From: Oscillospiraceae bacterium
Lineage (GTDB): Bacteria > Bacillota > Clostridia > Oscillospirales > Ruminococcaceae
NCBI GenBank assembly: GCA_017541275.1
Contig: JAFXZM010000065.1
Coordinates: forward strand, 1-61,723
DNA length: 61,723 nt
Reading direction: 5' to 3'
This document shows positions 1 to 61,723 of the stretch, piece after piece; position 1 is the stretch's first letter, and every line of letters starts with the position of its first letter. Under the pieces are notes generated by a model, which made no database searches, had not been told where the DNA came from, and worked only from the letters and a program-made list of their open reading frames with translations. Both the position numbers and the translations under genes were made by a program.

Positions 1-2463
1 CAGCAAAACGGCATCTGCACGGTCACATTTGCCGTCGGCATTCACATCGCCCGGAACGGTCTGTCCGCCGAAAAGCTGCATGATCTCTGATTCATTCAGC
101 GCCTGCCTGTAAACAGCGACATTGTCGATCTCGCCCTGAAAGCCTGCATCCTCCTCATAGAAGGAGCGTCCGATATAGCATTTCTGCCCGCTGCCCATAT
201 CCGCAGGCCCGGTCGTCAGATCGGTCGTTTTTGCAGCAAGAACACCGTCGATATACAGCCTTGCGCTGCCGCCGCTGACAACAAATACATATCTGTGCCG
301 CTGCGTACCGTCAAGATCATCAAATCGCAGGCCGCTCTCGCCGCGCCATGTGTCGGTCGTTGTCTGAAAACGAAAATGATCCTTTGCGATCTTGAAAAAG
401 GCATATTTGTCGCGGTCCTGACCGGTCGCAAAGGTGAAGAAATCACCCTCCGAATCGGATCGCGCATCCATAACCACGGTGTATTCGCGCGTGCCGTCGA
501 GCAGACCTGCCGGAAGCTCCGCATAGTCCGCCGGATTCCCCGAAAGCCGCAGAAATCCGCCGTCTGCATCCGACACAAGGGATGTGCCTGACGAAAGCGT
601 CAGGCCGCCGCCGTTTCCGCTGATATCCGGAACGGTCGAGCCGTCTATCTGCCCGTCAAAGTCATACATGACCGCGGGCTTCGGCATTTCCGCTGCGCGG
701 AGCGGCTTGCCGAACACCCTGACCTCATAGACAGTCGGTGTATACCAGTTGTTGTTCGGATTATTTTGCAGGGTCGCGTTCTGCACATTGAGCCGCACAT
801 ACCGCGCCTCGCCGGAGAGCATATCGCTGTTGAAGCCGTAGGTTTTGCTGACAACATCGCTGCTTTTGTCGGTGTGATCGAGCAGCGTTTTCCAGTCCAC
901 GCCGTCCGTGCTGCCCTCGACCTTGTAGGTATAATAGCCCTCTGAGCCCTTGCAGATGTACCATGAGGTCTGAATATTGGCAAGCGAGCAGACCTGTTCA
1001 AGATCAATTTGCAGATAGAACGGCCATTTCTTGTAGTCGCTGATTGCGGTGAAGGAGGACTGATACGAGCCGTCAACCGCCTTTTCCGGCGCATTCTCCG
1101 CTTTTGCGCCGAGCGAGGCGGATGCCGGCTTGTCCTGCGAGAGCAGCTCGCCCGCCTGCACCGGGTACAGATCTCCGGTTTTGGTGTTGTAGCGGAAGGA
1201 CGGGCAGTAATCATAGAACGCAAAGCTGTTGTCGAAATACAGCGGGCACAGTGTCGTGCCGCTGGTCGAGTCTGCACGAAGCCAGCGATAAGCATGCATC
1301 AGATAGTTTTTGTCCTGCAAATTGACAATCCAGCCGGACTGTGACGAAAAGGTCGAGCTGTTGCCAATGCTGCGCAGACCGCTCCATGTTCCGGCGATAT
1401 CGTCTGTGACGGCGTATGCGCCGCTGCTCGGATACCAGCCGGCAGCCTGCGAGGTGAACAGAAAATAGTATCCGCCGCGCTTGATGAGATTCGGGAATTC
1501 GCGGTACTGATCTTCAAAAAGTGTCTGGACGATCTCTGTCACGCCGCTGTAGTCGCTGTTCATCTTGAAAATATACAGTGTCGCATTGGCGCCCTGACCT
1601 TCCTTGTTTGCCGCCGCAATCAGATAGCCGGTATGTGCTGCATCATCGTCAAAGAAGATCGCCATGTCGCGCACCTGAATATCCAGCGGGTTATACACAT
1701 GATGCACCGTAAACTGTCCGCCGGGTGTTCCGGTGATGACAAGCGCCTTGCCGTCTGCATAGCCGGAGGGCTTTTCCCAGTGCGCCCAGACAACGACCTT
1801 GTTGACATGCGCAAGATACTCGATATGCACCGATTCGATCTTGCAGCTTGCGAGTGCGCTGTTCTGCGAGGAATCTGCCGCATTGCGCGCATTCCCGAAA
1901 TGCACGCCGTCCGAGGATGTCGTTTCTTCGAGATAGATGTCCTGCGTGCCCCCGTGGGAGCGCAGCGCATAGCTGTAATAGGTATTGCCGACCTTATATC
2001 CGCTCGTTTCATAGCGCAGGCTGCTGCCCTTTTGGTTATCGTAGGAATCCAGTCCGGACGGCAGTGCGCAGGGTGTCAGCGTCTTCACGGATGAAAACTG
2101 CGTACCGTTCTTTCCTGTCACAGCAAGCTGATAGTAATACACTGAACCGGTCTCCATGTCATTGTCCGACCATGAATTGCCCGTGCCGGAATAGACCGGA
2201 ACAAAATCAGTTTCCGAATCCTCCGAGCGGTAGAGTGTATAATTTGCCGCATCGAGTGTTGTCGCCCATTGCAGCGCGCCATGATCGGCATACCCGCTGT
2301 CCGCAACCGTATAGAGATTTGCCGCAAGTCCGATCTGATCCGAGATATTGTCCGATGCAGGACGATTTCCGCCCGCAGCGGTCACATTCGCCGGAATGCC
2401 TGTGAGAAAAGCGGCGCTCAGAAGCAGCGCAGCAGTTCGCTTCAAAATACTTCCTTTTTTCAT
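1..2463 (-). CDS. Secreted GH43-like / CBM32 / LamG dockerin protein, C-terminus cut by window edge
   Basis: An open frame of 821 codons runs from ATG at 2463 (MKKGSILKRTAALLLSAAF, a signal peptide) off the left edge, so the stop is not seen. Residues 30-110 look like an Fn3-type sandwich. Residues 150-430 resemble a five-bladed glycosidase propeller of the GH43_24/34 kind, with RDMAIFFDDD and a REFPNLIKRGGYY stretch where the family carries its catalytic acid. Residues 436-583 look like an F5/8 type C (CBM32) domain, 595-800 like a LamG/concanavalin-fold domain, and a dockerin starts at about 804 with GDVNADGKCDRADAVLL. Family knowledge suggests an exo-beta-1,3-galactanase or arabinan/galactan-acting enzyme of the cellulosome; the exact substrate is inference. 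The upstream promoter block is shared with the next dockerin gene to the right. Confidence 0.85.
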   Translation of the reverse strand, partial: MKKGSILKRTAALLLSAAFLTGIPANVTAAGGNRPASDNISDQIGLAANLYTVADSGYADHGALQWATTLDAANYTLYRSEDSETDFVPVYSGTGNSWSDNDMETGSVYYYQLAVTGKNGTQFSSVKTLTPCALPSGLDSYDNQKGSSLRYETSGYKVGNTYYSYALRSHGGTQDIYLEETTSSDGVHFGNARNAADSSQNSALASCKIESVHIEYLAHVNKVVVWAHWEKPSGYADGKALVITGTPGGQFTVHHVYNPLDIQVRDMAIFFDDDAAHTGYLIAAANKEGQGANATLYIFKMNSDYSGVTEIVQTLFEDQYREFPNLIKRGGYYFLFTSQAAGWYPSSGAYAVTDDIAGTWSGLRSIGNSSTFSSQSGWIVNLQDKNYLMHAYRWLRADSTSGTTLCPLYFDNSFAFYDYCPSFRYNTKTGDLYPVQAGELLSQDKPASASLGAKAENAPEKAVDGSYQSSFTAISDYKKWPFYLQIDLEQVCSLANIQTSWYICKGSEGYYTYKVEGSTDGVDWKTLLDHTDKSSDVVSKTYGFNSDMLSGEARYVRLNVQNATLQNNPNNNWYTPTVYEVRVFGKPLRAAEMPKPAVMYDFDGQIDGSTVPDISGNGGGLTLSSGTSLVSDADGGFLRLSGNPADYAELPAGLLDGTREYTVVMDARSDSEGDFFTFATGQDRDKYAFFKIAKDHFRFQTTTDTWRGESGLRFDDLDGTQRHRYVFVVSGGSARLYIDGVLAAKTTDLTTGPADMGSGQKCYIGRSFYEEDAGFQGEIDNVAVYRQALNESEIMQLFGGQTVPGDVNADGKCDRADAVLL

Positions 2464-2515
2464 AGTAAGTCCCCCGTATTTGCACTGCCGGAAATCCTTT
2501 GACCGGCTTTTTTTC

Positions 2516-2544
2516 ATTATACGGGAATTCGCGCTGCATGTCAA
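2516..2544 (-). promoter_or_regulatory. Sigma-A type promoter of the GH43-like dockerin gene
   Basis: Read on the minus strand: TTGACA, 17-base spacer, TATAAT. The block just upstream (2545-2577, including GATGCAATCAGGCA next to the -35 box) is nearly the same as the one at 5406-5438. Confidence 0.8.
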
Positions 2545-2672
2545 TGCCTGATTGCATCTTTTTCCCTGCTGAACCGGTCGTGTCTGCGGCCCGGCAGGCA
2601 ATCTGCTTCTCGCCGGCCGGTTCACTTTTCAATCCGGGACGCGATTCTTTTTTCTCAGCAAGCCGGCAAAAC

Positions 2673-2707
2673 AAACCGGATGCCCGACACTTCCGGGCAT
2701 CCGGTTT
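2673..2707 (-). terminator. Terminator of the pectate-lyase-like gene
   Basis: A 13-base-pair perfect stem (AAACCGGATGCCC with its complement) and a 9-base loop lie 19 bases after the stop of the minus-strand gene at 2726. There is no long T tract, so strength is uncertain. Confidence 0.6.
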
Positions 2708-2725
2708 ATTTGCAGTGTTTTCCGG

Positions 2726-5134
2726 TCAGGCGGCATTCAGCAGCATTCGTTTCAGCAGCGTCAGATCAACGGCACTGAGCTTCTGGTCGCCGTTGATGTC
2801 GGCCTGTGCAGCCTGTTCCGCTGTCAGGGTTGATTCAGAAAGCAGAAATTTAATCAGCGCAACGGCATCCGCAATATTCACGCTGCCGTCCAGATTCACA
2901 TCGCCGCGCAGCGTTTCGTCCGCTGCCGCTGCCAGTACAATATAATTCATGCAGTAGGACGCCTGCCCGTTCGCACCGAGCGTGACGGTTTCGCCGGCGT
3001 GCATCGTCATGGCATAGAGATCGAATGTCACATCGTTGGTCGTCGTGACCGCATCGCCTGTTTTGGAAAAATCCGCAAGCCATGCCGGAATATGCTCCAC
3101 GCGGGAATCCAGCCCGACATACAGCGTGATATTCCGGAGCGCAGTGAGCGCGGCCTGCTCCGCTGACGAATTTTTTGCGTTGCACGGTGTCAGAATCAGC
3201 TCTGCACCGTTCACCGGCTCCGGCAGGGAAACCGCAGCACACTGTTCAGGCGTTCTGTCTCCGAACAGTGCATCGCCGGCTGCGGCCGCACCGTCAATTT
3301 TCCAGCTTTCGTAATAATCCGCATCCAGCACATCAACGGAAATCAGCGTGCCTTTGATTGCATCGAGCTTCGGCGTCACCAGCCAGACGGTTCCCGCTCC
3401 GCCGAGACATTCCGTATCTCCGGAGGATTTCGTATAGATCACATATCCGCTGCCGGAGCGGCTGAATTTGAACTGTTCGCCGCCTGAAAGCGCCTCACCG
3501 GTTTCTGCACGGATGATCTGATAATAACCGGAATCGCCGCTTTTCAGCGTATACCGCTCTGCATTTTCAAGCAGCGCACCGGTCGCTGCGTTGACGATTT
3601 CATATTTCGCATCCGTGTCCATAACCGTGCCGTGCCTGATACCGGATAAACCGCTGTCCTCCGGCGAAGGCTTCACAACACCCTCCGGGAATGAATCCAC
3701 GGTCAGGTCATTGATGTAATACTCAATGTTCATGTACCCCTGTCCGCAGTAGTCATCCTGATAGTCGGAGGGGTCATTGGGATTCAGTCCGCGTGCAAGC
3801 TCCCATGCATCGTCCATGCCGTCATTGTCCGCATCGGTGATCTCCTTCTGCGTCACGGCAGCAGGATACTGATAGGTGACGCCGCACTTGATGTTGTATT
3901 TGCCAAGCTCCGCGACAGAGCCGTCATAGTTCTCGGTGCCGCTGCACTGACCCGTACCGTTTCTGGTTTCCTCGGCACACTGCCGGTCGATGGCGGTGCG
4001 CTTGTCCGGACTGATACCGTTGCCCGCAAAGCTGATAACATGATCGTATGCGGCGGCGGCACTTTCGCAGGACGATGCCGTTGAGACATTTTCGCCGTCC
4101 AGCACGGTCGGAAAAGGCGATGCGCTGTAAAGATCATTCTTTGAGATGCCGATGCTCTCCTTGACGGTCACACCGGCCCAGTTGTCGTTGGTAATGGAAT
4201 GGAACGAGCCGTCCTTGTTAATCATCCGGTTGCCTGCGCAATAGACCTTGAAATTCTGCGGACTGGTCGTGCTGTCTACATACATCCAGTGATAGCCGCC
4301 TGTCGTGGAATTGCCTGCCTTCAGCGTATTGTTGACATAATTGAGGTGTCCGATCGTGCCGTATGCGGTCTGATAGCCCCAGTCATAGATGATGTTGTTT
4401 GTGAAATCGGCAGTTTCCGTGCCCTGCGTCTTGCCGCGGAAATTGCGGGAAACATTGTGAATGATGAGATTGTGGTCAAAGCTGAGATACCCTTTGCCCA
4501 TCATAATGCCGAAGCCGTGAACGCCTTTCACATGACCGCCCCATGAATTTGCAGGGCCGATGACGGAATACTGCACGGTATAATACTCGTTATTGGAATA
4601 CAGTCCCCACTGCTCGTCAGTCGTCCAACCGAGTGAGCAGTGATCTATGGTCGAATAGGAGCCCTTTGCGCCGCCCCAGCCGTCATTGCCGGAGCTGGTA
4701 CATTTGTCAGGCCCCGGCCGGGAGCTCAGATAACGCACGATGATATTGTCGCCGCCCATGCCGAATTTATAGTTTTTCAGCGTAATGCCGCTGCCGCCGG
4801 GCGCGGTCTGTCCGGCAACCGTAATATTGTCCGAGCAGATGATGTTTCCCGCCAGTTCAATCGTTCCGCTGACGTCAAATACGACAATGCGGTTCGGCCG
4901 GCTGACGGCATCGCGGAGCGAGCCTGCGCCGGAATCATTCAGATTCGTAACATGATAGACCTCGCCGCCGCGTCCGCCGGTTGCATATCTTCCCGCGCCT
5001 GTTGCGCCCGGAAAGGCAAGCAGCTTTTCCGCAGCAAACGCCGTGCTGCCGGCCGGCATGAACGGAATGGCCGCGGCTAACAGCAGCAGGGCTGTCAAAG
5101 ATGCCAGAACGCGGCTGTGTATCCCTTTTTTCAT
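2726..5134 (-). CDS. Secreted pectate-lyase-like (PL1 type) dockerin protein
   Basis: 802 residues. A signal peptide (1-34) is followed by a right-handed beta-helix lyase-like region at about 36-330, opening with LLAFPGATGAGRYATGGRGG and holding the typical GSLRDAV, DHCSLGWTTDEQ and SRNFRGK segments of PL1-like lyases. A DADNDGMDDAWELARGLNPN segment near residue 435 is the calcium-binding spacer often found after this fold. About 500-735 is a region I cannot assign. Residues 742-802 form a complete dockerin (GDVNLDGSVNIADAVALIKF, then DINGDQKLSAVDLTLLKRML). Likely role: cleaving homogalacturonan or rhamnogalacturonan chains while attached to a cellulosome. The RG Lys/Arg pattern supports catalysis, but PL subfamily cannot be fixed by eye. 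Its promoter region is a duplicate of that of the GH43-like gene. Confidence 0.85.
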   Translation of the reverse strand: MKKGIHSRVLASLTALLLLAAAIPFMPAGSTAFAAEKLLAFPGATGAGRYATGGRGGEVYHVTNLNDSGAGSLRDAVSRPNRIVVFDVSGTIELAGNIICSDNITVAGQTAPGGSGITLKNYKFGMGGDNIIVRYLSSRPGPDKCTSSGNDGWGGAKGSYSTIDHCSLGWTTDEQWGLYSNNEYYTVQYSVIGPANSWGGHVKGVHGFGIMMGKGYLSFDHNLIIHNVSRNFRGKTQGTETADFTNNIIYDWGYQTAYGTIGHLNYVNNTLKAGNSTTGGYHWMYVDSTTSPQNFKVYCAGNRMINKDGSFHSITNDNWAGVTVKESIGISKNDLYSASPFPTVLDGENVSTASSCESAAAAYDHVISFAGNGISPDKRTAIDRQCAEETRNGTGQCSGTENYDGSVAELGKYNIKCGVTYQYPAAVTQKEITDADNDGMDDAWELARGLNPNDPSDYQDDYCGQGYMNIEYYINDLTVDSFPEGVVKPSPEDSGLSGIRHGTVMDTDAKYEIVNAATGALLENAERYTLKSGDSGYYQIIRAETGEALSGGEQFKFSRSGSGYVIYTKSSGDTECLGGAGTVWLVTPKLDAIKGTLISVDVLDADYYESWKIDGAAAAGDALFGDRTPEQCAAVSLPEPVNGAELILTPCNAKNSSAEQAALTALRNITLYVGLDSRVEHIPAWLADFSKTGDAVTTTNDVTFDLYAMTMHAGETVTLGANGQASYCMNYIVLAAAADETLRGDVNLDGSVNIADAVALIKFLLSESTLTAEQAAQADINGDQKLSAVDLTLLKRMLLNAA

Positions 5135-5199
5135 ATGTTTTTCTCCCCTGTGTGATTCTGTTTTCTTACAGCGCAGGTCATCCGATCGCGCCTGGTTTC

Positions 5200-5228
5200 A
5201 TTATAGCATGAAAGCAAGCCGCGCACAA
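5200..5228 (-). promoter_or_regulatory. Possible proximal promoter of the pectate-lyase-like gene
   Basis: On the minus strand TTGTGC, 17 bases, TATAAT. The -35 box is weak. It lies about 65 bases from the start codon, closer than the distal promoter at 5377-5405. Confidence 0.45.
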
Positions 5229-5376
5229 TGCACAATTCTGCTTTTTTATGACTGATTGCTGCTTTTTGCGCCGTATCCACACACAGAATCCTCCGAGCGA
5301 AAAAGCCTTCATTCGCGGCATCGGGTGCCGCCGCCCGCCGCGGCGCGGCTGTCCGCTCCGGAACGGGTCTTTTTTC

Positions 5377-5405
5377 ATTGTACGGAAACGCACTCTGTAT
5401 GTCAA
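5377..5405 (-). promoter_or_regulatory. Distal promoter of the pectate-lyase-like gene, shared block with 2516-2544
   Basis: On the minus strand TTGACA, 17 bases, TACAAT. The promoter and about 33 bases upstream of it match the promoter region of the neighbouring dockerin gene. It would give a 5' leader of roughly 240 bases. Confidence 0.65.
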
Positions 5406-5746
5406 TGCCTGATTGCATCCTTTTCTGCGCTGAACCGGCTTTATCTGCCTCTCAAAGTATCACGGCTTAAAAGAATGATTCTTGGGAAGAAATCATACAG
5501 GCACTGCTGTTCAGGGGTTGACTTTTGGTAAAATCAGTATCATAAAAATGGATCGTTATATGCGATCAGCTCAAATCAATCGAGCAGCCGTGAAGCAGAG
5601 GCACTGAAAGCGTTATCCGCGGGCTGAAAATAGTAAAAGACAAAGAATGCATCAAAGTCAAAGCGTATATCAGCGCGCCCGCAGCAATGCAGGCAGGTGC
5701 GCGCCGGAATGGATGACTGCTTCAGCCGGCTGCGGCCAGATCGTTT

Positions 5747-5947
5747 TTAAGGCAACACCGCACAAAGCCCGCCTAACGGCTTGGCGGCGCATCTGCTTGC
5801 ATCTTTTCCGTCATCTTGCACAGAAATTCCTTGCTGGGCGCCAGCCCAGCGGCGTCATTTCTATACAATCTGACGAAAAATCTGACGGGTCAAATATATT
5901 TGACCGTAAGCATCCTGCACCACCAGCTCTGTGCGGTATTGCCTTAA
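5747..5947. mobile_element. MITE-like non-coding element with TTAA flanks
   Basis: About 193 bases lie between two TTAA tetranucleotides. The ends are near-perfect inverted repeats: GGCAACACCGCACAAAG on the left (from 5751) and the reverse complement of GGCAATACCGCACAGAG on the right (to 5943), 15 of 17 matching. Inside are two hairpins: a GCTGGGC stem near 5833-5850 and the perfect palindrome GGTCAAATATATTTGACC at 5890-5907 (approximate). There is no transposase frame. The right TTAA contains the stop codon of the PEBP gene, which suggests insertion exactly at that codon. A solo copy of the end, extended into the next bases, lies at 20638-20660. Calling it mobile is inference from structure. 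Confidence 0.65.
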
Positions 5948-6579
5948 TCTCCGTGCGTATAGGTTCCGGCAAGGCGGCCGAGTGCGAGAATATTGCCTGC
6001 GGAGCCGTCCGCAGAGACATTCACCGATTCCAGCACCGGTGACGCATCGGCATTGGCTGCGTCAAATTTTCCGGCAAGCTCCGCCGGAATCTCCCTGACC
6101 GCAAAGACGAAAATCTCATAGGAATGCGTGCCGCTCGGCGGATACGGTCCGACATATTCCGCCGCGGAAGCCCAGCCCTCGGACAGCGCAGTCCCGGTCA
6201 CACCGTTTGATTTCCAGTGCAGCCAGTTATCTGCGGTCGTGTCCGCCATCATCACGACATAGCCTGCCGCGCCGCTGACCGGCTCCCATGCAAGCTGCGG
6301 AGAACGGTTTTCGCCGTGATTCGTGTTTGTAATGACCGGATCCCATATGCCGTCATGCAGATTCTCCGATGTCACCGCAAATGCAGGCAGACTGTCAAGA
6401 TCGGGAACCGCGCTGACCGGCGCTGACTCCGCGGATTCCGTTTCCGATACTGCTTCCGTTTCCGGAGCGGCGGTTGTCTGAACCGCAGAGGATTCCGCCG
6501 GTGCGGAAGCTGCTCCGCCGCAGGCAGTCATGCAGAGCAGAGATGCGGTCACCAAGAAAAGCAATCCAAAATGCTTCAT
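5944..6579 (-). CDS. PEBP / YbhB-YbcL family lipoprotein
   Basis: 211 residues from ATG 6579, chosen because GGGAG lies 6 bases upstream; ATG 6582 directly before it is the alternative. A lipobox (LLCMTACGG) predicts a membrane-anchored lipoprotein, followed by a short Ala/Glu-rich linker. From about residue 55 the phosphatidylethanolamine-binding fold is clear: ENRSPQLAWEPVSGAAGYVV, NWLHWKSNGV, YVGPYPPSGTHSYEIFVFAV. The family binds small anionic ligands; the bacterial members have no settled function. The TAA stop lies in the TTAA edge of the adjacent MITE-like element, so the C-terminus may have been altered by insertion. Confidence 0.85.
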   Translation of the reverse strand: MKHFGLLFLVTASLLCMTACGGAASAPAESSAVQTTAAPETEAVSETESAESAPVSAVPDLDSLPAFAVTSENLHDGIWDPVITNTNHGENRSPQLAWEPVSGAAGYVVMMADTTADNWLHWKSNGVTGTALSEGWASAAEYVGPYPPSGTHSYEIFVFAVREIPAELAGKFDAANADASPVLESVNVSADGSAGNILALGRLAGTYTHGD

Positions 6580-6717
6580 CATATTCTCCCTTGTTTTCGT
6601 AATGGTTTCAGCGCTGTCTTCTGTGTGATTCGATCTGCACCGGATTACCGCTGACCGGTTCGGCAAGCCGGGTCGCCGCGGTCAATGATGAACCGGATGA
6701 TTCACGATACTGAGGCC

Positions 6718-6746
6718 ATTATAGCATATTTCCCGGCGCGTTTCAA
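6718..6746 (-). promoter_or_regulatory. Promoter of the PEBP lipoprotein gene
   Basis: On the minus strand TTGAAA, 17 bases, TATAAT, giving a leader of about 130 bases before the start at 6579. Confidence 0.7.
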
Positions 6747-6766
6747 TGGGCGGAGGCAAAAAGGGT

Positions 6767-6870
6767 GCGGCTGATCGGGGATTTTATTGTTCAAATATCA
6801 GTCTGTACAAGAGCGGTACATATTAATTTGAATGGGGGAAAGAAAACTCTTGTTTTCTCTCCCCCCGATG
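6767..6870. repeat. Intergenic repeat, copy A
   Basis: Begins GGGTGCGGCTGATCGGGGAT, runs through TGTTCAAATATCAGTCTG and ends in a near-perfect hairpin with 14-base arms (GGGGGAAAGAAAAC / GTTTTCTCTCCCCC). It matches 10431-10537 closely. The hairpin follows the minus-strand SH3 fragment and could act as its terminator. Confidence 0.75.
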
Positions 6871-6912
6871 TGCAGACACCGCCATTTCCCGCTGTTTTCA
6901 CCAATCGCTGTG

Positions 6913-7220
6913 TCACTCCACGCCGATATACTTCGCACTGACATAACCGTATTTTCCGTTGTAATACGTAATATACCAGCCGTCAGCAAATGACTCATAT
7001 ATCTCCAGTGATGTTCCTTCACATCAAGGATCGGAAGTCCGCTGATAAGCGTCCAGCAGCCGCCCGTCAGGCAAATCAGGCAGCCGTCCTTCAGACCGAT
7101 CGGCGCACAGCCGATCCGCCGCTTGCTGTTGACGGTCTCTGCAATCAGAACCGCTGAATTCCTGCCGCAGAACGGGCAGAACATATCCCGTTCCATAATG
7201 ACCTGATTGCTGCTTTTCAT
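6913..7220 (-). pseudogene. Zinc-ribbon / SH3 protein with a frameshift
   Basis: From ATG 7220 (GGAGG 7 bases upstream) the frame reads MKSSNQVIMERDMFCPFCGR, a CxxC zinc-ribbon start, then a Gly/Cys-rich membrane-like stretch. Near 7015-7024 the coherent reading moves to another frame, which gives EGTSLEIYESFADGWYITYY then GKYGYVSAKYIGVE and a stop at 6913: the end of a bacterial SH3 domain. In the first frame the sequence after this point is unlike any domain and runs to 6798. So either a one- or two-base indel broke the gene or the base sequence has an error. It lies 28 bases after an intact SH3 lipoprotein gene, so the pair is probably one transcription unit. Confidence 0.6.
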
Positions 7221-7247
7221 ACGATAGCCTCCGATCATTGACTGTTT

Positions 7248-8222
7248 TTACCACACCTTGACCATCTTGTGACTGATATATGCCGTACCGCCGTCATAAC
7301 GGATATAATACCAGAAGCCGTCAAAACTGATGACCTCAAATTCAAATCCCTTGTAGACCGTAGCAACAATATTATCACTCGTTTCCTTCGTCGGCGTGCT
7401 GCGCAGATGACAGGATGTTGCATCAACAATTCCTGCGACTGCATTATAATTCTTGCGCTCCGACGGCGGCGGCGTCCCGATCTTGATGTACTCCTTCGGC
7501 ACGTAGCCCAGATAATCAAATCCGCTTCCGCTGTCAGTGCCGAGATAATACATATCATTGTATTCTCCGTGAATCGTGACCGCATCTCCCTCGTACAGCA
7601 TCTCCACTTCCCGTTTCGGCCCGTTTCTTGATGCTGTTTTGTACATATTGCACGCATGCGCAGAGCAATACCCGTTTCTCGTATCGCTGTAAGATTCGTA
7701 TTCCGGATAGGAGGAGGGCAGTGCTATGCCCTGCGAATCATATTTCAAGACGATCGTGATATTCGCCGGAGCCTGTGTCTGAGCGGCGGCTGCCGTGGAT
7801 TGTTCTGTCCGCACGGTTGTTTCGGGCGCGGCTGTTGTCTGCTGCGCCTCAGGCTTTTTGAATACAATACTCTGATTCAGCACATATCCCCTCAGACCCT
7901 CAACCGATATCCGGCTCCATTCCCCTTCCAGCCCGTAAAGACTTACCTCATCACCTGTATACAATCGCGCAATCACGACTGAAGATGAATCCGGCTGCTG
8001 AAACAAAGAGACATACTGCTGATCGCCCGCGTCAATAAACGCTGCCGATATCTGTGCTTCAACAATCTCCTCTGTCACTTTGGACTCAGCCGGTGCTTCA
8101 GCAGCGGCCGATTCACTGTTTCCGGTCTGCCGGCTTTCTTCCGCTTCTCCTTTCGCGGCACAGCCGGACATACACACTGACAGTGCAAAACAAATCAAAA
8201 GTGCCTTGATTCCTTTACCCAT
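7248..8222 (-). CDS. Lipoprotein with three SH3-type domains
   Basis: 324 residues. The start MGKGIKALLICFALSVCMSGC ends in a lipobox, so the protein should be anchored outside the membrane. A Thr/Ala/Gln-rich linker (about 125-150) separates the first SH3-like domain (about 58-122, ending RGYVLNQSIV) from two more: about 175-250 (YEGDAVTIHGEY, LGYVPKEYIKI) and 262-324 (CHLRSTPTKETSDNIVATVY, FDGFWYYIRYDGGTAYISHK). Bacterial SH3 domains commonly bind cell-wall peptides; no enzymatic domain is present, so the target is unknown. Expressed from a strong promoter at 8283-8311. Confidence 0.85.
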   Translation of the reverse strand: MGKGIKALLICFALSVCMSGCAAKGEAEESRQTGNSESAAAEAPAESKVTEEIVEAQISAAFIDAGDQQYVSLFQQPDSSSVVIARLYTGDEVSLYGLEGEWSRISVEGLRGYVLNQSIVFKKPEAQQTTAAPETTVRTEQSTAAAAQTQAPANITIVLKYDSQGIALPSSYPEYESYSDTRNGYCSAHACNMYKTASRNGPKREVEMLYEGDAVTIHGEYNDMYYLGTDSGSGFDYLGYVPKEYIKIGTPPPSERKNYNAVAGIVDATSCHLRSTPTKETSDNIVATVYKGFEFEVISFDGFWYYIRYDGGTAYISHKMVKVW

Positions 8223-8282
8223 ATTCTCATCTTCCTTCCGGTTTCATAGTCAAATGAAGAAACAGTTTTCACTGTTTCCTAT

Positions 8283-8311
8283 ATTATACCATGCATATTA
8301 TAAATTGTCAA
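8283..8311 (-). promoter_or_regulatory. Promoter of the SH3 lipoprotein gene
   Basis: On the minus strand TTGACA, 17 bases, TATAAT: a full consensus match, about 55 bases upstream of the start codon. Confidence 0.85.
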
Positions 8312-8448
8312 CATGTTTATTCGATATTTTGAAGATGTTTTGTATGGAATATATCACGTTCATTCTGAAGCAGCTTTCGGCTGACGGCTTCAGACAGCAC
8401 CGCACAGAGCCGGCATTGCTCAGATACTATGAACCCGCCACCGCATAA

Positions 8449-8478
8449 AAATGAGCCGAGGTCGTCCCCGGCTCATTT
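8449..8478 (-). terminator. Terminator of the 507-residue dockerin gene
   Basis: 10-base stem AAATGAGCCG / CGGCTCATTT. Read on the minus strand it is followed by TTTTTATG, so it serves the gene ending at 8548. Between here and the promoter at 8311 I see nothing else of note. Confidence 0.75.
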
Positions 8479-8547
8479 CAGTTTGTTGATTAAAGCGGCA
8501 TCTGCGATCCATTGATCGTAAAACTACGCCGCTGTCCGCATTACAGA

Positions 8548-10071
8548 CTATCGCACAGCGATACCTTTCCGGAGAAGCGCCTGCTTCATCAGGGTCATAT
8601 CGCGGACATCCAGTTTGCCGTCCATGTTATAATCCCCATAGCGCCACCGTCTGTCATTCACATACGGCGATACGGCGGCACGTTCCGGTACGGCAATCGG
8701 GTCGTCTATCACGATCACCGGGACAAATACAAATGCATCGCCGGTGAGCCAGCGCTGAAGCAGTACAAGATCGGCTATGCCAAGCACACCGTCGCGGTTC
8801 AGGTCCCCCTGCACATCCTGCTGAACCAGCATCACGACCCCATACGAGCCGTTTTCATATTCCGTGACCTGCCGCTTTTCTTCGATCTCGCTGATCCACG
8901 GGACAAATGCGGAAAAATGAAAGCTGAATTTGTCCGCATGGAAGAAGGATGTAAACTGTTTGCCGAGGATCGTCGGGTTCGATTCAAGCAGATATACCGG
9001 GCCGGTATAGATCCAGCCGTCGCCGCCGTCCTCCTTGAACTTTTCGTCATAGTACCCCACATCCGTTGTGATGGCGGGATATTCGCCGAGCGCATCAATG
9101 TCAATCAGTGAGCCGGTTTCCGCATCGACCAGCTTCACATACGTAAAGCCCGGCGCCAATATTGTTTCGCCGCCGTCGAATGCGATATAATTCCCCTCGA
9201 CGGTCTCCATCGGCTCCGCATCGCCGAACACCGTTACCAGTTCCCAGGCAATCTCGACAGGGCCGTCCTCCTTTGCGCGGTACAGGAAGATATCAGCCAT
9301 TCTTCCGCCGCCCACGGGCTGCGCATACACAACCGAGCAGTCCGAATGTCTGGCCCATTCGGGGTTCGTATCCTTTCCCTTCCATGTATACGCGATGCCG
9401 GAGGCCTGCGAAATGCAGATGACCATATATTCACCGTGCGCAGAGGCCTGTCCGTTTTCCTCAACATACTGTTCGTATTCGCGGTAGCAGTCCGGCAGCC
9501 AGCTATAGATGTCGGTTTCCGTAATGTTCATGTCCTCATCAACAGTGAAAAAGTAATTCGCGACCGTATGCGTATAGCCGTCGTTGAAGCTCGATTCGCC
9601 GTCCGAATCGCCGCCCTTTGCCCAGCGGTCTGCCAGCGCCGCCTCAAATTTGCCCGCACTGACCGGCTGATAGACAATGGTTTCAAAAACAAGACCGGGT
9701 TTTTCGCTGCCCGTTTCCTCTTTTTTCGCTGCCGAATCCGTATCCGCAAATGTGAAGCGTGCAACCTCCTTCATAACGCCTTCGGTCGCAAGCGGTTCAA
9801 AGCGCTTGGGATCGTAATCGTAGGATTCCCCGTCCTGACGGCCGACCACATACTGCACGCAGAGAAACCCGCTTTCAATGTTTACGGCTCCGTGCGTATT
9901 GCGAAACGCAAGCGCATCTTCAAAGCTGCCCGGCACCCAATCCGGCAGTACGGCGCTGTCCTTTGCTGCGAGCGCTGTCAATCCCGGCGACAGCAGACCA
10001 ACTGTCAGCGCAAGAGAAAGAACCCCTGCACAAATCCGTCCGGCAATCAGATTATTATGCATCTTTTTCAT
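8548..10071 (-). CDS. Secreted dockerin protein of unknown function with split dockerin
   Basis: 507 residues from ATG 10071, where AGGAGGGG lies 6-7 bases upstream; the in-frame ATG at 10092 lacks a ribosome site. A signal peptide (to about 36, LTALAAKD) precedes a 380-residue region with no family I recognise. It is rich in acidic and aromatic residues and has motifs such as HTVANYFFTVDEDMNITETD and YTWKGKDTNPEWARHSDCSV. The last 86 residues are a dockerin in which the two calcium-loop repeats (GDLNRDGVLGIADLVLLQRW and GDYNMDGKLDVRDMTLMKQA) are separated by about 35 residues rather than the usual 10-15. The function may be a new cell-wall-binding or catalytic module presented by the cellulosome. 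Confidence 0.8.
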   Translation of the reverse strand: MKKMHNNLIAGRICAGVLSLALTVGLLSPGLTALAAKDSAVLPDWVPGSFEDALAFRNTHGAVNIESGFLCVQYVVGRQDGESYDYDPKRFEPLATEGVMKEVARFTFADTDSAAKKEETGSEKPGLVFETIVYQPVSAGKFEAALADRWAKGGDSDGESSFNDGYTHTVANYFFTVDEDMNITETDIYSWLPDCYREYEQYVEENGQASAHGEYMVICISQASGIAYTWKGKDTNPEWARHSDCSVVYAQPVGGGRMADIFLYRAKEDGPVEIAWELVTVFGDAEPMETVEGNYIAFDGGETILAPGFTYVKLVDAETGSLIDIDALGEYPAITTDVGYYDEKFKEDGGDGWIYTGPVYLLESNPTILGKQFTSFFHADKFSFHFSAFVPWISEIEEKRQVTEYENGSYGVVMLVQQDVQGDLNRDGVLGIADLVLLQRWLTGDAFVFVPVIVIDDPIAVPERAAVSPYVNDRRWRYGDYNMDGKLDVRDMTLMKQALLRKGIAVR

Positions 10072-10128
10072 CAAAAACCCCCTCCTGTTCATGAATATTA
10101 TGGCAGTTTTCCCAGTCCGCTCATTTTT

Positions 10129-10157
10129 ATTATATCATACATTATATATTATTTCAA
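10129..10157 (-). promoter_or_regulatory. Promoter of the 507-residue dockerin gene
   Basis: On the minus strand TTGAAA, 17 bases, TATAAT, about 50 bases before the start codon. Confidence 0.75.
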
Positions 10158-10359
10158 GGGATAATAAAAAATTCATAAATCACAGACATAACAACTTTTC
10201 GCTGCTGTTCATGCGTGGTATCTCCAATGGATTTCTAATGGGGCTAAATCATCTTTAATATATTATATCGGGGGCGGGGGATAACCCCGGCAGAGGCTTG
10301 GGAACGGAGCCCCTATTCCGGATCACCGCGCAGCGATACCTTTCCCGGCAAGCTGACAT

Positions 10360-10407
10360 ACCAAAAGCTTTTATTTGTCATCGCCGGTTACGTGCTGAAA
10401 ATTCCTG
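10360..10407. repeat. Intergenic repeat, partial right-end module
   Basis: CCAAAAGCTTTTATTTGTCA, then CGCCGGTTACGTGCTGAAAAT. It resembles 10638-10680 and, inverted, 18128-18170. The rest of 10158-10359 is GC-rich low-information sequence with a GGGGGCGGGGGATAACCCC hairpin near 10269-10287; no gene is visible there. Confidence 0.6.
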
Positions 10408-10430
10408 AAACAGCCGCTCTTTATGACTGC

Positions 10431-10699
10431 GGGAGTGGATATTTCGGGGATTTATTGTTCAAATATCAGTCTGTACAAGAGCAGTACATATTATTTTGTA
10501 ATGGGGGAGAGAAAACTCTTGTTTTCTCTCCCCCAAGCCCCCTCTTTTAGCGCTTTTGAACGATAAGGGTATTTCGCCGTCTGCGGACGGCGACGAGGGC
10601 TCTGCCCTCGACCCGCGAGCTTTTTGAAAAAAGCTCGACCAAAAACTTTTATTTAACATCGCCGGTTACGTTCTGAAAATCCCCGATTAGCCACTCCCA
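10431..10699. repeat. Intergenic repeat, full copy B with terminal inverted repeats
   Basis: 269 bases bounded by GGGAGTGGATATTTCGGGG and the reverse complement of GGGAGTGGCTAATCGGGG (about 22 bases, one indel and a few mismatches). Inside are TGTTCAAATATCAGTCTG, a perfect 14-base-arm hairpin (GGGGGAGAGAAAAC / GTTTTCTCTCCCCC, 10504-10535), a GAGGGCTCTGCCCTC hairpin, and a GAGCTTTTTGAAAAAAGCTC hairpin. No protein-coding frame. This is the most complete member of the family seen here (others at 6767, 18112, 30871). Confidence 0.75.
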
Positions 10700-10713
10700 T
10701 GTCAGCTTTGGTA

Positions 10714-10742
10714 TTGACTTTTCTGCTGCAACGTGGTATAAT
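10714..10742 (+). promoter_or_regulatory. Promoter of the 174-residue helical protein
   Basis: TTGACT, 17 bases, TATAAT. It starts 14 bases after the edge of the repeat element. Confidence 0.75.
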
Positions 10743-10808
10743 GAAGGCAAAATTAGTAAATGCATCCCGGTTCGCTCTGCCGATACCGCCATGCGAAAGG
10801 ACTACGCC

Positions 10809-11333
10809 ATGACACTGTATCAGATTCCGGGCATCATGAAGCTCATTCAAACAGAAATCCCCACAGACGTCAAGGAAAAAAAGCTCGTTGAAAAAATGGA
10901 GAACCTCTTTGTCACCTCCTATAAGCCTGAATACCTGACGGATGCGAAGCGCACCAGCGAGGAGCTGGTTGACCGCATCTGGCTGTATGCAAGCCTGATC
11001 GACGACGCGCTCAGCGACAAAATCCACTACAATGCAGCGAAATACGGGTGCGATACCGAATGGGATTCCGCAATCCGCTGGCTGAAATTCGAGCTTTCCA
11101 AAAAGCGCCTGTTCGGCGGCATGATACACAATGTTTCCAAGCTGTGTTCGCTTGCCTCCGCATCGCTGGACTGCCTGAATCCGGAGGCCTGCGGACAGTC
11201 GCTCGTCGGCTGGATTCAGAAAAACGGCGAGAGCCTGACCGATTTCTATGAAATCATCAGCGATCTGAGAGTCCGCCTCGATGAACTCTCAGAATTCTAT
11301 GAGCGGTATCAGAAATCCTTTGACCCGAACTGA
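10809..11333 (+). CDS. Helical cytoplasmic protein of unknown function
   Basis: 174 residues from ATG 10809, preceded by AAAGGA 8 bases upstream; an in-frame ATG at 10791 has no ribosome site. I do not recognise a family. There is no signal peptide or membrane segment, and the composition (many Lys, Glu, Leu; few Gly/Pro) predicts a helical bundle. Cys residues in CDTEWDSAIRWLKFEL, SKLCSLASASLDCLNPEACG are not arranged as a metal site. It is followed after a gap by rtcB with its own promoter, so it is probably monocistronic. Confidence 0.7.
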   Translation: MTLYQIPGIMKLIQTEIPTDVKEKKLVEKMENLFVTSYKPEYLTDAKRTSEELVDRIWLYASLIDDALSDKIHYNAAKYGCDTEWDSAIRWLKFELSKKRLFGGMIHNVSKLCSLASASLDCLNPEACGQSLVGWIQKNGESLTDFYEIISDLRVRLDELSEFYERYQKSFDPN

Positions 11334-11405
11334 ACACCGCAGCCGGTACGGTTTCCGAAACAGATACACTGCTGCTACAAAATAATTACAAAGCGGAAAA
11401 TATGC

Positions 11406-11434
11406 TTGACAAAATCCGGCATGCCGCATATAAT
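11406..11434 (+). promoter_or_regulatory. Promoter of the rtcB leader
   Basis: TTGACA, 17 bases, TATAAT: full consensus. It would start a transcript near 11441, about 200 bases before rtcB. Confidence 0.85.
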
Positions 11435-11467
11435 AGTCTCATATTCTGAGAAAGGCAGGTGAACACC

Positions 11468-11560
11468 ATGAAACGTCAATATTCATCACACACAATCCAA
11501 TATCCACATCGAACTGCACATGGAGTTTGCCCGTTTGCACCGTCTGACGAAACCGTCTGA
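11468..11560 (+). CDS. Possible 30-codon leader peptide upstream of rtcB
   Basis: ATG AAA CGT opens a 30-codon frame (MKRQYSSHTIQYPHRTAHGV...) preceded by GGCAGGTGAAC. It ends TGA 15 bases before a strong intrinsic terminator. Rich in His, Tyr and Arg. Position and length fit a leader peptide for attenuation, but translation is not shown; a second overlapping frame also reads through the terminator stem. Confidence 0.4.
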   Translation: MKRQYSSHTIQYPHRTAHGVCPFAPSDETV

Positions 11561-11575
11561 CTCAATGACACCGGA

Positions 11576-11607
11576 GCATCTCTGCGAAAGCAGGGGTGCT
11601 TTTTTTG
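11576..11607 (+). terminator. Intrinsic terminator inside the rtcB leader
   Basis: 10-base stem (with G-U pairs) GCATCTCTGC / GCAGGGGTGC closed by a GAAA tetraloop and followed by seven T. It lies between the promoter and rtcB with no other gene in between, so it probably attenuates rtcB. Confidence 0.75.
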
Positions 11608-11642
11608 TGTCCTGAAACGGGCTGCTCCGGAAAGGAAGCACT

Positions 11643-12851
11643 ATGTTTGAATTACAGGGAAAATACGCATCTGCGAAGGTTTTTGCGGAAATCGCAGAGG
11701 AGAGCGCCGTTTCACAGATCATAACACTTTGCAATCAGCCGATCAGCGAGGGCGCTAAAATCCGCATTATGCCCGATGCGCATGCCGGTGCGGGCTGCAC
11801 AATCGGCACAACCATGACGGTCAAAGACACCGCCATTCCGAATCTGGTCGGCGTTGATATCGGCTGCGGCATGGAGACCGTCCGGCTCAGGGAAACCCAT
11901 ATTGAGCTGCAAAAGCTCGATAAGCTGATTTACCGCTGCATTCCGTCCGGCTTTTCCGTGCGGGAGACTCCGCACCGCTTTGCAGAGAAATTCGACCTCT
12001 CTGCGCTGTACTGTGCCGACCGCATCCATGTTCCGCGCGCCTTGCAGAGCATCGGTTCGCTCGGCGGCGGCAATCACTTTATTGAAGCCGATCAGAGCGA
12101 GGACGGCAGCATCTTTCTGGTAATCCATTCCGGCTCGCGGCATCTCGGCGTCGAGGTTGCTCGGTATTATCAGGAGGAGGCATACCGCGTCCTCAACCGC
12201 GCCTCCGAGGACGAGATTCAATCGCTGATCGCCGCGCTGAAGGCACAGGGCAAAGAAAAACAGATTCAGAAGGCGCTGAAAAAGCTGCATGCGGAAAAGC
12301 ATACAAATGTTCCGAAGCATCTGGCCTATACTGCCGGAGCACTGTTTGAACAGTATATCCATGATATGAAGCTGACACAGGAATTTGCTATGCTGAACCG
12401 CAAGGCCATGATGGATGAGCTGCTCCGCGGCATGGGTGTTCACATCGCCGAGCAGTTCACGACAATCCACAATTATATTGACACCGAGCACATGATTCTG
12501 CGGAAGGGTGCGGTCTCTGCGAGACTGGGCGAAAAGCTGCTGATTCCGATGAATATGCGCGACGGCAGCCTGATCTGCATCGGCAAGGGCAACGACGACT
12601 GGAATCAGTCAGCTCCGCACGGCGCAGGCCGGCTGATGTCCCGTTCGGAAGCAAAATCCTCGTTCACGGTCTCCGAATTCAAAAAGCAGATGTCCGGCAT
12701 CTACACGACCTCCGTCAGCAGCGGAACGCTTGATGAATGCCCTATGGCCTACAAGCCGATGGAGGCAATCATGAACTGCATCGGCGACACCGCTGAGATC
12801 ACGGAAATCATCCGGCCGATTTATAATTTCAAGGCAGGTGACGCGGAATGA
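11643..12851 (+). CDS. rtcB: RtcB-family RNA ligase
   Basis: 402 residues, start ATG 11643 with AAAGGAA 5 bases upstream. RtcB joins RNA 2',3'-cyclic phosphate or 3'-phosphate ends to 5'-OH ends using GTP and Mn2+. Signature segments are visible: PDAHAGAGCTIGTTM, NLVGVDIGCGM with the metal-binding Asp/Cys, SLGGGNHFIE, and VIHSGSRHLG. The C-terminal histidine region is near QSAPHGAGRLMSRSEAK, where the family guanylates its His. About 400 residues corresponds to the shorter bacterial form rather than the 480-residue E. coli form. Cytoplasmic, probably RNA repair. Controlled by a leader with a terminator, and overlapped at its stop (ATGA) by a small downstream frame. Confidence 0.93.
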   Translation: MFELQGKYASAKVFAEIAEESAVSQIITLCNQPISEGAKIRIMPDAHAGAGCTIGTTMTVKDTAIPNLVGVDIGCGMETVRLRETHIELQKLDKLIYRCIPSGFSVRETPHRFAEKFDLSALYCADRIHVPRALQSIGSLGGGNHFIEADQSEDGSIFLVIHSGSRHLGVEVARYYQEEAYRVLNRASEDEIQSLIAALKAQGKEKQIQKALKKLHAEKHTNVPKHLAYTAGALFEQYIHDMKLTQEFAMLNRKAMMDELLRGMGVHIAEQFTTIHNYIDTEHMILRKGAVSARLGEKLLIPMNMRDGSLICIGKGNDDWNQSAPHGAGRLMSRSEAKSSFTVSEFKKQMSGIYTTSVSSGTLDECPMAYKPMEAIMNCIGDTAEITEIIRPIYNFKAGDAE

Positions 12852-13516
12852 AACAGTTTGTACCATACGAGAAAATGAGCAAAAAACAAAAGCGCGAATA
12901 TGACCGCAGGCAGCGCGGGACTTGGGATTTTTCTCCGGTCACGCGGATTGCCGGCCCGGATAAAAAGCATTATTCACGCAAAATCAAACACAAAAACAGC
13001 GGCAGAGATGATTCTGCCGCTGTTCTTGTCGATAAAATAGTATCTCCGCTGGAATCAGACGATCTCAAAATCGGCGCGGTAGGTTCTGGGCAGCTCGGCG
13101 CCGTCAGCAAGCAGCTCGATCTCGATCGCGTATTTGCCTTCAACCATCGAGCCGAATTTCTCGCGCCAGTCAAGCACCAGCTCCAGCGTTCCGCCGGGAT
13201 CCACATGATAGTTTTTCTGCACGCGCGCCTGCATATCCGTGACACGGAACAGGATCGTCTCCCTGCCGTTCTCATCAAACGCAATCATACGGTAGGCAAG
13301 CGCATAGCTTCTGCCGCAGTCATCGGAATTCCGGATGACAAGCGTGAGCTTTTCCGGCGTCACGGTAGACGGGTCGATCGACAGGGTCGGTGTGAACACC
13401 GATTCCACAACGGTAAACGGAGCGCGGCAGACCACACGCTCTCCGCTTCCCTGATCCATCGAAATCAGCAGCTCATAAATATAGTCGCCGCCGGAGAGCA
13501 TTCCGTAGCGGGCTGA
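12848..13516 (+). CDS. Small basic protein downstream of rtcB, with no nearby stop codon
   Basis: ATG 12848 overlaps the rtcB stop. The first 46 codons (MKQFVPYEKMSKKQKREYDR, then GTWDFSPVTRIAGPDKKHYS) look like the short Lys/Arg-rich protein that I associate with rtcB in related bacteria. No in-frame stop follows before the hairpin at 12995-13024 or until 13516, and from about 13025 on the frame is antisense to a well-supported lipoprotein gene. So the true product probably ends near the hairpin or lost its stop. Only 12848-12990 is likely authentic coding sequence. Confidence 0.45.
   Translation: MKQFVPYEKMSKKQKREYDRRQRGTWDFSPVTRIAGPDKKHYSRKIKHKNSGRDDSAAVLVDKIVSPLESDDLKIGAVGSGQLGAVSKQLDLDRVFAFNHRAEFLAPVKHQLQRSAGIHMIVFLHARLHIRDTEQDRLPAVLIKRNHTVGKRIASAAVIGIPDDKRELFRRHGRRVDRQGRCEHRFHNGKRSAADHTLSASLIHRNQQLINIVAAGEHSVAG
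12995..13024 (-). terminator. Terminator between the GH5 lipoprotein operon and rtcB
   Basis: Perfect 12-base stem AACAGCGGCAGA / TCTGCCGCTGTT with a 6-base loop. On the minus strand TTTTTGTGTTTGATTTT follows, so it ends the lipoprotein operon; on the plus strand it also lies at the end of the rtcB transcript without a T tract. Confidence 0.8.
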
Positions 13517-13960
13517 CCAGTCCGCTTCGATCTCCTTTGTTTCATTTGCTGCGATATTGAGCGCCTTGTCCTGTTTTTTGCCGTTCTCTTCTTCTCCGTC
13601 TGCGGCAGAGCTGATGACCCGTACCTCTCTGCCGGTTTCGGCCTCGATCAGCCGGTAATCGGAGCGGTAAGACCGGACACCGCCGCTTTCGTTTGTCAGC
13701 TCAAACTTGCCGCCGTTATCGCGGACGGAATCGGCAACCGCCTCCAGCTTCAGCCCCTCCGCCTCGGTGAAATCCGCGAGCGGCGGAGCAGCGGTCGTTG
13801 TGGTTGTGACCGCAGTCGTTTCTGTTGTTGTGACGGTCGTGCCTGTCACTGCCGTTGTCGTTTCCTCTGTCGCGGCATTCATGATCTCTCTCTGCTTTCC
13901 GCACGCTGACAGGCACAGCATTCCTGCGCAGGCCAGCGCCGCAGCCGGCAGCTTTTTCAT
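13055..13960 (-). CDS. Lipoprotein with Thr-rich linker and two Ig-like domains
   Basis: 301 residues; start ATG 13960 with GGGGAGAG upstream. Signal and lipobox MLCLSACGK, then a Thr-rich linker (about 32-60). Two similar beta-sandwich domains follow at about 65-185 and 190-301; each ends in the pattern W...YG.L/M...G.Y..E (ADWSARYGMLSGGDYIYELL and LDWREKFGSMVEGKYAIEIE), the shape of the Big_14 type bacterial Ig-like family. No catalytic site. Last gene of a three-gene lipoprotein operon that begins at 16036 and includes a GH5 cellulase, so a structural or substrate-binding role on the cell surface is likely but inferred. Confidence 0.8.
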   Translation of the reverse strand: MKKLPAAALACAGMLCLSACGKQREIMNAATEETTTAVTGTTVTTTETTAVTTTTTAAPPLADFTEAEGLKLEAVADSVRDNGGKFELTNESGGVRSYRSDYRLIEAETGREVRVISSAADGEEENGKKQDKALNIAANETKEIEADWSARYGMLSGGDYIYELLISMDQGSGERVVCRAPFTVVESVFTPTLSIDPSTVTPEKLTLVIRNSDDCGRSYALAYRMIAFDENGRETILFRVTDMQARVQKNYHVDPGGTLELVLDWREKFGSMVEGKYAIEIELLADGAELPRTYRADFEIV

Positions 13961-13988
13961 GTTGGTTCTCTCCCCTTGTTCTGCTTGA

Positions 13989-15251
13989 TTAGTATTCGCT
14001 GCCCTTCACAAGCGCCTGCACGATTTCCGGATTCGGGAACGTGGAGCCGTTGCGGTAAAGCAGGCCGAAGTTTTCGCCGCTGCCGCTGAAGGCATTGTTA
14101 TCCCACCAGACACAGGAAATGCCGTGTGCGCGGGCAGCCGACGTATAATAGACCGAGAAGTCGATGCGATCCTGCAAATTATCCTTATTCATCGCGCCGA
14201 ATTCACCGATCAGAACCGGAATGCCCTTCAGAACGAACTTGCCGTAGAGATCGTCCATGAACTTGGTAATTTCGCCGGTATCATTGCCGTTATCCATGGA
14301 CCACTCATTTGTACCGGTTTTGTTCAGCGCGAAATTATAGGGTCTGTAGGCGTGAACGGAAACGATGATGCGCTCTGCCGGGTCATCCGGAACCTTGAAT
14401 CCGCTGTAGAGGCAGCCCTCCGGAGAGGCTGCATAGCCCGGACACATCAGCCAGCGCTTTTCATTGTTTCCGCCGGATTTGCGGACGGTATCGACGAAGA
14501 TCTGATTGAGCTCATTGATGCAGTTTGCTGCGTCGATGCAGTCTGCATTGTTCTGATCGAGCCACCATTCGACGCTTGTGCCAACAAGACGCGGCTCATT
14601 CAGCGATTCCAGAATCAGATGCTCGTCGTAATCCTTGAAGGTCTCTGCGATCTGCGACCACACGGCGGTCAGATAAGTTTTGCTCTGCTCCATATGAGCG
14701 GTGTCCGGATAATAGAATTTTTCTTCGTTGTCGTGGTGCGTATTGAGAATGACGTACATGTCGCAGGCTCTTGCCCAGTCCACGACCTCTTTCACTCTTG
14801 CCATCCACTTCTCAGAGATATGATTTGCCTCATCGACATGATTATGCCACGAAACCGGAATCCGGATTGTTTCAAAGCCCGCGCCCTTGATTGCCGCGAT
14901 GTTTTCGATCGAGGTGATCTGGCCGCACCATGCTTTTTCGTAATCCAGCTCATTTTCTGCGGAAATGCTGGTAACATTTGTCGCATCGAAGGTATTGCCG
15001 AGGTTCCAGCCGAGCTTCATATCCTTGATGAGCTGCATGCCCTCATTCTCCGGTATCTGAAATTTATCCACAGTGACCTCCGGAATCGTATCGCAGGGGT
15101 CGCCGAGAATATCCGTCGGAATTGTGAACTCCGGGATTGATGTCTCAGCGATGCCGCTGTCGGACTGTTCTTTTTTACCGCCGCAGCCCGCAGTGCAGAG
15201 CAGCATGGCAGCTGCCGTAACCGCGGTCAGAGCTCTGAAAAATGCTTTCAT
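13989..15251 (-). CDS. GH5 endoglucanase-type lipoprotein
   Basis: 420 residues from ATG 15251 (AAAGGAG upstream); an in-frame TTG at 15278 is less likely. Lipobox LLCTAGCGG puts lipidated Cys at 23, so the enzyme is membrane-anchored, not cellulosomal: there is no dockerin or CBM. The GH5 barrel (about 75-420) shows GWNLGNTFDA, IRIPVSWHNH, ILNTHHDNE, LESLNEPR with the acid/base Glu near 219, SVHAYRPYNF, and VLIGEFGA with the nucleophile Glu near 350. The pattern best fits subfamily GH5_4 (endo-beta-1,4-glucanase/xyloglucanase), by recall. Middle gene of a lipoprotein operon. It likely acts on soluble glucans near the membrane. Confidence 0.93.
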   Translation of the reverse strand: MKAFFRALTAVTAAAMLLCTAGCGGKKEQSDSGIAETSIPEFTIPTDILGDPCDTIPEVTVDKFQIPENEGMQLIKDMKLGWNLGNTFDATNVTSISAENELDYEKAWCGQITSIENIAAIKGAGFETIRIPVSWHNHVDEANHISEKWMARVKEVVDWARACDMYVILNTHHDNEEKFYYPDTAHMEQSKTYLTAVWSQIAETFKDYDEHLILESLNEPRLVGTSVEWWLDQNNADCIDAANCINELNQIFVDTVRKSGGNNEKRWLMCPGYAASPEGCLYSGFKVPDDPAERIIVSVHAYRPYNFALNKTGTNEWSMDNGNDTGEITKFMDDLYGKFVLKGIPVLIGEFGAMNKDNLQDRIDFSVYYTSAARAHGISCVWWDNNAFSGSGENFGLLYRNGSTFPNPEIVQALVKGSEY

Positions 15252-15274
15252 ATATCTGTATCTCCTTTCCGGTT

Positions 15275-16036
15275 TCAACGCTTCGATGCAGCCGTCACAT
15301 GCACGGTATCGTAGTCATCTGCGGACACATGCACATCTATTGCATCAATCGAAACTGTCACGGACAGATCGCCTGAAATATCTCCGGCCGATTCCAGTCC
15401 GAGCATCTCAAGCACCTCATCGGCATTTTCGATGACATACCAGCCTCTGTCACGGGTATCCGCCGGGAAATACGGGAAATCCGCAATGTTGTCGGCATGC
15501 ATATACAGGCCGTTCGGATAATGTGCATCCGAGGAAGGCAGCACACGGATCTGACCGTTCTGCGAGAGCGTCCCGTTATAGGTAAAGCTCGCCTTCACCT
15601 CCGGCACACTGCCGCCCTCCGGCGTACCGTCAAAGCCGTTCAGCTTCCAGCCAAGATATTCTTCGCCGACGGCCAGCTCCTCGCCGTAGCCGCCCTCACT
15701 GTCCGCCGGAACAGCCTCCAGTCCGCGCTCACTCCAGAGCAGTCTGGTGTCATCGTCGCTGCCGGAAACCGCGCCGTCCTCCCTGCGGGGCGCAGCAGGC
15801 TTTGCCGTATCAGTATCAGTTGTTGTTTCTGCGGTGGTATCCGCAGTTGTCTCCGTTGTTGTCTGTGTGGTATCGGAGGTTGTCTGCGCGGCCGTTTCGG
15901 TTGTTGTCTCTGCGGTGATCTCTGCGGTACTGCTTTCGTCATCCGGTGCGTTGGGGTCACGGTCGCTGGAGCAGCCGCACAGGACGGATGCAGCAAGACA
16001 GCCCGCGAGCAGCAGCACTGCACGTTTCTGTTTCAT
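15275..16036 (-). CDS. Lipoprotein with Thr-rich linker, unknown C-terminal domain
   Basis: 253 residues from ATG 16036 with GGGGAGAG 9 bases upstream. MKQKRAVLLLAGCLAASVL then a CGCSS lipobox; residues about 35-80 are a Thr/Glu/Asp-rich linker (repeated TTET, TTAD). The C-terminal 170 residues hold a beta-rich domain of no family I recognise (EEYLGWKLNGFDGTPEGGSV, FTYNGTLSQNGQIRVL). First gene of the GH5 operon, 23 bases before the cellulase start. Perhaps a surface glycan-binding partner of the cellulase, by position only. Confidence 0.75.
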   Translation of the reverse strand: MKQKRAVLLLAGCLAASVLCGCSSDRDPNAPDDESSTAEITAETTTETAAQTTSDTTQTTTETTADTTAETTTDTDTAKPAAPRREDGAVSGSDDDTRLLWSERGLEAVPADSEGGYGEELAVGEEYLGWKLNGFDGTPEGGSVPEVKASFTYNGTLSQNGQIRVLPSSDAHYPNGLYMHADNIADFPYFPADTRDRGWYVIENADEVLEMLGLESAGDISGDLSVTVSIDAIDVHVSADDYDTVHVTAASKR

Positions 16037-16112
16037 CGGAATGATCTCTCCCCTCAAATCAAAAAAAGCAATCGCTGCGCGCCCGGAAGCGGACACATAA
16101 CACAGCAACTAT

Positions 16113-16141
16113 ATCATAGCATAAATCTGTCGAAAAAGCAA
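16113..16141 (-). promoter_or_regulatory. Promoter of the GH5 lipoprotein operon
   Basis: On the minus strand TTGCTT, 17 bases, TATGAT. The -35 box overlaps the end of the terminator tract of the upstream ABC-F gene. Confidence 0.55.
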
Positions 16142-16143
16142 GA

Positions 16144-16174
16144 GGCGGCGAAGCAGAATGCACAGCCCGCCGCC
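16144..16174 (-). terminator. Terminator of the ABC-F gene
   Basis: Stem GGCGGCG / CGCCGCC followed on the minus strand by TCTTGCTTTTTC, 55 bases after the stop at 16229. Confidence 0.6.
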
Positions 16175-16228
16175 GCACTATTTTTATGCATTTTGTGTTT
16201 CGCCGTTCCGGCCGCCGCGCTGCTGCTT

Positions 16229-17755
16229 TTACAGGATGACGGTACCGGTTGCGGCGTGCTCCCGGAAGCGGACATCATGCTCGACAAACAGCATGGTCGG
16301 CTGATGCGCCCGCAGCAGCTCCTCAATCTGAATGCGCGAAAAAACATCAATATAATTCAGCGGCTCGTCCCAGATATACAGGTGTGCTGGCGTCAGCAGG
16401 CTCGCCGCGATCAGCAGCTTTTTCTTCTGCCCCTCGGAATATTCCGAGATATCCTTTTCAAACTGTCCGCGCTCGAAATCAAGCCGCCGCAGCATTGCGC
16501 AGAACCGGCTCAGCTCCAATCCCTGCGCCTCACAGAATTCCGCGAGACATCCGCGCAGATGATCGGTGCGCTGCGGGATATAGGATACCGTGAGGTTCGG
16601 TGCAGGCTCCAGCAGGCCGGATTCCTTCAGCGGCAGCTCCTGCACGGGAATGCCGGCTTTTGCCATGATCTGATGCAGCAGTGTCGATTTGCCGCAGCCG
16701 TTTTTGCCGTGCAGCGCAATGCGCTCTCCGCGGTGCAGTGTGAATGACAGCCCGGAAAAGAGCGGCTCTGCTGCGGTTTCATATTGCAGACCGTAGCCGC
16801 GGAGCGTCAGCAGCGTATCCTTGTAATGTGTGAGCTGCGTCAGTCTGAGCGCTGCTGTCTGCTCAATATCCTGAAGCAGCCCCTCCTGTGCCTCGATCGC
16901 TCTGCCGATGCGCTGCTCCATATGCTTCACCCGGCTCTGCATTTTCTTTGTTTTTGCGCCGATAAACGAACGGGTGCTGATGCAGCGGTCAGGCTCCTTT
17001 ACCGGATCAAATCCGATCTTTGTGCGCTCGGATTTATCCGCCCATTCAGCGGTTCTGCGGGCGGCCTGCCGCAGCTTGCGAATCTCCTTGCGGTGCTTTT
17101 CGTTTTCCGCCTCTGCAAATATATCCTTTCTTTGCTTATTCTCCCACCAGCTCGAAAAATTGCCGCACTGCACCTCGATTGTTTTGCGGTTCAGCACCAG
17201 CATATGATCGGTGCAGGCGTCGAGCAGGTCGCGGTCATGCGACACGAGAAGAAAGCCCTTTTTTCCGGAAAGATACTGCCGGACAGCCTCCCGCGCCTGC
17301 TCATCGAGATGATTGGTCGGCTCGTCGATCAGCAGAAAATCCTCCTCACCGGAAAAGAGCACGGCCAGCATGACCTTTGTCTGTTCGCCGGGGCTGAGCA
17401 GTGCAAAGGGCCGGTAGAGCAGCTCCGCTTCCTCACGCAGCTCCGAAAGCTCGCAGATCACGCGCCATTCCTCGCAGTCGGGGCGCAGCGTGCCGATCCA
17501 CTCCGACGCCGGCTGCTGCATCTGCTCCGCCGTCAGCGTATACGGAAACCGGAAAATGCCCGCCGGAGCACTGATGCTGCCCTGATAAGCAAAATCTCCG
17601 GTGAGCAGCCGCAGAAAGGTTGTTTTTCCCTTGCCGTTCCGCCCGACAAAGCCGAGCCGCCAGTTCGTGTCGATCGAAAATGAGACATGCTCGAATATAT
17701 GATCGAAGCTGCCTTCGTAGTAAAATGTCAGATCCTGAACATTGATCTGTGCCAT
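16229..17755 (-). CDS. Lsa-type ABC-F ribosomal protection protein
   Basis: 508 residues from ATG 17755 with GGGAGGG upstream. Two ATPase cassettes and no membrane segments, as in ABC-F proteins. First: GFVGRNGKGKTTFLRLL (Walker A), LLSPGEQTKVMLA (signature), FLLIDEPTNHLDE (Walker B). Second: ALHGKNGCGKSTLLH, EYSEGQKKKLLIAASLL, LYIWDEPLNYID. The opening INVQDLTFYYEGSFDHIFEH and the interdomain linker resemble the Lsa/lmo0919 group, which displaces lincosamides, streptogramin A and pleuromutilins from the ribosome. The drug range is inference. A frame continues open upstream through the leader but lacks a good start. Controlled by the attenuator leader at 17756-18060. Confidence 0.9.
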   Translation of the reverse strand: MAQINVQDLTFYYEGSFDHIFEHVSFSIDTNWRLGFVGRNGKGKTTFLRLLTGDFAYQGSISAPAGIFRFPYTLTAEQMQQPASEWIGTLRPDCEEWRVICELSELREEAELLYRPFALLSPGEQTKVMLAVLFSGEEDFLLIDEPTNHLDEQAREAVRQYLSGKKGFLLVSHDRDLLDACTDHMLVLNRKTIEVQCGNFSSWWENKQRKDIFAEAENEKHRKEIRKLRQAARRTAEWADKSERTKIGFDPVKEPDRCISTRSFIGAKTKKMQSRVKHMEQRIGRAIEAQEGLLQDIEQTAALRLTQLTHYKDTLLTLRGYGLQYETAAEPLFSGLSFTLHRGERIALHGKNGCGKSTLLHQIMAKAGIPVQELPLKESGLLEPAPNLTVSYIPQRTDHLRGCLAEFCEAQGLELSRFCAMLRRLDFERGQFEKDISEYSEGQKKKLLIAASLLTPAHLYIWDEPLNYIDVFSRIQIEELLRAHQPTMLFVEHDVRFREHAATGTVIL

Positions 17756-17797
17756 AGGTAATCCCTCCCTTGTATCGCCGGCCTGCATGCACCAAAT

Positions 17798-17836
17798 AAA
17801 AAAAACGGAACCGCTTGTATGCCAAACGGTTCCGTT
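17798..17836 (-). terminator. Intrinsic terminator within the ABC-F leader
   Basis: 10-base stem AACGGAACCG / CGGTTCCGTT with a 13-base loop and a run of eight T on the minus strand, 43 bases before the ABC-F start codon. Ideal intrinsic terminator shape. Confidence 0.85.
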
Positions 17837-18025
17837 CTGTTCACGCCTCTGATAATGCTGCAAGGAGAAATCTGCCCCCTCACACGGGAAACAGAAGGAC
17901 ACAGCGGGATTGTATACAAAATGAGGCGATGAGAACATCCTCCGCATTTGGCACATGACAGACCTGTGCGCTCGTGCCTTGCGGCCTGCGCACCCGTCCT
18001 GTATTCATGAATTCCAAAATGCAGA

Positions 18026-18037
18026 TTATTTTCTCAT
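18026..18037 (-). CDS. Three-codon uORF (MRK-stop) in the ABC-F leader
   Basis: On the minus strand ATG AGA AAA TAA, preceded by GAGAGGTGAGAGG, a strong Shine-Dalgarno stretch with a short gap. It lies about 23 bases after the expected transcript start. Short, basic leader peptides are typical sensors of drug-stalled ribosomes; this assignment is inferred. Confidence 0.5.
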   Translation of the reverse strand: MRK

Positions 18038-18066
18038 CCTCTCACCTCTCTCACAGAATTGGGTAC

Positions 18067-18095
18067 ATTATAACACAGTTTCGCCGGTTTGTCAA
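18067..18095 (-). promoter_or_regulatory. Promoter of the ABC-F gene
   Basis: On the minus strand TTGACA, 17 bases, TATAAT: full consensus, more than 300 bases from the coding start. Confidence 0.85.
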
Positions 18096-18111
18096 GTACC
18101 CAGTTGAATCG

Positions 18112-18170
18112 GGGAGTGGATATTTCGGGGATTTTCAGCCCGTAACCGGCGATGTCAAATAAAAGTTTTT
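18112..18170. repeat. Intergenic repeat, copy C (right-end module)
   Basis: GGGAGTGGATATTTCGGGGA then TTTTCAGCCCGTAACCGGCGA, matching the reverse complement of 10638-10699. Beyond it (18171-18283) lie GTCAGCTTTGCTGGC and GGGCGGAGCCC hairpins typical of the same family. Confidence 0.7.
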
Positions 18171-18283
18171 GTACGTCAGCTTTGCTGGCGTTTGCTTTCT
18201 TTCAAATAGCTTGCGGGATCCCAAAGGGCGGAGCCCTTCGGCTGCGCTCCGCAGCACGCAGCGATGTCTTTACCGACAAACTG

Positions 18284-18307
18284 AAATGCCCGGCAAGCCG
18301 GGCATTT
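18284..18307 (-). terminator. Probable terminator of the dual-esterase gene
   Basis: 11-base stem AAATGCCCGGC / GCCGGGCATTT with a 2-base loop, 10 bases after the stop at 18318. The T tract is poor. Confidence 0.5.
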
Positions 18308-18317
18308 CGGGTTTAAG

Positions 18318-20582
18318 TTATGCTTTGAAGATGCAGCGGATGAAATTGTACATCAGCGGAATGACCGTGCTGCTGTCATGGTTGCCGCCGGGAACGGAAA
18401 GATAGATATTATCTGTGCCGTGCGCGGTAAACAGCTCATGATACTGCTGCGGATAGGTACCGACCATGCCGTCATTTGTACCGCCCGCAATCATCAGCAC
18501 ATACGGAGAATACGGCGGGTCGATGCGCATATCGTCCTTGCTCATGACGCCCGGATGATCCATAAACTGATCCTTGGTCGGGAAAATGCCCGGTGCCGGT
18601 GCGCCTGCACCGATATAGCCGATCTTGTCGCAGCACTTTATGCCGATATAAAGCGACTCTCTGCCGCCCATGGAGAAGCCCGCAACCGCCGTGTTTTCGC
18701 GGCCGGTCTTGACCGGATAATGCGACTCGATATACGGCATCAGGCTATCCGGCAGATCCTCGACAAATGCATCATAGCCCGGAACGTCCGCAGAGCCGTT
18801 GCCGCTCTGTGCTGCACGATTCGGGTCGGTATACTGATTGGTGAACACAATAATCATCGGCTCCGCTTCGCCGCTCTTAATCAGATTCGTTGCGATCTCG
18901 CGCACGCCCATGCCGTTGACCATACTGGTCTCATCGCCGCCGTAGCCGTGATTGACATAGAACACAGGATATTTTTTGTTTGCGTCGTATCCGGGCGGCA
19001 GCCAGACATTTGCGCCCTTTTCACGGTTTGCTTTTTTCGAGAAATAGGTGATATGCTCGACATCACCCTCCGCCTTTCCCATTGCCGAATCCGGCACAAC
19101 CGCCGTGACCTGATCGCGGATCTTTGCCATATAATCCGGCGCCGGAACCTCCTGCTCCGCCGGCTTCAGCAGCATTTGCTTCAGCAGAGTCAGGTCGGCT
19201 GCGTCCAGCCTGCTGTCGCCGTTGAGATCAACAAGGTCTGCACGGAGCTCAACCGCCAGTCCCAGCAGATAATCACGGAGCAGCGTCACATCTGCCGCAT
19301 CAACAGCGCCGCTGTGATCGGCATCGCCTCTCAGGGAGCCGTCGGTCTTCGTAACAATCACTTCATCAAGATAGAAGTCGCAGGGGTCGGTATCTGTTTC
19401 AATATACAGCACCGGATTTGTACCTTCTTTGATGACGTAATCCGCAGCGGAAAGCGTCAGCCATTCGCCGGAGGCGGCATTGCCCAGCGCAAAGGTATCA
19501 TATACCACGCTGTCGCCGGAGCCGTACTGCATCGTCAGCTTGAATCGGACGGTGTCACCGGATTTCTGCTTGACCTTTGCCTGCACGCTGACATGCGTAC
19601 CCTCAGGGCAGCGCTTGCTGCTCATGGTGTACTGAATGCCGTTCCAAGCAGCCGAGCGGCCGGTGACGGCGGCGGACTGACTGCCCTCTGCGGCCTCAGC
19701 CGACGTGACGGAAGCCTTGACATCGGAGCTGCCGCGGGCCGACCAGCCGGAAAGCCCGTTCTCAAAATCGGAATGCAGAATCACAGGATCGTCGGGATTC
19801 TGCGGGCCGCTCTGCTCTCCCAGATATTCTTCGATCGTTTCGGCCCAGAATTTGCCCATTTTCTCATAGCCTGCATCGGTCGGATGAAGCTGATCGGTGT
19901 CCATATCCGCCATGCCGTTCAGGCAGCCGTGTACATCCGCGAACCGGACATTGTCACCGTAGGATTCGGCGACCTTCTGCACGGTGCTGTTATAATTCGC
20001 AACGCGCTGCGCATTGCCGCCGTATGCGGTAAACTCCGGAATCGAGCCCATAAAGACCACGCCGCCCTCTGACATATCGCCGAGGATATAATCGACCAGC
20101 GTATGCAGGTCTGCTTCGCAGTCGCTCAGATTGCGGTTTGCGGTCATATCGTTCGTGCCGATGATGAGCAGCACGATATCCGGATTGCAGCTTTTGATCG
20201 CATCCTTCTGCTGCAAACGCTCGTACAGGCCGTTCTCGCCCCAGCTTGGAATCGGGTACTGCTGCTTGATCGTAAAGCCACTGTAGCCCGCATGGTTGTC
20301 ATCGTACCGGACGGTCTGTCCGTTATAGCTGAAGCTCGCCGAGCCGCTTCCCTCCGGGCCGACCATGTCAAAGTCAATGCCCTTTTCCCGCAGGGAATAG
20401 TCAAGGAACTTCCGGTATCCGCCCGTATGCCCGTAGCCGAAGGTGATCGAATCTCCGATCGGCATAATGTTGATCTGATCTGCTGCCCCGGCTTCCGGCA
20501 CGGGCGGATGCAGCCCCGCTGAAAACAGGGATGAAAATGCGACAGCAGCGGCTGTCAGAATGGATTTGAGCTGCTTCTTCAT
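18318..20582 (-). CDS. Dual esterase: CE3-like, CBM22-like, dockerin, CE1-like
   Basis: 754 residues from ATG 20582 with AAGGAGG upstream. After the signal peptide (to about 34) comes an SGNH esterase (37-250): IMPIGDSITFGYGHTGGYR with nucleophile Ser45, IIGTNDM, and DQLHPTDAGY with the Asp/His pair, as in CE3 acetylxylan esterases. Residues 268-410 look like CBM22 (DFENGLSGWSARGSSDVKAS). A full dockerin lies in the middle (about 418-480: GDADHSGAVDAADVTLLRDY and DLNGDSRLDAADLTLLKQML). The C-terminal 260 residues are an alpha/beta hydrolase of the CE1 / feruloyl-acetyl esterase kind (YVNHGYGGDE, AVAGFSMGGRESLYIG, GGNHDSST). It should remove acetyl and perhaps feruloyl groups from xylan within the cellulosome. 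Confidence 0.9.
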   Translation of the reverse strand: MKKQLKSILTAAAVAFSSLFSAGLHPPVPEAGAADQINIMPIGDSITFGYGHTGGYRKFLDYSLREKGIDFDMVGPEGSGSASFSYNGQTVRYDDNHAGYSGFTIKQQYPIPSWGENGLYERLQQKDAIKSCNPDIVLLIIGTNDMTANRNLSDCEADLHTLVDYILGDMSEGGVVFMGSIPEFTAYGGNAQRVANYNSTVQKVAESYGDNVRFADVHGCLNGMADMDTDQLHPTDAGYEKMGKFWAETIEEYLGEQSGPQNPDDPVILHSDFENGLSGWSARGSSDVKASVTSAEAAEGSQSAAVTGRSAAWNGIQYTMSSKRCPEGTHVSVQAKVKQKSGDTVRFKLTMQYGSGDSVVYDTFALGNAASGEWLTLSAADYVIKEGTNPVLYIETDTDPCDFYLDEVIVTKTDGSLRGDADHSGAVDAADVTLLRDYLLGLAVELRADLVDLNGDSRLDAADLTLLKQMLLKPAEQEVPAPDYMAKIRDQVTAVVPDSAMGKAEGDVEHITYFSKKANREKGANVWLPPGYDANKKYPVFYVNHGYGGDETSMVNGMGVREIATNLIKSGEAEPMIIVFTNQYTDPNRAAQSGNGSADVPGYDAFVEDLPDSLMPYIESHYPVKTGRENTAVAGFSMGGRESLYIGIKCCDKIGYIGAGAPAPGIFPTKDQFMDHPGVMSKDDMRIDPPYSPYVLMIAGGTNDGMVGTYPQQYHELFTAHGTDNIYLSVPGGNHDSSTVIPLMYNFIRCIFKA

Positions 20583-20637
20583 TGATTCGGTTCCTCCTTT
20601 TCTGCTTGCAGTCCGGACAGGCAGTGCCGCGCTGTCA

Positions 20638-20660
20638 GGCGGGCTTTGTGCGGTATTGCC
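20638..20660. repeat. Solo end of the TTAA MITE-like element
   Basis: GGCGGGCTTTGTGCGGTATT then GCC, the same end sequence as in the element at 5747-5947 (left end read inverted). No partner end or TTAA is visible. It lies at the start of the esterase transcript. The rest of 20701-20839 shows nothing I can assign. Confidence 0.6.
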
Positions 20661-20671
20661 TTTCAATTTTT

Positions 20672-20700
20672 ATTTTAGCGGAGAATCCGCCGCCCGTCAA
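20672..20700 (-). promoter_or_regulatory. Promoter of the dual-esterase gene
   Basis: On the minus strand TTGACG, 17 bases, TAAAAT. The transcript would begin at the edge of the solo repeat end. Confidence 0.6.
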
Positions 20701-20839
20701 GGAACATTCTGCATAATTACTGTAAAATCAAACGAAGCTGGCGGCTTTGCTCCGGTGAGAGGGAATCTCCGCGGCACCGGCGCAGCGGGCCGTTCTCCGT
20801 GCGGAGGGGCCTGCTTTTCTTTGATATGTTAATTTACAC

Positions 20840-20868
20840 TTGACAGAAGGTTTCGCATGCGATATAAT
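20840..20868 (+). promoter_or_regulatory. Promoter of the ABC exporter gene
   Basis: TTGACA, 17 bases, TATAAT: full consensus, about 50 bases before the start codon. Confidence 0.85.
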
Positions 20869-20919
20869 ATGATTATCGGCAGCGTACCCGCGCCGAATTC
20901 AATGCAGGAGGTGTATGAT

Positions 20920-22782
20920 ATGCCGCCCGGAGGAAGACTCGGTCCGGGGTATCTGACCGACGAGGAAAAAAAGAACAAGCCCAAGGTCACAAAGGCGCTG
21001 CTTGTCCGCATTTATTCCTATCTGAAGCCGTATCGGAAGCAGATGATTCTGGTACTGCTCGCCATTCTCTGCTCCGCAATTCTGACGCTGATGCCGTCCG
21101 TTCTGACCGGAAAAATCATCGACGACGGCCTGATTGCGAGGAATTTCAAGGCGCTGGTACTGTTTATCGCGCTGTCATTCGGCGTCACGCTGCTCACGAA
21201 TCTGATCGGCATTCTCGAAAGCTATCTCAATACATGGATCGCACAGCATATCACCTATGATATGCGGAATAAAATGTACCGGCATTTGCAGACAATGTCG
21301 CAGCGGTTCTTTACCGCAAGCAATCAGGGCGATATCATCACACGCATGACGAGCGATATCTCCGGCGTGCAGCAGATCATTACCAACACGCTGACAAGCA
21401 TTCTCTCGAATTCAATCACGCTGATTGTCGCGCTGGTGCTGATGTTCCGGCAGAACTGGATTCTTGCGCTGGTCGGCATCGCAGTCGTCCCGCTGTTTGC
21501 GATCCCGACGCGCAGCGCCGGCAGGCGCCGTTGGGCAATCACCAAGGATTCTCAGGCATGCAGCGATGAGATCAACGGCATTCTCAATGAGACCCTTTCG
21601 GTCAGCGGTCAGCTTCTCGTCAAGCTGTTCGGCATGGAGGAAAAAGAAAATCAGCGCTATGAGGCGGTCAATAAGCGGATGATCGGGCTGAACATCAAGG
21701 AGAGCATGGCCGGCCGCTGGTTCCGCATGGCGCTCAGCACGTTCACCAATATCGGCCCGATGCTGATATACCTGATCGGCGGCCTGATTATGATGCGCTA
21801 TGACGATTCGATCACCGTCGGTCAGATCTCGGTTCTGGTCGCGCTGCTCGGCAAAATGTACATGCCGGTCAATCAGCTCCTGAATATTCAGGTGGACTGG
21901 ATTCGCTCCATGGCGATGTTCACGCGCATTTTCGAGTATTACGATATGAAGCCGGAGATTCAGAATGCACCCGATGCGATCCGTCCGGATACCGTCAGGG
22001 GTGAGGTTGAATTCCGGAATGTCCGCTTTTATTATAATGAGGAGCGCGAAATTCTGAAGAATATCAGCTTTAAGCTGGAGCAGGGCAAGTGCATCGCGAT
22101 CGTCGGGCCGTCGGGCTCCGGAAAGAGTACGCTCATCAACCTGATTCCCAGACTGTATGACGTCATTGACGGCTGCGTGCTGTTTGACGGCGAGGACGTC
22201 CGGAAGCTCGATCTCGGCTTTCTGCGGGAGCATATCGGCATCGTCAGTCAGGAGACCTATCTGTTCAACGGCACGATCCGCGACAACCTGCTCTATGCAA
22301 AGCCGGATGCGACCGAGGAGGAGCTGATCGAAGCGTGCAGACAGGCAAATATCTATGATTTTGTCGAAAAGCAGGAGCAGGGTCTCGATACAGTCGTCGG
22401 CAACCGCGGCCTGAAGCTCTCCGGCGGCGAAAAGCAGCGCATTTCCATTGCGAGAATTCTGCTGAAGGACCCCGCGCTGCTGATTTTCGATGAAGCGACC
22501 TCTGCGCTGGATTCGATCTCGGAGCAGAAGATTCAGGATGCGATTGAACCGCTGATCGCGTCCCGCACCGGCATCCTGATCGCACACCGGCTTTCAACGG
22601 TTCTGGCCGCAGATGAGATTCTGGTCGTGAAGGACGGCGAAATCGCCGAGCGCGGCACGCATCAGGAGCTTGTCCGTGCAGGCGGTGTCTATACGCAGCT
22701 TTATGAGACACAGTTCAGCAAGGCTGCCTCCGATGCCGAACCCGCACCGCTGGGATACTCCGAAGGCGAGGAGGGCATGTGA
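20920..22782 (+). CDS. ABC-type multidrug/lipid exporter, fused permease-ATPase
   Basis: 620 residues from ATG 20920, with AGGAGG 8 bases upstream; an earlier in-frame ATG at 20857 overlaps the -10 box. A short soluble N-terminus is followed by six membrane segments (about 30-310) and an ATPase domain: VGPSGSGKSTLINLIPR (Walker A), VSQETYLFNGT (Q-loop), LSGGEKQRISIARILL (signature), LLIFDEATSALD (Walker B) and AHRLST (H-loop). This is the MsbA/LmrA/BmrA half-transporter architecture, which works as a homodimer unless a partner is elsewhere; no partner gene is adjacent. Substrate unknown. Confidence 0.9.
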   Translation: MPPGGRLGPGYLTDEEKKNKPKVTKALLVRIYSYLKPYRKQMILVLLAILCSAILTLMPSVLTGKIIDDGLIARNFKALVLFIALSFGVTLLTNLIGILESYLNTWIAQHITYDMRNKMYRHLQTMSQRFFTASNQGDIITRMTSDISGVQQIITNTLTSILSNSITLIVALVLMFRQNWILALVGIAVVPLFAIPTRSAGRRRWAITKDSQACSDEINGILNETLSVSGQLLVKLFGMEEKENQRYEAVNKRMIGLNIKESMAGRWFRMALSTFTNIGPMLIYLIGGLIMMRYDDSITVGQISVLVALLGKMYMPVNQLLNIQVDWIRSMAMFTRIFEYYDMKPEIQNAPDAIRPDTVRGEVEFRNVRFYYNEEREILKNISFKLEQGKCIAIVGPSGSGKSTLINLIPRLYDVIDGCVLFDGEDVRKLDLGFLREHIGIVSQETYLFNGTIRDNLLYAKPDATEEELIEACRQANIYDFVEKQEQGLDTVVGNRGLKLSGGEKQRISIARILLKDPALLIFDEATSALDSISEQKIQDAIEPLIASRTGILIAHRLSTVLAADEILVVKDGEIAERGTHQELVRAGGVYTQLYETQFSKAASDAEPAPLGYSEGEEGM

Positions 22783-22808
22783 GCTTGCATCCGGAATATG
22801 ATACAGCG

Positions 22809-22850
22809 AAGCGCCGCTGCGGATTTTGTCTGCGGCGGCGCTTGTTTTTG
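22809..22850. terminator. Bidirectional terminator between the exporter and RCC1 genes
   Basis: 12-base stem AAGCGCCGCTGC / GCGGCGGCGCTT (one mismatch) with TGTTTTTG on the plus side. It separates two convergent genes. Confidence 0.75.
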
Positions 22851-22854
22851 TGAT

Positions 22855-24072
22855 TCAATTCGGAATCGTAATCATTGTGGGTATAAACTTTCTTACCGTT
22901 GTACCGTCTCCGAGCTGTCCGTGGTCATTTTCTCCCCAGGTATACAGGTGTCCGTCCTCGGTGATTGCAGCGCTGGTACCATCGCCAATAGAAACCGCCG
23001 TAACATGATCCATGATTTTGACCGGGCTTAGCTTGTCTTCCTGCGTGCCATCGCCAAGCTCCCCGTAATTATTTTTTCCCCAAGTATATAGGCTTCCGTC
23101 GTCGGTAATTGCGGCGGTGGTACCTCTGCAAGATGAAACTGCTTTGACGTGATCCATAATTTTGACCGGGCTGAACCGCTCTTCCTTCGTGCCGTCACCG
23201 AGCTGACCAAACTGATTCGAGCCCCAAGTATACAGACTTCCGTCCTCGGTGACTGCGGCATTGAAAGAAAGCGTCTTAACATGATCCATGATTTTGACCG
23301 GGCTGAGCTCACTGTCATAGTTTTCGACGCCGTTCCCTAACTCGCCATGAGTATTGGATCCCCATGTATACAGGCTTCCGTCTTCAGTGATTGCAGCACC
23401 ATTATCTGCAACCGAAACTGCTGTAACATGATCCATAATTTTGACCGGGCTGAGCTTATCATCTGTCGTACCGTCACCAAGCTGCCCCAAACTATTCAAT
23501 CCCCAAGTATACAGACTTCCGTCCTCGGTAATTGCAGCGCTAGTTAATGTGCTAAGTGAAACTGCCTTCACATGATCCATGATTTTGACCGGGCTGGATT
23601 CTTCTTCAAGGGTGCCGTTTCCTAACTCACCGTAAGTATTGTGCCCCCAAACATACAAGCTGCCGTCTTCGGTGATCGCAGCGCTGCGTCCGTTGGAAAA
23701 TGAAACTTCCTTGACGTGATCCATTACTTTGACCGGACTGGATCTTTTTTCTTTTGTACCGTCGCCAAGCTCACAGCTAGAATTGTATCCCCAAGTATAC
23801 AGACTGCCGTCCTCGGTGATTGCAGCACTGCTTAATCCGCCAACCACCGAAACCGCCTTAACTTTTTTGTACGCTCCTTCATCCTGAATTTCAGGAGTAC
23901 TGTTGTCGGCTACAGAGCCTGCATCGGTTGCTTGTAATGTCAGTTCTGAGGATGCTGTGTCACCCGATTGTGCTGCTTCGGACTTTGCGTCGCTTTCTTT
24001 CTGCCCGCCGCAGCCGGTAAATGCAAAGAGCAGCGAAAGACAGAGCGAAAAGCTGATCAGTCTGCGTTTCAT
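22855..24072 (-). CDS. Lipoprotein with a seven-repeat RCC1 propeller
   Basis: 405 residues from ATG 24072 with AGGAAGGA upstream. Lipobox FAFTGCGG anchors it outside the membrane. From about residue 70 to the end there are seven repeats of about 48 residues, each with AAITEDGSLYTWG, a GELGDGT or GQLGDGT turn, and SPVKIMDHV. Seven is the number that closes an RCC1 beta-propeller, so the domain looks complete. The DNA repeats at about 140-150 base spacing are very alike. Eukaryotic RCC1 proteins are exchange factors or binding platforms; a secreted bacterial copy is more likely a binding domain. There is no catalytic motif. Confidence 0.9.
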   Translation of the reverse strand: MKRRLISFSLCLSLLFAFTGCGGQKESDAKSEAAQSGDTASSELTLQATDAGSVADNSTPEIQDEGAYKKVKAVSVVGGLSSAAITEDGSLYTWGYNSSCELGDGTKEKRSSPVKVMDHVKEVSFSNGRSAAITEDGSLYVWGHNTYGELGNGTLEEESSPVKIMDHVKAVSLSTLTSAAITEDGSLYTWGLNSLGQLGDGTTDDKLSPVKIMDHVTAVSVADNGAAITEDGSLYTWGSNTHGELGNGVENYDSELSPVKIMDHVKTLSFNAAVTEDGSLYTWGSNQFGQLGDGTKEERFSPVKIMDHVKAVSSCRGTTAAITDDGSLYTWGKNNYGELGDGTQEDKLSPVKIMDHVTAVSIGDGTSAAITEDGHLYTWGENDHGQLGDGTTVRKFIPTMITIPN

Positions 24073-24129
24073 AATAATCCTTCCTTTCAGCGATTGAACA
24101 GTGTCAACACAAATAGCAATCATGTTGAA

Positions 24130-24158
24130 ATTATACCGCAAAAAGCCAGAAACTGCAA
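24130..24158 (-). promoter_or_regulatory. Promoter of the RCC1 lipoprotein gene
   Basis: On the minus strand TTGCAG, 17 bases, TATAAT. Confidence 0.65.
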
Positions 24159-24285
24159 GTAATTTTGACTATTTTTGTATGGCGGTACAAAACCGGCATG
24201 CTTCCCTTGTATATTATCACAATAATGTGCCCGCTTTTTCACATGAGCACAGACTGATTAAATTTGGAAAAATATGCAAATCCGA

Positions 24286-24314
24286 TTGACTTCTGCGAAA
24301 GAATCATGTATAAT
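24286..24314 (+). promoter_or_regulatory. Promoter of the LRR-dockerin gene
   Basis: TTGACT, 17 bases, TATAAT; about 75 bases of leader before the start codon. Confidence 0.75.
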
Positions 24315-24394
24315 AATAATGGAGCTTGTCTGCAATTACGTACCGTGCAGACAGCGCTCTGCATACAAGTGATTTTTGAGAGGGGTTTTGAAAA

Positions 24395-25528
24395 ATGAAA
24401 AGAAAGCAAAGGAAAGCAGCAGCGCTGCTGGCTGCCGTGATGCTGGCGGCAGGCGCACCGGTCGGTGAGCTGTACGGGAAATCACCCGCGGCACAGCTTA
24501 CGGCATATGCGGCCGACGAGGATTACACTTATGCCGAAAACGATACATTCTCGTATAAGAAGTTCTCCGACCACATTGAAATCAGCAGCTTGAAAACCGA
24601 TCCTGCAACGCTGGAGATTCCGTCATCCATCGACGGCCTGCCGGTCACGGTCATCGGCATCTATGCATGCCAGTACAAGTCCATGAGCAGCCTGAAGCTG
24701 CCGGATACGCTGAAGGAGATCGGCATGTATACGTTCTCCTACTGCTCAAATCTGAAGGAGCTGACGATCCCGGACAGCGTCACAAAAATCAGGCTGCGTG
24801 CATTTGAAAAATGCCCGTCGCTTGAAACGATCAATTTCCCGGATCACGCAGTTGAAACAGACGAATTCACCTTTGACGAGACGCCGTGGCTCACTGCCCA
24901 GCGGAAAAAGAATCCGCTTGTCATCGTCAATGATGTGGTGATCGACGGCCGGACCTGCACGGGCGCTGTGACTGTGCCCGCAAACGTCAAATATGTGGCG
25001 GGAAGCGCTTTTGCCGGAAACAAGGATATCACATCGGTCGTGTTTCCGGCAGGCGTATCGCTGATCGAGGCAAGCACCTTCCGCAACTGTGAGAACCTGA
25101 CCTCCGCAGAGCTCAAGGGTGCGACTCAGTTCGGCTACGGCGTCTTTGAAGGCTGCAATAAGCTGACCGATCTGAAGATATCCGGAAAGCTGAAGTCGAT
25201 CGACTATTATACATTTACTGATAATAACGCAACTGCGACCATCACCTTCTACGGCAGCCGGGATACATGGGAGAAGGTTGAAAAGCCCGCGAACGATGCA
25301 TTCCTCAACAGGGCAACGATGATATTCGATGAGAGTCATACGGAGGAAACTGCCGGTGATATCAATGCAGACGGTGCATGCGACAAGGCAGATGTCGTGA
25401 TGCTGCTGAAGTATCTGCTGACAACCGGTACGCTGACGGAGGCACAGGCAAAGATCGCGGATATGAATGCAAACGGTGTGCTGAACGCTGATGATCTCAC
25501 GCTGCTGAAGCGCGAGGCTATGGCATAA
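24395..25528 (+). CDS. Secreted leucine-rich-repeat (BspA type) dockerin protein
   Basis: 377 residues, GAGAGGGG upstream of ATG 24395. Signal peptide to about 40 (LTAYAADED). Residues 45-310 are LRR_5 / BspA-like repeats, for example SSLKLPDTLKEIGMYTFSYC and LKELTIPDSVTKIRLRAFEK and SVVFPAGVSLIEASTFRNCE. Residues 315-377 are a dockerin (GDINADGACDKADVVMLLKY, then DMNANGVLNADDLTLLKREA). No catalytic motif. A protein-binding solenoid attached to the cellulosome could mediate adhesion or complex contacts; this is inference. It has its own promoter and terminator. Confidence 0.88.
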   Translation: MKRKQRKAAALLAAVMLAAGAPVGELYGKSPAAQLTAYAADEDYTYAENDTFSYKKFSDHIEISSLKTDPATLEIPSSIDGLPVTVIGIYACQYKSMSSLKLPDTLKEIGMYTFSYCSNLKELTIPDSVTKIRLRAFEKCPSLETINFPDHAVETDEFTFDETPWLTAQRKKNPLVIVNDVVIDGRTCTGAVTVPANVKYVAGSAFAGNKDITSVVFPAGVSLIEASTFRNCENLTSAELKGATQFGYGVFEGCNKLTDLKISGKLKSIDYYTFTDNNATATITFYGSRDTWEKVEKPANDAFLNRATMIFDESHTEETAGDINADGACDKADVVMLLKYLLTTGTLTEAQAKIADMNANGVLNADDLTLLKREAMA

Positions 25529-25544
25529 GAATTCATGAATACAA

Positions 25545-25578
25545 AGAGCCCCCGCATCAAGCGGGGGCTCTCATTTTT
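25545..25578 (+). terminator. Terminator of the LRR-dockerin gene
   Basis: 11-base perfect stem AGAGCCCCCGC / GCGGGGGCTCT with a 5-base loop, then CATTTTTCATTT. Confidence 0.85.
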
Positions 25579-25655
25579 CATTTATTGTATCTTTTATCAG
25601 AAGACGAATAATAAAACAGGATCTCCGGCGGATAGATAATGAGGGAGAAACCCAT

Positions 25656-27299
25656 TTACACCAGCGACCAAGCGCGGTATTTAATCATTTCACCGGTGTC
25701 AATTTTCAGGCTGACCTCATATTCATAGCCGGCGGTCTCGAATTCCATTTCATAAACATATGCACCGTTGTTGCGGTCAATCTTGGCCTTTGTGAACCGC
25801 ACGGATTCATCAGCAGAGAGACCCGCTTTTTCCAGTACGATCCCGCGCGCGCGCAGCAGACCGATAGCCTGCGAGGTATCAGCCGGCGCCGGATGAACGT
25901 CCACGGTATTCGTCTTTCCGTCGGCAGCACTGAGCTCGATCGAATACTGCGTACCGTCATCAAGGGTAAAGGCAATCAGATAGACACTGCCCTGAAATTT
26001 GGTTTTCGTAAAGATGACGTCATCCGGTTCATAGTCGCCGACACGCGAGAGCGCCTTCTTTTTTGCCTCCTCCAGCGGAATGGCCTCCTCTGCGCTGAGA
26101 GACTGCGGCTCCTCCACGCTGTATTTGACCAGTGCGCCGGTTTTCGCCTCAAGCTGCACGGAGTAGATTCTGCCGCGGGCATCGGTCAGCTCATATTTGC
26201 AAAGGCTCAGCGTGTCCTCATTGACGCATTTTTCCTTCAGAAACAGCGCATTTTTCAGCCCGGCGAAATCGAGTGCGCGTGTGCGCAGCGTATCGGCCGG
26301 AAGCCAATCTGCCGTATCGAGCTTGTGATCGGCGGCAAACTGCTGTGAATCAAGCACCGCTCCGCTTGCTGCATGAATCCGCAGCACATATTCCTGCCCG
26401 GCATCATCCAGCAGATCTATTTCATAATAGGGCGGCTCGGCGGAGGGCTTCAGCTTGGTGCTGAGGAATACTGCCTCTCCGGCGGTCAGACCGGCGGAGC
26501 CGGCGGCTTTTTCCTGTGCATCCGCGATCGAGAGGAAGGAGCTTTGCATCTGCTCGAACTGTCCGGAGAGATCGTCAGCCGGCTCAGCATGCTCGGCGGG
26601 CAGCGAAGGAACTTCCGGCGGACGGTTCCGCAGAATTGCGGTTACCGCAGCGCCGATGCAGAGCACCGCAATGCAGAGACCGCCCGCGATGACCGTCCAA
26701 AGCGGCACCGTTACGGTTTTTTTGCCGGACTGTGCCGCCGTTCGCTTATGCGAGATATCGCGGATTGCAGCGGCGTCTTCCGGTTCCGGCGGAGCATCCA
26801 GCGCATGCGCTGCCTTTAATCCGGCCTGAAGGGCATCGGTATCCGCATCCGTCCAGACGATTTCGAGCAGTGCCGCACGCAGCGCCGCTTCATCGGGTGT
26901 TTCGCCGTTCTGAAGAAAGGTGAGCTGCCGCAGCGCCTTTTCGGTTTTATGTGCAAATTCCGCCTGCGTGAGCTGCCGCACCTCCGCCGCCGTTTCATCC
27001 GGAAGCGCAGAAAGATGCAGTGCAAGATCGCAGCGGCCGGAGGCAGGGAGCTTCAGCAGCGGCAGAAGCGGACTGCCGTCGGGAAAATCGGTTTCGGCTG
27101 CACGCTCCGGCACGCGGCTCTGACAAATGCGGAGAAGCTGCGCAAGAATATCGGTTTCCGAGGGCTCCGGCGATTTTCGCTCTGCCGCCGCTGCCGCTTC
27201 AATCACAGCGGCACGGGCCTGTTCGGTGCTGCCGAGATACAGCGCGGCAGCCGGATACAGCTTTGCCGCTGTCTGTGCAATCTGCTGTGAACTATCCAT
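25656..27299 (-). CDS. Membrane protein: sigma-like N-terminus, one TM segment, four PepSY-like domains
   Basis: 547 residues, AAGGAGG before ATG 27299. Residues 1-130 are a helical cytoplasmic region whose second half (LLKLPASGRCDLALHL, LPDETAAEVRQLTQAEFAHK, TEKALRQL) recalls the region 4 helix-turn-helix of ECF sigma factors, in degenerate form. One membrane helix lies at about 197-222. Outside the membrane are four PepSY-like repeats (about 250-547), each ending in a strand with DG/TG turns such as SVQLEAKTGALVKY and VSLKIDTGEMIKY. PepSY domains often bind or inhibit extracellular proteins. The combination suggests signal transfer across the membrane. Probably the last gene of the patatin-GH3 operon (64-base gap). 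Confidence 0.75.
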   Translation of the reverse strand: MDSSQQIAQTAAKLYPAAALYLGSTEQARAAVIEAAAAAERKSPEPSETDILAQLLRICQSRVPERAAETDFPDGSPLLPLLKLPASGRCDLALHLSALPDETAAEVRQLTQAEFAHKTEKALRQLTFLQNGETPDEAALRAALLEIVWTDADTDALQAGLKAAHALDAPPEPEDAAAIRDISHKRTAAQSGKKTVTVPLWTVIAGGLCIAVLCIGAAVTAILRNRPPEVPSLPAEHAEPADDLSGQFEQMQSSFLSIADAQEKAAGSAGLTAGEAVFLSTKLKPSAEPPYYEIDLLDDAGQEYVLRIHAASGAVLDSQQFAADHKLDTADWLPADTLRTRALDFAGLKNALFLKEKCVNEDTLSLCKYELTDARGRIYSVQLEAKTGALVKYSVEEPQSLSAEEAIPLEEAKKKALSRVGDYEPDDVIFTKTKFQGSVYLIAFTLDDGTQYSIELSAADGKTNTVDVHPAPADTSQAIGLLRARGIVLEKAGLSADESVRFTKAKIDRNNGAYVYEMEFETAGYEYEVSLKIDTGEMIKYRAWSLV

Positions 27300-27363
27300 A
27301 TGCCGCGCCTCCTTTTCATTTCTTCAATTCCGCACGGAACCGGCGGAAAACTGTTCGGTTTTG

Positions 27364-29637
27364 TTATTTTCTGCGGACGGCTCTCAGCGCCGCATAGAGT
27401 GTCCCGCGCACATTCTCCGGCGTGCCGAGGATATCGAAAACCTTTTGCAGATTGTCCTGCGCGGTGTATTCGTAGGTCGAAAGAATCAGCGTCCACGGCA
27501 TGTCATGCGCATCCATAAAGTTATGCAGAATTTGCTGAAGCCGGTCATCCTCATAGATTTCCTTGATGCTTGTACCGGCACCGCAGCTATAGGGCGATGT
27601 GACATTCGCATAGGCCGAAGCAGACACCTGTATATCAACTGCCGAAAAACCCGCCCCGATCACATATTCACCCTCTTCCATTGTCCATGCGCGGAGGTTC
27701 GGGTCATAGCTCTCAAAGGCATGACGGTCAAGTGTGAAGGTCAGCTCACGCACCTCGCCCGCCTCCAGCAGCACCTTCCGGAATGCCCTGAGTTCCCGCA
27801 CCGGCTTTGTCAGATGCGAAACGGGGTCGTGAACATAAAGCTGCACGACGGTTTTTCCGGCGCGGCTTCCGGTATTTTTCACGGTCACGGTAACATGCAG
27901 GCTGTCCGTGAATTCGCTGCGGTCGGTGCGGATTGCCGTCAGTGCGAAATCGGTATACGAAAGGCCGAAGCCAAACGGATACAGACAGGGCTGATTCAGG
28001 GTTGTGTACCAGCGGTAGCCGACAAAAATGCCCTCGCCGTAGAACACCTGCATCCCGTCGCCGGGGAAATTCGGTGCAGTCGGCATGGTCTGCTCATTCA
28101 GCGGGAAGGTCAGCGGCAGATGCCCGGAGGGATTCACCGCACCGCAGAGAATATCTGCGAGCGCGTTTGCACCCTGCATGCCCGGAAGGAAACAGCAGAA
28201 AACTGCGTCAAACCCGGCATCCAGTCCGCAGAGATCGACCGGCGCACTGATATTGAGAATCAGAATCTTTCGCATCTTCCGTTTCTCTGCGTAGTCAAGC
28301 AGTCTGCGCATTTCGTCAAGCTCGCTCTGCGCGGCTGCGAGCGTTTTGCGGTCGTTGCCCTCTCGTCCGGGAACACTGTATACATAAATCATCGTATCTG
28401 CGCCGCCGAAGCTGCCGCACTGCGCCGCTGCAAAGCGTTCGCGCAGCGAGGACAGGAAGGACAGATTCCGGTCGGTATGGATACCCGCACTGCCCTCGCC
28501 GCAGGTCAGCAGATATTCGGAAAACTCGCCGTGCAGCGCAATTTTCGCAGACTGCGGGAGCGGACAGCAGCCGTTCTCGTTCCGGAGCATGACGATGCCC
28601 TCCGCAGCCGCATCATATGCCGCTTTGTCTGTCATTTTCAGGTCGATATGTCCCGTCGGCGGCAGCGCGTATTTCCGCGCCAGAGCGGCCGCACGGTCAG
28701 ATGCAGCCTCAAGCTTTGCGGGGTCAAGCGAGCCGTCCGCGAGTGCCGCACGCAGCGCATCCGGGGCGACCGGTCCGGGCATATTGACATCCGTTCCGGC
28801 ATTCAGTGCCGCGGCGGGGTGATAGACCGCGCCCCAGTCGGACATGACCAGTCCTGCAAAGCCCCATTCTCCGCGCAGCAGATCGGTCAGCAGCGCCGCA
28901 TTTTCGGTACACGGTACGCCGTTAATCTGGTTATAGGCGGCCATGACGGTCGCACAGCCTGCCTCTACGCACGCTTTGAAGCCCGGAAAATAGATTTCAT
29001 GCAGCGCACGCACGGGGATCGTTTCATTGATATTCAGGCGGTTGGTCTCCTGATTGTTTGCGGCAAAGTGCTTGACATTGGCAGCAACGCCCTCCGCCTC
29101 GACACCGCGCACCAGTGCCGGCGCAAGCTGCGTGACGAGATACGGATCCTCGGAATAGCCCTCGAAGGCTCTGCCGCCGCGCGGGTCGCGGTGAATGTTG
29201 ACATTCGGGGTGCCCAGCAGCACATGCACGCCGTAGGCGCGCGCCTCATGCCCCAGTGCATGCCCGACCGCTTCGACGGTCTCCGCATCCCATGTCGCAC
29301 CGAGCATCATGCCCGGCGGATAGCAGCCCGGTGCCGTGCAGTCCGGAATACGCTCCTGCACCCGTTCGCGGATCCATGCATACATCTCCCGCGATTCATC
29401 GGAGGACAGCAGCTCCGGCTCATAGTAATGCGCCAGCACATCGCGGAGCGCCGCACCGCCGTTGCCTTCCTTTTTGTGATAGGTGAGAAAATCACCGAAC
29501 AACTGTTCAAAGTTCAGTCCTGTGCCGCCGTCGAGCATCTGCACGCGCGGAATTTTCTTTTCCGGCAGCTCGCCCATTGCAAAGAAGGACTGTCCGTTTA
29601 CTATATAGATCTGTTCTTCTTTTGTCAGCTCAGACAT
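27364..29637 (-). CDS. GH3 beta-glycosidase
   Basis: 757 residues, no signal peptide, so intracellular. The GH3 N-terminal barrel carries DGGTGLNFEQLF, NVNIHRDPRGGRAFEGYSED, VKHFAANNQETNR and the nucleophile motif LVMSDWGAVYHP. The alpha/beta sandwich domain is in the middle (IVMLRNENGCCPLP). A fibronectin-III-like domain closes the protein at about 545-660 (VTVKNTGSRAGKTVVQLYVH). The order fits beta-glucosidases and related exo-acting enzymes that split cello-oligosaccharides or xylo-oligosaccharides after uptake; the sugar is not determined. It follows the patatin gene by 25 bases. Confidence 0.95.
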   Translation of the reverse strand: MSELTKEEQIYIVNGQSFFAMGELPEKKIPRVQMLDGGTGLNFEQLFGDFLTYHKKEGNGGAALRDVLAHYYEPELLSSDESREMYAWIRERVQERIPDCTAPGCYPPGMMLGATWDAETVEAVGHALGHEARAYGVHVLLGTPNVNIHRDPRGGRAFEGYSEDPYLVTQLAPALVRGVEAEGVAANVKHFAANNQETNRLNINETIPVRALHEIYFPGFKACVEAGCATVMAAYNQINGVPCTENAALLTDLLRGEWGFAGLVMSDWGAVYHPAAALNAGTDVNMPGPVAPDALRAALADGSLDPAKLEAASDRAAALARKYALPPTGHIDLKMTDKAAYDAAAEGIVMLRNENGCCPLPQSAKIALHGEFSEYLLTCGEGSAGIHTDRNLSFLSSLRERFAAAQCGSFGGADTMIYVYSVPGREGNDRKTLAAAQSELDEMRRLLDYAEKRKMRKILILNISAPVDLCGLDAGFDAVFCCFLPGMQGANALADILCGAVNPSGHLPLTFPLNEQTMPTAPNFPGDGMQVFYGEGIFVGYRWYTTLNQPCLYPFGFGLSYTDFALTAIRTDRSEFTDSLHVTVTVKNTGSRAGKTVVQLYVHDPVSHLTKPVRELRAFRKVLLEAGEVRELTFTLDRHAFESYDPNLRAWTMEEGEYVIGAGFSAVDIQVSASAYANVTSPYSCGAGTSIKEIYEDDRLQQILHNFMDAHDMPWTLILSTYEYTAQDNLQKVFDILGTPENVRGTLYAALRAVRRK

Positions 29638-29662
29638 ATCAGCACCTCAATTCATTTGCCGG

Positions 29663-30757
29663 TTATCGGCTGTTCTGCTGTGCGTTTTCGTAGCTGCACA
29701 GGGCATCAAGCAGCGTTTGCGGGGAAAGCACCCATGCTGCGCGGACGTTCTTCGGGTCGAGGATGCGGTAATGCGATTTCAGGCCGGCCGTGCGCTGCTG
29801 CTGAAGCCGCCAGCCGTCAACCTCAAAGAGATTGTCATACCAGACATTGCCGCCGAGAGTCGGTGTTTTGATATTCGGAGCGAGGCGGCCGCCGAAGCCC
29901 TGAATGAAATCTGCAAGCTGCGCACCGGTCGGAAAGAGCTTTGTCATCTTCTGCACGAGCAGCGCATTCATTTCCTCCTTGGTCTGCGGATGCGGCGTAA
30001 AGCCCTCCAGCGCTGCCTTTGCATCGGCATAGCCCTGCTCCATATGCGCGGCAATGCGTTCAGGCGCAAAATTGAGCGTGCCTGTCAGAAGATTGCCCAT
30101 ATTTTTCAGCGGTCTGATAACAGTTACGTCCGCATCGGGATATTCCGTGACCGGGTCGAACGGAAGCTGCGGCTTCAGCGAGACCAGTGCGATCTGACGG
30201 TGTCCCTGATGATAAACCGGCGAAATGCAGAGATTTCCCTGCGGAAGCATGCCGCAGTCGAGATATTCCGAGCCGAGGTAATGCTCCGGAGAATAGATAT
30301 GCGGAATGGCCGAGGACGCGAGCAGCAGTGTTTTGATGTTCTCATTCGGAAGCCCGTTCAGCTCAAAGAAGACCGGTTCTCCGCTGGCCTGATGCTGCAC
30401 GCTGACATGCACGCGGATCGAAGCATTGCTGATGCGGTCGAGCGGCAGGGTATCGAGGATGCGGATGAGACCGTCACGCGAGAAAAATGCACCGTCCGTG
30501 CCGGGTGCGAGCAGGTCAGCGGGTCTGATCGACGCCCAGATCTGCTTTGCGTAATCGAGATCGCCGAGTGCGAACAGTGCCGCATTCAGTGCGCCGACGG
30601 AGCAGCCCGCCGCCGCTTTGATCTCAGAGAGCAGACCGGCCTCCTGAAGCGCCTGCCACGCGCCGATCTGGAATGCACCCTTTGCACCGCCGCCGCCAAA
30701 GCAGATTGCAGTCGGCTTTGCCTTTGCTTTTTCGGTCATAATCGTATCGTTTGCCAT
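29663..30757 (-). CDS. Patatin-like phospholipase
   Basis: 364 residues; GGGAGG before ATG 30757. The oxyanion GGGGAKGAFQIGAWQAL and the nucleophile elbow GCSVGALNAALFALGD (GxSxG) are clear, and LDCGM (about 200) has the DG-like Asp-Gly region typical of the Ser-Asp dyad, though here it reads YLDCGMLPQG rather than DGG. Soluble, cytoplasmic or membrane-associated acyl hydrolase. First gene of a probable operon with a GH3 enzyme, from a consensus promoter at 30826-30854. The physiological lipid is unknown. Confidence 0.9.
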   Translation of the reverse strand: MANDTIMTEKAKAKPTAICFGGGGAKGAFQIGAWQALQEAGLLSEIKAAAGCSVGALNAALFALGDLDYAKQIWASIRPADLLAPGTDGAFFSRDGLIRILDTLPLDRISNASIRVHVSVQHQASGEPVFFELNGLPNENIKTLLLASSAIPHIYSPEHYLGSEYLDCGMLPQGNLCISPVYHQGHRQIALVSLKPQLPFDPVTEYPDADVTVIRPLKNMGNLLTGTLNFAPERIAAHMEQGYADAKAALEGFTPHPQTKEEMNALLVQKMTKLFPTGAQLADFIQGFGGRLAPNIKTPTLGGNVWYDNLFEVDGWRLQQQRTAGLKSHYRILDPKNVRAAWVLSPQTLLDALCSYENAQQNSR

Positions 30758-30825
30758 AATGAAATCCTCCCTTCAGCGGATGCGCACCGGCAAGCCGTTT
30801 GCCGTCTGCGATCCTGTATATACTG

Positions 30826-30854
30826 ATTATACATGATACGGACGATTTTGTCAA
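30826..30854 (-). promoter_or_regulatory. Promoter of the patatin-GH3-PepSY operon
   Basis: On the minus strand TTGACA, 17 bases, TATAAT: full consensus. Confidence 0.85.
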
Positions 30855-30870
30855 TCACTCCCGGCAACAG

Positions 30871-30936
30871 GGAGCGGCTAAATCGCGGATTGACTGTTCA
30901 AATATCAGTCTGTACAAGAGCGGTACATATTATTGT
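30871..30936. repeat. Intergenic repeat, copy D (left-end module)
   Basis: GGGAGCGGCTAAATCGCGGA, then TGTTCAAATATCAGTCTG and TACAAGAGCGGTACATATTA, as in copies A and B. The hairpin part is missing, so this copy is truncated. From 30937 to 31068 no gene is visible. Confidence 0.7.
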
Positions 30937-31068
30937 GGAATGACTTTTCAATCGCCTGGTTTTTCATATTATCCTTCATAATCTCAGAGGCGCATTTGAC
31001 AAGTCTCACACAAAATAAAACACAGTCCGCCGCAACAATGAGGAATATGTCAAAAAACAAAAAAAAAC

Positions 31069-31097
31069 TTGATTTTTTTCCCTGTTTCGATTACAAT
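31069..31097 (+). promoter_or_regulatory. Promoter of the NAGPA-domain gene pair
   Basis: TTGATT, 17 bases, TACAAT, 87 bases upstream of the start codon. Confidence 0.65.
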
Positions 31098-31183
31098 ATA
31101 GTGTGTGTAATTCTGCGGCCGGAAAGCTCCGGCTGCCGCAATATACTACAATAATATGAATATGAAGAAAGGATGTACAAACT

Positions 31184-32218
31184 ATGGCTCAGACTAAACC
31201 CCGGCGCCTTACCCTCGGCAGAATCATCGGACGCTTCTTTATCGTCCTGCTCACAACGATTATTCTGATCGTTTTCGGCCTGCTGATGATTATGCTCGTC
31301 ATTGCAAAGGGTCCCTTCCCGACCGCACAGCGGCGCTTCGTCTGCTCGGTCAAGGAGACCAGTGCAATCGGCTTCCTCGCGGACTGGTTCTATACGGATG
31401 AGGAGATCGCAGAATACCTCGGCACCTTCCGCGACAACACGACCGATGAGGTCACTGACCCCACGCTTGTCCAGATCGGCCAGAAGACTGAGGACAATCC
31501 GGACGGCGGCGACCCCGATCAGCCGGAGACCGAGCTCATCGACATCACCGGCTCGACCTACCGCGGCAAGCTCCTGAAAATCAAGGATCCCTCCCGTGTT
31601 TTTGTCGGCGTTTCCGGCCCCTACGGCGAACAGTACGAGGGCAGACGCGTTCAGGACATGGTCAATGACTACGGCGCAATTGCCGGCATCAATGCCGGCG
31701 GCTTCTCTGATCCGGGCGGCGTCGGCAAGGGCGGCATCCCGCTCGGCATGGTCGTTTCGCAGGGCGAAATGAAGTACGGTGCACTCGGCGCCACCTATGA
31801 TATCATCGGCTTCGATAATAACAATATTCTCCATGTCGGCACCATGACCGGTCAGCAGGCAATGGATGCGGGCATCCGTGATGCTGTCTGCTTCGGCCCG
31901 GTTCTGATCGTCAACGGCAACCCGGTCAACGCAGAAAAGGATCTCGGCGGCGGCTTCAACCCGCGCTCCGCGATCGGCCAGACCGCTGACGGCACCGTTC
32001 TGATCCTCGTCATCGACGGCAGACAGACCGGCTCCCTCGGCGCAACCTATGATGACCTGATCTCCATTATGCTTCAGCACGGCGCTGTCAATGCCGCAAA
32101 CCTCGACGGCGGCAGCTCCTCGCACATGATCTACAACGGCGAGCTCATCACCGTCTGCTCGTCGCTCTACGGCCCGCGCAAGATGCCGAGCTGCTGGCTC
32201 GTCGCACCGGAAAACTGA
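31184..32218 (+). CDS. Membrane-anchored phosphodiester glycosidase (NAGPA domain) protein
   Basis: 344 residues. One membrane helix at about 18-42 (RFFIVLLTTIILIVFGLLMI) leaves most of the protein outside. The domain at about 120-340 has the NAGPA (phosphodiester alpha-GlcNAcase) pattern: YGAIAGINAGGFSDPGG, CFGPVLIVNGNPV, NPRSAIGQTADGTVLILVID and NAANLDGGSSSHMIYNGE. Bacterial members cut phosphodiester-linked sugars or act on cell-wall glycopolymers such as teichoic acid decorations. First of two genes; the next starts 22 bases after its stop. Codon use is shifted to C-ending codons, more than in neighbouring minus-strand genes. Confidence 0.88.
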   Translation: MAQTKPRRLTLGRIIGRFFIVLLTTIILIVFGLLMIMLVIAKGPFPTAQRRFVCSVKETSAIGFLADWFYTDEEIAEYLGTFRDNTTDEVTDPTLVQIGQKTEDNPDGGDPDQPETELIDITGSTYRGKLLKIKDPSRVFVGVSGPYGEQYEGRRVQDMVNDYGAIAGINAGGFSDPGGVGKGGIPLGMVVSQGEMKYGALGATYDIIGFDNNNILHVGTMTGQQAMDAGIRDAVCFGPVLIVNGNPVNAEKDLGGGFNPRSAIGQTADGTVLILVIDGRQTGSLGATYDDLISIMLQHGAVNAANLDGGSSSHMIYNGELITVCSSLYGPRKMPSCWLVAPEN

Positions 32219-32240
32219 CCGCAAAGGAGGATTCAAAGAC

Positions 32241-33857
32241 ATGGATTACGAAGAACAGGAGGTTCGCCTTTCCGGTGAAGCTCCGAAAAAACGCCCGCAG
32301 CGTCCCGCTGAGGGCCGCAGACCCGCCTCCGCACAGCAGCGCTCCGGCAGCAGCTCACAGCGATCTCAGCAGGCGCCGCACAGACGCCCCGCAGCCGACG
32401 GGCAGCAGAAGCGTCCGGCTGCACCTTCCGCCGCGGCTGCACGCCCCGCAGCAAAAAAACGTCCCGCACCTGCCGGAAGCGGCTCCCGCTTCGCAGATGA
32501 TTCTCCAAAGCGTCAGGCTCCGCGTACTGCGGCCGGCACGCGCTCTGCCTCCGGTCAGCGCAGACCTGCGCAGGGTGCGCATACCGCAGCCCGTTCGGCA
32601 GCGGCCGGCTCACATTCCCGCACCGCCGAAGCCCGTACAGCAGCCGCCGGTACCCGCAAGGTATCCAAATGGCGCATCGGCATGACGATCTATATTATCC
32701 TGTTTATCATCTTCCTTCTCCTCGCAATGCGCTGGATCTGGGTGCTTTGCAGCGAATTTGAGGATTCGCAGCCGAAATACACGATTGACGCTTATGTCAC
32801 CGAGCTGAACGGAAAGGATGCCGCCGCGAAGGAGGCCTATTTCCAGGATATGCTCAAGCAGAAGATCGACGTTCTGCCGCTGTCTCAGTACGAAACCAGC
32901 GATTCGATCTATAATACGCTTGATATCGAGGAATCCGCGGAGACGAAGTTCTCCTGGATCAAGTCCAAGCGCTACACCGAGGAAGCCCCGGTCTACTATA
33001 TCCGCAGCGGTGAAGCCGTTATTGCTGAGGTTGAGCTGGCTCAGAACGGCACAACAAAAAAGCATGACTTCAATCTCTGGACAATCGGCAAGATCAATTC
33101 CATGCTGGAGGTCGCCTCCGAACCGGAATATGACTTCACTGCGACATTCCCTGCCGGCGCTTCTATCAGCATCAACGGCATTGCAGTCGATGCTGCCTCG
33201 ATTCAGCCCGCCGCTGCTTCGATCAAGCTCGACGAGGCTTCCCTGAAATATTCCGCCCAGCCCGATGCACAGACCTGCACGATCAGCGGCCTCTATGCGG
33301 CGCCGGTCATCACGGTCACAGATGCAAACGGCACCCCGCTCTCTCCCACAGAGGAGCCCAAGGAGGGCGCCAAGCATCAGGAGCTTGTCTTTGAGCCCGC
33401 CGATCAGGCTGAGATTGATCCCGATATCGTTTCCCGCACTGAGGCGCTGACCGCTGCCTATATCAACTATATGATAAACGAAGGCTATGCGACAAAGGGC
33501 GATGCGGCTACATGGGAAAACCTCGGCGTACTTGACCGCTATATGATCAACGGCTCGACGCTCTATCAAAACATGCATCAGTCCGTGGGCGAGCTCAACT
33601 GGAACAACGCCTACACCTCCCGCAAGGATTCGCCGATCGAGATCTCGCATCTCAAGATGTACAGCGATACCTGCTGCACCGTCGAGGCGAAATATGCGTA
33701 TGAGCTGACCAAAACACGTGACGGCGTCACCAACGTCAACAACTATGCCGGCACGATCCGCTGGACACTCGTCAAGGCTGACGGTGTGTGGTATACGTGC
33801 GGGAACGTGCTCGTTCAGAGTTCAGAGGGCGGCACACACAGCAATGTCGGTGTCTGA
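32241..33857 (+). CDS. Membrane protein with Pro/Arg/Ala-rich cytoplasmic tail and unknown exterior
   Basis: 538 residues. The first 140 residues are basic and low in complexity (repeats of RPA, RRP, SQR), probably disordered. A membrane helix follows at about 148-170 (MTIYIILFIIFLLLAMRWIW). The exterior (about 175-538) contains a beta-rich part (EYDFTATFPAGASISINGI) and a C-terminal part (YMINEGYATKGDAATWENLG, ending WTLVKADGVWYTCGNVLVQS) that looks like an NTF2-like fold. I do not recognise a family. Its basic tail resembles that of the pseudokinase protein at 43331. Same operon as the NAGPA protein, suggesting a cell-envelope job. Confidence 0.75.
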   Translation: MDYEEQEVRLSGEAPKKRPQRPAEGRRPASAQQRSGSSSQRSQQAPHRRPAADGQQKRPAAPSAAAARPAAKKRPAPAGSGSRFADDSPKRQAPRTAAGTRSASGQRRPAQGAHTAARSAAAGSHSRTAEARTAAAGTRKVSKWRIGMTIYIILFIIFLLLAMRWIWVLCSEFEDSQPKYTIDAYVTELNGKDAAAKEAYFQDMLKQKIDVLPLSQYETSDSIYNTLDIEESAETKFSWIKSKRYTEEAPVYYIRSGEAVIAEVELAQNGTTKKHDFNLWTIGKINSMLEVASEPEYDFTATFPAGASISINGIAVDAASIQPAAASIKLDEASLKYSAQPDAQTCTISGLYAAPVITVTDANGTPLSPTEEPKEGAKHQELVFEPADQAEIDPDIVSRTEALTAAYINYMINEGYATKGDAATWENLGVLDRYMINGSTLYQNMHQSVGELNWNNAYTSRKDSPIEISHLKMYSDTCCTVEAKYAYELTKTRDGVTNVNNYAGTIRWTLVKADGVWYTCGNVLVQSSEGGTHSNVGV

Positions 33858-33876
33858 TCTGGCTGCAATTACACAA

Positions 33877-33909
33877 ACAAAAGGCTGAGCATTGCACTCA
33901 GCCTTTTGT
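33877..33909 (+). terminator. Terminator between the membrane protein and rlmA
   Basis: 13-base perfect stem ACAAAAGGCTGAG / CTCAGCCTTTTGT with tail ATTTTC. It ends only 18 bases before the rlmA start codon and no rlmA promoter is seen after it, so rlmA may depend on readthrough. Confidence 0.75.
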
Positions 33910-33927
33910 ATTTTCGGAGGGATTCAA

Positions 33928-34758
33928 ATGAAACCGATTCTGATCTGCCCGGTCTGCGGGGAGCCGCTTGCCCCCGATGCGCATTCCTATCGCTGCGCGC
34001 AGGGGCATTGCTTTGACCGCTCAAAATACGGCTATGTCAATCTGCTGCAAAGACAAAAGAAAAAGCTGCGCGGCGATGACGCCGAAATGATCCGTGCCAG
34101 ACGCGATTTTCTTGAGGACGGTGCCTACCGGCCGCTGCTCGATGCCGCCGCGGAGATTGTCTGCCGCATCCGGCCGGAGCAGATTGCCGATATCGGCTGC
34201 GGAGAGGGCTGGTATTCCTGCGGACTGCTGCACAGGCTTTCACCCGGTACTGCACTCGCCGGCATTGACATTTCACCGGACGCGCTCCGCTATGCGGCGA
34301 AACGTGCTGCCCGTGAATCGCTGAGCGGACAGACCGAATGGGCCGCTGCCTCCGTGAACCGGCTCCCGCTGGGCAGCGAAAGCTGTGATCTGCTGCTCAA
34401 TTTCTTTGCGCCGTGCGAGGCCGCCGAATTCGGCAGGACTCTGCGGAAAGGCGGTATGCTGCTCCGGGCGGTTCCGCTGGAGCGGCATCTCTGGGAGCTG
34501 AAGCAGGCGGTTTATGATGCGCCGTATGAAAACAGGCCGGTGCTCGATGCGCCTGATGGCTTTGTGCTGCGCGATGTGCAGCGGATCGAATACCGCTTTC
34601 CGGTCTCCGGAAAGGCATTGCATGATCTGTTCGCGATGACGCCCTATGTTCACAAGACCGCCCCTGCACATATCGCCAGACTGAATGCACTGACGGAGCT
34701 GACGGTCTCTGCCGCATTCGGACTGCTTGTCTGTGAACGCGCATCCGGAGCTGTCTGA
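33928..34758 (+). CDS. rlmA: RlmA-type 23S rRNA (guanine-N1)-methyltransferase
   Basis: 276 residues from ATG 33928 with CGGAGGG upstream; the in-frame ATG at 33892 lies in the terminator. The N-terminal zinc module is intact: ICPVCGEPL and YRCAQGHCFDRSKYGYVNLL. The SAM-binding fold follows with ADIGCGEGWY, and DLLLNFFAPCEAAEFGRTL. RlmA enzymes methylate G745 or G748 of 23S rRNA, the latter linked with tylosin resistance. Which base is modified here is not known from sequence. Confidence 0.88.
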   Translation: MKPILICPVCGEPLAPDAHSYRCAQGHCFDRSKYGYVNLLQRQKKKLRGDDAEMIRARRDFLEDGAYRPLLDAAAEIVCRIRPEQIADIGCGEGWYSCGLLHRLSPGTALAGIDISPDALRYAAKRAARESLSGQTEWAAASVNRLPLGSESCDLLLNFFAPCEAAEFGRTLRKGGMLLRAVPLERHLWELKQAVYDAPYENRPVLDAPDGFVLRDVQRIEYRFPVSGKALHDLFAMTPYVHKTAPAHIARLNALTELTVSAAFGLLVCERASGAV

Positions 34759-34788
34759 GATGCGTTTCTCAGTTTTCGGCATACAAAA

Positions 34789-34818
34789 AAACGCATCTCC
34801 CGTATGAGAGATGCGTTT
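34789..34818. terminator. Terminator of the tRNA cluster (and rlmA)
   Basis: 11-base stem AAACGCATCTC / GAGATGCGTTT. On the minus strand seven T follow, fitting the end of the tRNA transcript; it can also stop rlmA. Confidence 0.8.
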
Positions 34819-34824
34819 CTTTGA

Positions 34825-34895
34825 AGGCGCGAACCAGATTTGAACTGGTGATCACGGTGTTGCAGACCATTGCCTTACCACTTGGCTATCGCGCC
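34825..34895 (-). tRNA. tRNA-Cys (GCA)
   Basis: Acceptor GGCGCGA / TCGCGCC with discriminator T, anticodon loop CTGCAAC. Last tRNA in a four-gene transcript; CCA is not encoded. Confidence 0.93.
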
Positions 34896-34899
34896 AAAA

Positions 34900-34972
34900 A
34901 GCGGATTACGGGGCTCGAACCCGCTACCTCCACCTTGGCAAGGTGGCGCTCTACCAGATGAGCTAAATCCGC
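34900..34972 (-). tRNA. tRNA-Gly (GCC)
   Basis: Acceptor GCGGATT / AATCCGC, anticodon arm CCACC-TTGCCAA-GGTGG. Third in the cluster; CCA is not encoded. Confidence 0.93.
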
Positions 34973-34979
34973 AAATGTA

Positions 34980-35054
34980 CGACCTGGATGGGACTCGAAC
35001 CCACGACCTCCGCCGTGACAGGGCGGCGTTCTAAACCAACTGAACTACCAGGCC
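34980..35054 (-). tRNA. tRNA-Asp (GTC)
   Basis: Acceptor GGCCTGG / CCAGGTC with discriminator G, anticodon arm CCGCC-CTGTCAC-GGCGG. Second in the cluster. Confidence 0.93.
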
Positions 35055-35057
35055 ATA

Positions 35058-35130
35058 TGGGAACAACAGGGCTCGAACCTGTGACCCTCTGCTTGTAAGG
35101 CAGATGCTCTCCCAGCTGAGCTATGCTCCC
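35058..35130 (-). tRNA. tRNA-Val (TAC)
   Basis: Acceptor GGGAGCA / TGTTCCC region, anticodon arm CTGCC-TTACAAG-CAG. First in the cluster, discriminator A. Confidence 0.92.
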
Positions 35131-35159
35131 GACTTGCACTGTCATTGCAGTGCCTTATT

Positions 35160-35188
35160 ATTATACACGAAACCGGTGCAAATGTCAA
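35160..35188 (-). promoter_or_regulatory. Promoter of the tRNA cluster
   Basis: On the minus strand TTGACA, 17 bases, TATAAT; a short hairpin (GCACTGCAATGACAGTGC) follows before tRNA-Val. Confidence 0.88.
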
Positions 35189-35222
35189 GTGCTTTTTTTA
35201 TTTCACATAAAATAATTATGTT

Positions 35223-36116
35223 TTAACTATTCTTTGCTTCCTTGGCATCTGCCATAGCCGTGATTTCTGCGGGTGTGAACACATATTTATTCGTGCAGAA
35301 ATGACAGCAGACCTCGATTTCCGGCATTTCCGCGGCCATTTCACGCAGCGTCGGCACATCGAGCGAGGCAAGCATTTTTGCGGTGCGCTCTCTGGAGCAG
35401 TCGCAGGCATAGGCCGGCTCAGATTTATCGAGCAGCTCGGCGTTCAGCCCGGCCATGAGCTTCTGTGCGATTGCATCGGCGTCCATGCCGCGCTGCATCA
35501 GCTCCGTGACACTCGTGATGTCCTTCAGGTTTTCCTCAAGCTGCACGATATCGCTTTCCGGCGCGAACGGCAGAAGCTGTACCAGATATCCGCCGGCACA
35601 GTTTACGGTCAGATCGGGATTCACCAGAACGCCCAGACCGCAGGCCGTCGGAACCTGCTCGCTGTCTGCGAAATACTGCGTCACGTCCTCGGCGATCTCG
35701 CCGGAAACAAGCGCAGTCTGGCCGGAATACGGCTCCTTCATGCCGATATCCTTGATGACAAACAGTGTGCCGTCCGTGCCGACCGCTCCCGCTACATCCA
35801 GCTTTCCCTTTGCATTCAGCGGCAGCTCAACGACCGGGTGATCGACATAGGACTTCACATTTCCGAGGTCATCGGCAACCGCAAGCAGAATGCCGGCAGG
35901 ACCACCGCCGTCCAGCCGCACCGTCACGGTATCGCCGGGGTTTTTGAGCGTATAGCCGATCAGCGAAGCGGCCATGGAGAGCCTTCCGAGTGCGGCCGTG
36001 CAGACCGCAGAGGTTTTGTGGATGCGCTCCATTTCACGGCACATTTCCGTGCCGTCCAGCACCGAGCAGACGACAGCGCCGTCGCCGGAAAGATAGCGTT
36101 TGAGTATTCCCTTCAT
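35223..36116 (-). CDS. hslO: Hsp33 redox-regulated chaperone
   Basis: 297 residues. Hsp33 is a cytoplasmic holdase that turns on when its zinc cysteines oxidise. The N-terminal domain has the family pattern (LGRLSMAASLIGYTL, GGGPAGILLAVAD, GMKEPYSGQTALVSGEIAED). The C-terminal zinc site is complete: YACDCSRERTAKML and CCHFCTNKYVF (CxC...CxxC). Third gene of a three-gene minus-strand unit with a methyltransferase and a YerC protein, ending just before the tRNA promoter. Confidence 0.95.
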   Translation of the reverse strand: MKGILKRYLSGDGAVVCSVLDGTEMCREMERIHKTSAVCTAALGRLSMAASLIGYTLKNPGDTVTVRLDGGGPAGILLAVADDLGNVKSYVDHPVVELPLNAKGKLDVAGAVGTDGTLFVIKDIGMKEPYSGQTALVSGEIAEDVTQYFADSEQVPTACGLGVLVNPDLTVNCAGGYLVQLLPFAPESDIVQLEENLKDITSVTELMQRGMDADAIAQKLMAGLNAELLDKSEPAYACDCSRERTAKMLASLDVPTLREMAAEMPEIEVCCHFCTNKYVFTPAEITAMADAKEAKNS

Positions 36117-36150
36117 GATAATTCACCTTCTGATAAAAGTATGCGGAATT

Positions 36151-36939
36151 TCAGGTTCTCCGCTGGCCGCCCGCCGCTCGCGCAATATACAGCACACGCT
36201 GTGTTTCCGGCACGGGCGCGGCAAAGGTATCGCCGTCGAGCATCTCCAGCAGTGTGAAGCCGGTCTCCGCCAGCAGCCGTTCAATCTGCTCCTGCTGCCA
36301 GATTCGTTCCGTGAATTCCTCTGAGCTGCGCAGATATTTCCGCCCTTCCGTATGCTCGAAAAAGTCCAGCTCGATCGTCACCGGCCAGTCCGGCGCATGC
36401 GCATGCAGATGATTCTGCCAGACGCAGACCGCTTCCGGCAGCTCATAGACAAAGCACTGATCGGCAAGAATCTGCCTGTGCTTGTATTCCGTGTTCACAT
36501 CGAACAAAAACAGCGCACCGGCATCGGAAAAAAGATTGACCCGCGTGAAGGTACGCCGCAGGTCATCCTCAGATTGCAGATGATTCAGGCTGTCCAGCGC
36601 ACAGACTGTGACCGTGACCGTGCCGTAAAGGTCGATCGCGCGCATATCCTGCTTCAGATACTGCACAGGCAGACCGCTGTCATATTTTTTATCCAGCGCC
36701 TCATTCAGCATGTCCTCCGAGCTGTCAATGCCGATGACATCCCAGCCCAGACGCGCAAATTCCTCCGACAGCGAGCCTGTTCCGCACGCAAGATCGAGCA
36801 GAATATGCTCCGGCATATCCGGGCGCAGCCATTTTTCGATGCTTTTCTGCATCTGCGCGGCTCTTGCGGCATATTCGACATTGGCCGTCAGCGCGTCATA
36901 ATACTGCGCGAAGGCACCGTAGCCCTGCTGCTGCATCAT
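36151..36939 (-). CDS. Class I SAM-dependent methyltransferase
   Basis: 262 residues. Typical Rossmann methyltransferase signs: YGAFAQYYDALTANVEYAAR at the N-terminus, LLDLACGTGSLSEEFARLGW (motif I), VIGIDSSEDML (motif II), and TVTVCALDSLNHLQSEDDL. The start ATG 36939 overlaps the stop of the upstream YerC gene (ATGA), which indicates translational coupling. Substrate unknown; such small-molecule methyltransferases are common next to hslO in Clostridia, by recall. Confidence 0.85.
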   Translation of the reverse strand: MMQQQGYGAFAQYYDALTANVEYAARAAQMQKSIEKWLRPDMPEHILLDLACGTGSLSEEFARLGWDVIGIDSSEDMLNEALDKKYDSGLPVQYLKQDMRAIDLYGTVTVTVCALDSLNHLQSEDDLRRTFTRVNLFSDAGALFLFDVNTEYKHRQILADQCFVYELPEAVCVWQNHLHAHAPDWPVTIELDFFEHTEGRKYLRSSEEFTERIWQQEQIERLLAETGFTLLEMLDGDTFAAPVPETQRVLYIARAAGGQRRT

Positions 36940-37250
36940 TCTGACGCAGCCCCGTCCTTTTTCTGATTCAGCCGCTCGAAAACGATTGCATAGCCGCCGG
37001 AGCTGACCATACTCAGGGAGCGGTTGACGCGGCTGATCGTCGCGGTGCTGGTGCCGGTCTTTTCCACGATCTCCGCATAACGGTAATCCTCAGAGAGCAG
37101 CTTTGCGATCTGATAGCGCTGTGCAATCGCGACAAGCTCCTGCGGCGTGCAGAGATCCTGCATAAACATGGCGATCTCCTCGGGTGTCTGCAAAACAGCA
37201 AACGCCTCGTACAGATCCTTCAGATTTGCCTCATCCATTGGCTTGAACAT
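36936..37250 (-). CDS. YerC/YecD family TrpR-like DNA-binding protein
   Basis: 104 residues. A TrpR-like helix-turn-helix runs over LVAIAQRYQIAKLLSEDYRY and AEIVEKTGTSTATISRVNRS, the recognition helix. Length and the LCTPQEL segment fit the YerC family, which has no known ligand site like TrpR. First gene of the three-gene unit, so it may regulate this unit. Confidence 0.85.
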   Translation of the reverse strand: MFKPMDEANLKDLYEAFAVLQTPEEIAMFMQDLCTPQELVAIAQRYQIAKLLSEDYRYAEIVEKTGTSTATISRVNRSLSMVSSGGYAIVFERLNQKKDGAASE

Positions 37251-37302
37251 GATTGTTGCCTCCTTTATAATGCTGCCGGGCAGCGTGATGTCCAGTACCT
37301 CT

Positions 37303-37331
37303 ATTTTAACACATTAGTCCGTAAAAGTAAA
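37303..37331 (-). promoter_or_regulatory. Promoter of the yerC-methyltransferase-hslO unit
   Basis: On the minus strand TTTACT, 17 bases, TAAAAT. Confidence 0.55.
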
Positions 37332-37440
37332 GCCTTTTCCGAAATTTCATGATTTGTTCATGCGCCGCGCCCGGATTCTGAAACCTGTATTGTTGATTGT
37401 TGCCATTTATTTGCACTGTGTTCACATTTTTGCGATGTCC

Positions 37441-37515
37441 TGCGCTCGGCCCGCAGTAAGCCTTCCGAGCAGACCGCCCCGCACAGATGATGTCTGCCGG
37501 GGCGGGTTTTGTTTG
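37441..37515 (+). ncRNA. Candidate structured RNA ending in a terminator, in a gene-free gap
   Basis: The gap 37332-37628 has no plausible gene. It holds a GCTCGG/CCGAGC hairpin (37443-37470) and then ACCGCCCCG pairing with CGGGGCGG (37474-37505) followed by GTTTTGTTT. GCAGAC (37469-37474) can pair with GTCTGC (37492-37497), which conflicts with the terminator stem and would form an alternative fold. It may be a small RNA or a leader for the peptidase operon; no promoter is evident upstream. Confidence 0.35.
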
Positions 37516-37574
37516 CCCGGAGGTATCCTGCACGGCCTGTCCGGTGGATTTCAGAAGGACTGCGTCCCCATTTT

Positions 37575-37598
37575 GCGCCCGGCAGAGGCGCTTTTTTT
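37575..37598 (+). terminator. Intrinsic terminator upstream of the peptidase operon
   Basis: GCGCC / GGCGC stem followed by seven T, located 30 bases before the operon promoter. No gene ends just upstream, which supports transcription of the gap. Confidence 0.6.
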
Positions 37599-37628
37599 GT
37601 AGCATATTGACAAAACAATGGATGCACC

Positions 37629-37657
37629 TTGCATTTTCAGGCGCAGTCTGATATAAT
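37629..37657 (+). promoter_or_regulatory. Promoter of the M42 peptidase operon
   Basis: TTGCAT, 17 bases, TATAAT. Confidence 0.65.
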
Positions 37658-37699
37658 AATTCTGTATGAAATTCAGAAAACGGAAAGGGGTAACGCCGA

Positions 37700-38725
37700 A
37701 TGCCGCAGCTATTTGAACTGATTGCAGAACTGAGCAGCCTGTACGGTCTTTCGGGACGGGAGCAGAGCGCCGGAGAAGCGGCCGTACAGCATCTTTTGCC
37801 GTTTGCGCCGGATGCTGTTTTTGAAAGCGGCTCGGTCACGGCACATATCGGGCAGAACCCGGAAAAAATGACACTGATGCTTTGTGCCCATCTCGATCAG
37901 GTCGGCTTTCTCGTCACGGATATCACTGCGGATGGCTTTCTCCGCATCGGCGCGGTCGGCGGCATCGACCGGCGTCTGCTGCTCGGTCAGCCCGTGACGG
38001 TCTGCGGTAAAATGCAGCTTCCCGGCGTGATTTCGATTCTCCCGCCGCATCTTCTGAAGGGTGAGCAGGCGGTGCCGGAGGATGCGCAGCTCTGTGTCGA
38101 TCTGGGCTTTGCAGACGCAGAGGCAGTGCGGAAATATGTATCGGAGGGCGATGCGGTGTACTACGGTACGGCATGCAGAGCGCTCCGGAACGGTTATCTC
38201 ACCGGTCCTGCGCTGGATGACCGCTGCGGGGTTGCGGCGGTGATTCTGGCGGCAGAGCAGCTCGCTAAGGCAGATGACCTGCCCTGCAATGTGACCGTTT
38301 ATCTTTCGGGACAGGAGGAGCGCGGCGGCCGCGGTGCAAAGCTCGGTGCGCTGAACGAATGCCCCGATTATGCGATTGCGGTCGATGTGACCTTCGGCAT
38401 GGCACAGGGCGAAAGCCCGAAGGAATGCATGGAGCTCGGCAAGGGCCCGGCAATCGGCATTTCTCCGGTGCTGTCCTATGAGATGTCGCAGGCCCTGATT
38501 GAAACCGCGAAAAACAAGATGATCCCGTATCAGCTCGAAATTATGCCCGGCGCGACCGGCACCGATGCGGATGCGCTGGCGCTGGCTCCGTTCGGCTGCG
38601 AGGCGGCTACAGTCTCAATCCCGCTGCGCTATATGCATACGCCCGTCGAGGTGATTGCAGCGGACGATGTGCTGAAAACCGCGGAGCTTCTGACAGAATA
38701 TGCAAAGGAGTGTGGCAGGGAATGA
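37700..38725 (+). CDS. M42 family metallo-aminopeptidase (first paralogue)
   Basis: 341 residues. Family M42 peptidases use two metals to remove N-terminal residues from peptides in the cytoplasm. Visible metal and catalytic motifs: LCAHLDQVGF (His-x-Asp), GPALDDRCGVA (Asp bridge), SGQEERGGRGA (Glu-Glu), AIAVDVTFG, and the final RYMHTPVE His. AAAGGGG lies upstream of the start. First gene of an operon; its stop overlaps the start of a second M42 gene. Confidence 0.92.
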   Translation: MPQLFELIAELSSLYGLSGREQSAGEAAVQHLLPFAPDAVFESGSVTAHIGQNPEKMTLMLCAHLDQVGFLVTDITADGFLRIGAVGGIDRRLLLGQPVTVCGKMQLPGVISILPPHLLKGEQAVPEDAQLCVDLGFADAEAVRKYVSEGDAVYYGTACRALRNGYLTGPALDDRCGVAAVILAAEQLAKADDLPCNVTVYLSGQEERGGRGAKLGALNECPDYAIAVDVTFGMAQGESPKECMELGKGPAIGISPVLSYEMSQALIETAKNKMIPYQLEIMPGATGTDADALALAPFGCEAATVSIPLRYMHTPVEVIAADDVLKTAELLTEYAKECGRE

Positions 38726-39762
38726 ATCTGAATGAGCTGAAGACACTCTGCGGGCTCTGCGGCACTTCCGGCCGTGAGCATGAAGTGCGGGCGTATATTC
38801 TGGATGAGCTGCAAAAGCTGAACCTGCCGGCCGATGCAGTCAGCGTTGACGGGCTCGGCAATATTCTGGTGCATAAAACGGGCGCAAAGCCCGCAAAAAA
38901 GTGCGTAATGTTCTCTGCGCATATGGATGAGGTCGCGCTCATGGTGACCTATCTCAACAGCGACGGCTCTCTGTGCTTTGATGCAGTCGGCGGCGTGAAT
39001 GCCGGCGCGGTGATCGGGCGGCAGGTGCAGGTCGGCGAAAACCGGATTCCCGGTGTGATCGGCTGCAAGCCGGTTCATCTGCTGAGTGCCGATGCGCGGA
39101 AAAAGCCTGCCGATATGCAAAGCCTGTTCTGCGATATCGGCACCCGCTCAAAGGAGGAAACCGCAAAGCTGGTGCAGCCGGGCGATATTATCTATTTTCT
39201 TGAAAATGCGCAGGAATTCGGCGACGGTTCGCTGATGTCAAAGGCGATCGACGACCGCTTTGGCTGTGCAGTCCTGCTCGATCTGATCCGCAGCGACCTG
39301 CCCTATGATACAGACTTCGCATTCGTTGTGCAGGAGGAGGTCGGACTGCGGGGCGCAGGCGTCGCGGCAGCACACCTTATGCCGGAGATTGCAGTCGTGT
39401 TTGAGGCGACAACCGCCGCAGATCTTCCCGGCTCCGAGGGCGCAGACCGTGTCTGTGCGCTGGGCGGCGGTGCGGTAATCTCATTTATCGACGGCCGCAC
39501 GGTCTACGATAAAGCGCTGTACGATCTCGCCGTGCAGCTCTGCGAATCGCAGGGCATCGCATGGCAGACGAAAACAAAAATCGCAGGCGGCAATGATGCC
39601 GGCGCGATTCAGAATGCCGGCACCGGCGTCAGAGTGCTCGCGGTGAGTGTCCCGTGCAGATATCTGCACGCACCGGCCTCCGTCATCCGCATATCGGATG
39701 CAGAGCAGTGCGAAAAGCTCGCAGCAGCACTGATTCCGGCACTACAGGAGCAGAACGTATGA
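38722..39762 (+). CDS. M42 family metallo-aminopeptidase (second paralogue)
   Basis: 346 residues from ATG 38722, which overlaps the stop of the first M42 gene (ATGA), so the two are translationally coupled. Motifs: FSAHMDEVALM, KAIDDRFGCA, FVVQEEVGLRGA, VVFEATTAAD, CRYLHAPASVI. The two paralogues differ in the loops around the active site and could form a hetero-oligomeric shell or simply split substrates; this is inference. Followed at once by a GNAT-like gene, again with an ATGA overlap. Confidence 0.92.
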   Translation: MNLNELKTLCGLCGTSGREHEVRAYILDELQKLNLPADAVSVDGLGNILVHKTGAKPAKKCVMFSAHMDEVALMVTYLNSDGSLCFDAVGGVNAGAVIGRQVQVGENRIPGVIGCKPVHLLSADARKKPADMQSLFCDIGTRSKEETAKLVQPGDIIYFLENAQEFGDGSLMSKAIDDRFGCAVLLDLIRSDLPYDTDFAFVVQEEVGLRGAGVAAAHLMPEIAVVFEATTAADLPGSEGADRVCALGGGAVISFIDGRTVYDKALYDLAVQLCESQGIAWQTKTKIAGGNDAGAIQNAGTGVRVLAVSVPCRYLHAPASVIRISDAEQCEKLAAALIPALQEQNV

Positions 39763-40556
39763 TTACGGAAATGCAGCGCTCGCGGGAGGCGGACAGAGCC
39801 GCACTGAGCGTCTGTCACTACGGTCGGAAGATGCTCTGCAATCTGGTCGCATACGGCACAAAATACAGCTTCTGCCGGTTTTTCCGGCTGCGGTCACACG
39901 GCAAAACGGCATTCCTGATGCTCCAAAACAGCACGCTGCTGGTCAGCTCGCAGGAGGATTTCACCGGGGATGCACAGGCGGCGGTCGAGCTGTCGATCTT
40001 CGTGGACATGCATCAGCCGTTCCGCGTCGAGGGCTGCCAGTCTTTGCTCAATATGCTGCATATCACGGGCTATCAGACGCTCCGGCGCTATGTGTTTCAG
40101 CTCATGCCGGGGAGTGTTTCGCCGGTGTTCGATCCGGCACAGGTCAACAGTGCGCCGCGGCTCGATGACGTCTACAGCATTCTGACAGAGGGCTTCCCGA
40201 ACCTGATCGCCTATGAGCTCTGGCTGACGGATACCTCACATATGGTGCGGCGCGGGCTGCGTCAGTGCTATACCTATTTCAATGTGACAGCGGCGACTGC
40301 CGTGTACGATTACGGCGCGCATGTGCTGATCGGGCAGGTCGCAACGAAAACCGAGGCGCGCGGGCGCGGCTATGCGCGGGATTTTCTGCACTGGATCGCA
40401 AACGATCTCGATGCGCGCGGAAAAACCGGAATTTTATATGCACTGGATATCCGAAAGAGCTTCTATGAGGAGATCGGATTCAAGCTGCTGCAAACAGAAT
40501 TTGTATGGGAGCGCCTGAGCGGTGCCGAACCCGACGGCGGCAAGGGCATACTCTGA
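39759..40556 (+). CDS. GNAT-like acetyltransferase protein
   Basis: 265 residues from ATG 39759 with AGGAG upstream and overlapping the previous stop. The N-terminal 140 residues have no clear family (CHYGRKMLCNLVAYGTKYSF). The C-terminal half carries a GNAT acetyl-CoA fold: VLIGQVATKTEARGRGYARD has the Q/R-x-x-G-x-G/A pyrophosphate loop, then LYALDIRKSFYEEIGFKLLQ. Substrate unknown. Coupling to peptidase genes suggests amino acid or peptide acetylation. Confidence 0.8.
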   Translation: MITEMQRSREADRAALSVCHYGRKMLCNLVAYGTKYSFCRFFRLRSHGKTAFLMLQNSTLLVSSQEDFTGDAQAAVELSIFVDMHQPFRVEGCQSLLNMLHITGYQTLRRYVFQLMPGSVSPVFDPAQVNSAPRLDDVYSILTEGFPNLIAYELWLTDTSHMVRRGLRQCYTYFNVTAATAVYDYGAHVLIGQVATKTEARGRGYARDFLHWIANDLDARGKTGILYALDIRKSFYEEIGFKLLQTEFVWERLSGAEPDGGKGIL

Positions 40557-40569
40557 GAAAGGAACCGGA

Positions 40570-40971
40570 ATGATAGATCAGAAATGGCAGGAAATGTATG
40601 AGGCGGCAAAGGCCGTCCGGAATCCGCGGAAGCTTTCGGATTATGTGACCTGCGGCGAGGTTTCGGCGGCGGTGATGTCGGCCTCCGGCAGAATTTATAC
40701 GGGCATCTGCATCGACACATGCTCGACGCTCGGCATCTGCGCGGAGCGGAACGCAATCTTTAATATGCTCACAAACGGCGAGCAGCAGATCGCCCGCGTG
40801 CTCTGCATCCTGCCGGACGGAAAAGTCGGCGGCGCACCCTGCGGTGCGTGCAGAGAGCTGATGGTGCAGATTATGGCAGGGCATCTGAACGATGTCGAGA
40901 TTATGGCGGACTACGAGACCGGCAGAACAGTCAGGCTCGGTGATGTTACGCCGGAATGGTGGATCAAATAG
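40570..40971 (+). CDS. Cytidine deaminase-like protein
   Basis: 133 residues from ATG 40570 with AAAGGA upstream. The zinc site of the CDA fold is intact: STLGICAERNAIFNML (C-A-E) and GGAPCGACRELM (PCxxC). Length fits tetrameric cytidine deaminases and blasticidin-S deaminase relatives; the middle (IARVLCILPDGKVG) is atypical of true Cdd, so the base specificity is open. Member of the 37700-43100 operon. Confidence 0.85.
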   Translation: MIDQKWQEMYEAAKAVRNPRKLSDYVTCGEVSAAVMSASGRIYTGICIDTCSTLGICAERNAIFNMLTNGEQQIARVLCILPDGKVGGAPCGACRELMVQIMAGHLNDVEIMADYETGRTVRLGDVTPEWWIK

Positions 40972-40987
40972 CCGGCAGGAGAGGCAA

Positions 40988-42253
40988 ATGGAAAAGGTTT
41001 TTGATTTTGACCCGCGGCTGCTGAAGGCTGCTGCGGAGGCAGAGCAGGCGGCCGCTGCGGAATTCGCAGAGATCGACCGCATTTCACAGCACGGCACGGC
41101 AAAGGTGCTGCGCGCATTTCAGTCGCAGCGGGTGTCTGCGGCATGCTTCGCAGGCGCGAACGGCTACGGCTACGACGATATCGGCCGCGACACGCTCGAC
41201 CGCGTGTGGGCGGAGGTCTTTCATACGGAGGACGCGCTGGTGCGGCATCATTTTGTATCCGGCACGCATGCGCTCTCAACGGCGCTGTTCGGTGTTCTGC
41301 GGCCGGGCGATGTGCTCTGCTCGGTGACGGGCGCACCGTATGACACGCTGGAGGAGGTCATCGGCATCCGCGGCAGCGGAAACGGCTCGCTCAAGGATTT
41401 CGGCGTAAACTATGCGCAGGTTGACCTGACCGCTGACGGCCGCCCCGATTTTGATGCGATCGAAGCGGGCATCGCCAGCGCAAGGGTCGTGTATTTGCAG
41501 CGGTCGCGGGGTTATTCGCTCCGACCGGCGCTTTCTGTCGCCGATATTGCGAAAATTGTCGGAATCACGCGGCGGGTGAATCCGTCGGCGGTTGTCATGG
41601 TCGATAACTGCTACGGTGAATTTGTCGAGTACGATGAGCCGACCGATGCCGGCGCAGACCTGATTATCGGCTCGCTCATCAAAAATGCGGGCGGCGGCAT
41701 CGCCGAAACCGGCGGCTATATCGCAGGCCGTGCGGAGCTGGTCGAGCAGTGCGCCTACCGCCTGACATGCGTCGGCATGGGCAAGGAGGTCGGCTGCTCG
41801 CTGAATCAGTGCCGCTCGATGTACATGGGACTGTTCTTCGCGCCGGAGGTCGTCGCGAATGCGCGGAAAACAGGCGTATTTGCGTCGGCACTGTTCCGCT
41901 CGCTGGGCTTTGAGTGCCTGCCGGAGCCGGGACAGACAGCGGGCGATATCATCACGGTTCTGGTGCTGCGGAATCCCGACGCAATGGAGGCGTTCTGCGC
42001 AGGCATTCAGGCCGGCTCTCCGGTTGATTCCTACGTCACGCCGGAGGCATGGGACATGCCGGGCTATGAGAGCAAGGTCATCATGGCGGCGGGCGCCTTT
42101 ACCGGCGGTGCTTCCATTGAGCTTTCCGCAGACGGCCCGATGCGGGAGCCGTATGCGGTCTACATGCAGGGCGGCCTGACCTACGGCAGCGGCAAGCTGG
42201 GCGTGCTTCAGGCTGCGCAGACGATGCTCGGACGCGGGCTCATCTCCCTCTGA
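40988..42253 (+). CDS. Methionine gamma-lyase family (YnbB) PLP enzyme
   Basis: 421 residues from ATG 40988 (GGAGAGG upstream). Fold type I PLP enzyme of the group long annotated as aluminium resistance protein. Motifs: HHFVSGTHALSTALFGVLRP (PLP phosphate loop), VDNCYGEFVE (Asp for the pyridine N), and GSLIKNAGGGIAETGGYIAG with the Schiff-base Lys. Family members are predicted C-S or C-C lyases; the real substrate is unproven. In Bacillus the gene often sits near glnRA or hfq, while here it is in a peptidase operon. Confidence 0.88.
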   Translation: MEKVFDFDPRLLKAAAEAEQAAAAEFAEIDRISQHGTAKVLRAFQSQRVSAACFAGANGYGYDDIGRDTLDRVWAEVFHTEDALVRHHFVSGTHALSTALFGVLRPGDVLCSVTGAPYDTLEEVIGIRGSGNGSLKDFGVNYAQVDLTADGRPDFDAIEAGIASARVVYLQRSRGYSLRPALSVADIAKIVGITRRVNPSAVVMVDNCYGEFVEYDEPTDAGADLIIGSLIKNAGGGIAETGGYIAGRAELVEQCAYRLTCVGMGKEVGCSLNQCRSMYMGLFFAPEVVANARKTGVFASALFRSLGFECLPEPGQTAGDIITVLVLRNPDAMEAFCAGIQAGSPVDSYVTPEAWDMPGYESKVIMAAGAFTGGASIELSADGPMREPYAVYMQGGLTYGSGKLGVLQAAQTMLGRGLISL

Positions 42254-42302
42254 CTGAAAAAACCGGCAGCAGATGCTCCGGTCAGAAAGGATGCGTAAAA
42301 TT

Positions 42303-43100
42303 ATGGCAAACAAGGAAAATACCGGCGAATTCTCCATGGACAGCTACGTCAATCAAAGGCTGTCAGAGGATGTCGAACCGAACAATCCGTTCGAGGTTCC
42401 GATGAAGGACGGGGGCGGACACAAGGGCAAGCACAGGCTGAAGGGCAAGGTCAATATCAAAAGCAAGAAGTTTCTGATTATTCTTGCGGTCATTGCAGTG
42501 CTGGTGCTGTTTCTGATTCTGTTTATCTGGATCAGAAAGCGGCAGAATGACGGCGCACGGTATGCGCGGCTGCTGGCGAAAAATATCGGCACCCCGATCA
42601 GCTCGGCGCGCAAGGATGCCGGCCTCGACCTGAAAACCGAATCAGACTATACTACACTGAATCAGCTCTATATTTCGTATCAGGCGATTGCAGAAAGCCG
42701 CAAGGACTGCACAATTCAGGGCGTGCATCTGCCGGAGTGGGCGATCTTCTGCAATACGGATGCGAATGAACTGACGAATGTCACATATTATAATTACGAG
42801 CTGCTGGAGGACAGCATCTTCGGCACCGAGCGGAAATCCTATCTCGATCCGCAGCTCATCCCGGAGCGCGCATCCATTTCGGAGGTCGAAAAGAAGCTCG
42901 ACCTTGAGCCGTACCGGATTCAGTATCTTCAGGACCGGACACAGCTCCGCGAATACCGCTACTGCTATGATGACAAGGAAACCGGCGATGTCGTGGCCTA
43001 TGCGATCACGGCAAAGTGGGACAGCAGCGGCGCTCTCTACGAGATCAAGGATATCCGCCGGAATTACATCGGTACACTGCTTTCGAGCCCGGAGGCCTGA
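42303..43100 (+). CDS. Single-pass membrane protein of unknown function
   Basis: 265 residues from ATG 42303 (GAAAGGA 11 bases upstream). A polar, Lys-rich N-terminus (FEVPMKDGGGHKGKHRLKGK) is followed by a membrane helix at about 55-80 (FLIILAVIAVLVLFLILFIW), then an exterior domain of about 180 residues with Tyr- and Asp-rich strands (YCYDDKETGDVVAYAITAKW). I know no family. The gene ends the peptidase operon and precedes the pseudokinase gene, whose own basic region and helix make a similar topology. Confidence 0.7.
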   Translation: MANKENTGEFSMDSYVNQRLSEDVEPNNPFEVPMKDGGGHKGKHRLKGKVNIKSKKFLIILAVIAVLVLFLILFIWIRKRQNDGARYARLLAKNIGTPISSARKDAGLDLKTESDYTTLNQLYISYQAIAESRKDCTIQGVHLPEWAIFCNTDANELTNVTYYNYELLEDSIFGTERKSYLDPQLIPERASISEVEKKLDLEPYRIQYLQDRTQLREYRYCYDDKETGDVVAYAITAKWDSSGALYEIKDIRRNYIGTLLSSPEA

Positions 43101-43217
43101 GCAGAATTGCTGTCGGAAATCCGGTGAAGAATCATGCGAATTTTGTCGCAAATGCCGGAAATCGTTACAAAATTGCTACAAATTGAAAGCAATTTGGAAC
43201 TATGAAGCATAAAGTCA

Positions 43218-43246
43218 TTGACAGAAGCCGCGATTCCTGTTAAAAT
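43218..43246 (+). promoter_or_regulatory. Promoter of the pseudokinase gene
   Basis: TTGACA, 17 bases, TAAAAT. Just upstream an AAATTGCT/AGCAATTT inverted repeat lies around 43172-43197. Confidence 0.7.
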
Positions 43247-43330
43247 GTAAGATGAATCTGAAATAACAGGCGTGATTGCCTGCGGAGGGGAAAAACATAC
43301 GGCCCCCGCAGGACGGAAGGAGAAGAAGCA

Positions 43331-45748
43331 ATGAGTGATCTGAAGCTCTGCTACGGCTGTATGGAGCCGCTTGACGGCGACTCTGTCTGCCCGCACTGCG
43401 GATATGACCGGAATACAACCTCTCTGGCGAATTACCTGAAGCCGGGGACAATGCTGCGGGAGCGGTTTCTGGTCGGAAAGGCGCTGGATTCCAACGGCGA
43501 GGGCGTAACCTACATCGGCTACGATACCGCCGTGGGCTGCAAAATACTGATCCGCGAGTATATGCCTGAGCAGCTTTGCAGCCGCGTCCCGAACAGCACC
43601 GAGATCAACGTGAACTATGAGCATCTGGCACAGTATAAGGCGCTGATGGCTGAATATACGGAGCTCAACAAGGCTCTGGCGCGCCTGCGGAATCTGAGCC
43701 ACCTGAATCCCGCGCTCGATCTGTTTACCGAAAACAACACAACCTATGCGGTCTATGAGTATCTTGAGGGGCAAACCCTGCTCGACTATCTGAAGGACAA
43801 TGCCGGCGAGCTGAGCTGGAATATCGTGCGCCGCATTTTCCCGCCGCTGTTCACAACGCTCAGCCTGCTGCATAATGCAGGCGTGCTGCACCGCGGCCTG
43901 AGCCCCGAAACTATATTTGTTACCGATAAGGGCGAGCTGAAGCTGCGCGGCTTCTGCATCTCGGCCGTCCGCACAAACGATACCGAGCTCGATGCGGAGC
44001 TGTTCGACGGCTATGCTGCTCCGGAGCAGTATTTCGCAGACCGCCAGCAGGGAACCTGGACAGATGTCTACGGCATCTGTGCCGTGCTGTACCGCATTCT
44101 GACCGGCTCCCGTGCAACAGACGCGATCTCCCGGCAGGATTATGACAATCTGGTGCCGCCGATTGAGCTGAATTCGCATATGCCGGAGAATGTCTCCAAG
44201 GGCATTATGCAGGGCCTTGCACTGGAGGGCAGCGAGCGTGTCCGCACAATCACCGATCTCGTGACGCTGCTGTTCGATGAGAGCACGAATGAGGAAAGCA
44301 GCAGCACCTCCGAAAAAAGCGGCACGACAGCCGTTTTCCCCGCTCAGAATGATATCAAGCAAGTCGGAGCCGCAGCCGGCGCAGCAGCAAGACGTCCCGC
44401 AGGCGCTGCACATCCCGCACGGCCGGCCAATGCACCCAATACGGCACATCAGCGGCCGCTCCGGAACGGCGCGGCACCCGCAGCACACCGTCCCGGCGCA
44501 AGACCGGCTCCCGGTTCACGCCCCGGCGGCGCACCTCGTCCCGGAATGCCCCGCGGTAACAGCACAGCCGGAGGACGTACACCCGCAGGGCGGAACGGTC
44601 AGCGGCCTGCACAGCAGCGCGGCGGTGCGCGTCCCGCACCCGGTACCAGAAATGCAGCGATGCGCAGCGGCGCTTCCGTACAGCGCAGCCGGAACGGCGG
44701 TATGCCGCAGAACGGTGCTGTCCGGCGGCGGCCGTCCGCAGCAGCCGTAAACAGCCGGAACCGCAAAATGCAGGAGGCAACCGTCTTTGAGAAGATCCGT
44801 GCACCCCTGCTGATCGCGTTCCTGTTTATCGCGATCGTCACGGTCGTGATCTTCGCGTTTGTCAAGCTGCTGGGCAGCACTGCCGGCGGCAATTCGCTCG
44901 CAAACCGCGACAGCAGCAGCGAGCAGGATAATGTCATCCCCGCACAGACCGATCTGACTGACACTGCGCATGTCGAATACGGCGTGATGCCGCAGCTCGT
45001 CGGCAGAAACTATACGCTGAAGCATGACGAAATGGCAAGCTCCGGCTGGCTGTATCTCGAACCGGAATACGTGTTCAGCGATTCGATCATCAAGGATACA
45101 ATCATGGAGCAGGAGCTGACTGCCGGAACAGAATTCGTCATCGGCAGCACCATGAAGGTCACGGTCAGCCTCGGCCCGTCGCTCATCACGATCCCGCCCT
45201 ACAAGGGCATGCGCCTGAATGCGTATCTGAATCAGCTCAAGGAAATGGGTCTGGTTGAGGCGATCGACGGCGACGGCGGCTCCCCTGCCGGTCAAACACA
45301 GAAGAACGGCGGCAAACAGACAACTACGACCGAGGCAGATGTGCCGGCAAATGAGCAGGGCAAAAAGCAGGTCGTCATGTACCGGGCAAAGGTTGACTAC
45401 AATTACTCGAACGGCTATGTCTGTGCGGTTGACCCCGCCGCAGGCAAGGTAATCGACGCAATGGAGGATTACCGGATCATTGTGTACTATGCATATAATC
45501 CGGTCTATACGACGATAAACAACGGCACGACCGGTACGACGAACTCGACGACATCAACCTCCGGAAAGGGCTCCAAGACAACCGGAACAACAACCGCTAC
45601 CACTGCAAAGCCGACGGAAACACAGCCGCCGCAAACACAGGCCCCGCAGACACAGGCTCCGCAGACACAGGCCCCGCAGACGCAGGCCCCGGTTGAGCCG
45701 CCTCCCACACCGCCTGAAACACCGGCAGCAACACCTGATCCCACATAA
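43331..45748 (+). CDS. Zinc-ribbon, pseudokinase, TM, PASTA-like protein
   Basis: 805 residues. Residues 7-23 form a zinc ribbon (CYGCM...CPHC). A Ser/Thr-kinase fold spans about 40-315, but every catalytic motif is altered: the VAIK lysine is Arg75 (ILIREYMP), HRD is HRG (188-189, HRGLSPETI, with the magnesium Asn replaced by Thr194), and DFG reads GFC (KLRGFCIS, 204-211). The structural YAAPEQY and DVYGICAVLYRILTG parts remain, so it is a folded pseudokinase. A basic Pro/Ala/Arg-rich linker (about 355-480), a membrane helix (490-512) and two PASTA-like repeats outside (about 545-690) follow, with a Thr-rich tail and four QTQAP repeats. It may sense cell-wall fragments and act as an allosteric partner of real kinases. 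Confidence 0.88.
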   Translation: MSDLKLCYGCMEPLDGDSVCPHCGYDRNTTSLANYLKPGTMLRERFLVGKALDSNGEGVTYIGYDTAVGCKILIREYMPEQLCSRVPNSTEINVNYEHLAQYKALMAEYTELNKALARLRNLSHLNPALDLFTENNTTYAVYEYLEGQTLLDYLKDNAGELSWNIVRRIFPPLFTTLSLLHNAGVLHRGLSPETIFVTDKGELKLRGFCISAVRTNDTELDAELFDGYAAPEQYFADRQQGTWTDVYGICAVLYRILTGSRATDAISRQDYDNLVPPIELNSHMPENVSKGIMQGLALEGSERVRTITDLVTLLFDESTNEESSSTSEKSGTTAVFPAQNDIKQVGAAAGAAARRPAGAAHPARPANAPNTAHQRPLRNGAAPAAHRPGARPAPGSRPGGAPRPGMPRGNSTAGGRTPAGRNGQRPAQQRGGARPAPGTRNAAMRSGASVQRSRNGGMPQNGAVRRRPSAAAVNSRNRKMQEATVFEKIRAPLLIAFLFIAIVTVVIFAFVKLLGSTAGGNSLANRDSSSEQDNVIPAQTDLTDTAHVEYGVMPQLVGRNYTLKHDEMASSGWLYLEPEYVFSDSIIKDTIMEQELTAGTEFVIGSTMKVTVSLGPSLITIPPYKGMRLNAYLNQLKEMGLVEAIDGDGGSPAGQTQKNGGKQTTTTEADVPANEQGKKQVVMYRAKVDYNYSNGYVCAVDPAAGKVIDAMEDYRIIVYYAYNPVYTTINNGTTGTTNSTTSTSGKGSKTTGTTTATTAKPTETQPPQTQAPQTQAPQTQAPQTQAPVEPPPTPPETPAATPDPT

Positions 45749-45752
45749 AACC

Positions 45753-45790
45753 GAGGCAGTCCTCCGTGAAAGAGGGCTGCCTCATTTTAT
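45753..45790 (+). terminator. Terminator of the pseudokinase gene
   Basis: GAGGCAG(T)CCTC pairing with GAGGGCTGCCTC, then ATTTTAT. Confidence 0.7.
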
Positions 45791-45819
45791 AGATCAAAAA
45801 CCGTAAAAAAAAAGAAAAA

Positions 45820-45841
45820 CTATGTGACCAATGTCACATAG
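45820..45841. promoter_or_regulatory. Perfect 22-base palindrome with TGTGA-N6-TCACA core
   Basis: CTATGTGAC, CAAT, GTCACATAG: nine-base perfect arms. The core equals the CRP/FNR-family consensus. It lies about 250 bases before the promoter of the CE12-like dockerin gene. The rest of 45842-46088 is AT-rich with no gene. Confidence 0.6.
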
Positions 45842-46088
45842 CTGCAAGAGGAAGTGAAATCAACAAAACATAGGGGGATTGGGGGATTTGAAACAAGGTT
45901 TCTTCAACCTTGGTTATAGTATACAATACAAATCTAAAATGCCGCTGAATAAAGTGTGAACAAAATATGAATCGTCAGAAAGCTTTTTGTGAACACGATT
46001 CCGGAATCCACACCGCCTCAAAAAACCTGTAAAAAATGTATAATTGTTTCATTTTCCTGTCATTTTTAATCTTCTCGTTCCGAACGGC

Positions 46089-46118
46089 TTGACAGCAGTA
46101 TATTTAATATGATATGAT
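46089..46118 (+). promoter_or_regulatory. Promoter of the double-SGNH dockerin gene
   Basis: TTGACA, 18 bases, TATGAT, about 55 bases before the start codon. Confidence 0.7.
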
Positions 46119-46171
46119 GAATGCAGGGAAAACAGATACTGCACCGAAACTAATGATTGGGGGAATCAACA

Positions 46172-49114
46172 ATGAAAATGCTTCTCAGGAAGCTCGCCGC
46201 TGCCGCGGCATCTCTGGCGCTCTGTTCTGCGGCGCTCCCTGCCGTACAGCAGCAGGCCTCCGCCGCAAATACCTACTGGAAATTTGACTTTGGCGGCGGC
46301 GGGACGGCCTCAGGCTACACCGGCGTGTCCGCAGCCGACGGCTACAACGCCTCCCGCGGCTACGGCTTCTCGTCCGGCACCAATGTCACGAATGTCGGCG
46401 CATCGGGCAGCGGCGCACTCAGTGATGCCGTTCAGTTCAAAAATGCGACGGCAACGGGCAATTATACCTTCTGCGCCGATGTCCCGAACGGCCTGTATCA
46501 GGTGTCGGTCTGGCTCGGCAACACCAACCGCACCAGCGTCGGCATCGAAAAAATGCTGCAAATCGTCAACATGACCGGCAACAATGCCTACCACACGCTT
46601 CAGGTCCCGGTCACGGACGGTCAGCTCAATATCTGCGCCTGCGCGGGCAAGGACGGCTATCCGTTCTCAATCTCCGCGCTGGAGATCAAGCAGATCTCCA
46701 CACAGACCCACACAAACCCGACAATCTGGGTCTGCGGCGACTCGACCGTCTGCAACTATTACCCGCTGAACAGCTCCGCGCAGGCTGGCTGGGCGCAGAT
46801 GCTCCCGGAATTCATTGACACGAATCAGTGGCAGGTCATGAATATGGCCGCTTCGGGACAGTATGCAAGAGGCTTCTTAGAGGCCGGTCAGTTCGATGTC
46901 ATCGAAAAGAACGGCCAGCCCGGCGATATCTATGTCATCTCCATCGGCATCAATGACACCAATTCCAAAAACAATACGACCGGAGAGCAGTATGAAGCAC
47001 TGATCACCGATATGGCAGAGCGTGCCATGAAAAAAGGCATGCGCGTGATCCTCGTCAAGCAGCAGGGCAGAAACGGCGACTGCCAGCGCAACCCGCTGCT
47101 GGAGGGCAGATGGTACGGCAAACAGCTCGACAGGGTCGGTGCGGCACTCAATATCGAGGTCGTTGACCTGTTCAATCTCTGGCAGGATTACTGCCTGACA
47201 AAAACCGCGGACGAAGTTTCGGCCATGTATCTCGACGACGGACTGCACCCGAACCGCGCCGGTGCGACCGTTCTGGCGCAGTTCATGGCGGACGCGATCA
47301 ACAGCGGCAGCACGCCCGAGGTCAAAGGCGAAACCTTTGCTGAGGGTACGACCGTGATGTTCCGCAATGCGGAATCCGGCATGTACCTGACCGTCGAGGG
47401 CGGCACTGCAGCAGCGGGAACCAATGTCTCCCAGAGCAGCGACGGGATTCCCTCTGAGAAAAATACATGGAAGCTCTCCGCAGCAGCGGAGGAGGGAACC
47501 TACCACATCTTCTCCATGCTGGACGGCGGCAGCACCTATCTGCTCGACATCGCCGACGGCAAGACCGACAACGGCACGAATGTCGGCATCTGGACGGATA
47601 CCAGCCACAATGCACAGGTGTTCAAGATCGTCAAGGACGGCGATTATTATCATATCGCGACCGCTGTCTCCGGCTACAAGAGCTATGTCGGCATCACCGG
47701 CGGCTCGCATGACGAAAACGCAAACGCGATCGAATGGACGAACGACCGCACCGATAACCAGAAGTGGCAGATGATCCCCGCCGCAGTCGGCAAAGACGGC
47801 CCGCTTGCACAGGGCGACCTGACCGGCGACGGAAAGATCAATGCCGCAGACCTCACGCTGATGAAGCGCGTGCTGAATGACGCGGATGCCCCCTACAACA
47901 AGCGGCAGGCGGCTGACCTCAACGGCGACATGAAGGCCGATGCAGATGACCTCACGGTCATGGTGAACTTCCTGACCGGCGAAACCGATGCCTTTGCAGA
48001 CCCGAAGTATGCCGCGACCGAGCAGATCATCGCGGACGGCTGGCGTGAGGAAACGAATGCGGGCTATCTCTACAAGGATTACCTCAATCTCGACAACACC
48101 GACAAGAGCGCCGTGACCTTTGCGGTCAATGCCGCACTGAAGGGCAACTACCTCTGCACATTCCATATCGCAAACGGCTCGGCCAATGACCGCGAAATGA
48201 TGATCTCGGTCAGCAGCTCGACCGAAATCTGGAAGCAGAGCTTCCTCACGACCGGCGCATGGACGACATGGGAGGAGCGCGGCATCGTGCTTCCGCTCAT
48301 TGCCGGCATCAACTACATCACCCTGAAATCCAACACCGCCGAGGGCGGCCCGAATATCGACTATCTGGATCTCTGCCTGACCGATGAACCGATCGCACAG
48401 TCCTACGATCCCTCTCAGGAGCCCCAGGTGATCGACACCGACAAGCCGGTCATCTTCATCGCTTCGGATTCCACCGCTCAGAGCTACCGCGCAGACAAAG
48501 CCCCGCAGCAGGGCTGGGGCTATTATCTCCAGAACTACTTTACAGACAACGTGACTGTCTCGAACCACGCAATCGCAGGCCGCAGCTCCAAGAGCTTCTA
48601 TGACAACGGCAGACTGGACACGATCCTCGGTCAGATCAAGGCGGGCGACTATCTGCTGATCGACTTCGGCATCAACGACGGCGACTCTTCCAAATCCGAG
48701 CGCTATGCGCCGGTCTGCGGCAATGTGGATAACCCGACGAACGGCTCCTTTGAGTATTACATGACCTTCTATATCAAGGGTGCGCTGGATAAGGGCGCCA
48801 CACCGATTCTGATGAGCCCGACGCTTTCGATCCGCAATCAGACGCAGCCGTTCAAAGTCGGCTACCGGAACATTGACTCCGCATGTCAGGCGCTTGCGAG
48901 AAAGTACAACATTCCGTACTTTGATCTCGGCGCAGCGATGACAAACGACTTTAACAAGCGCGATTTCAATACCGTCAAGGGGTATTATCTGGGCGGTGCG
49001 ACCGGCGGCACGGACTATACGCACTTTACCGAAACCGGCGCACAGGTTGTCGCTCAGATCATCTGCCAAGGCATCAAGAACCTGAATATCGACCTTTCCA
49101 AGTATGTCAAATAA
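46172..49114 (+). CDS. Double rhamnogalacturonan-acetylesterase-like (CE12) protein with internal dockerin
   Basis: 980 residues from ATG 46172, GGGGGAA upstream. Signal peptide to about 35. Residues 36-175: a beta-sandwich often seen before CE12 domains (YWKFDFGGGGTASGYTGVSA). SGNH domain 1 at 180-380: IWVCGDSTVCNY with Ser at about 190, ISIGINDTN, DDGLHPNRAGA. Ricin-type CBM13-like region about 390-545 (FRNAESGMYLTVEGG, QKWQMIPA). Dockerin about 547-608 (GDLTGDGKINAADLTLMKRV and DLNGDMKADADDLTVMVNFL). CBM35-like domain 620-745. SGNH domain 2 about 758-980: IFIASDSTAQSY, LIDFGINDGD, YTHFTETGAQ. Likely deacetylates pectin (rhamnogalacturonan) in the cellulosome. Two catalytic units on one chain could act on neighbouring sites. 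Confidence 0.9.
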   Translation: MKMLLRKLAAAAASLALCSAALPAVQQQASAANTYWKFDFGGGGTASGYTGVSAADGYNASRGYGFSSGTNVTNVGASGSGALSDAVQFKNATATGNYTFCADVPNGLYQVSVWLGNTNRTSVGIEKMLQIVNMTGNNAYHTLQVPVTDGQLNICACAGKDGYPFSISALEIKQISTQTHTNPTIWVCGDSTVCNYYPLNSSAQAGWAQMLPEFIDTNQWQVMNMAASGQYARGFLEAGQFDVIEKNGQPGDIYVISIGINDTNSKNNTTGEQYEALITDMAERAMKKGMRVILVKQQGRNGDCQRNPLLEGRWYGKQLDRVGAALNIEVVDLFNLWQDYCLTKTADEVSAMYLDDGLHPNRAGATVLAQFMADAINSGSTPEVKGETFAEGTTVMFRNAESGMYLTVEGGTAAAGTNVSQSSDGIPSEKNTWKLSAAAEEGTYHIFSMLDGGSTYLLDIADGKTDNGTNVGIWTDTSHNAQVFKIVKDGDYYHIATAVSGYKSYVGITGGSHDENANAIEWTNDRTDNQKWQMIPAAVGKDGPLAQGDLTGDGKINAADLTLMKRVLNDADAPYNKRQAADLNGDMKADADDLTVMVNFLTGETDAFADPKYAATEQIIADGWREETNAGYLYKDYLNLDNTDKSAVTFAVNAALKGNYLCTFHIANGSANDREMMISVSSSTEIWKQSFLTTGAWTTWEERGIVLPLIAGINYITLKSNTAEGGPNIDYLDLCLTDEPIAQSYDPSQEPQVIDTDKPVIFIASDSTAQSYRADKAPQQGWGYYLQNYFTDNVTVSNHAIAGRSSKSFYDNGRLDTILGQIKAGDYLLIDFGINDGDSSKSERYAPVCGNVDNPTNGSFEYYMTFYIKGALDKGATPILMSPTLSIRNQTQPFKVGYRNIDSACQALARKYNIPYFDLGAAMTNDFNKRDFNTVKGYYLGGATGGTDYTHFTETGAQVVAQIICQGIKNLNIDLSKYVK

Positions 49115-49120
49115 CACAAA

Positions 49121-49165
49121 AAGAGGCGCATCGGGCATCAAGTGCTCCGAAGCGCCTCTTTTTTT
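49121..49165. terminator. Bidirectional terminator between convergent dockerin genes
   Basis: Stem AAGAGGCGC / GCGCCTCTT with a long loop and seven T on the plus side; the minus-strand tail is also T-rich. Confidence 0.7.
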
Positions 49166-50117
49166 ATGCTTCCGGCCGTTTGGGAATCAGATCATCCCAT
49201 TCCGTGTCCTTTCCTGCAAGGTGATCGACACAGTAACGCAGAATAAGCTGCGCATCATCCGCACGAACCTCGCCGTCTGAATTGACATCGGCATTTGCAA
49301 GACCCGTATGGAAATACGGTGTTGCAGTAATCTGCTCTGTCCGCTCATCGGCGACCGTGCCGCTGGCGAGCATGGTGACATAGTATTTCAGCGTGCGCTG
49401 TGCATCCGACGCATCGACATTCCCGTCACAGTTGATATCACCGCGCAGTAATGCGGGCTCGACGGTGATTGTCAGCGGCACAAATACCACTTCATCCTCA
49501 ATATGCTTGCTGCCGCTGCGGAGGTAGAGCTCCGGATCCAGCTTTCCGCCCGGCCCCGGACGGTCGCCGGTCGCAAGATAGACCCGGTACGTGCCGACGG
49601 GCGTATCCTGCGGCACCCGGACAGAAAAATGCAGGAATGAGCTCTCCGCATCCTCGACCTCACCGGTTCCGTTCTCCATCCAGCCCGGCGCATACCAGAG
49701 CACCGTATTCTCCAGTCCGCTTTCCTCGGAATACTGATTGTACCATGCCGTACTGTGATCCACGAAGAAGCTGGGCTTGCCGACCTCAATCGGCTCCTCC
49801 GTATTGATATCAATATCAATTTCCGTGCGGCTCGGATCGCGCGTAAAATCGCCATCCTCAATATGCAGCGGCGTATCGCTGAGCAGGTGCAGCATCATCG
49901 TGCTGATGCCGGTATAGTTCTCGATAAACAGCTCGCCGGAAAGCATCACATCGCCTGATTCCAGCTCACGCTGCATGACATAGTTCTTATCTGCCTTCAT
50001 CCGGAAGGTCATCGGTGCTGCGTCATCCTCCGCTGAAACCGGTACGGATGAAACCGCCAGCAATGCCGCACAAATTGCGGCTGCGCTGCGTCTGATTGTC
50101 TTGATCTGTTTATTCAT
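49164..50117 (-). CDS. Secreted dockerin protein with a cohesin-like beta-sandwich
   Basis: 317 residues, GGAGAT before ATG 50117. Signal peptide to about 29. Residues 32-212 are beta-rich (NYTGISTMMLHLLSDTPLHI, DIDINTEEPIEVGKPSFFVD, SSFLHFSVRVPQDTPVGTYR), with the overall feel of a cohesin or carbohydrate-binding sandwich, but no clear family. The rest is a dockerin with a long spacer between its loops (GDINCDGNVDASDAQRTLKY, then DVNSDGEVRADDAQLILRYC). The loop positions differ from those of the enzyme dockerins nearby, which suggests another cohesin partner. Function unknown. Confidence 0.78.
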   Translation of the reverse strand: MNKQIKTIRRSAAAICAALLAVSSVPVSAEDDAAPMTFRMKADKNYVMQRELESGDVMLSGELFIENYTGISTMMLHLLSDTPLHIEDGDFTRDPSRTEIDIDINTEEPIEVGKPSFFVDHSTAWYNQYSEESGLENTVLWYAPGWMENGTGEVEDAESSFLHFSVRVPQDTPVGTYRVYLATGDRPGPGGKLDPELYLRSGSKHIEDEVVFVPLTITVEPALLRGDINCDGNVDASDAQRTLKYYVTMLASGTVADERTEQITATPYFHTGLANADVNSDGEVRADDAQLILRYCVDHLAGKDTEWDDLIPKRPEA

Positions 50118-50234
50118 AAGCTTATCTCCGTTTTCATAGGATAGATAGGAAAGGGGGGATTTGTCATGCGCAAAACACCGCCGCGGTCTGTCATCCTGAT
50201 CTGGGGAAAAAGCTCTCCCCTGCCGTACCTCCGC

Positions 50235-52220
50235 TCAGCAGAGGCGGCTGCCCGCCGCAATGCTGTCATCCAGCATAACGAGCTTGATGCTGCCGTCAGG
50301 CTGCTCGACCGAACAGATCATGCCGCAGCTCTCGACACCGCAGAGCTTCACGGGCTTGAGGTTCGCGACGACCAGCAGCGTCTTTCCGACCAGCTCCTCC
50401 GGGCTGTACCACTTGGCGATGCCGGAAACGACCTGCCGCTCACCGATACCGTCAAATAATCTGAAGCAAAGCAGCTTATTGGATTTCTTCACCTTTTCGC
50501 AGGCAAGCACCTTTGCCGCACGGATATCGCTCTGTGCAAAGGTCTCAATGCCGATCTGCTCTGCGATCGGAGCGGGTGCTGCCTGCGGCGCCTCTGCTGC
50601 AGCGGCCGCCTCTGCGGCTGCCTTTTGTGCTTCTGCAAGCTCCTTCATCAGTGCATCTGCATTGACACGCACAAACATCGGCTTTGCTTCGCCGACTGAC
50701 GCGCCGTACTGCACACCGCCGAATACCTTGTAGCGGTCAAGCTCGCATTCGATTGCTTTGATCTCATCCGTTTCCGGTGTATGTGCAAGAATCTTCTCGG
50801 CTGTCTGCGGCATATAGGGCTTCAGCAGGCCGCCGATCACGCGGATGCCCGAAAGCAGATCGTACATGACCTTAGCCAGACGCGGGCGGCTTTCCTCGCT
50901 CTTGGCCAGCACCCACGGCGTTGTTTCATCAATATACTTATTGCAGCGGCTTGCCAGCGTCATGACCGTATTCAGTGCCTCGCTGACGCGGAAGCTGTCA
51001 AGCAGTCCGGTCATTTTTTCCGCTGCATGCTCTGCCATATCCTTCAGCTCTGCATCGCAGGCCTCCTCCGGTGCGCCGTCGATCAGCTCCGCAGACGGGA
51101 TGCTGCCGCCGAAATACTGATTCACCATTGCAACGGTGCGGTTGACCAGATTGCCCAGTGTGTTCGCAAGATCGGAATTGAAGCGCTCGATCATCGACTC
51201 ATAGGTAATCGAGCCATCCTGCGCAAAGGGCATCTCCGCAAGCAGATAATAGCGCACGGCATCGACGCCGAAACGGCTGACAAGCTCGTCTGCATAGATC
51301 ACGTTTCCGCGTGATTTGCTCATCTTGTCATTGCCGAACAGCATCCACGGATGACCGAACACCTTTTTCGGAATCGGCACACCGAGAGCATGGAGCATGA
51401 TTGTCCAGTAGATCGTATGGAAACGGACGATATCCTTGCCGATGATATGAACATCCGCAGGCCAGTATTTTTTGAACAGCTCGCCGTGATTGCCGTTGAC
51501 ATCATAACCAAGCGCCGTGATATAGTTTGAGAGCGCATCAATCCAGATATAGATGACATGCTTGTCATCAAACGGCACAGGAATGCCCCATTTGACCGTC
51601 GTGCGGGAGACACAGAGGTCCTGAAGGCCCTGCTTGATGAAATTATTGAGCATTTCCTTCTTGCGCGCCTCCGGATAGATGAAATCCGGATGCTCCTCGA
51701 TATACTGCTCAATCCAGTCCTGATACTTCGACAGCTTCAGGAAATAGGCCTCCTCGCGGGCATCGCGCACATCGCGGCCGCAGTCCGGGCATTTGCCGTC
51801 CTTGAGCTGCGATTCTGTCCAGAAGCTCTCGCAGGGCGTGCAGTATTTGCCGACATACTCGCCCTTATAGATATCGCCCTGATCGTAGAGGCGCTGAAAG
51901 ATGTCCTGCACGATTTTGGTATGCTTTTCATCCGTTGTACGGATGAACTGATTATAGGAGGTATTGAGCAGGTCGCAAATGCTGCGGATCTCACCGGCAA
52001 TGCGGTCAACATGCTCCTGCGGGGTAATGCCCGCTTCCTTCGCGATCTCCTCGATCTTCTGTCCGTGCTCATCGGTGCCTGTCAGAAAATATACATCATA
52101 GCCCTGCATCCGGCGAAATCTTGCGAGCGTATCAGTCATCACGATTTCGTAGGTATTGCCGATATGCGGCTTGCGGGAGGTATATGCGATTGCGGTTGTC
52201 AGATAATAGGGTTCATGCAT
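50235..52220 (-). CDS. metG: Methionyl-tRNA synthetase
   Basis: 661 residues, AAAGGAG upstream. Cytoplasmic class I synthetase that charges tRNA-Met. ATP motifs: PHIGNTYEIV (HIGH form) and NDKMSKSRGNV (KMSKS). The zinc-knuckle region YCTPCESFWTESQL, CPDCGRDV is present. The C-terminal dimerising tRNA-binding domain (about 560-661, AQSDIRAAKVLACEKVKKSN) is kept, and an Ala-rich linker lies before it. Length fits the Firmicutes form. One reading frame, own promoter. Confidence 0.97.
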   Translation of the reverse strand: MHEPYYLTTAIAYTSRKPHIGNTYEIVMTDTLARFRRMQGYDVYFLTGTDEHGQKIEEIAKEAGITPQEHVDRIAGEIRSICDLLNTSYNQFIRTTDEKHTKIVQDIFQRLYDQGDIYKGEYVGKYCTPCESFWTESQLKDGKCPDCGRDVRDAREEAYFLKLSKYQDWIEQYIEEHPDFIYPEARKKEMLNNFIKQGLQDLCVSRTTVKWGIPVPFDDKHVIYIWIDALSNYITALGYDVNGNHGELFKKYWPADVHIIGKDIVRFHTIYWTIMLHALGVPIPKKVFGHPWMLFGNDKMSKSRGNVIYADELVSRFGVDAVRYYLLAEMPFAQDGSITYESMIERFNSDLANTLGNLVNRTVAMVNQYFGGSIPSAELIDGAPEEACDAELKDMAEHAAEKMTGLLDSFRVSEALNTVMTLASRCNKYIDETTPWVLAKSEESRPRLAKVMYDLLSGIRVIGGLLKPYMPQTAEKILAHTPETDEIKAIECELDRYKVFGGVQYGASVGEAKPMFVRVNADALMKELAEAQKAAAEAAAAAEAPQAAPAPIAEQIGIETFAQSDIRAAKVLACEKVKKSNKLLCFRLFDGIGERQVVSGIAKWYSPEELVGKTLLVVANLKPVKLCGVESCGMICSVEQPDGSIKLVMLDDSIAAGSRLC

Positions 52221-52261
52221 GGGAAACAGTCTCCTTTCGGAACAATGTGATAGATGATTCT

Positions 52262-52290
52262 ATTATAACATAGAATGCGAAAAAGTGCAA
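52262..52290 (-). promoter_or_regulatory. Promoter of metG
   Basis: On the minus strand TTGCAC, 17 bases, TATAAT. No T-box leader is visible. Confidence 0.7.
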
Positions 52291-52354
52291 TGGGGAATAC
52301 AAGAAAAAACGACAAGAATGAAAGGACGGGAGCAAAACCGGAGGCCGGCAGCTT

Positions 52355-53215
52355 TCAGTCAGCCTTGGGGTGATAAAACCGGCCGGACAGCGTCTGTGTT
52401 TTGACCTCGTTGATGAATGCCTCCGGGTCGGCCTCCCGGATGACACGGATGACGCGCTTTGATTCCGCCGCCGAAACGACCGAATACACCACATGCCGCT
52501 CGCAGTGGCCGTATGAGCCCTCCCCCTCCAGCACCGTCGCGCCGTGCTGACTGATATTGTAGATCGCATTGCACACTGCAACCGGCTTCGTCGTGACAAC
52601 AAACAGCGTGCTCTGCTGATATTTGCGGTAAAGCGTCCGGATGACTGCCGTTGAGGTGTACTGGAATATGATCGAATACAGCGCCTTATCCCAGCCGAAA
52701 ATAAGACCAGCGATGCAGAGAATCACAACATTGAAGCCCAGTATGATGCCGTTGGAATCCATGCCGCGGCGCTCGGAAAGAAAGATCGAGATGAAATCGG
52801 TGCCGCCGGAGGTCGCGCCCGCATTCAGACAGAGCGCGATCGACGCGCCGTGTATCAGGCCGCCGAATATGCTGATAAGCAGAATATCCTGCGTGACAAT
52901 ATGCTGCGGAATGATATCTGTGAAAATACTGTTGCAGACGATCATAACGCACGAAAACAGCGTGAAGTTCCGGCCGATGAACCGGAATCCGATCCATACC
53001 GGCACTACGTTCAGCAGCAGATTGACAGGCGTGAACGGCAGATCGACCGCAAAAACCGCTGCTGCAAGCCGCTGCACCAGAATCGTCAGTCCGGCAACAC
53101 CGCCGGGATACAGACCGGCGGTGTCGATAAACGTCTTTTTATTGAGCGCGAGAAGAAATGCCGCGCTGACGACGGCGGTCAGGGTCAGAATGCTCCGGCT
53201 CAGGCTGCGTTTCAT
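52355..53215 (-). CDS. YitT family membrane protein (DUF161/DUF2179)
   Basis: 286 residues from ATG 53215 (GGGAG 11 bases upstream; a GTG at 53224 is too close). Five or six membrane segments cover about 10-200, with the family marks GLYPGGVAGLTIL and NAGATSGGTDFISIFLSERR. The C-terminal DUF2179 soluble domain follows (VVTTKPVAVCNAIYNISQHG, GRFYHPKAD). YitT proteins are broadly spread in Firmicutes and have no settled role. It lies between metG and the CydDC-like genes, 25 bases after CydC. Confidence 0.9.
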   Translation of the reverse strand: MKRSLSRSILTLTAVVSAAFLLALNKKTFIDTAGLYPGGVAGLTILVQRLAAAVFAVDLPFTPVNLLLNVVPVWIGFRFIGRNFTLFSCVMIVCNSIFTDIIPQHIVTQDILLISIFGGLIHGASIALCLNAGATSGGTDFISIFLSERRGMDSNGIILGFNVVILCIAGLIFGWDKALYSIIFQYTSTAVIRTLYRKYQQSTLFVVTTKPVAVCNAIYNISQHGATVLEGEGSYGHCERHVVYSVVSAAESKRVIRVIREADPEAFINEVKTQTLSGRFYHPKAD

Positions 53216-53239
53216 ATGATGCACGGCTCCCTTCTGCGG

Positions 53240-54937
53240 TTATGGGTCGGAAAGGCTGTCGTCAAGCGCACAGACGGTATCGGCAATGCGCACAGTCGAA
53301 AGGCGGTGCGTGACCAGCACGACGGTTTTGCCGCCGGATTCCTCGCGCAGAGCCTTCAGGATGACCGCTTCATTCAGGCTGTCAAGATTGCTGGTCGGCT
53401 CATCCAGCAGCATAAACGGTGCTCCGTGGAGGAATGCGCGCGCAAGACCGATGCGCTGCCGCTCGCCGCCGGAGAGCGTTTCGCCCAGCTCCCCGACCTG
53501 TGTCTGATAGCCCGCAGGCAGCGAGAGGATAAAATCGTGAATCGCAGCCTTTTTGCAGGCCGCTTCGATCTCCTCATTCGATGCACCGGGCTTGCCGATG
53601 CGGACATTGTTCGCGATCGTATCACGGAACAGATGCGTTTCCTGTGTCATATAGCTCTCCATGGCGCGGAGATCGGGCGTGTTGATACGGTTGATATCGC
53701 GCCCGGATATTGAGATCATGCCGATCTCAGGCTCCCAGAAGCGCATCAGCAGCTTCAGCAGCGTTGATTTGCCGCAGCCAGAGCGTCCTGTTATGCCGAT
53801 AACCGTATTCTGCGGAAAATTCATCGAAATATGCTCCAGAACAGGGCTTCCGCCGCGGTAGCTGAAGCTGAGCTCCTGACAGGATGCGCCGGAAAAGGTC
53901 AGCGGCTTTTTCCATGTAATCTCCGGTGTCTCCGGCTTCTCGGAAAGCAGCGAGAGTACCCGGCCGGCTGCGGCAGAGGTGTTTTGCAGCGACGAGCCGA
54001 GTGCTGCGAGCGCCGTGACAGGCCCGAATGACGACATCAGCGCGATGACCGAGATCAGCGCAGTCCCGCAGTTGATCGAGTGCGCACAGCACAGCTTGGC
54101 CGCAAGCAGCAGCATGCCCAGATCAGATAGAATGATAACCGCATCAGTCAGCGCTGCATTGAAGCCGGTCAGATTGCTGAGCTTCTTCTGCGCACCGGAA
54201 AGCGATGCAGACTGCGCCCGCAGACGTTGTGCGCGCGCTTCGCCGTCCTGATATTGCAGAGTTTCATCGAGGCCGCGAATGCTCTCCAGCATAAACGAGG
54301 CCATGTCCGCAGACCGTCTGCGCACCTGCTCGCCGGTACCGCTGCCGTGCTTCATGATGACAAGCGGGACGACAATACCGACAAGGAGGTATGCCAGCAG
54401 CCCCGCGAAGCCAAGCAGCAGATGATAATGCGCGAGGAAAATCACCATGACAAGCTCTGTGAGCAGTGCGATGCAGACCGGTGAAACGGTATGTGCAAAG
54501 AATACCTCCATCAGCTCGACATCGGCCGTAATAAGCGCGATGAGATCGCCGCGCTGCCGTCCCTCCAGCTTTGCCGGACAGAGCCGCCGCAGCGCCGCAA
54601 ACACCTGATCGCGGATATTCGCCAGCAGTGTGAATGCAATATAATGATTCGTGCGCTGCTCGATATAGCGCAGCACAGCGCGTGCCAATGCAAAAATCAC
54701 CAGACAGACGCAGACGGTCATGAGAGAGAAGGGGGGGTCATCCTGTATCACGCTGCAGATGCCGTAACCGCCGAACACCGGAATCAGAATCGCTGCGAGA
54801 TAGCTCAGTGTTCCCGCTGCGACGGCCAGTGCCATGTATCCGGCAAGCGGTCTGACCAGCATCAGCATCCGCAGCAAGACTGTAAACTGCTCCCGCAGGC
54901 CCTTCGGTGCCTGCTGCTCCGATATCTGATTGCTCAT
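53240..54937 (-). CDS. CydC-like ABC exporter subunit
   Basis: 565 residues. Six membrane segments (about 30-300) and a C-terminal ATPase: GITGRSGCGKSTLLKLLMRF (Walker A), ETLSGGERQRIGLARAFL (signature), FMLLDEPTSNLDSL (Walker B), VTHRLST (H-loop). The start overlaps the stop of the partner gene by four bases (54934-54937). CydDC pairs export cysteine/glutathione and allow cytochrome bd assembly in aerobes; there is no cydAB next to it here, so the substrate may be different in this anaerobe. Confidence 0.85.
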   Translation of the reverse strand: MSNQISEQQAPKGLREQFTVLLRMLMLVRPLAGYMALAVAAGTLSYLAAILIPVFGGYGICSVIQDDPPFSLMTVCVCLVIFALARAVLRYIEQRTNHYIAFTLLANIRDQVFAALRRLCPAKLEGRQRGDLIALITADVELMEVFFAHTVSPVCIALLTELVMVIFLAHYHLLLGFAGLLAYLLVGIVVPLVIMKHGSGTGEQVRRRSADMASFMLESIRGLDETLQYQDGEARAQRLRAQSASLSGAQKKLSNLTGFNAALTDAVIILSDLGMLLLAAKLCCAHSINCGTALISVIALMSSFGPVTALAALGSSLQNTSAAAGRVLSLLSEKPETPEITWKKPLTFSGASCQELSFSYRGGSPVLEHISMNFPQNTVIGITGRSGCGKSTLLKLLMRFWEPEIGMISISGRDINRINTPDLRAMESYMTQETHLFRDTIANNVRIGKPGASNEEIEAACKKAAIHDFILSLPAGYQTQVGELGETLSGGERQRIGLARAFLHGAPFMLLDEPTSNLDSLNEAVILKALREESGGKTVVLVTHRLSTVRIADTVCALDDSLSDP

Positions 54938-56682
54938 GAGTCCGGTTCCTCCTCTCCGAAATGTTCGAGCTTCTGCTGTGTTTCCCAGAGATGCTTGTAG
55001 ACGCCCTTCTGCCGCAGCAGCCGGTCATGCGTGCCGCGCTCTGCGACTGTGCCGTCGCGCATGACATAGATGCAGTCTGCTTTGACCGCATTTGCAAGGC
55101 GGTGCGTGATGAGAATAACGGTTTTTTGCTTGGCCAGCCGGCTGATCTGCCGCATGACGATTTCCTCGCTCTCGGCGTCGATGCAGCTAGTCGCCTCATC
55201 GAATATATAAATCGGAGAATCATGCAGCACGGCGCGAGCCAGTGCGAGACGCTGGCGCTGTCCGCCGGAGAGATTGCCGCCGAATTCTGTCAGCTCGGTA
55301 TCGAGTCCCTTGCGTGCCCGGAAGAAGTCCCACAGCGCACAGCTCCGCAGAACGCTTATCATGCGGTTGTCCGGCACATCGGGAGCGGCGGGGCGCAGGT
55401 TTTCCCGAACAGTGCCGCGAAAAAGCGTGCTTTCTGCCCCGACATACGTGATCGCATCCATGCGGCTTTTAATGAAAACCTGGTGCAGATCCTTTCCGCC
55501 GACAGTTACCTTGCCGGAATCCGGTATCAGTCTGCCGGTCAGAAGTCCGGCAACGGTTGTTTTTCCCGATCCGCTTTCGCCGACAATCGCGATCAGGCGG
55601 TTTTTTTGTGCCGTAATGCTGACGCTGTGCAGAATTTCACGGTCGCCGTCATACGAAAAGCGGACATTGCTCATCCGCAGTTCACCGCCCTGCGGCGAAA
55701 GCGAGCCGTTCGGCCGGTGCGGAACCCGTGCGCCGAGAAATGCGAAAATACGGTCGCTTGCCGCCACGCCGTTCATTGCAACATGGAAATAGCTGCCCAG
55801 CCGCCGCATCGGCAGGAAGAAATCCGCAGAGAGCAGGATCATGAAGATGCAGGCGCGCAGCGTGATGCTGCCGCCGGAATACGCGGCGGCTGCCACTGCA
55901 ATGCCGAGTGCTGCACCGCCGTATGCAAAGAAATCCATGACAGTCACGGAATTGAGCTGCATCGTCAGCACCTTCATCGTGATATCGCGGAAATGCAGCG
56001 ATTCCGCATGCATCTGCTCCTGCTTCATTTCGTCAGACTGATAGATCTTCAGCGTTGTCATTCCCTGCAAATTTTCCAGAAAAGAGCTGCCGAGCTGCGT
56101 ATAATCGCCCCAGTATTTGGAGAACAGCTTTTTCGCGAGCTTCTGCACAACGATGATCGCAGCCGGAATCAGCGGAACACAGATCATCAGGATCACTGCC
56201 GCGCGGACGCAGCCTGCAATGATGAACAGCACAAACAATGTCAGCGGAGCGAGCAGGGCATAGAAAAGCTGCGGCAGATACAGCCCGAAATAGCTCTCAA
56301 GCTGATCGACGCCCTCGGTCGTTATCTGTACCAGCTCCGCGGTCTCCGTATGCATCCGGTAATCCGGCCCCAGCCGCAGCAGCTTGTCATAGATGCGGGC
56401 GCGGAGGGTTTGCTTGACCGTTCGCGAGGCCAGATAGCTCATACGAACCGCCAGAAAGCCCGTGGCTGCCCGCACAGCCAGCACCGCCGCAAAGATCAGC
56501 GCCGTTCCGGCCAGCGGAGTGTATGCGTCCTGACGGTACAGTATGGCGAAAAGATCGGCCGCTGTGAAAATCATAAAGGCATTGCAGAGCAGTCCAAGCC
56601 ACTGAAGCAGCACGTTTCCTGCGATGTATCGCCGGCTGCCCCGGCATAACTGCAAAAGCTGTCTGTTAAACATTTCGCTCAC
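54934..56682 (-). CDS. CydD-like ABC exporter subunit
   Basis: 582 residues. Half-transporter with six membrane segments and ATPase motifs VGESGSGKTTVAGLLTGR, FGGNLSGGQRQRLALARAVL, IYIFDEATSCIDA, ITHRLA. FAYGGAALGIAVAAAAYSGG matches the CydD-type cytoplasmic loop and membrane part. Translationally coupled with the CydC-like gene. The first gene after a promoter at 56712-56740. The pair likely works as a heterodimer in the membrane. Confidence 0.85.
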   Translation of the reverse strand: MSEMFNRQLLQLCRGSRRYIAGNVLLQWLGLLCNAFMIFTAADLFAILYRQDAYTPLAGTALIFAAVLAVRAATGFLAVRMSYLASRTVKQTLRARIYDKLLRLGPDYRMHTETAELVQITTEGVDQLESYFGLYLPQLFYALLAPLTLFVLFIIAGCVRAAVILMICVPLIPAAIIVVQKLAKKLFSKYWGDYTQLGSSFLENLQGMTTLKIYQSDEMKQEQMHAESLHFRDITMKVLTMQLNSVTVMDFFAYGGAALGIAVAAAAYSGGSITLRACIFMILLSADFFLPMRRLGSYFHVAMNGVAASDRIFAFLGARVPHRPNGSLSPQGGELRMSNVRFSYDGDREILHSVSITAQKNRLIAIVGESGSGKTTVAGLLTGRLIPDSGKVTVGGKDLHQVFIKSRMDAITYVGAESTLFRGTVRENLRPAAPDVPDNRMISVLRSCALWDFFRARKGLDTELTEFGGNLSGGQRQRLALARAVLHDSPIYIFDEATSCIDAESEEIVMRQISRLAKQKTVILITHRLANAVKADCIYVMRDGTVAERGTHDRLLRQKGVYKHLWETQQKLEHFGEEEPDS

Positions 56683-56711
56683 CTCAGTTTGATTCAGGAT
56701 GATATGCCTCT

Positions 56712-56740
56712 ATTATATCACATCAACCGAAAAAAGGCAA
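56712..56740 (-). promoter_or_regulatory. Promoter of the CydDC-like pair
   Basis: On the minus strand TTGCCT, 17 bases, TATAAT. Confidence 0.65.
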
Positions 56741-56805
56741 TGTATTCACTGAAATCTTTTCAGATTATACAATCAGTTTTTCTATGCTGACCGATTCCGG
56801 ACAAA

Positions 56806-56835
56806 AAAAGACTGCTGCAAGAAGCAGCAGTCTTT
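56806..56835 (-). terminator. Terminator of the ScaC-like gene
   Basis: 13-base perfect stem AAAAGACTGCTGC / GCAGCAGTCTTTT with a 4-base loop, and a minus-strand T run. Confidence 0.88.
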
Positions 56836-56853
56836 TCAGAGAATCAACTGTGA

Positions 56854-57693
56854 TTATTTTGTTGCAAGATCACCAATCTTGATATAGCCTGCCATGTATC
56901 TCATGAGCTTAGACAGGTCATTACTATCCGCTCTGCCGTCATGTGTGACGTCAGCATTGTTCTTGCCCTGATCTGTGACATCGTCGTCCTTCAGAGTATC
57001 GTCACTGCCGACCAGACGAGCAAGCAGAACGCTGTCTCTGACATCAACATCACCGTTGCAGTCAACGTCGCCCCAAACTGCGTTAGAAGGCGGAGTGGTG
57101 GTCTCCTCGTCGCCGATCGTGACAGAGCCGGCGGTGAAGGAAGCGGCGTAATCGGTCTGGCTGCCGTCAACGGCAACAGCCGAGAACAAGGTGTCCTTGT
57201 TTGCGCCGCCGCCCGGATATTCCGCACGGTCAACAGAAACGCCTTCGAGCTTTGCAACAGAGCCCTTTGCGGCATTGGACTTCGCAGTACCGGTAATGGT
57301 CACGAATGTACCGCTTTTCTTGATCCAGTAGGAAGAATCCTCAAGGCCGGTGGACCAGACAATAATGACCTGAGAGCCGTTGTCCTTCCAGTTGAATACG
57401 GTATCGCCGTAATCGCCTTCCTGAGACTTTGCGCCGGTATCGCCGACGGTACCCAGTGAGACATCAGAGATGGTGAGCAGTGTCTCATCATAGTCGATCG
57501 CGAAGTCGATCGAGTTGAGACCTGAAGACGGAACGGATCCAAGATCAACCGTAACGGAGAACTTCTCGCCGGCACTGACCTTATCCTTACCAATGGTAAC
57601 CTGAACCGAATCAGCAGCACTTGCAGAAATGCCCGTTGCAGCAACGGTCATAGCCAGAGCCATCAGACCCGAAACAATCTTTGCTTTTTTCAT
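56854..57693 (-). CDS. Cohesin-dockerin protein, ScaC-like adaptor scaffoldin
   Basis: 279 residues from ATG 57693 (GGAGG 9 bases upstream; ATG 57699 is the alternative). Signal peptide to about 26. A single cohesin at about 28-194: VTIGKDKVSAGEKFSVTVDL, LNSIDFAIDYDETLLTISDV, a jelly-roll of nine-strand type. After a short TTTPPS linker comes a dockerin at 207-270 (GDVDCNGDVDVRDSVLLARL; ADVTHDGRADSNDLSKLMRY), of a sequence class unlike the enzyme dockerins nearby. In R. flavefaciens, ScaC with this order docks on the main scaffoldin and offers its cohesin to another group of enzymes. A long leader and a wide inverted repeat precede it. Confidence 0.88.
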   Translation of the reverse strand: MKKAKIVSGLMALAMTVAATGISASAADSVQVTIGKDKVSAGEKFSVTVDLGSVPSSGLNSIDFAIDYDETLLTISDVSLGTVGDTGAKSQEGDYGDTVFNWKDNGSQVIIVWSTGLEDSSYWIKKSGTFVTITGTAKSNAAKGSVAKLEGVSVDRAEYPGGGANKDTLFSAVAVDGSQTDYAASFTAGSVTIGDEETTTPPSNAVWGDVDCNGDVDVRDSVLLARLVGSDDTLKDDDVTDQGKNNADVTHDGRADSNDLSKLMRYMAGYIKIGDLATK

Positions 57694-57809
57694 GTTCATA
57701 CTCCTCCAAATATTTATGTACGGATTATCATAACAGTCGGGCGGCTGCCAGACTGCTGCCGGGATGCAGAGGTCCCCTTCTTCCTCTGTGTCCTTATGAT
57801 ACCACTTAT

Positions 57810-57838
57810 ATCTTAACTGAAACTGAAAAAAAAAGCAA
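57810..57838 (-). promoter_or_regulatory. Probable promoter of the ScaC-like gene
   Basis: On the minus strand TTGCTT, 17 bases, TAAGAT: a weak promoter, about 110 bases before the start codon. Confidence 0.5.
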
Positions 57839-57842
57839 TGAT

Positions 57843-57882
57843 ATTTTGTATCATCTTTATGACTTATTTGAGGATACAAAAT
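57843..57882. promoter_or_regulatory. Wide inverted repeat upstream of the ScaC-like promoter
   Basis: ATTTTGTATC and GATACAAAAT, 10-base perfect arms separated by 20 bases (two helical turns). The near arm is 5 bases from the -35 box, a position typical of activator binding. Confidence 0.5.
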
Positions 57883-57956
57883 GACAGTTTGCAGTATATT
57901 GACCTATAAAATGCAAATTTTGGCAAAATCGTCGCATTTTGTCCGGATAAAAAAGC

Positions 57957-57986
57957 ACACCTGCCGCAAGTTGTACCGACAGGTGT
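57957..57986 (-). terminator. Terminator of rpsB-tsf
   Basis: ACACCTG-CCG / CG-CAGGTGT stem (one mismatch) followed on the minus strand by GCTTTTTTATC. Confidence 0.7.
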
Positions 57987-58010
57987 ACTGTTTTACCGGA
58001 TTCTGCCCGA

Positions 58011-58934
58011 TTATTTCAGCATGCTTGCGATCTCGCCTGCGAAATCGTCAACGCGCTTCTCGATGCCCTCGCCGCAGATGAAGCGGACGAATGCAGTGAC
58101 CTTCACAGTGGTGCCGGCCTTCTTTGCGCATGCATTGACATACTGCTCAACCGTCTCGCCCTCGCCCTTGACGAATTCCTGGCAGAGGAGGCAGTTGTCC
58201 TTGTAGTAGACGCCGAGCTTGCCCTCTGCGATCTTTGCACGGACATTCTCAGGCTTGTTTGCCATCTTGGGATCGTCAGCCATCTGAGCCATAACGATCG
58301 ACTTCTCCTGCTCGATGACATCAGCCGGGACATCTTCCTTGGTCAGGTAGGTCGCCTTCATAGCGTCAGCCTGAAGTGCAACGTCGTTCAGGCACTCAAG
58401 GATCTCCGGAGTTGCGCCGGCAGCGGAATCCGCAGCGACGATGACGCCTTCCTTCTTATTAAAGTGGACGTACTCCTTGACAGTGCCTTCGAGGCGTGCA
58501 AAGCGGCGGATCTTGAGGTTCTCGCGGAACTTGAGGAAGATCTCCTGAAGTGCCTCCTCAACGGTCATGTCCTTGCCGGAGAACTTGGTCTTGTTCAGGG
58601 CATCCAGATCAGCCGGATTGGTTTCGAGAACGGTCTTCGCCAGACCCTCGCAGAAGCCGACGAACTCCTCATTCTGTGCAACGAAGTCGGTCTCAGAGTT
58701 GACCTCGACGATTGCAGCAGCGGTGTTGTCTGCATTGGTGACAGCAATGACAGCGCCCTCAGCAGCGATTCTGTCAGCCTTCTTTGCCTGATTGGCCAGA
58801 CCCTTTTCGCGGAGGATGACGATTGCCTTTTCGACATCGCCGTCTGCCTCGGTCAGAGCCTTCTTGCAGTCCATCAGGCCGACGCCTGTAGACTTGCGGA
58901 GATCGTTGACGTCTTTTGCAGTGAAATTAGCCAT
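58011..58934 (-). CDS. tsf: Elongation factor Ts
   Basis: 307 residues. Exchange factor that releases GDP from EF-Tu. The N-terminal TDVNDLRKSTGVGLMDCKKA-type segment (here FTAKDVNDLRKSTGVGLMDC) and EKAIVILREKGLANQAKKAD are the EF-Tu contact region; NSETDFVAQNEEFVGF and the C-terminal part are normal. 20 bases after rpsB in the usual order. Confidence 0.97.
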   Translation of the reverse strand: MANFTAKDVNDLRKSTGVGLMDCKKALTEADGDVEKAIVILREKGLANQAKKADRIAAEGAVIAVTNADNTAAAIVEVNSETDFVAQNEEFVGFCEGLAKTVLETNPADLDALNKTKFSGKDMTVEEALQEIFLKFRENLKIRRFARLEGTVKEYVHFNKKEGVIVAADSAAGATPEILECLNDVALQADAMKATYLTKEDVPADVIEQEKSIVMAQMADDPKMANKPENVRAKIAEGKLGVYYKDNCLLCQEFVKGEGETVEQYVNACAKKAGTTVKVTAFVRFICGEGIEKRVDDFAGEIASMLK

Positions 58935-58954
58935 TTTCAGTATCCTCCCCGTGA

Positions 58955-59698
58955 TTATTCAGCAGCAGAAGCTTCTTCTTCGGCAGCGGCAGTCTCCTCG
59001 GCAGCCTGTGCATCCGCACCCTGTCTGCCCTCGATGACTGCATTTGCGATGGTGCCGGCGATCAGCTTGACCGCACGGATTGCGTCGTCGTTGCCCGGAA
59101 TCACATAGTCAACATCATCCGGATCGCAGTTGGTGTCCACGATTGCGACGATCGGGATGCAGAGCTTCTTAGCCTCAGCAACAGCGATCTTCTCCTTGCG
59201 CGGGTCAACGATGAAGAGTGCGCCCGGCAGCTCCTTCATGCCCTTGATGCCGCCGAGGAACTTTTCGAGCTTCTCGATCTCAAGGGAGAGCTTTGCAACT
59301 TCCTTTTTCGGGAGCAGGGCGAAGGTGCCGTCTGCTTCCATCATGTGGAGCTGCTCCAGACGCTTGATGCGCTGCTGGATGGTCTTGTAGTTGGTCATCA
59401 TGCCGCCGAGCCAGCGTGCGTTCACGAAGTAAGAGCCGGAACGCTGTGCTTCCTCGCGGATGGAATCGGCAGCCTGCTTCTTCGTGCCGACAAACAGAAC
59501 GGACTTGCCCGATGCGGACAGCTCGCGGACGAAGCTGTATGCTTCTTCGAGCTTTCTGACCGTCTTCTGAAGGTCGATGATGTAGATGCCGTTGCGCTCC
59601 GTGAAGATATACGGAGCCATTTTCGGGTTCCAGCGTCTGGTCTGGTGACCGAAGTGTACGCCGGCTTCGAGGAGCTGCTTCATAGATACAACGCCCAT
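58955..59698 (-). CDS. rpsB: 30S ribosomal protein S2
   Basis: 247 residues. [20 protein letters not shown], the signature opening of S2, and [40 protein letters not shown] follow. An Ala/Glu-rich tail of about 20 residues is extra. ATG 59698 is given; the Met five residues later (MKQLL) is also close to a ribosome site (AGGAGG at 59708-59713). First of the rpsB-tsf operon. Confidence 0.97.
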
Positions 59699-59856
59699 GG
59701 GATTTTTCCTCCTGTAAATAAAAGATTTGGTTTGTGACCTCCGGGCTGCACAAGGAGTCGCCGCGACTGCTGCGGACTGACCCGTTTACTATATAGTATA
59801 GAAGCGGGTATCGCCGGTACAGAACCGCGCGGCTGTGCATAGCCCGTGCGAAGTGC
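59699..59856 (-). promoter_or_regulatory. Leader of rpsB, possible ribosomal-protein autoregulatory structure
   Basis: About 158 bases from the expected start of transcription. An ACCCG/CGGGT stem enclosing ACTATATAGT (around 59779-59808) and GTCCGCAGCAGTCGCGGCGAC are GC-rich helices. S2 binding to its own mRNA leader is known in several bacteria; whether this one does so is not shown. Confidence 0.4.
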
Positions 59857-59862
59857 CTTAAT

Positions 59863-59891
59863 ATTATAGCACATTTTCCGTTTTTTTGCAA
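59863..59891 (-). promoter_or_regulatory. Promoter of rpsB-tsf
   Basis: On the minus strand TTGCAA, 17 bases, TATAAT. Confidence 0.8.
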
Positions 59892-59955
59892 CTGATCGGC
59901 TCTGATGTGCAGGAGAAAATCGCGTGTATTATCATCGCATTTTCGTGTTGTATGC

Positions 59956-60023
59956 ACAATACATGTTAGATTGCTGTTCTGTGAACATGTATTGTCTGAT
60001 TGTCTCCGGTTATTACATGTATT
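59956..60023. promoter_or_regulatory. Repeated ACATGTATT boxes upstream of the GH30 gene
   Basis: ACAATACATGTT (59956-59967) and its perfect complement AACATGTATTGT (59984-59995), 16 bases apart, then ACATGTATT again at 60015-60023. A TATCATGATGATA palindrome lies near 60078. A GCCCGG/CCGGGC hairpin lies around 60134-60168. The boxes resemble binding sites of a dimeric regulator. No clear -35/-10 pair could be chosen. Confidence 0.5.
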
Positions 60024-60259
60024 CATATTATCCTGTGAAACTACACTTTGTATAGTGAATTTACATACAGAATTTGTTATCATGATGATAGAGATTTGTA
60101 CACTACGATCTCTTTGCGGCTCTGCTGCGGCATGCCCGGCATGTGCTGTTCGTACAGGAAACCGGGCATTCCCCTTCCGTGCTGTATGGCAGATGTCCGC
60201 ATAATGTGTGCTCAGAATAGGAAATTTATACCATAACTTATGTTTCGGGGGAGTGTTAA

Positions 60260-61723
60260 ATGAAACAAACGCTGAAAAAAATAGGCAGTGCCGTTCTTTG
60301 CGGCACGATCCTGACAACGGCCGTTCCTGCGTTCCCGTTCAATACGGGATCTACCGCTGCGGCGGCCGGAACCTGTACGATCGACACAGGTACGACATAT
60401 CAGACCATCCGCGGTTTCGGCGGCATGAACCATCCGGAGTGGCAGGGCTATGACCTGTCGGACGCCAATATTCAGACCGCATTCGGCAACGGCGAGAATG
60501 AGCTCGGTCTGACTGTTCTGCGTATCTTTGTCAACGATGACAAAAACCAGTGGAACAAATGTATTCCGGCAGCGAAAAAGGCACAGGCGATGGGTGCTAC
60601 GGTATTCGCAACACCGTGGAATCCGCCGGCTTCCATGCGCTCGAACGGCGGCGGCGGCACAACCAGCGGCAAATATGTTCTGAACAGCGGCGCCGAGGCT
60701 TCCTATGCACAGCATCTGAACGACTATGTAAAATACGTTGAAGGACAGGGCGTCAATCTGTATTCCGTTTCCGTGCAGAACGAGCCGGATTACTCCAATG
60801 AGTGGACATACTGGTCTCCCGACCGCACGACCAGCTTCATCGCCAACTACGGCAAGAAAGTCAAGGACGGCACGCATGCGAAGCTGATGTCGCCTGAGAG
60901 CTTCCAGTACGGCTATGAGGGCTCCGGCCACGGAAAAATGTACTATAAGAAAATACTGGAGAATTCCGCTGCCCGCGCAAACTGCGATCTGTTCGGAACG
61001 CATTTCTACGGTACGCAGCGCGACTCCATGAATTATGCGACAGTCAAGAACAGCGACAAAGAAATCTGGATGACGGAGGTTTATGTACCGAATTCCAGCG
61101 CAAATTCCGCAAACAACTTCCCGGAGGCACTCTGTGTCGCCGAGAATATCCATAACGGCCTCGTGGTCGGTAATATGAGCGCTTATGTCTGGTGGTATAT
61201 CCGCCGCAGCTACAGCCTGATCGGTCAGGATGACGGCAAGGTCACGAAGCGCGGCGCAATGATGGCGCAGTATTCCAAGTGGGTTCGCCCCGGTGCAGTC
61301 CGCATCGCAGCGACCGAATTCCCGGAGGGCAAGAGCTACACCGCGATGAATTCGCAGGCCGGCAACTGGGGTTCGCTTCAGACCATGGTTTCCGCATACA
61401 AGCAGGATGACCAGATCACGGTTGTCGCGATCAACCCGACACCGACTGCAAAAACACAGGATTTCAACATTTCCAGCGGCGAGAAGATCTCCGAGATCGA
61501 AGCATTCCACACCACCTCCAATGAGAATTTCCGCGCAACCTCCGCACCGAGCTACAGCGATTCCGGCTTCACTGCATCCCTGCCGGCACAGTCCGTGACG
61601 ACCTTCGTCATCTCGACCGGCGAAGCAGAGCCCGATCCCAACGGCTATCTGTTCCACTACACCTTCGAGAACGGCACCGACGGCTTCTCCGGCAGAGGCA
61701 GCGCCTCCGTCGCAAACAGCTCC
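60260..61723 (+). CDS. GH30 xylanase-like secreted enzyme, C-terminus cut by window edge
   Basis: 488 residues are visible from ATG 60260 (GGGGGAG upstream) with no stop. Signal peptide to about 36. The barrel (about 40-390) has YQTIRGFGGMNHPEWQGYDL, VFATPWNPPASMRSNGG, SVSVQNEPDY with acid/base Glu175 and IWMTEVYVPN with nucleophile Glu273; the order fits GH30_8 glucuronoxylanases, by recall. A side beta-domain follows (VVAINPTPTA). From about 465 a CBM22 starts (YLFHYTFENGTDGFSGRG). A dockerin may lie beyond the edge. Likely a secreted xylan backbone enzyme under a local regulator. Confidence 0.9.
   Translation, partial: MKQTLKKIGSAVLCGTILTTAVPAFPFNTGSTAAAAGTCTIDTGTTYQTIRGFGGMNHPEWQGYDLSDANIQTAFGNGENELGLTVLRIFVNDDKNQWNKCIPAAKKAQAMGATVFATPWNPPASMRSNGGGGTTSGKYVLNSGAEASYAQHLNDYVKYVEGQGVNLYSVSVQNEPDYSNEWTYWSPDRTTSFIANYGKKVKDGTHAKLMSPESFQYGYEGSGHGKMYYKKILENSAARANCDLFGTHFYGTQRDSMNYATVKNSDKEIWMTEVYVPNSSANSANNFPEALCVAENIHNGLVVGNMSAYVWWYIRRSYSLIGQDDGKVTKRGAMMAQYSKWVRPGAVRIAATEFPEGKSYTAMNSQAGNWGSLQTMVSAYKQDDQITVVAINPTPTAKTQDFNISSGEKISEIEAFHTTSNENFRATSAPSYSDSGFTASLPAQSVTTFVISTGEAEPDPNGYLFHYTFENGTDGFSGRGSASVANSS

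Follow-up and report, generated by a model that had tools for sequence, protein, structure and literature searches.

The gene that starts at position 43331 of the window (the whole stretch of DNA analyzed here, 61,723 nucleotides) encodes an 805-aa protein that appears to be a PASTA receptor pseudokinase of ancient origin that has lost catalysis, and our preferred reading, to which we give a probability of roughly 0.6, is that its cytoplasmic domain docks onto or allosterically controls an envelope partner, possibly the active PASTA kinase PrkC. We hold it very likely that the protein itself is dead and has been kept for a noncatalytic role. The retention of the same dead version in most of the relatives sampled suggested to us that it is probably a working part of a signaling system rather than debris.

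The open reading frame combines a zinc-ribbon pattern, a kinase fold, one transmembrane helix, and PASTA-type domains (Table 1). The Pfam Pkinase profile matches residues 118–270 at 59.5 bits against a cut-off of 31.7, as expected of a Hanks-type kinase fold, and the PASTA profile matches over its own cut-off downstream of the transmembrane helix, as expected of a PASTA-domain membrane protein. Each of the two profiles matches all 42 members of alignment A1 at E ≤0.01, and a hydrophobic, TM-like window of 19 residues is present in 138/138 full-length orthologues. The DZR profile scores 12.4 bits on the 805-aa protein, under its cut-off of 27.3, and the putative zinc ribbon is read from the Cys pattern; the second PASTA-like stretch (residues 614–712) has no Pfam match of its own in this protein. 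The gene appears intact and is probably transcribed alone, flanked as it is by promoter- and terminator-like signals of its own and preceded by a good ribosome-binding site.

Table 1. Features of the 805-aa protein's gene and its flanks, in positions of the window
Feature	Position	Strand	Basis
Zinc-ribbon / predicted pseudokinase / TM / PASTA gene	43331..45748	+	ORF, Pfam, orthologues
Promoter-like TTGACA-17-TAAAAT, TG before the second hexamer	43218..43246	+	11/12 matches, consensus only
Ribosome-binding-site-like GGAAGGAG, 8 bases 5' of ATG	43315..43322	+	Sequence
Zinc-ribbon pattern C7 C10 C20 C23	43349..43399	+	Four Cys in 142/144 orthologue rows, gaps in 2
Predicted pseudokinase domain, residues 39–318	43445..44284	+	PF00069; match to PpkA 5hnv
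Degenerate glycine loop DSNGEG, residues 53–58, acidic tip E57	43487..43504	+	Alignment
β3 Lys to Arg75	43553..43555	+	ILIREYMP in place of VAIK
αC Glu to Leu112	43664..43666	+	Alignment column
HRGLSPET for HRDxxxxN (G189, T194)	43889..43912	+	HRGLSPETI begins at H187
GFC for DFG, residues 207–209	43949..43957	+	LKLRGFCIS; G207 F208 C209
R214-T215, family-specific, activation segment	43970..43975	+	Orthologue columns
Basic low-complexity linker, residues 319–485	44285..44785	+	No family trait (orthologue charge counts)
Single transmembrane helix, about residues 493–511	44807..44863	+	Hydrophobic stretch in the protein sequence
PASTA domain 1, residues 552–613	44984..45169	+	PF03793, 29.8 bits against a cut-off of 23.2
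Second PASTA-like domain and genus-specific insert, residues 614–712	45170..45466	+	Inferred from alignment A1
Thr/Pro/Gln-rich extracellular tail	45467..45745	+	Sequence
Terminator-like stem, 12 pairs, directly past the stop codon	45753..45783	+	Consensus match only

An earlier note on this DNA had claimed that the catalytic kinase motifs of this protein are replaced, and the alignment confirms R75, G189, T194, and GFC and adds the loss of the αC Glu. The full set of replacements is K75R, E112L, D189G, N194T, D207G, and G209C. The same note had the first glycine of the GxGxxG loop as gone, which is correct, but two glycines rather than one are lost (G53D and G55N), and the loop tip is Glu57. 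In the orthologue alignment, the VAIK alanine column holds Leu73 and the gatekeeper column Tyr142; these position names, and that of the αC Glu for L112, follow the usual kinase nomenclature. The scaffold is retained, both in the motifs YAAPEQY and WTDVYGI and in residues H187, E232, D245, and R303. A pseudokinase is defined in the cited text as lacking at least one of the β3 Lys, the HRD Asp, and the DFG Asp (PMC12599244), and the 805-aa protein, from which all three are absent, is predicted to be one.

Candidate ORFs numbering 263 were reduced to 215 representatives at 90% identity and assigned by best score as 144 orthologues, 27 related active kinases (22/27 with all four zinc Cys), and 43 PrkC, with L005 set aside by hand. 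The constant losses across the orthologues are the HRD Asp and the αC Glu. The former is found in 1/144 orthologues (Gly 108, Ala 33) versus 27/27 related active kinases and 43/43 PrkC, and Gly, Ala, or Ser stands at position 189 in 140/142 fully aligned orthologue rows; the latter is found in 0/144 orthologues (Leu in 122) versus 70/70 active kinases and PrkC taken together. The loss of the HRD Asp in 143/144 rows and of the αC Glu in 144/144 exceeds chance. By sequence, the earlier suggestion of a true pseudokinase with a PASTA-type exterior is supported. The one orthologue with an Asp at the HRD position, L198, reads HTD there, yet it lacks the Lys, the HRD Arg, and DFG. Losses beyond these two residues are graded, because the β3 Lys is kept in 48/142 orthologues (R 87, other 7) and the DFG Asp in 26/144. 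The DFG Gly remains in 4/144, while 135 orthologues have Phe in the middle of this motif and 1 has Tyr (n = 144). The related active kinases have the VAIK Lys, αC Glu, HRD Asp, and DFG Asp intact in 27/27 and the DFG Gly in 25, with 2 gaps. Joint loss of the Lys, HRD Asp, and DFG Asp, which holds for the 805-aa protein, recurs in 78/142 orthologues but is not true of every relative; at least two of the three are lost in 131/142.

These residues also bear on nucleotide binding. The suggestion that the fold may bind ATP is disfavored, and we consider it probable that the pseudokinase domain does not bind ATP productively: the VAIK Ala is found in 2/144 orthologues, with replacement in 140/142 rows that have a letter there, the DFG Asp and αC Glu are as depleted as described above, and an acidic residue forms the glycine-loop tip in 138/142 orthologue rows, a place taken by F or L in 27/27 related active kinases and by M in 42/43 PrkC. 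The gatekeeper (F 54, Y 41, M 8; n = 144) was dropped from this argument, as it is mostly F or Y, Phe gatekeepers occur in active kinases, and it says little alone. SelO and SidJ are kinase folds with a nucleotide-using activity other than phosphorylation, and the fold described here might have kept an activity of that kind. Such a noncanonical enzyme would fit the basic β3 residue (K or R in 135/142, though its αC Glu partner is gone in all), the invariance of H187 among the orthologues, the conservation of the unusual pocket residues N55, E57, and R214, and a gatekeeper that does not by itself exclude ATP, but the replaced VAIK Ala, the broken glycine loop, and a DFG Asp missing in 118/144 make it improbable.

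By the same counts, the former active site carries a new conserved signature. E57 is present in 132/144 orthologues versus 0/27 related active kinases, N55 in 121/144 versus 1/27, W163 in 133/144 versus 1/27, R214 in 134/144 versus 2/27, and E223 in 110/144 versus 0/27. Under our preferred reading, the PASTA domains outside the cell would read the state of the peptidoglycan, while the kinase fold inside, making no use of ATP, would act by docking or allostery, perhaps by way of the activation segment (R214, T215, E223) along with W163. PrkC would be the likeliest partner and may pair with the pseudokinase side by side or use it as a substrate; alternatively, the fold could act directly on an envelope or cell-division client. 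The earlier idea of a partner-binding signal transducer is plausible, although two of its details fare poorly. The basic linker, proposed as the signal path, has a net charge above +5 in only 43/138 full-length orthologues (median +2), and the linkers of some relatives are acidic. A partner shared with the protein at 32241, proposed from a similar basic tail, is also disfavored, because the two Ala/Arg/Pro-rich stretches score 99 when aligned, whereas shuffles average 78.3 (sd 10.5) and reach 99 in 18/500 cases, so that the likeness is mostly one of composition.

In C. difficile, a degraded second kinase, CD2148, offers a precedent for joint action with PrkC; this membrane-anchored Hanks kinase has Ser in place of the catalytic Asp and Asn and was phosphorylated in vitro only with PrkC, activation-loop T156 included, and its authors leave room for its being a pseudokinase (PMC9674922). 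Likened by description, the 805-aa protein is also a degraded membrane kinase beside PrkC, but CD2148 has no PASTA domains. This precedent would also suit a decoy substrate, a membrane protein that PrkC would phosphorylate on Thr residues of the activation segment for recognition by phospho-binding proteins, FHA among them. T215 is conserved in 114/144 orthologues, in keeping with such a role, but T218 is less so (T 75, S 31; n = 144), and we rate the decoy as unlikely.

The PrkC model NF033483 is over its cut-off in 40/40 carrier genomes tested, and Pkinase-profile searches of 11 genomes found, in 8 of them, nothing but an intact PrkC and the pseudokinase. Four of these eight are the smallest genomes tested, at 0.7–0.9 Mb; their pseudokinases keep the β3 Lys in 4/4 and the DFG Asp in 3/4, with the HRD Asp and αC Glu gone. 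PrkC is, to our knowledge, near-universal in Bacillota. We looked for co-loss of the two proteins, and PrkC is kept in 5/5 genomes more than 90% complete in which the pseudokinase was not found (G179, G663, G671, G676, and G686). PrkC therefore does not need the pseudokinase, and given its near-universality and its retention in these genomes, co-occurrence says little and is no proof of partnership. Direct partnership with PrkC thus stays tentative, and we place it below even odds.

About as credible to us is a PrkC-independent scaffold, in which the pseudokinase directly recruits a cell-division or peptidoglycan-synthesis protein and PrkC is a bystander. The retention of PrkC in all five of those well-assembled genomes, the lack of a conserved operon with PrkC, and the gene's own promoter- and terminator-like signals are in line with a scaffold; the genomes whose sole Pkinase-profile matches are the pseudokinase and PrkC, the four reduced ones included, count against it, as does a gene neighborhood that gave no candidate client. 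We compared 41 neighborhoods (40 fetched plus the window), with the target gene assigned in 40, L065 being the exception, and found no conserved operon partner among them; the commonest neighbor cluster occurs in only 8/41, and this route to function was rejected.

The neighbor clusters inspected look housekeeping or metabolic (YebC-like, acyl-CoA-ligase-like, and methionine-gamma-lyase-like, of which only Met_gamma_lyase was profile-tested). A membrane protein at 42273 recurs in 5/41 neighborhoods, the window counted.

Among known systems, the build is that of the membrane sensors PrkC, PknB, and StkP (NF033483), with a kinase fold inside, one transmembrane helix, and PASTA domains outside. 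Unlike these, the 805-aa protein has a zinc-ribbon pattern, is without the catalytic residues, and coexists with a genuine PrkC; it scores 108.9 bits against the NF033483 cut-off of 450 and is not counted as a PknB/PrkC member. The best solved relative by sequence is the N-terminal kinase domain of PpkA (5hnv; 2.5e-26, or 1.4e-40 with the family profile), which shares the IKEYMP segment and, in the alignment, keeps the Lys, HRD, and DFG; the match spans the kinase domain only. MviN (ActPs3) pseudokinases are defined by fusion to the MurJ/MviN flippase, and the 805-aa protein has no such Pfam match. An anti-phage kinase was rejected as well, because the PADLOC matches (PD-T4-6, 98.8 bits) are generic ones over the kinase fold, which we do not count as membership.

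EssB/YukC of type VIIb secretion is a Bacillota membrane pseudokinase with all three motifs degraded that acts as a scaffold (PMC12599244); unlike it, the 805-aa protein has a PASTA ectodomain. A link to type VII secretion was rejected, with no YukC among the Pfam families listed to E 1 and EssC over its cut-off in 2/20 carriers, not including G000. The conserved bacterial pseudokinase families DYD, ActPs1-3, GLW, CP1, and DLHK are described without a combined zinc ribbon and PASTA in the text cited, where neither zinc nor Ruminococc occurs and PASTA occurs in the reference list only (PMC12599244). The DYD family has DYD for DFG, a β3 Arg, and no αC Glu (PMC12599244). The latter two traits are shared by the 805-aa protein, which is nevertheless no DYD member, as it reads GFC and the middle residue is Tyr in 1/144 orthologues. 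Our search, which covered part of the literature, recognized no paper on a zinc-ribbon PASTA pseudokinase.

By ancestry, the protein groups with the zinc-ribbon Ser/Thr kinases of bacteria. In a quick tree without bootstrap, built without the catalytic and signature columns (glycine loop, 75, 112, 187–194, 207–209, and 214), the 44 sampled pseudokinase members form one clade (SH-aLRT 100) grouped with intact kinases and L005. The placement beside such kinases and the four-Cys pattern before the kinase fold put the protein on the zinc-ribbon kinase branch. We infer a single loss of catalysis that predates the diversification of the clade, after which selection has preserved the pseudokinase fold. 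The zinc-ribbon Ser/Thr kinases L002, L260, and L261 come from the same bacterial family, are among the nearest tree relatives, and share the zinc ribbon, an E-Y/F-x-P after β3, and the kinase fold, some with 6–7 PASTA domains; unlike the 805-aa protein, the 27 related active kinases compared keep their catalytic residues. An intact homologue in the same species, which the earlier note held would count against its reading, does exist, but only as the paralogue L002/L259, a zinc-ribbon kinase with VAIK, HRD, and DFG and no PASTA match that falls outside the pseudokinase clade. L005/L259 represents a second pseudokinase of the same genome, with six PASTA stretches, alongside an intact zinc-ribbon kinase. 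L005 stands apart from the clade in the quick tree on a long branch (2.04); an independent kinase loss there was not accepted, as a single clade including L005 is not rejected (p-AU 0.282).

Comparison with the nearest relatives shows that, of the protein's large parts, the pseudokinase domain has changed least: against L007, 220/283 of its aligned positions are identical, versus 37/67 in PASTA domain 1 and 19/70 in the linker. A dead domain better kept than the sensor would argue for a function in the cytoplasm. That the gene is a decaying kinase on its way out could be read from the faster evolution of its pseudokinase domain relative to the PrkC kinase domain (77.7% versus 86.2% and 73.9% versus 91.3% identity in same-genus genomes; 43–44% versus 67% in farther relatives), but it is kept over many genera, 0.7 Mb genomes included, with a fixed new signature, and we give decay hardly any credence.

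The kinase part matches in 193/197 own-family genomes at E ≤1e-10, a count that may take in other kinases. The full-length profile (A1, 42 members) matches in 189/197 own-family genomes and 145/146 good genomes at E ≤1e-45, a threshold that lets active paralogues in, as an intact kinase of the window's own genome scores 1.2e-87 and another 3.4e-107 over A1 model positions 3–385. A firmer count is at least 150/197 own-family genomes with a full-length match, one per genome among the matches listed, each of which extends to at least position 494 of the 586-position model and so into the PASTA part; 151 of the 189 matching own-family genomes have a single profile match. In the sister family f24, 53/60 genomes match (51 full-length, one split over two contig pieces, and one truncated where its contig stops), as does the 1/1 genome of f23. 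Among 299 genomes sampled across the phylum, one of them the window's own, the 19 best hits outside the own family are all kinases with intact HRD and DFG, and in the order sample the best hits inspected outside f1, f23, and f24 are likewise intact kinases.

A bolder reading, which we think somewhat unlikely, is that across a whole clade of gut bacteria the dead PASTA kinase has become a dedicated receptor subunit of the live one. If true, this would be a bacterial receptor-pseudokinase pair that reads the cell wall, by a logic comparable to that of HER3, an animal receptor pseudokinase; in the four smallest genomes tested, the two proteins are the only Pkinase-profile matches. We know of few bacterial pseudokinases with a known role; the spread of this one through a gut and rumen family, its PASTA sensor build, and the well-understood active kinase that accompanies it make its purpose directly testable. 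If domain content were the sole guide, the label "PASTA-domain Ser/Thr kinase" would fall on proteins that are probably unable to phosphorylate. Named carriers include Ruminococcus flavefaciens ATCC 19208, MA2007, and Y1, and Massilioclostridium coli.

Among the 144 family representatives of the pseudokinase (non-redundant orthologues, at most 90% identity), an Asp at the HRD position is found only in L198 (HTD), a short 395-aa ORF from genome G125 that has neither the β3 Lys nor DFG. Arrays of intact zinc-ribbon kinases, some of which carry six to seven PASTA stretches together with other extracellular repeats, may be a pool of ancestors for the dead form. Elsewhere in the genome to which the window belongs lies another zinc-ribbon pseudokinase, with six PASTA stretches, in which VIGGFSVFD replaces HRDxxxxN and IYEYSP follows β3; an intact zinc-ribbon kinase directly adjoins it.

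Features around the pseudokinase gene and at related loci
Feature	Locus	Coordinates
Uncharacterised membrane protein, just upstream of the pseudokinase gene	window	42273-43100
Large secreted-looking protein	window	46157-49114
Second pseudokinase	L259 (C50)	3357-6065
Intact zinc-ribbon kinase	L259	6102-8171
Intact kinase array	L261	1705-11532
Intact kinase array	L260	2225-7463
Short PASTA-like protein	L294	2590-3213
Short PASTA-like protein	L295	2698-3402
Short PASTA-like protein	L296	2829-3365

The upstream membrane protein belongs to a cluster present in 5 of 41 neighbourhoods, the window counted, and its L045 homologue has a zinc-ribbon match at the N-terminal end. The secreted-looking protein, which shows matches to GDSL/SGNH hydrolase, to a ricin-type lectin and to dockerin, is probably a cellulosome-type enzyme.

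No full-length pseudokinase was found in three genomes of the sister family f24. Each of them encodes a short protein that has PASTA-like repeats and a TM-like stretch and lacks a kinase domain. These could represent the outer half of the pseudokinase alone, or be unrelated to it. PASTA-only proteins are also present in two pseudokinase-carrying genomes (loci L298 and L299).
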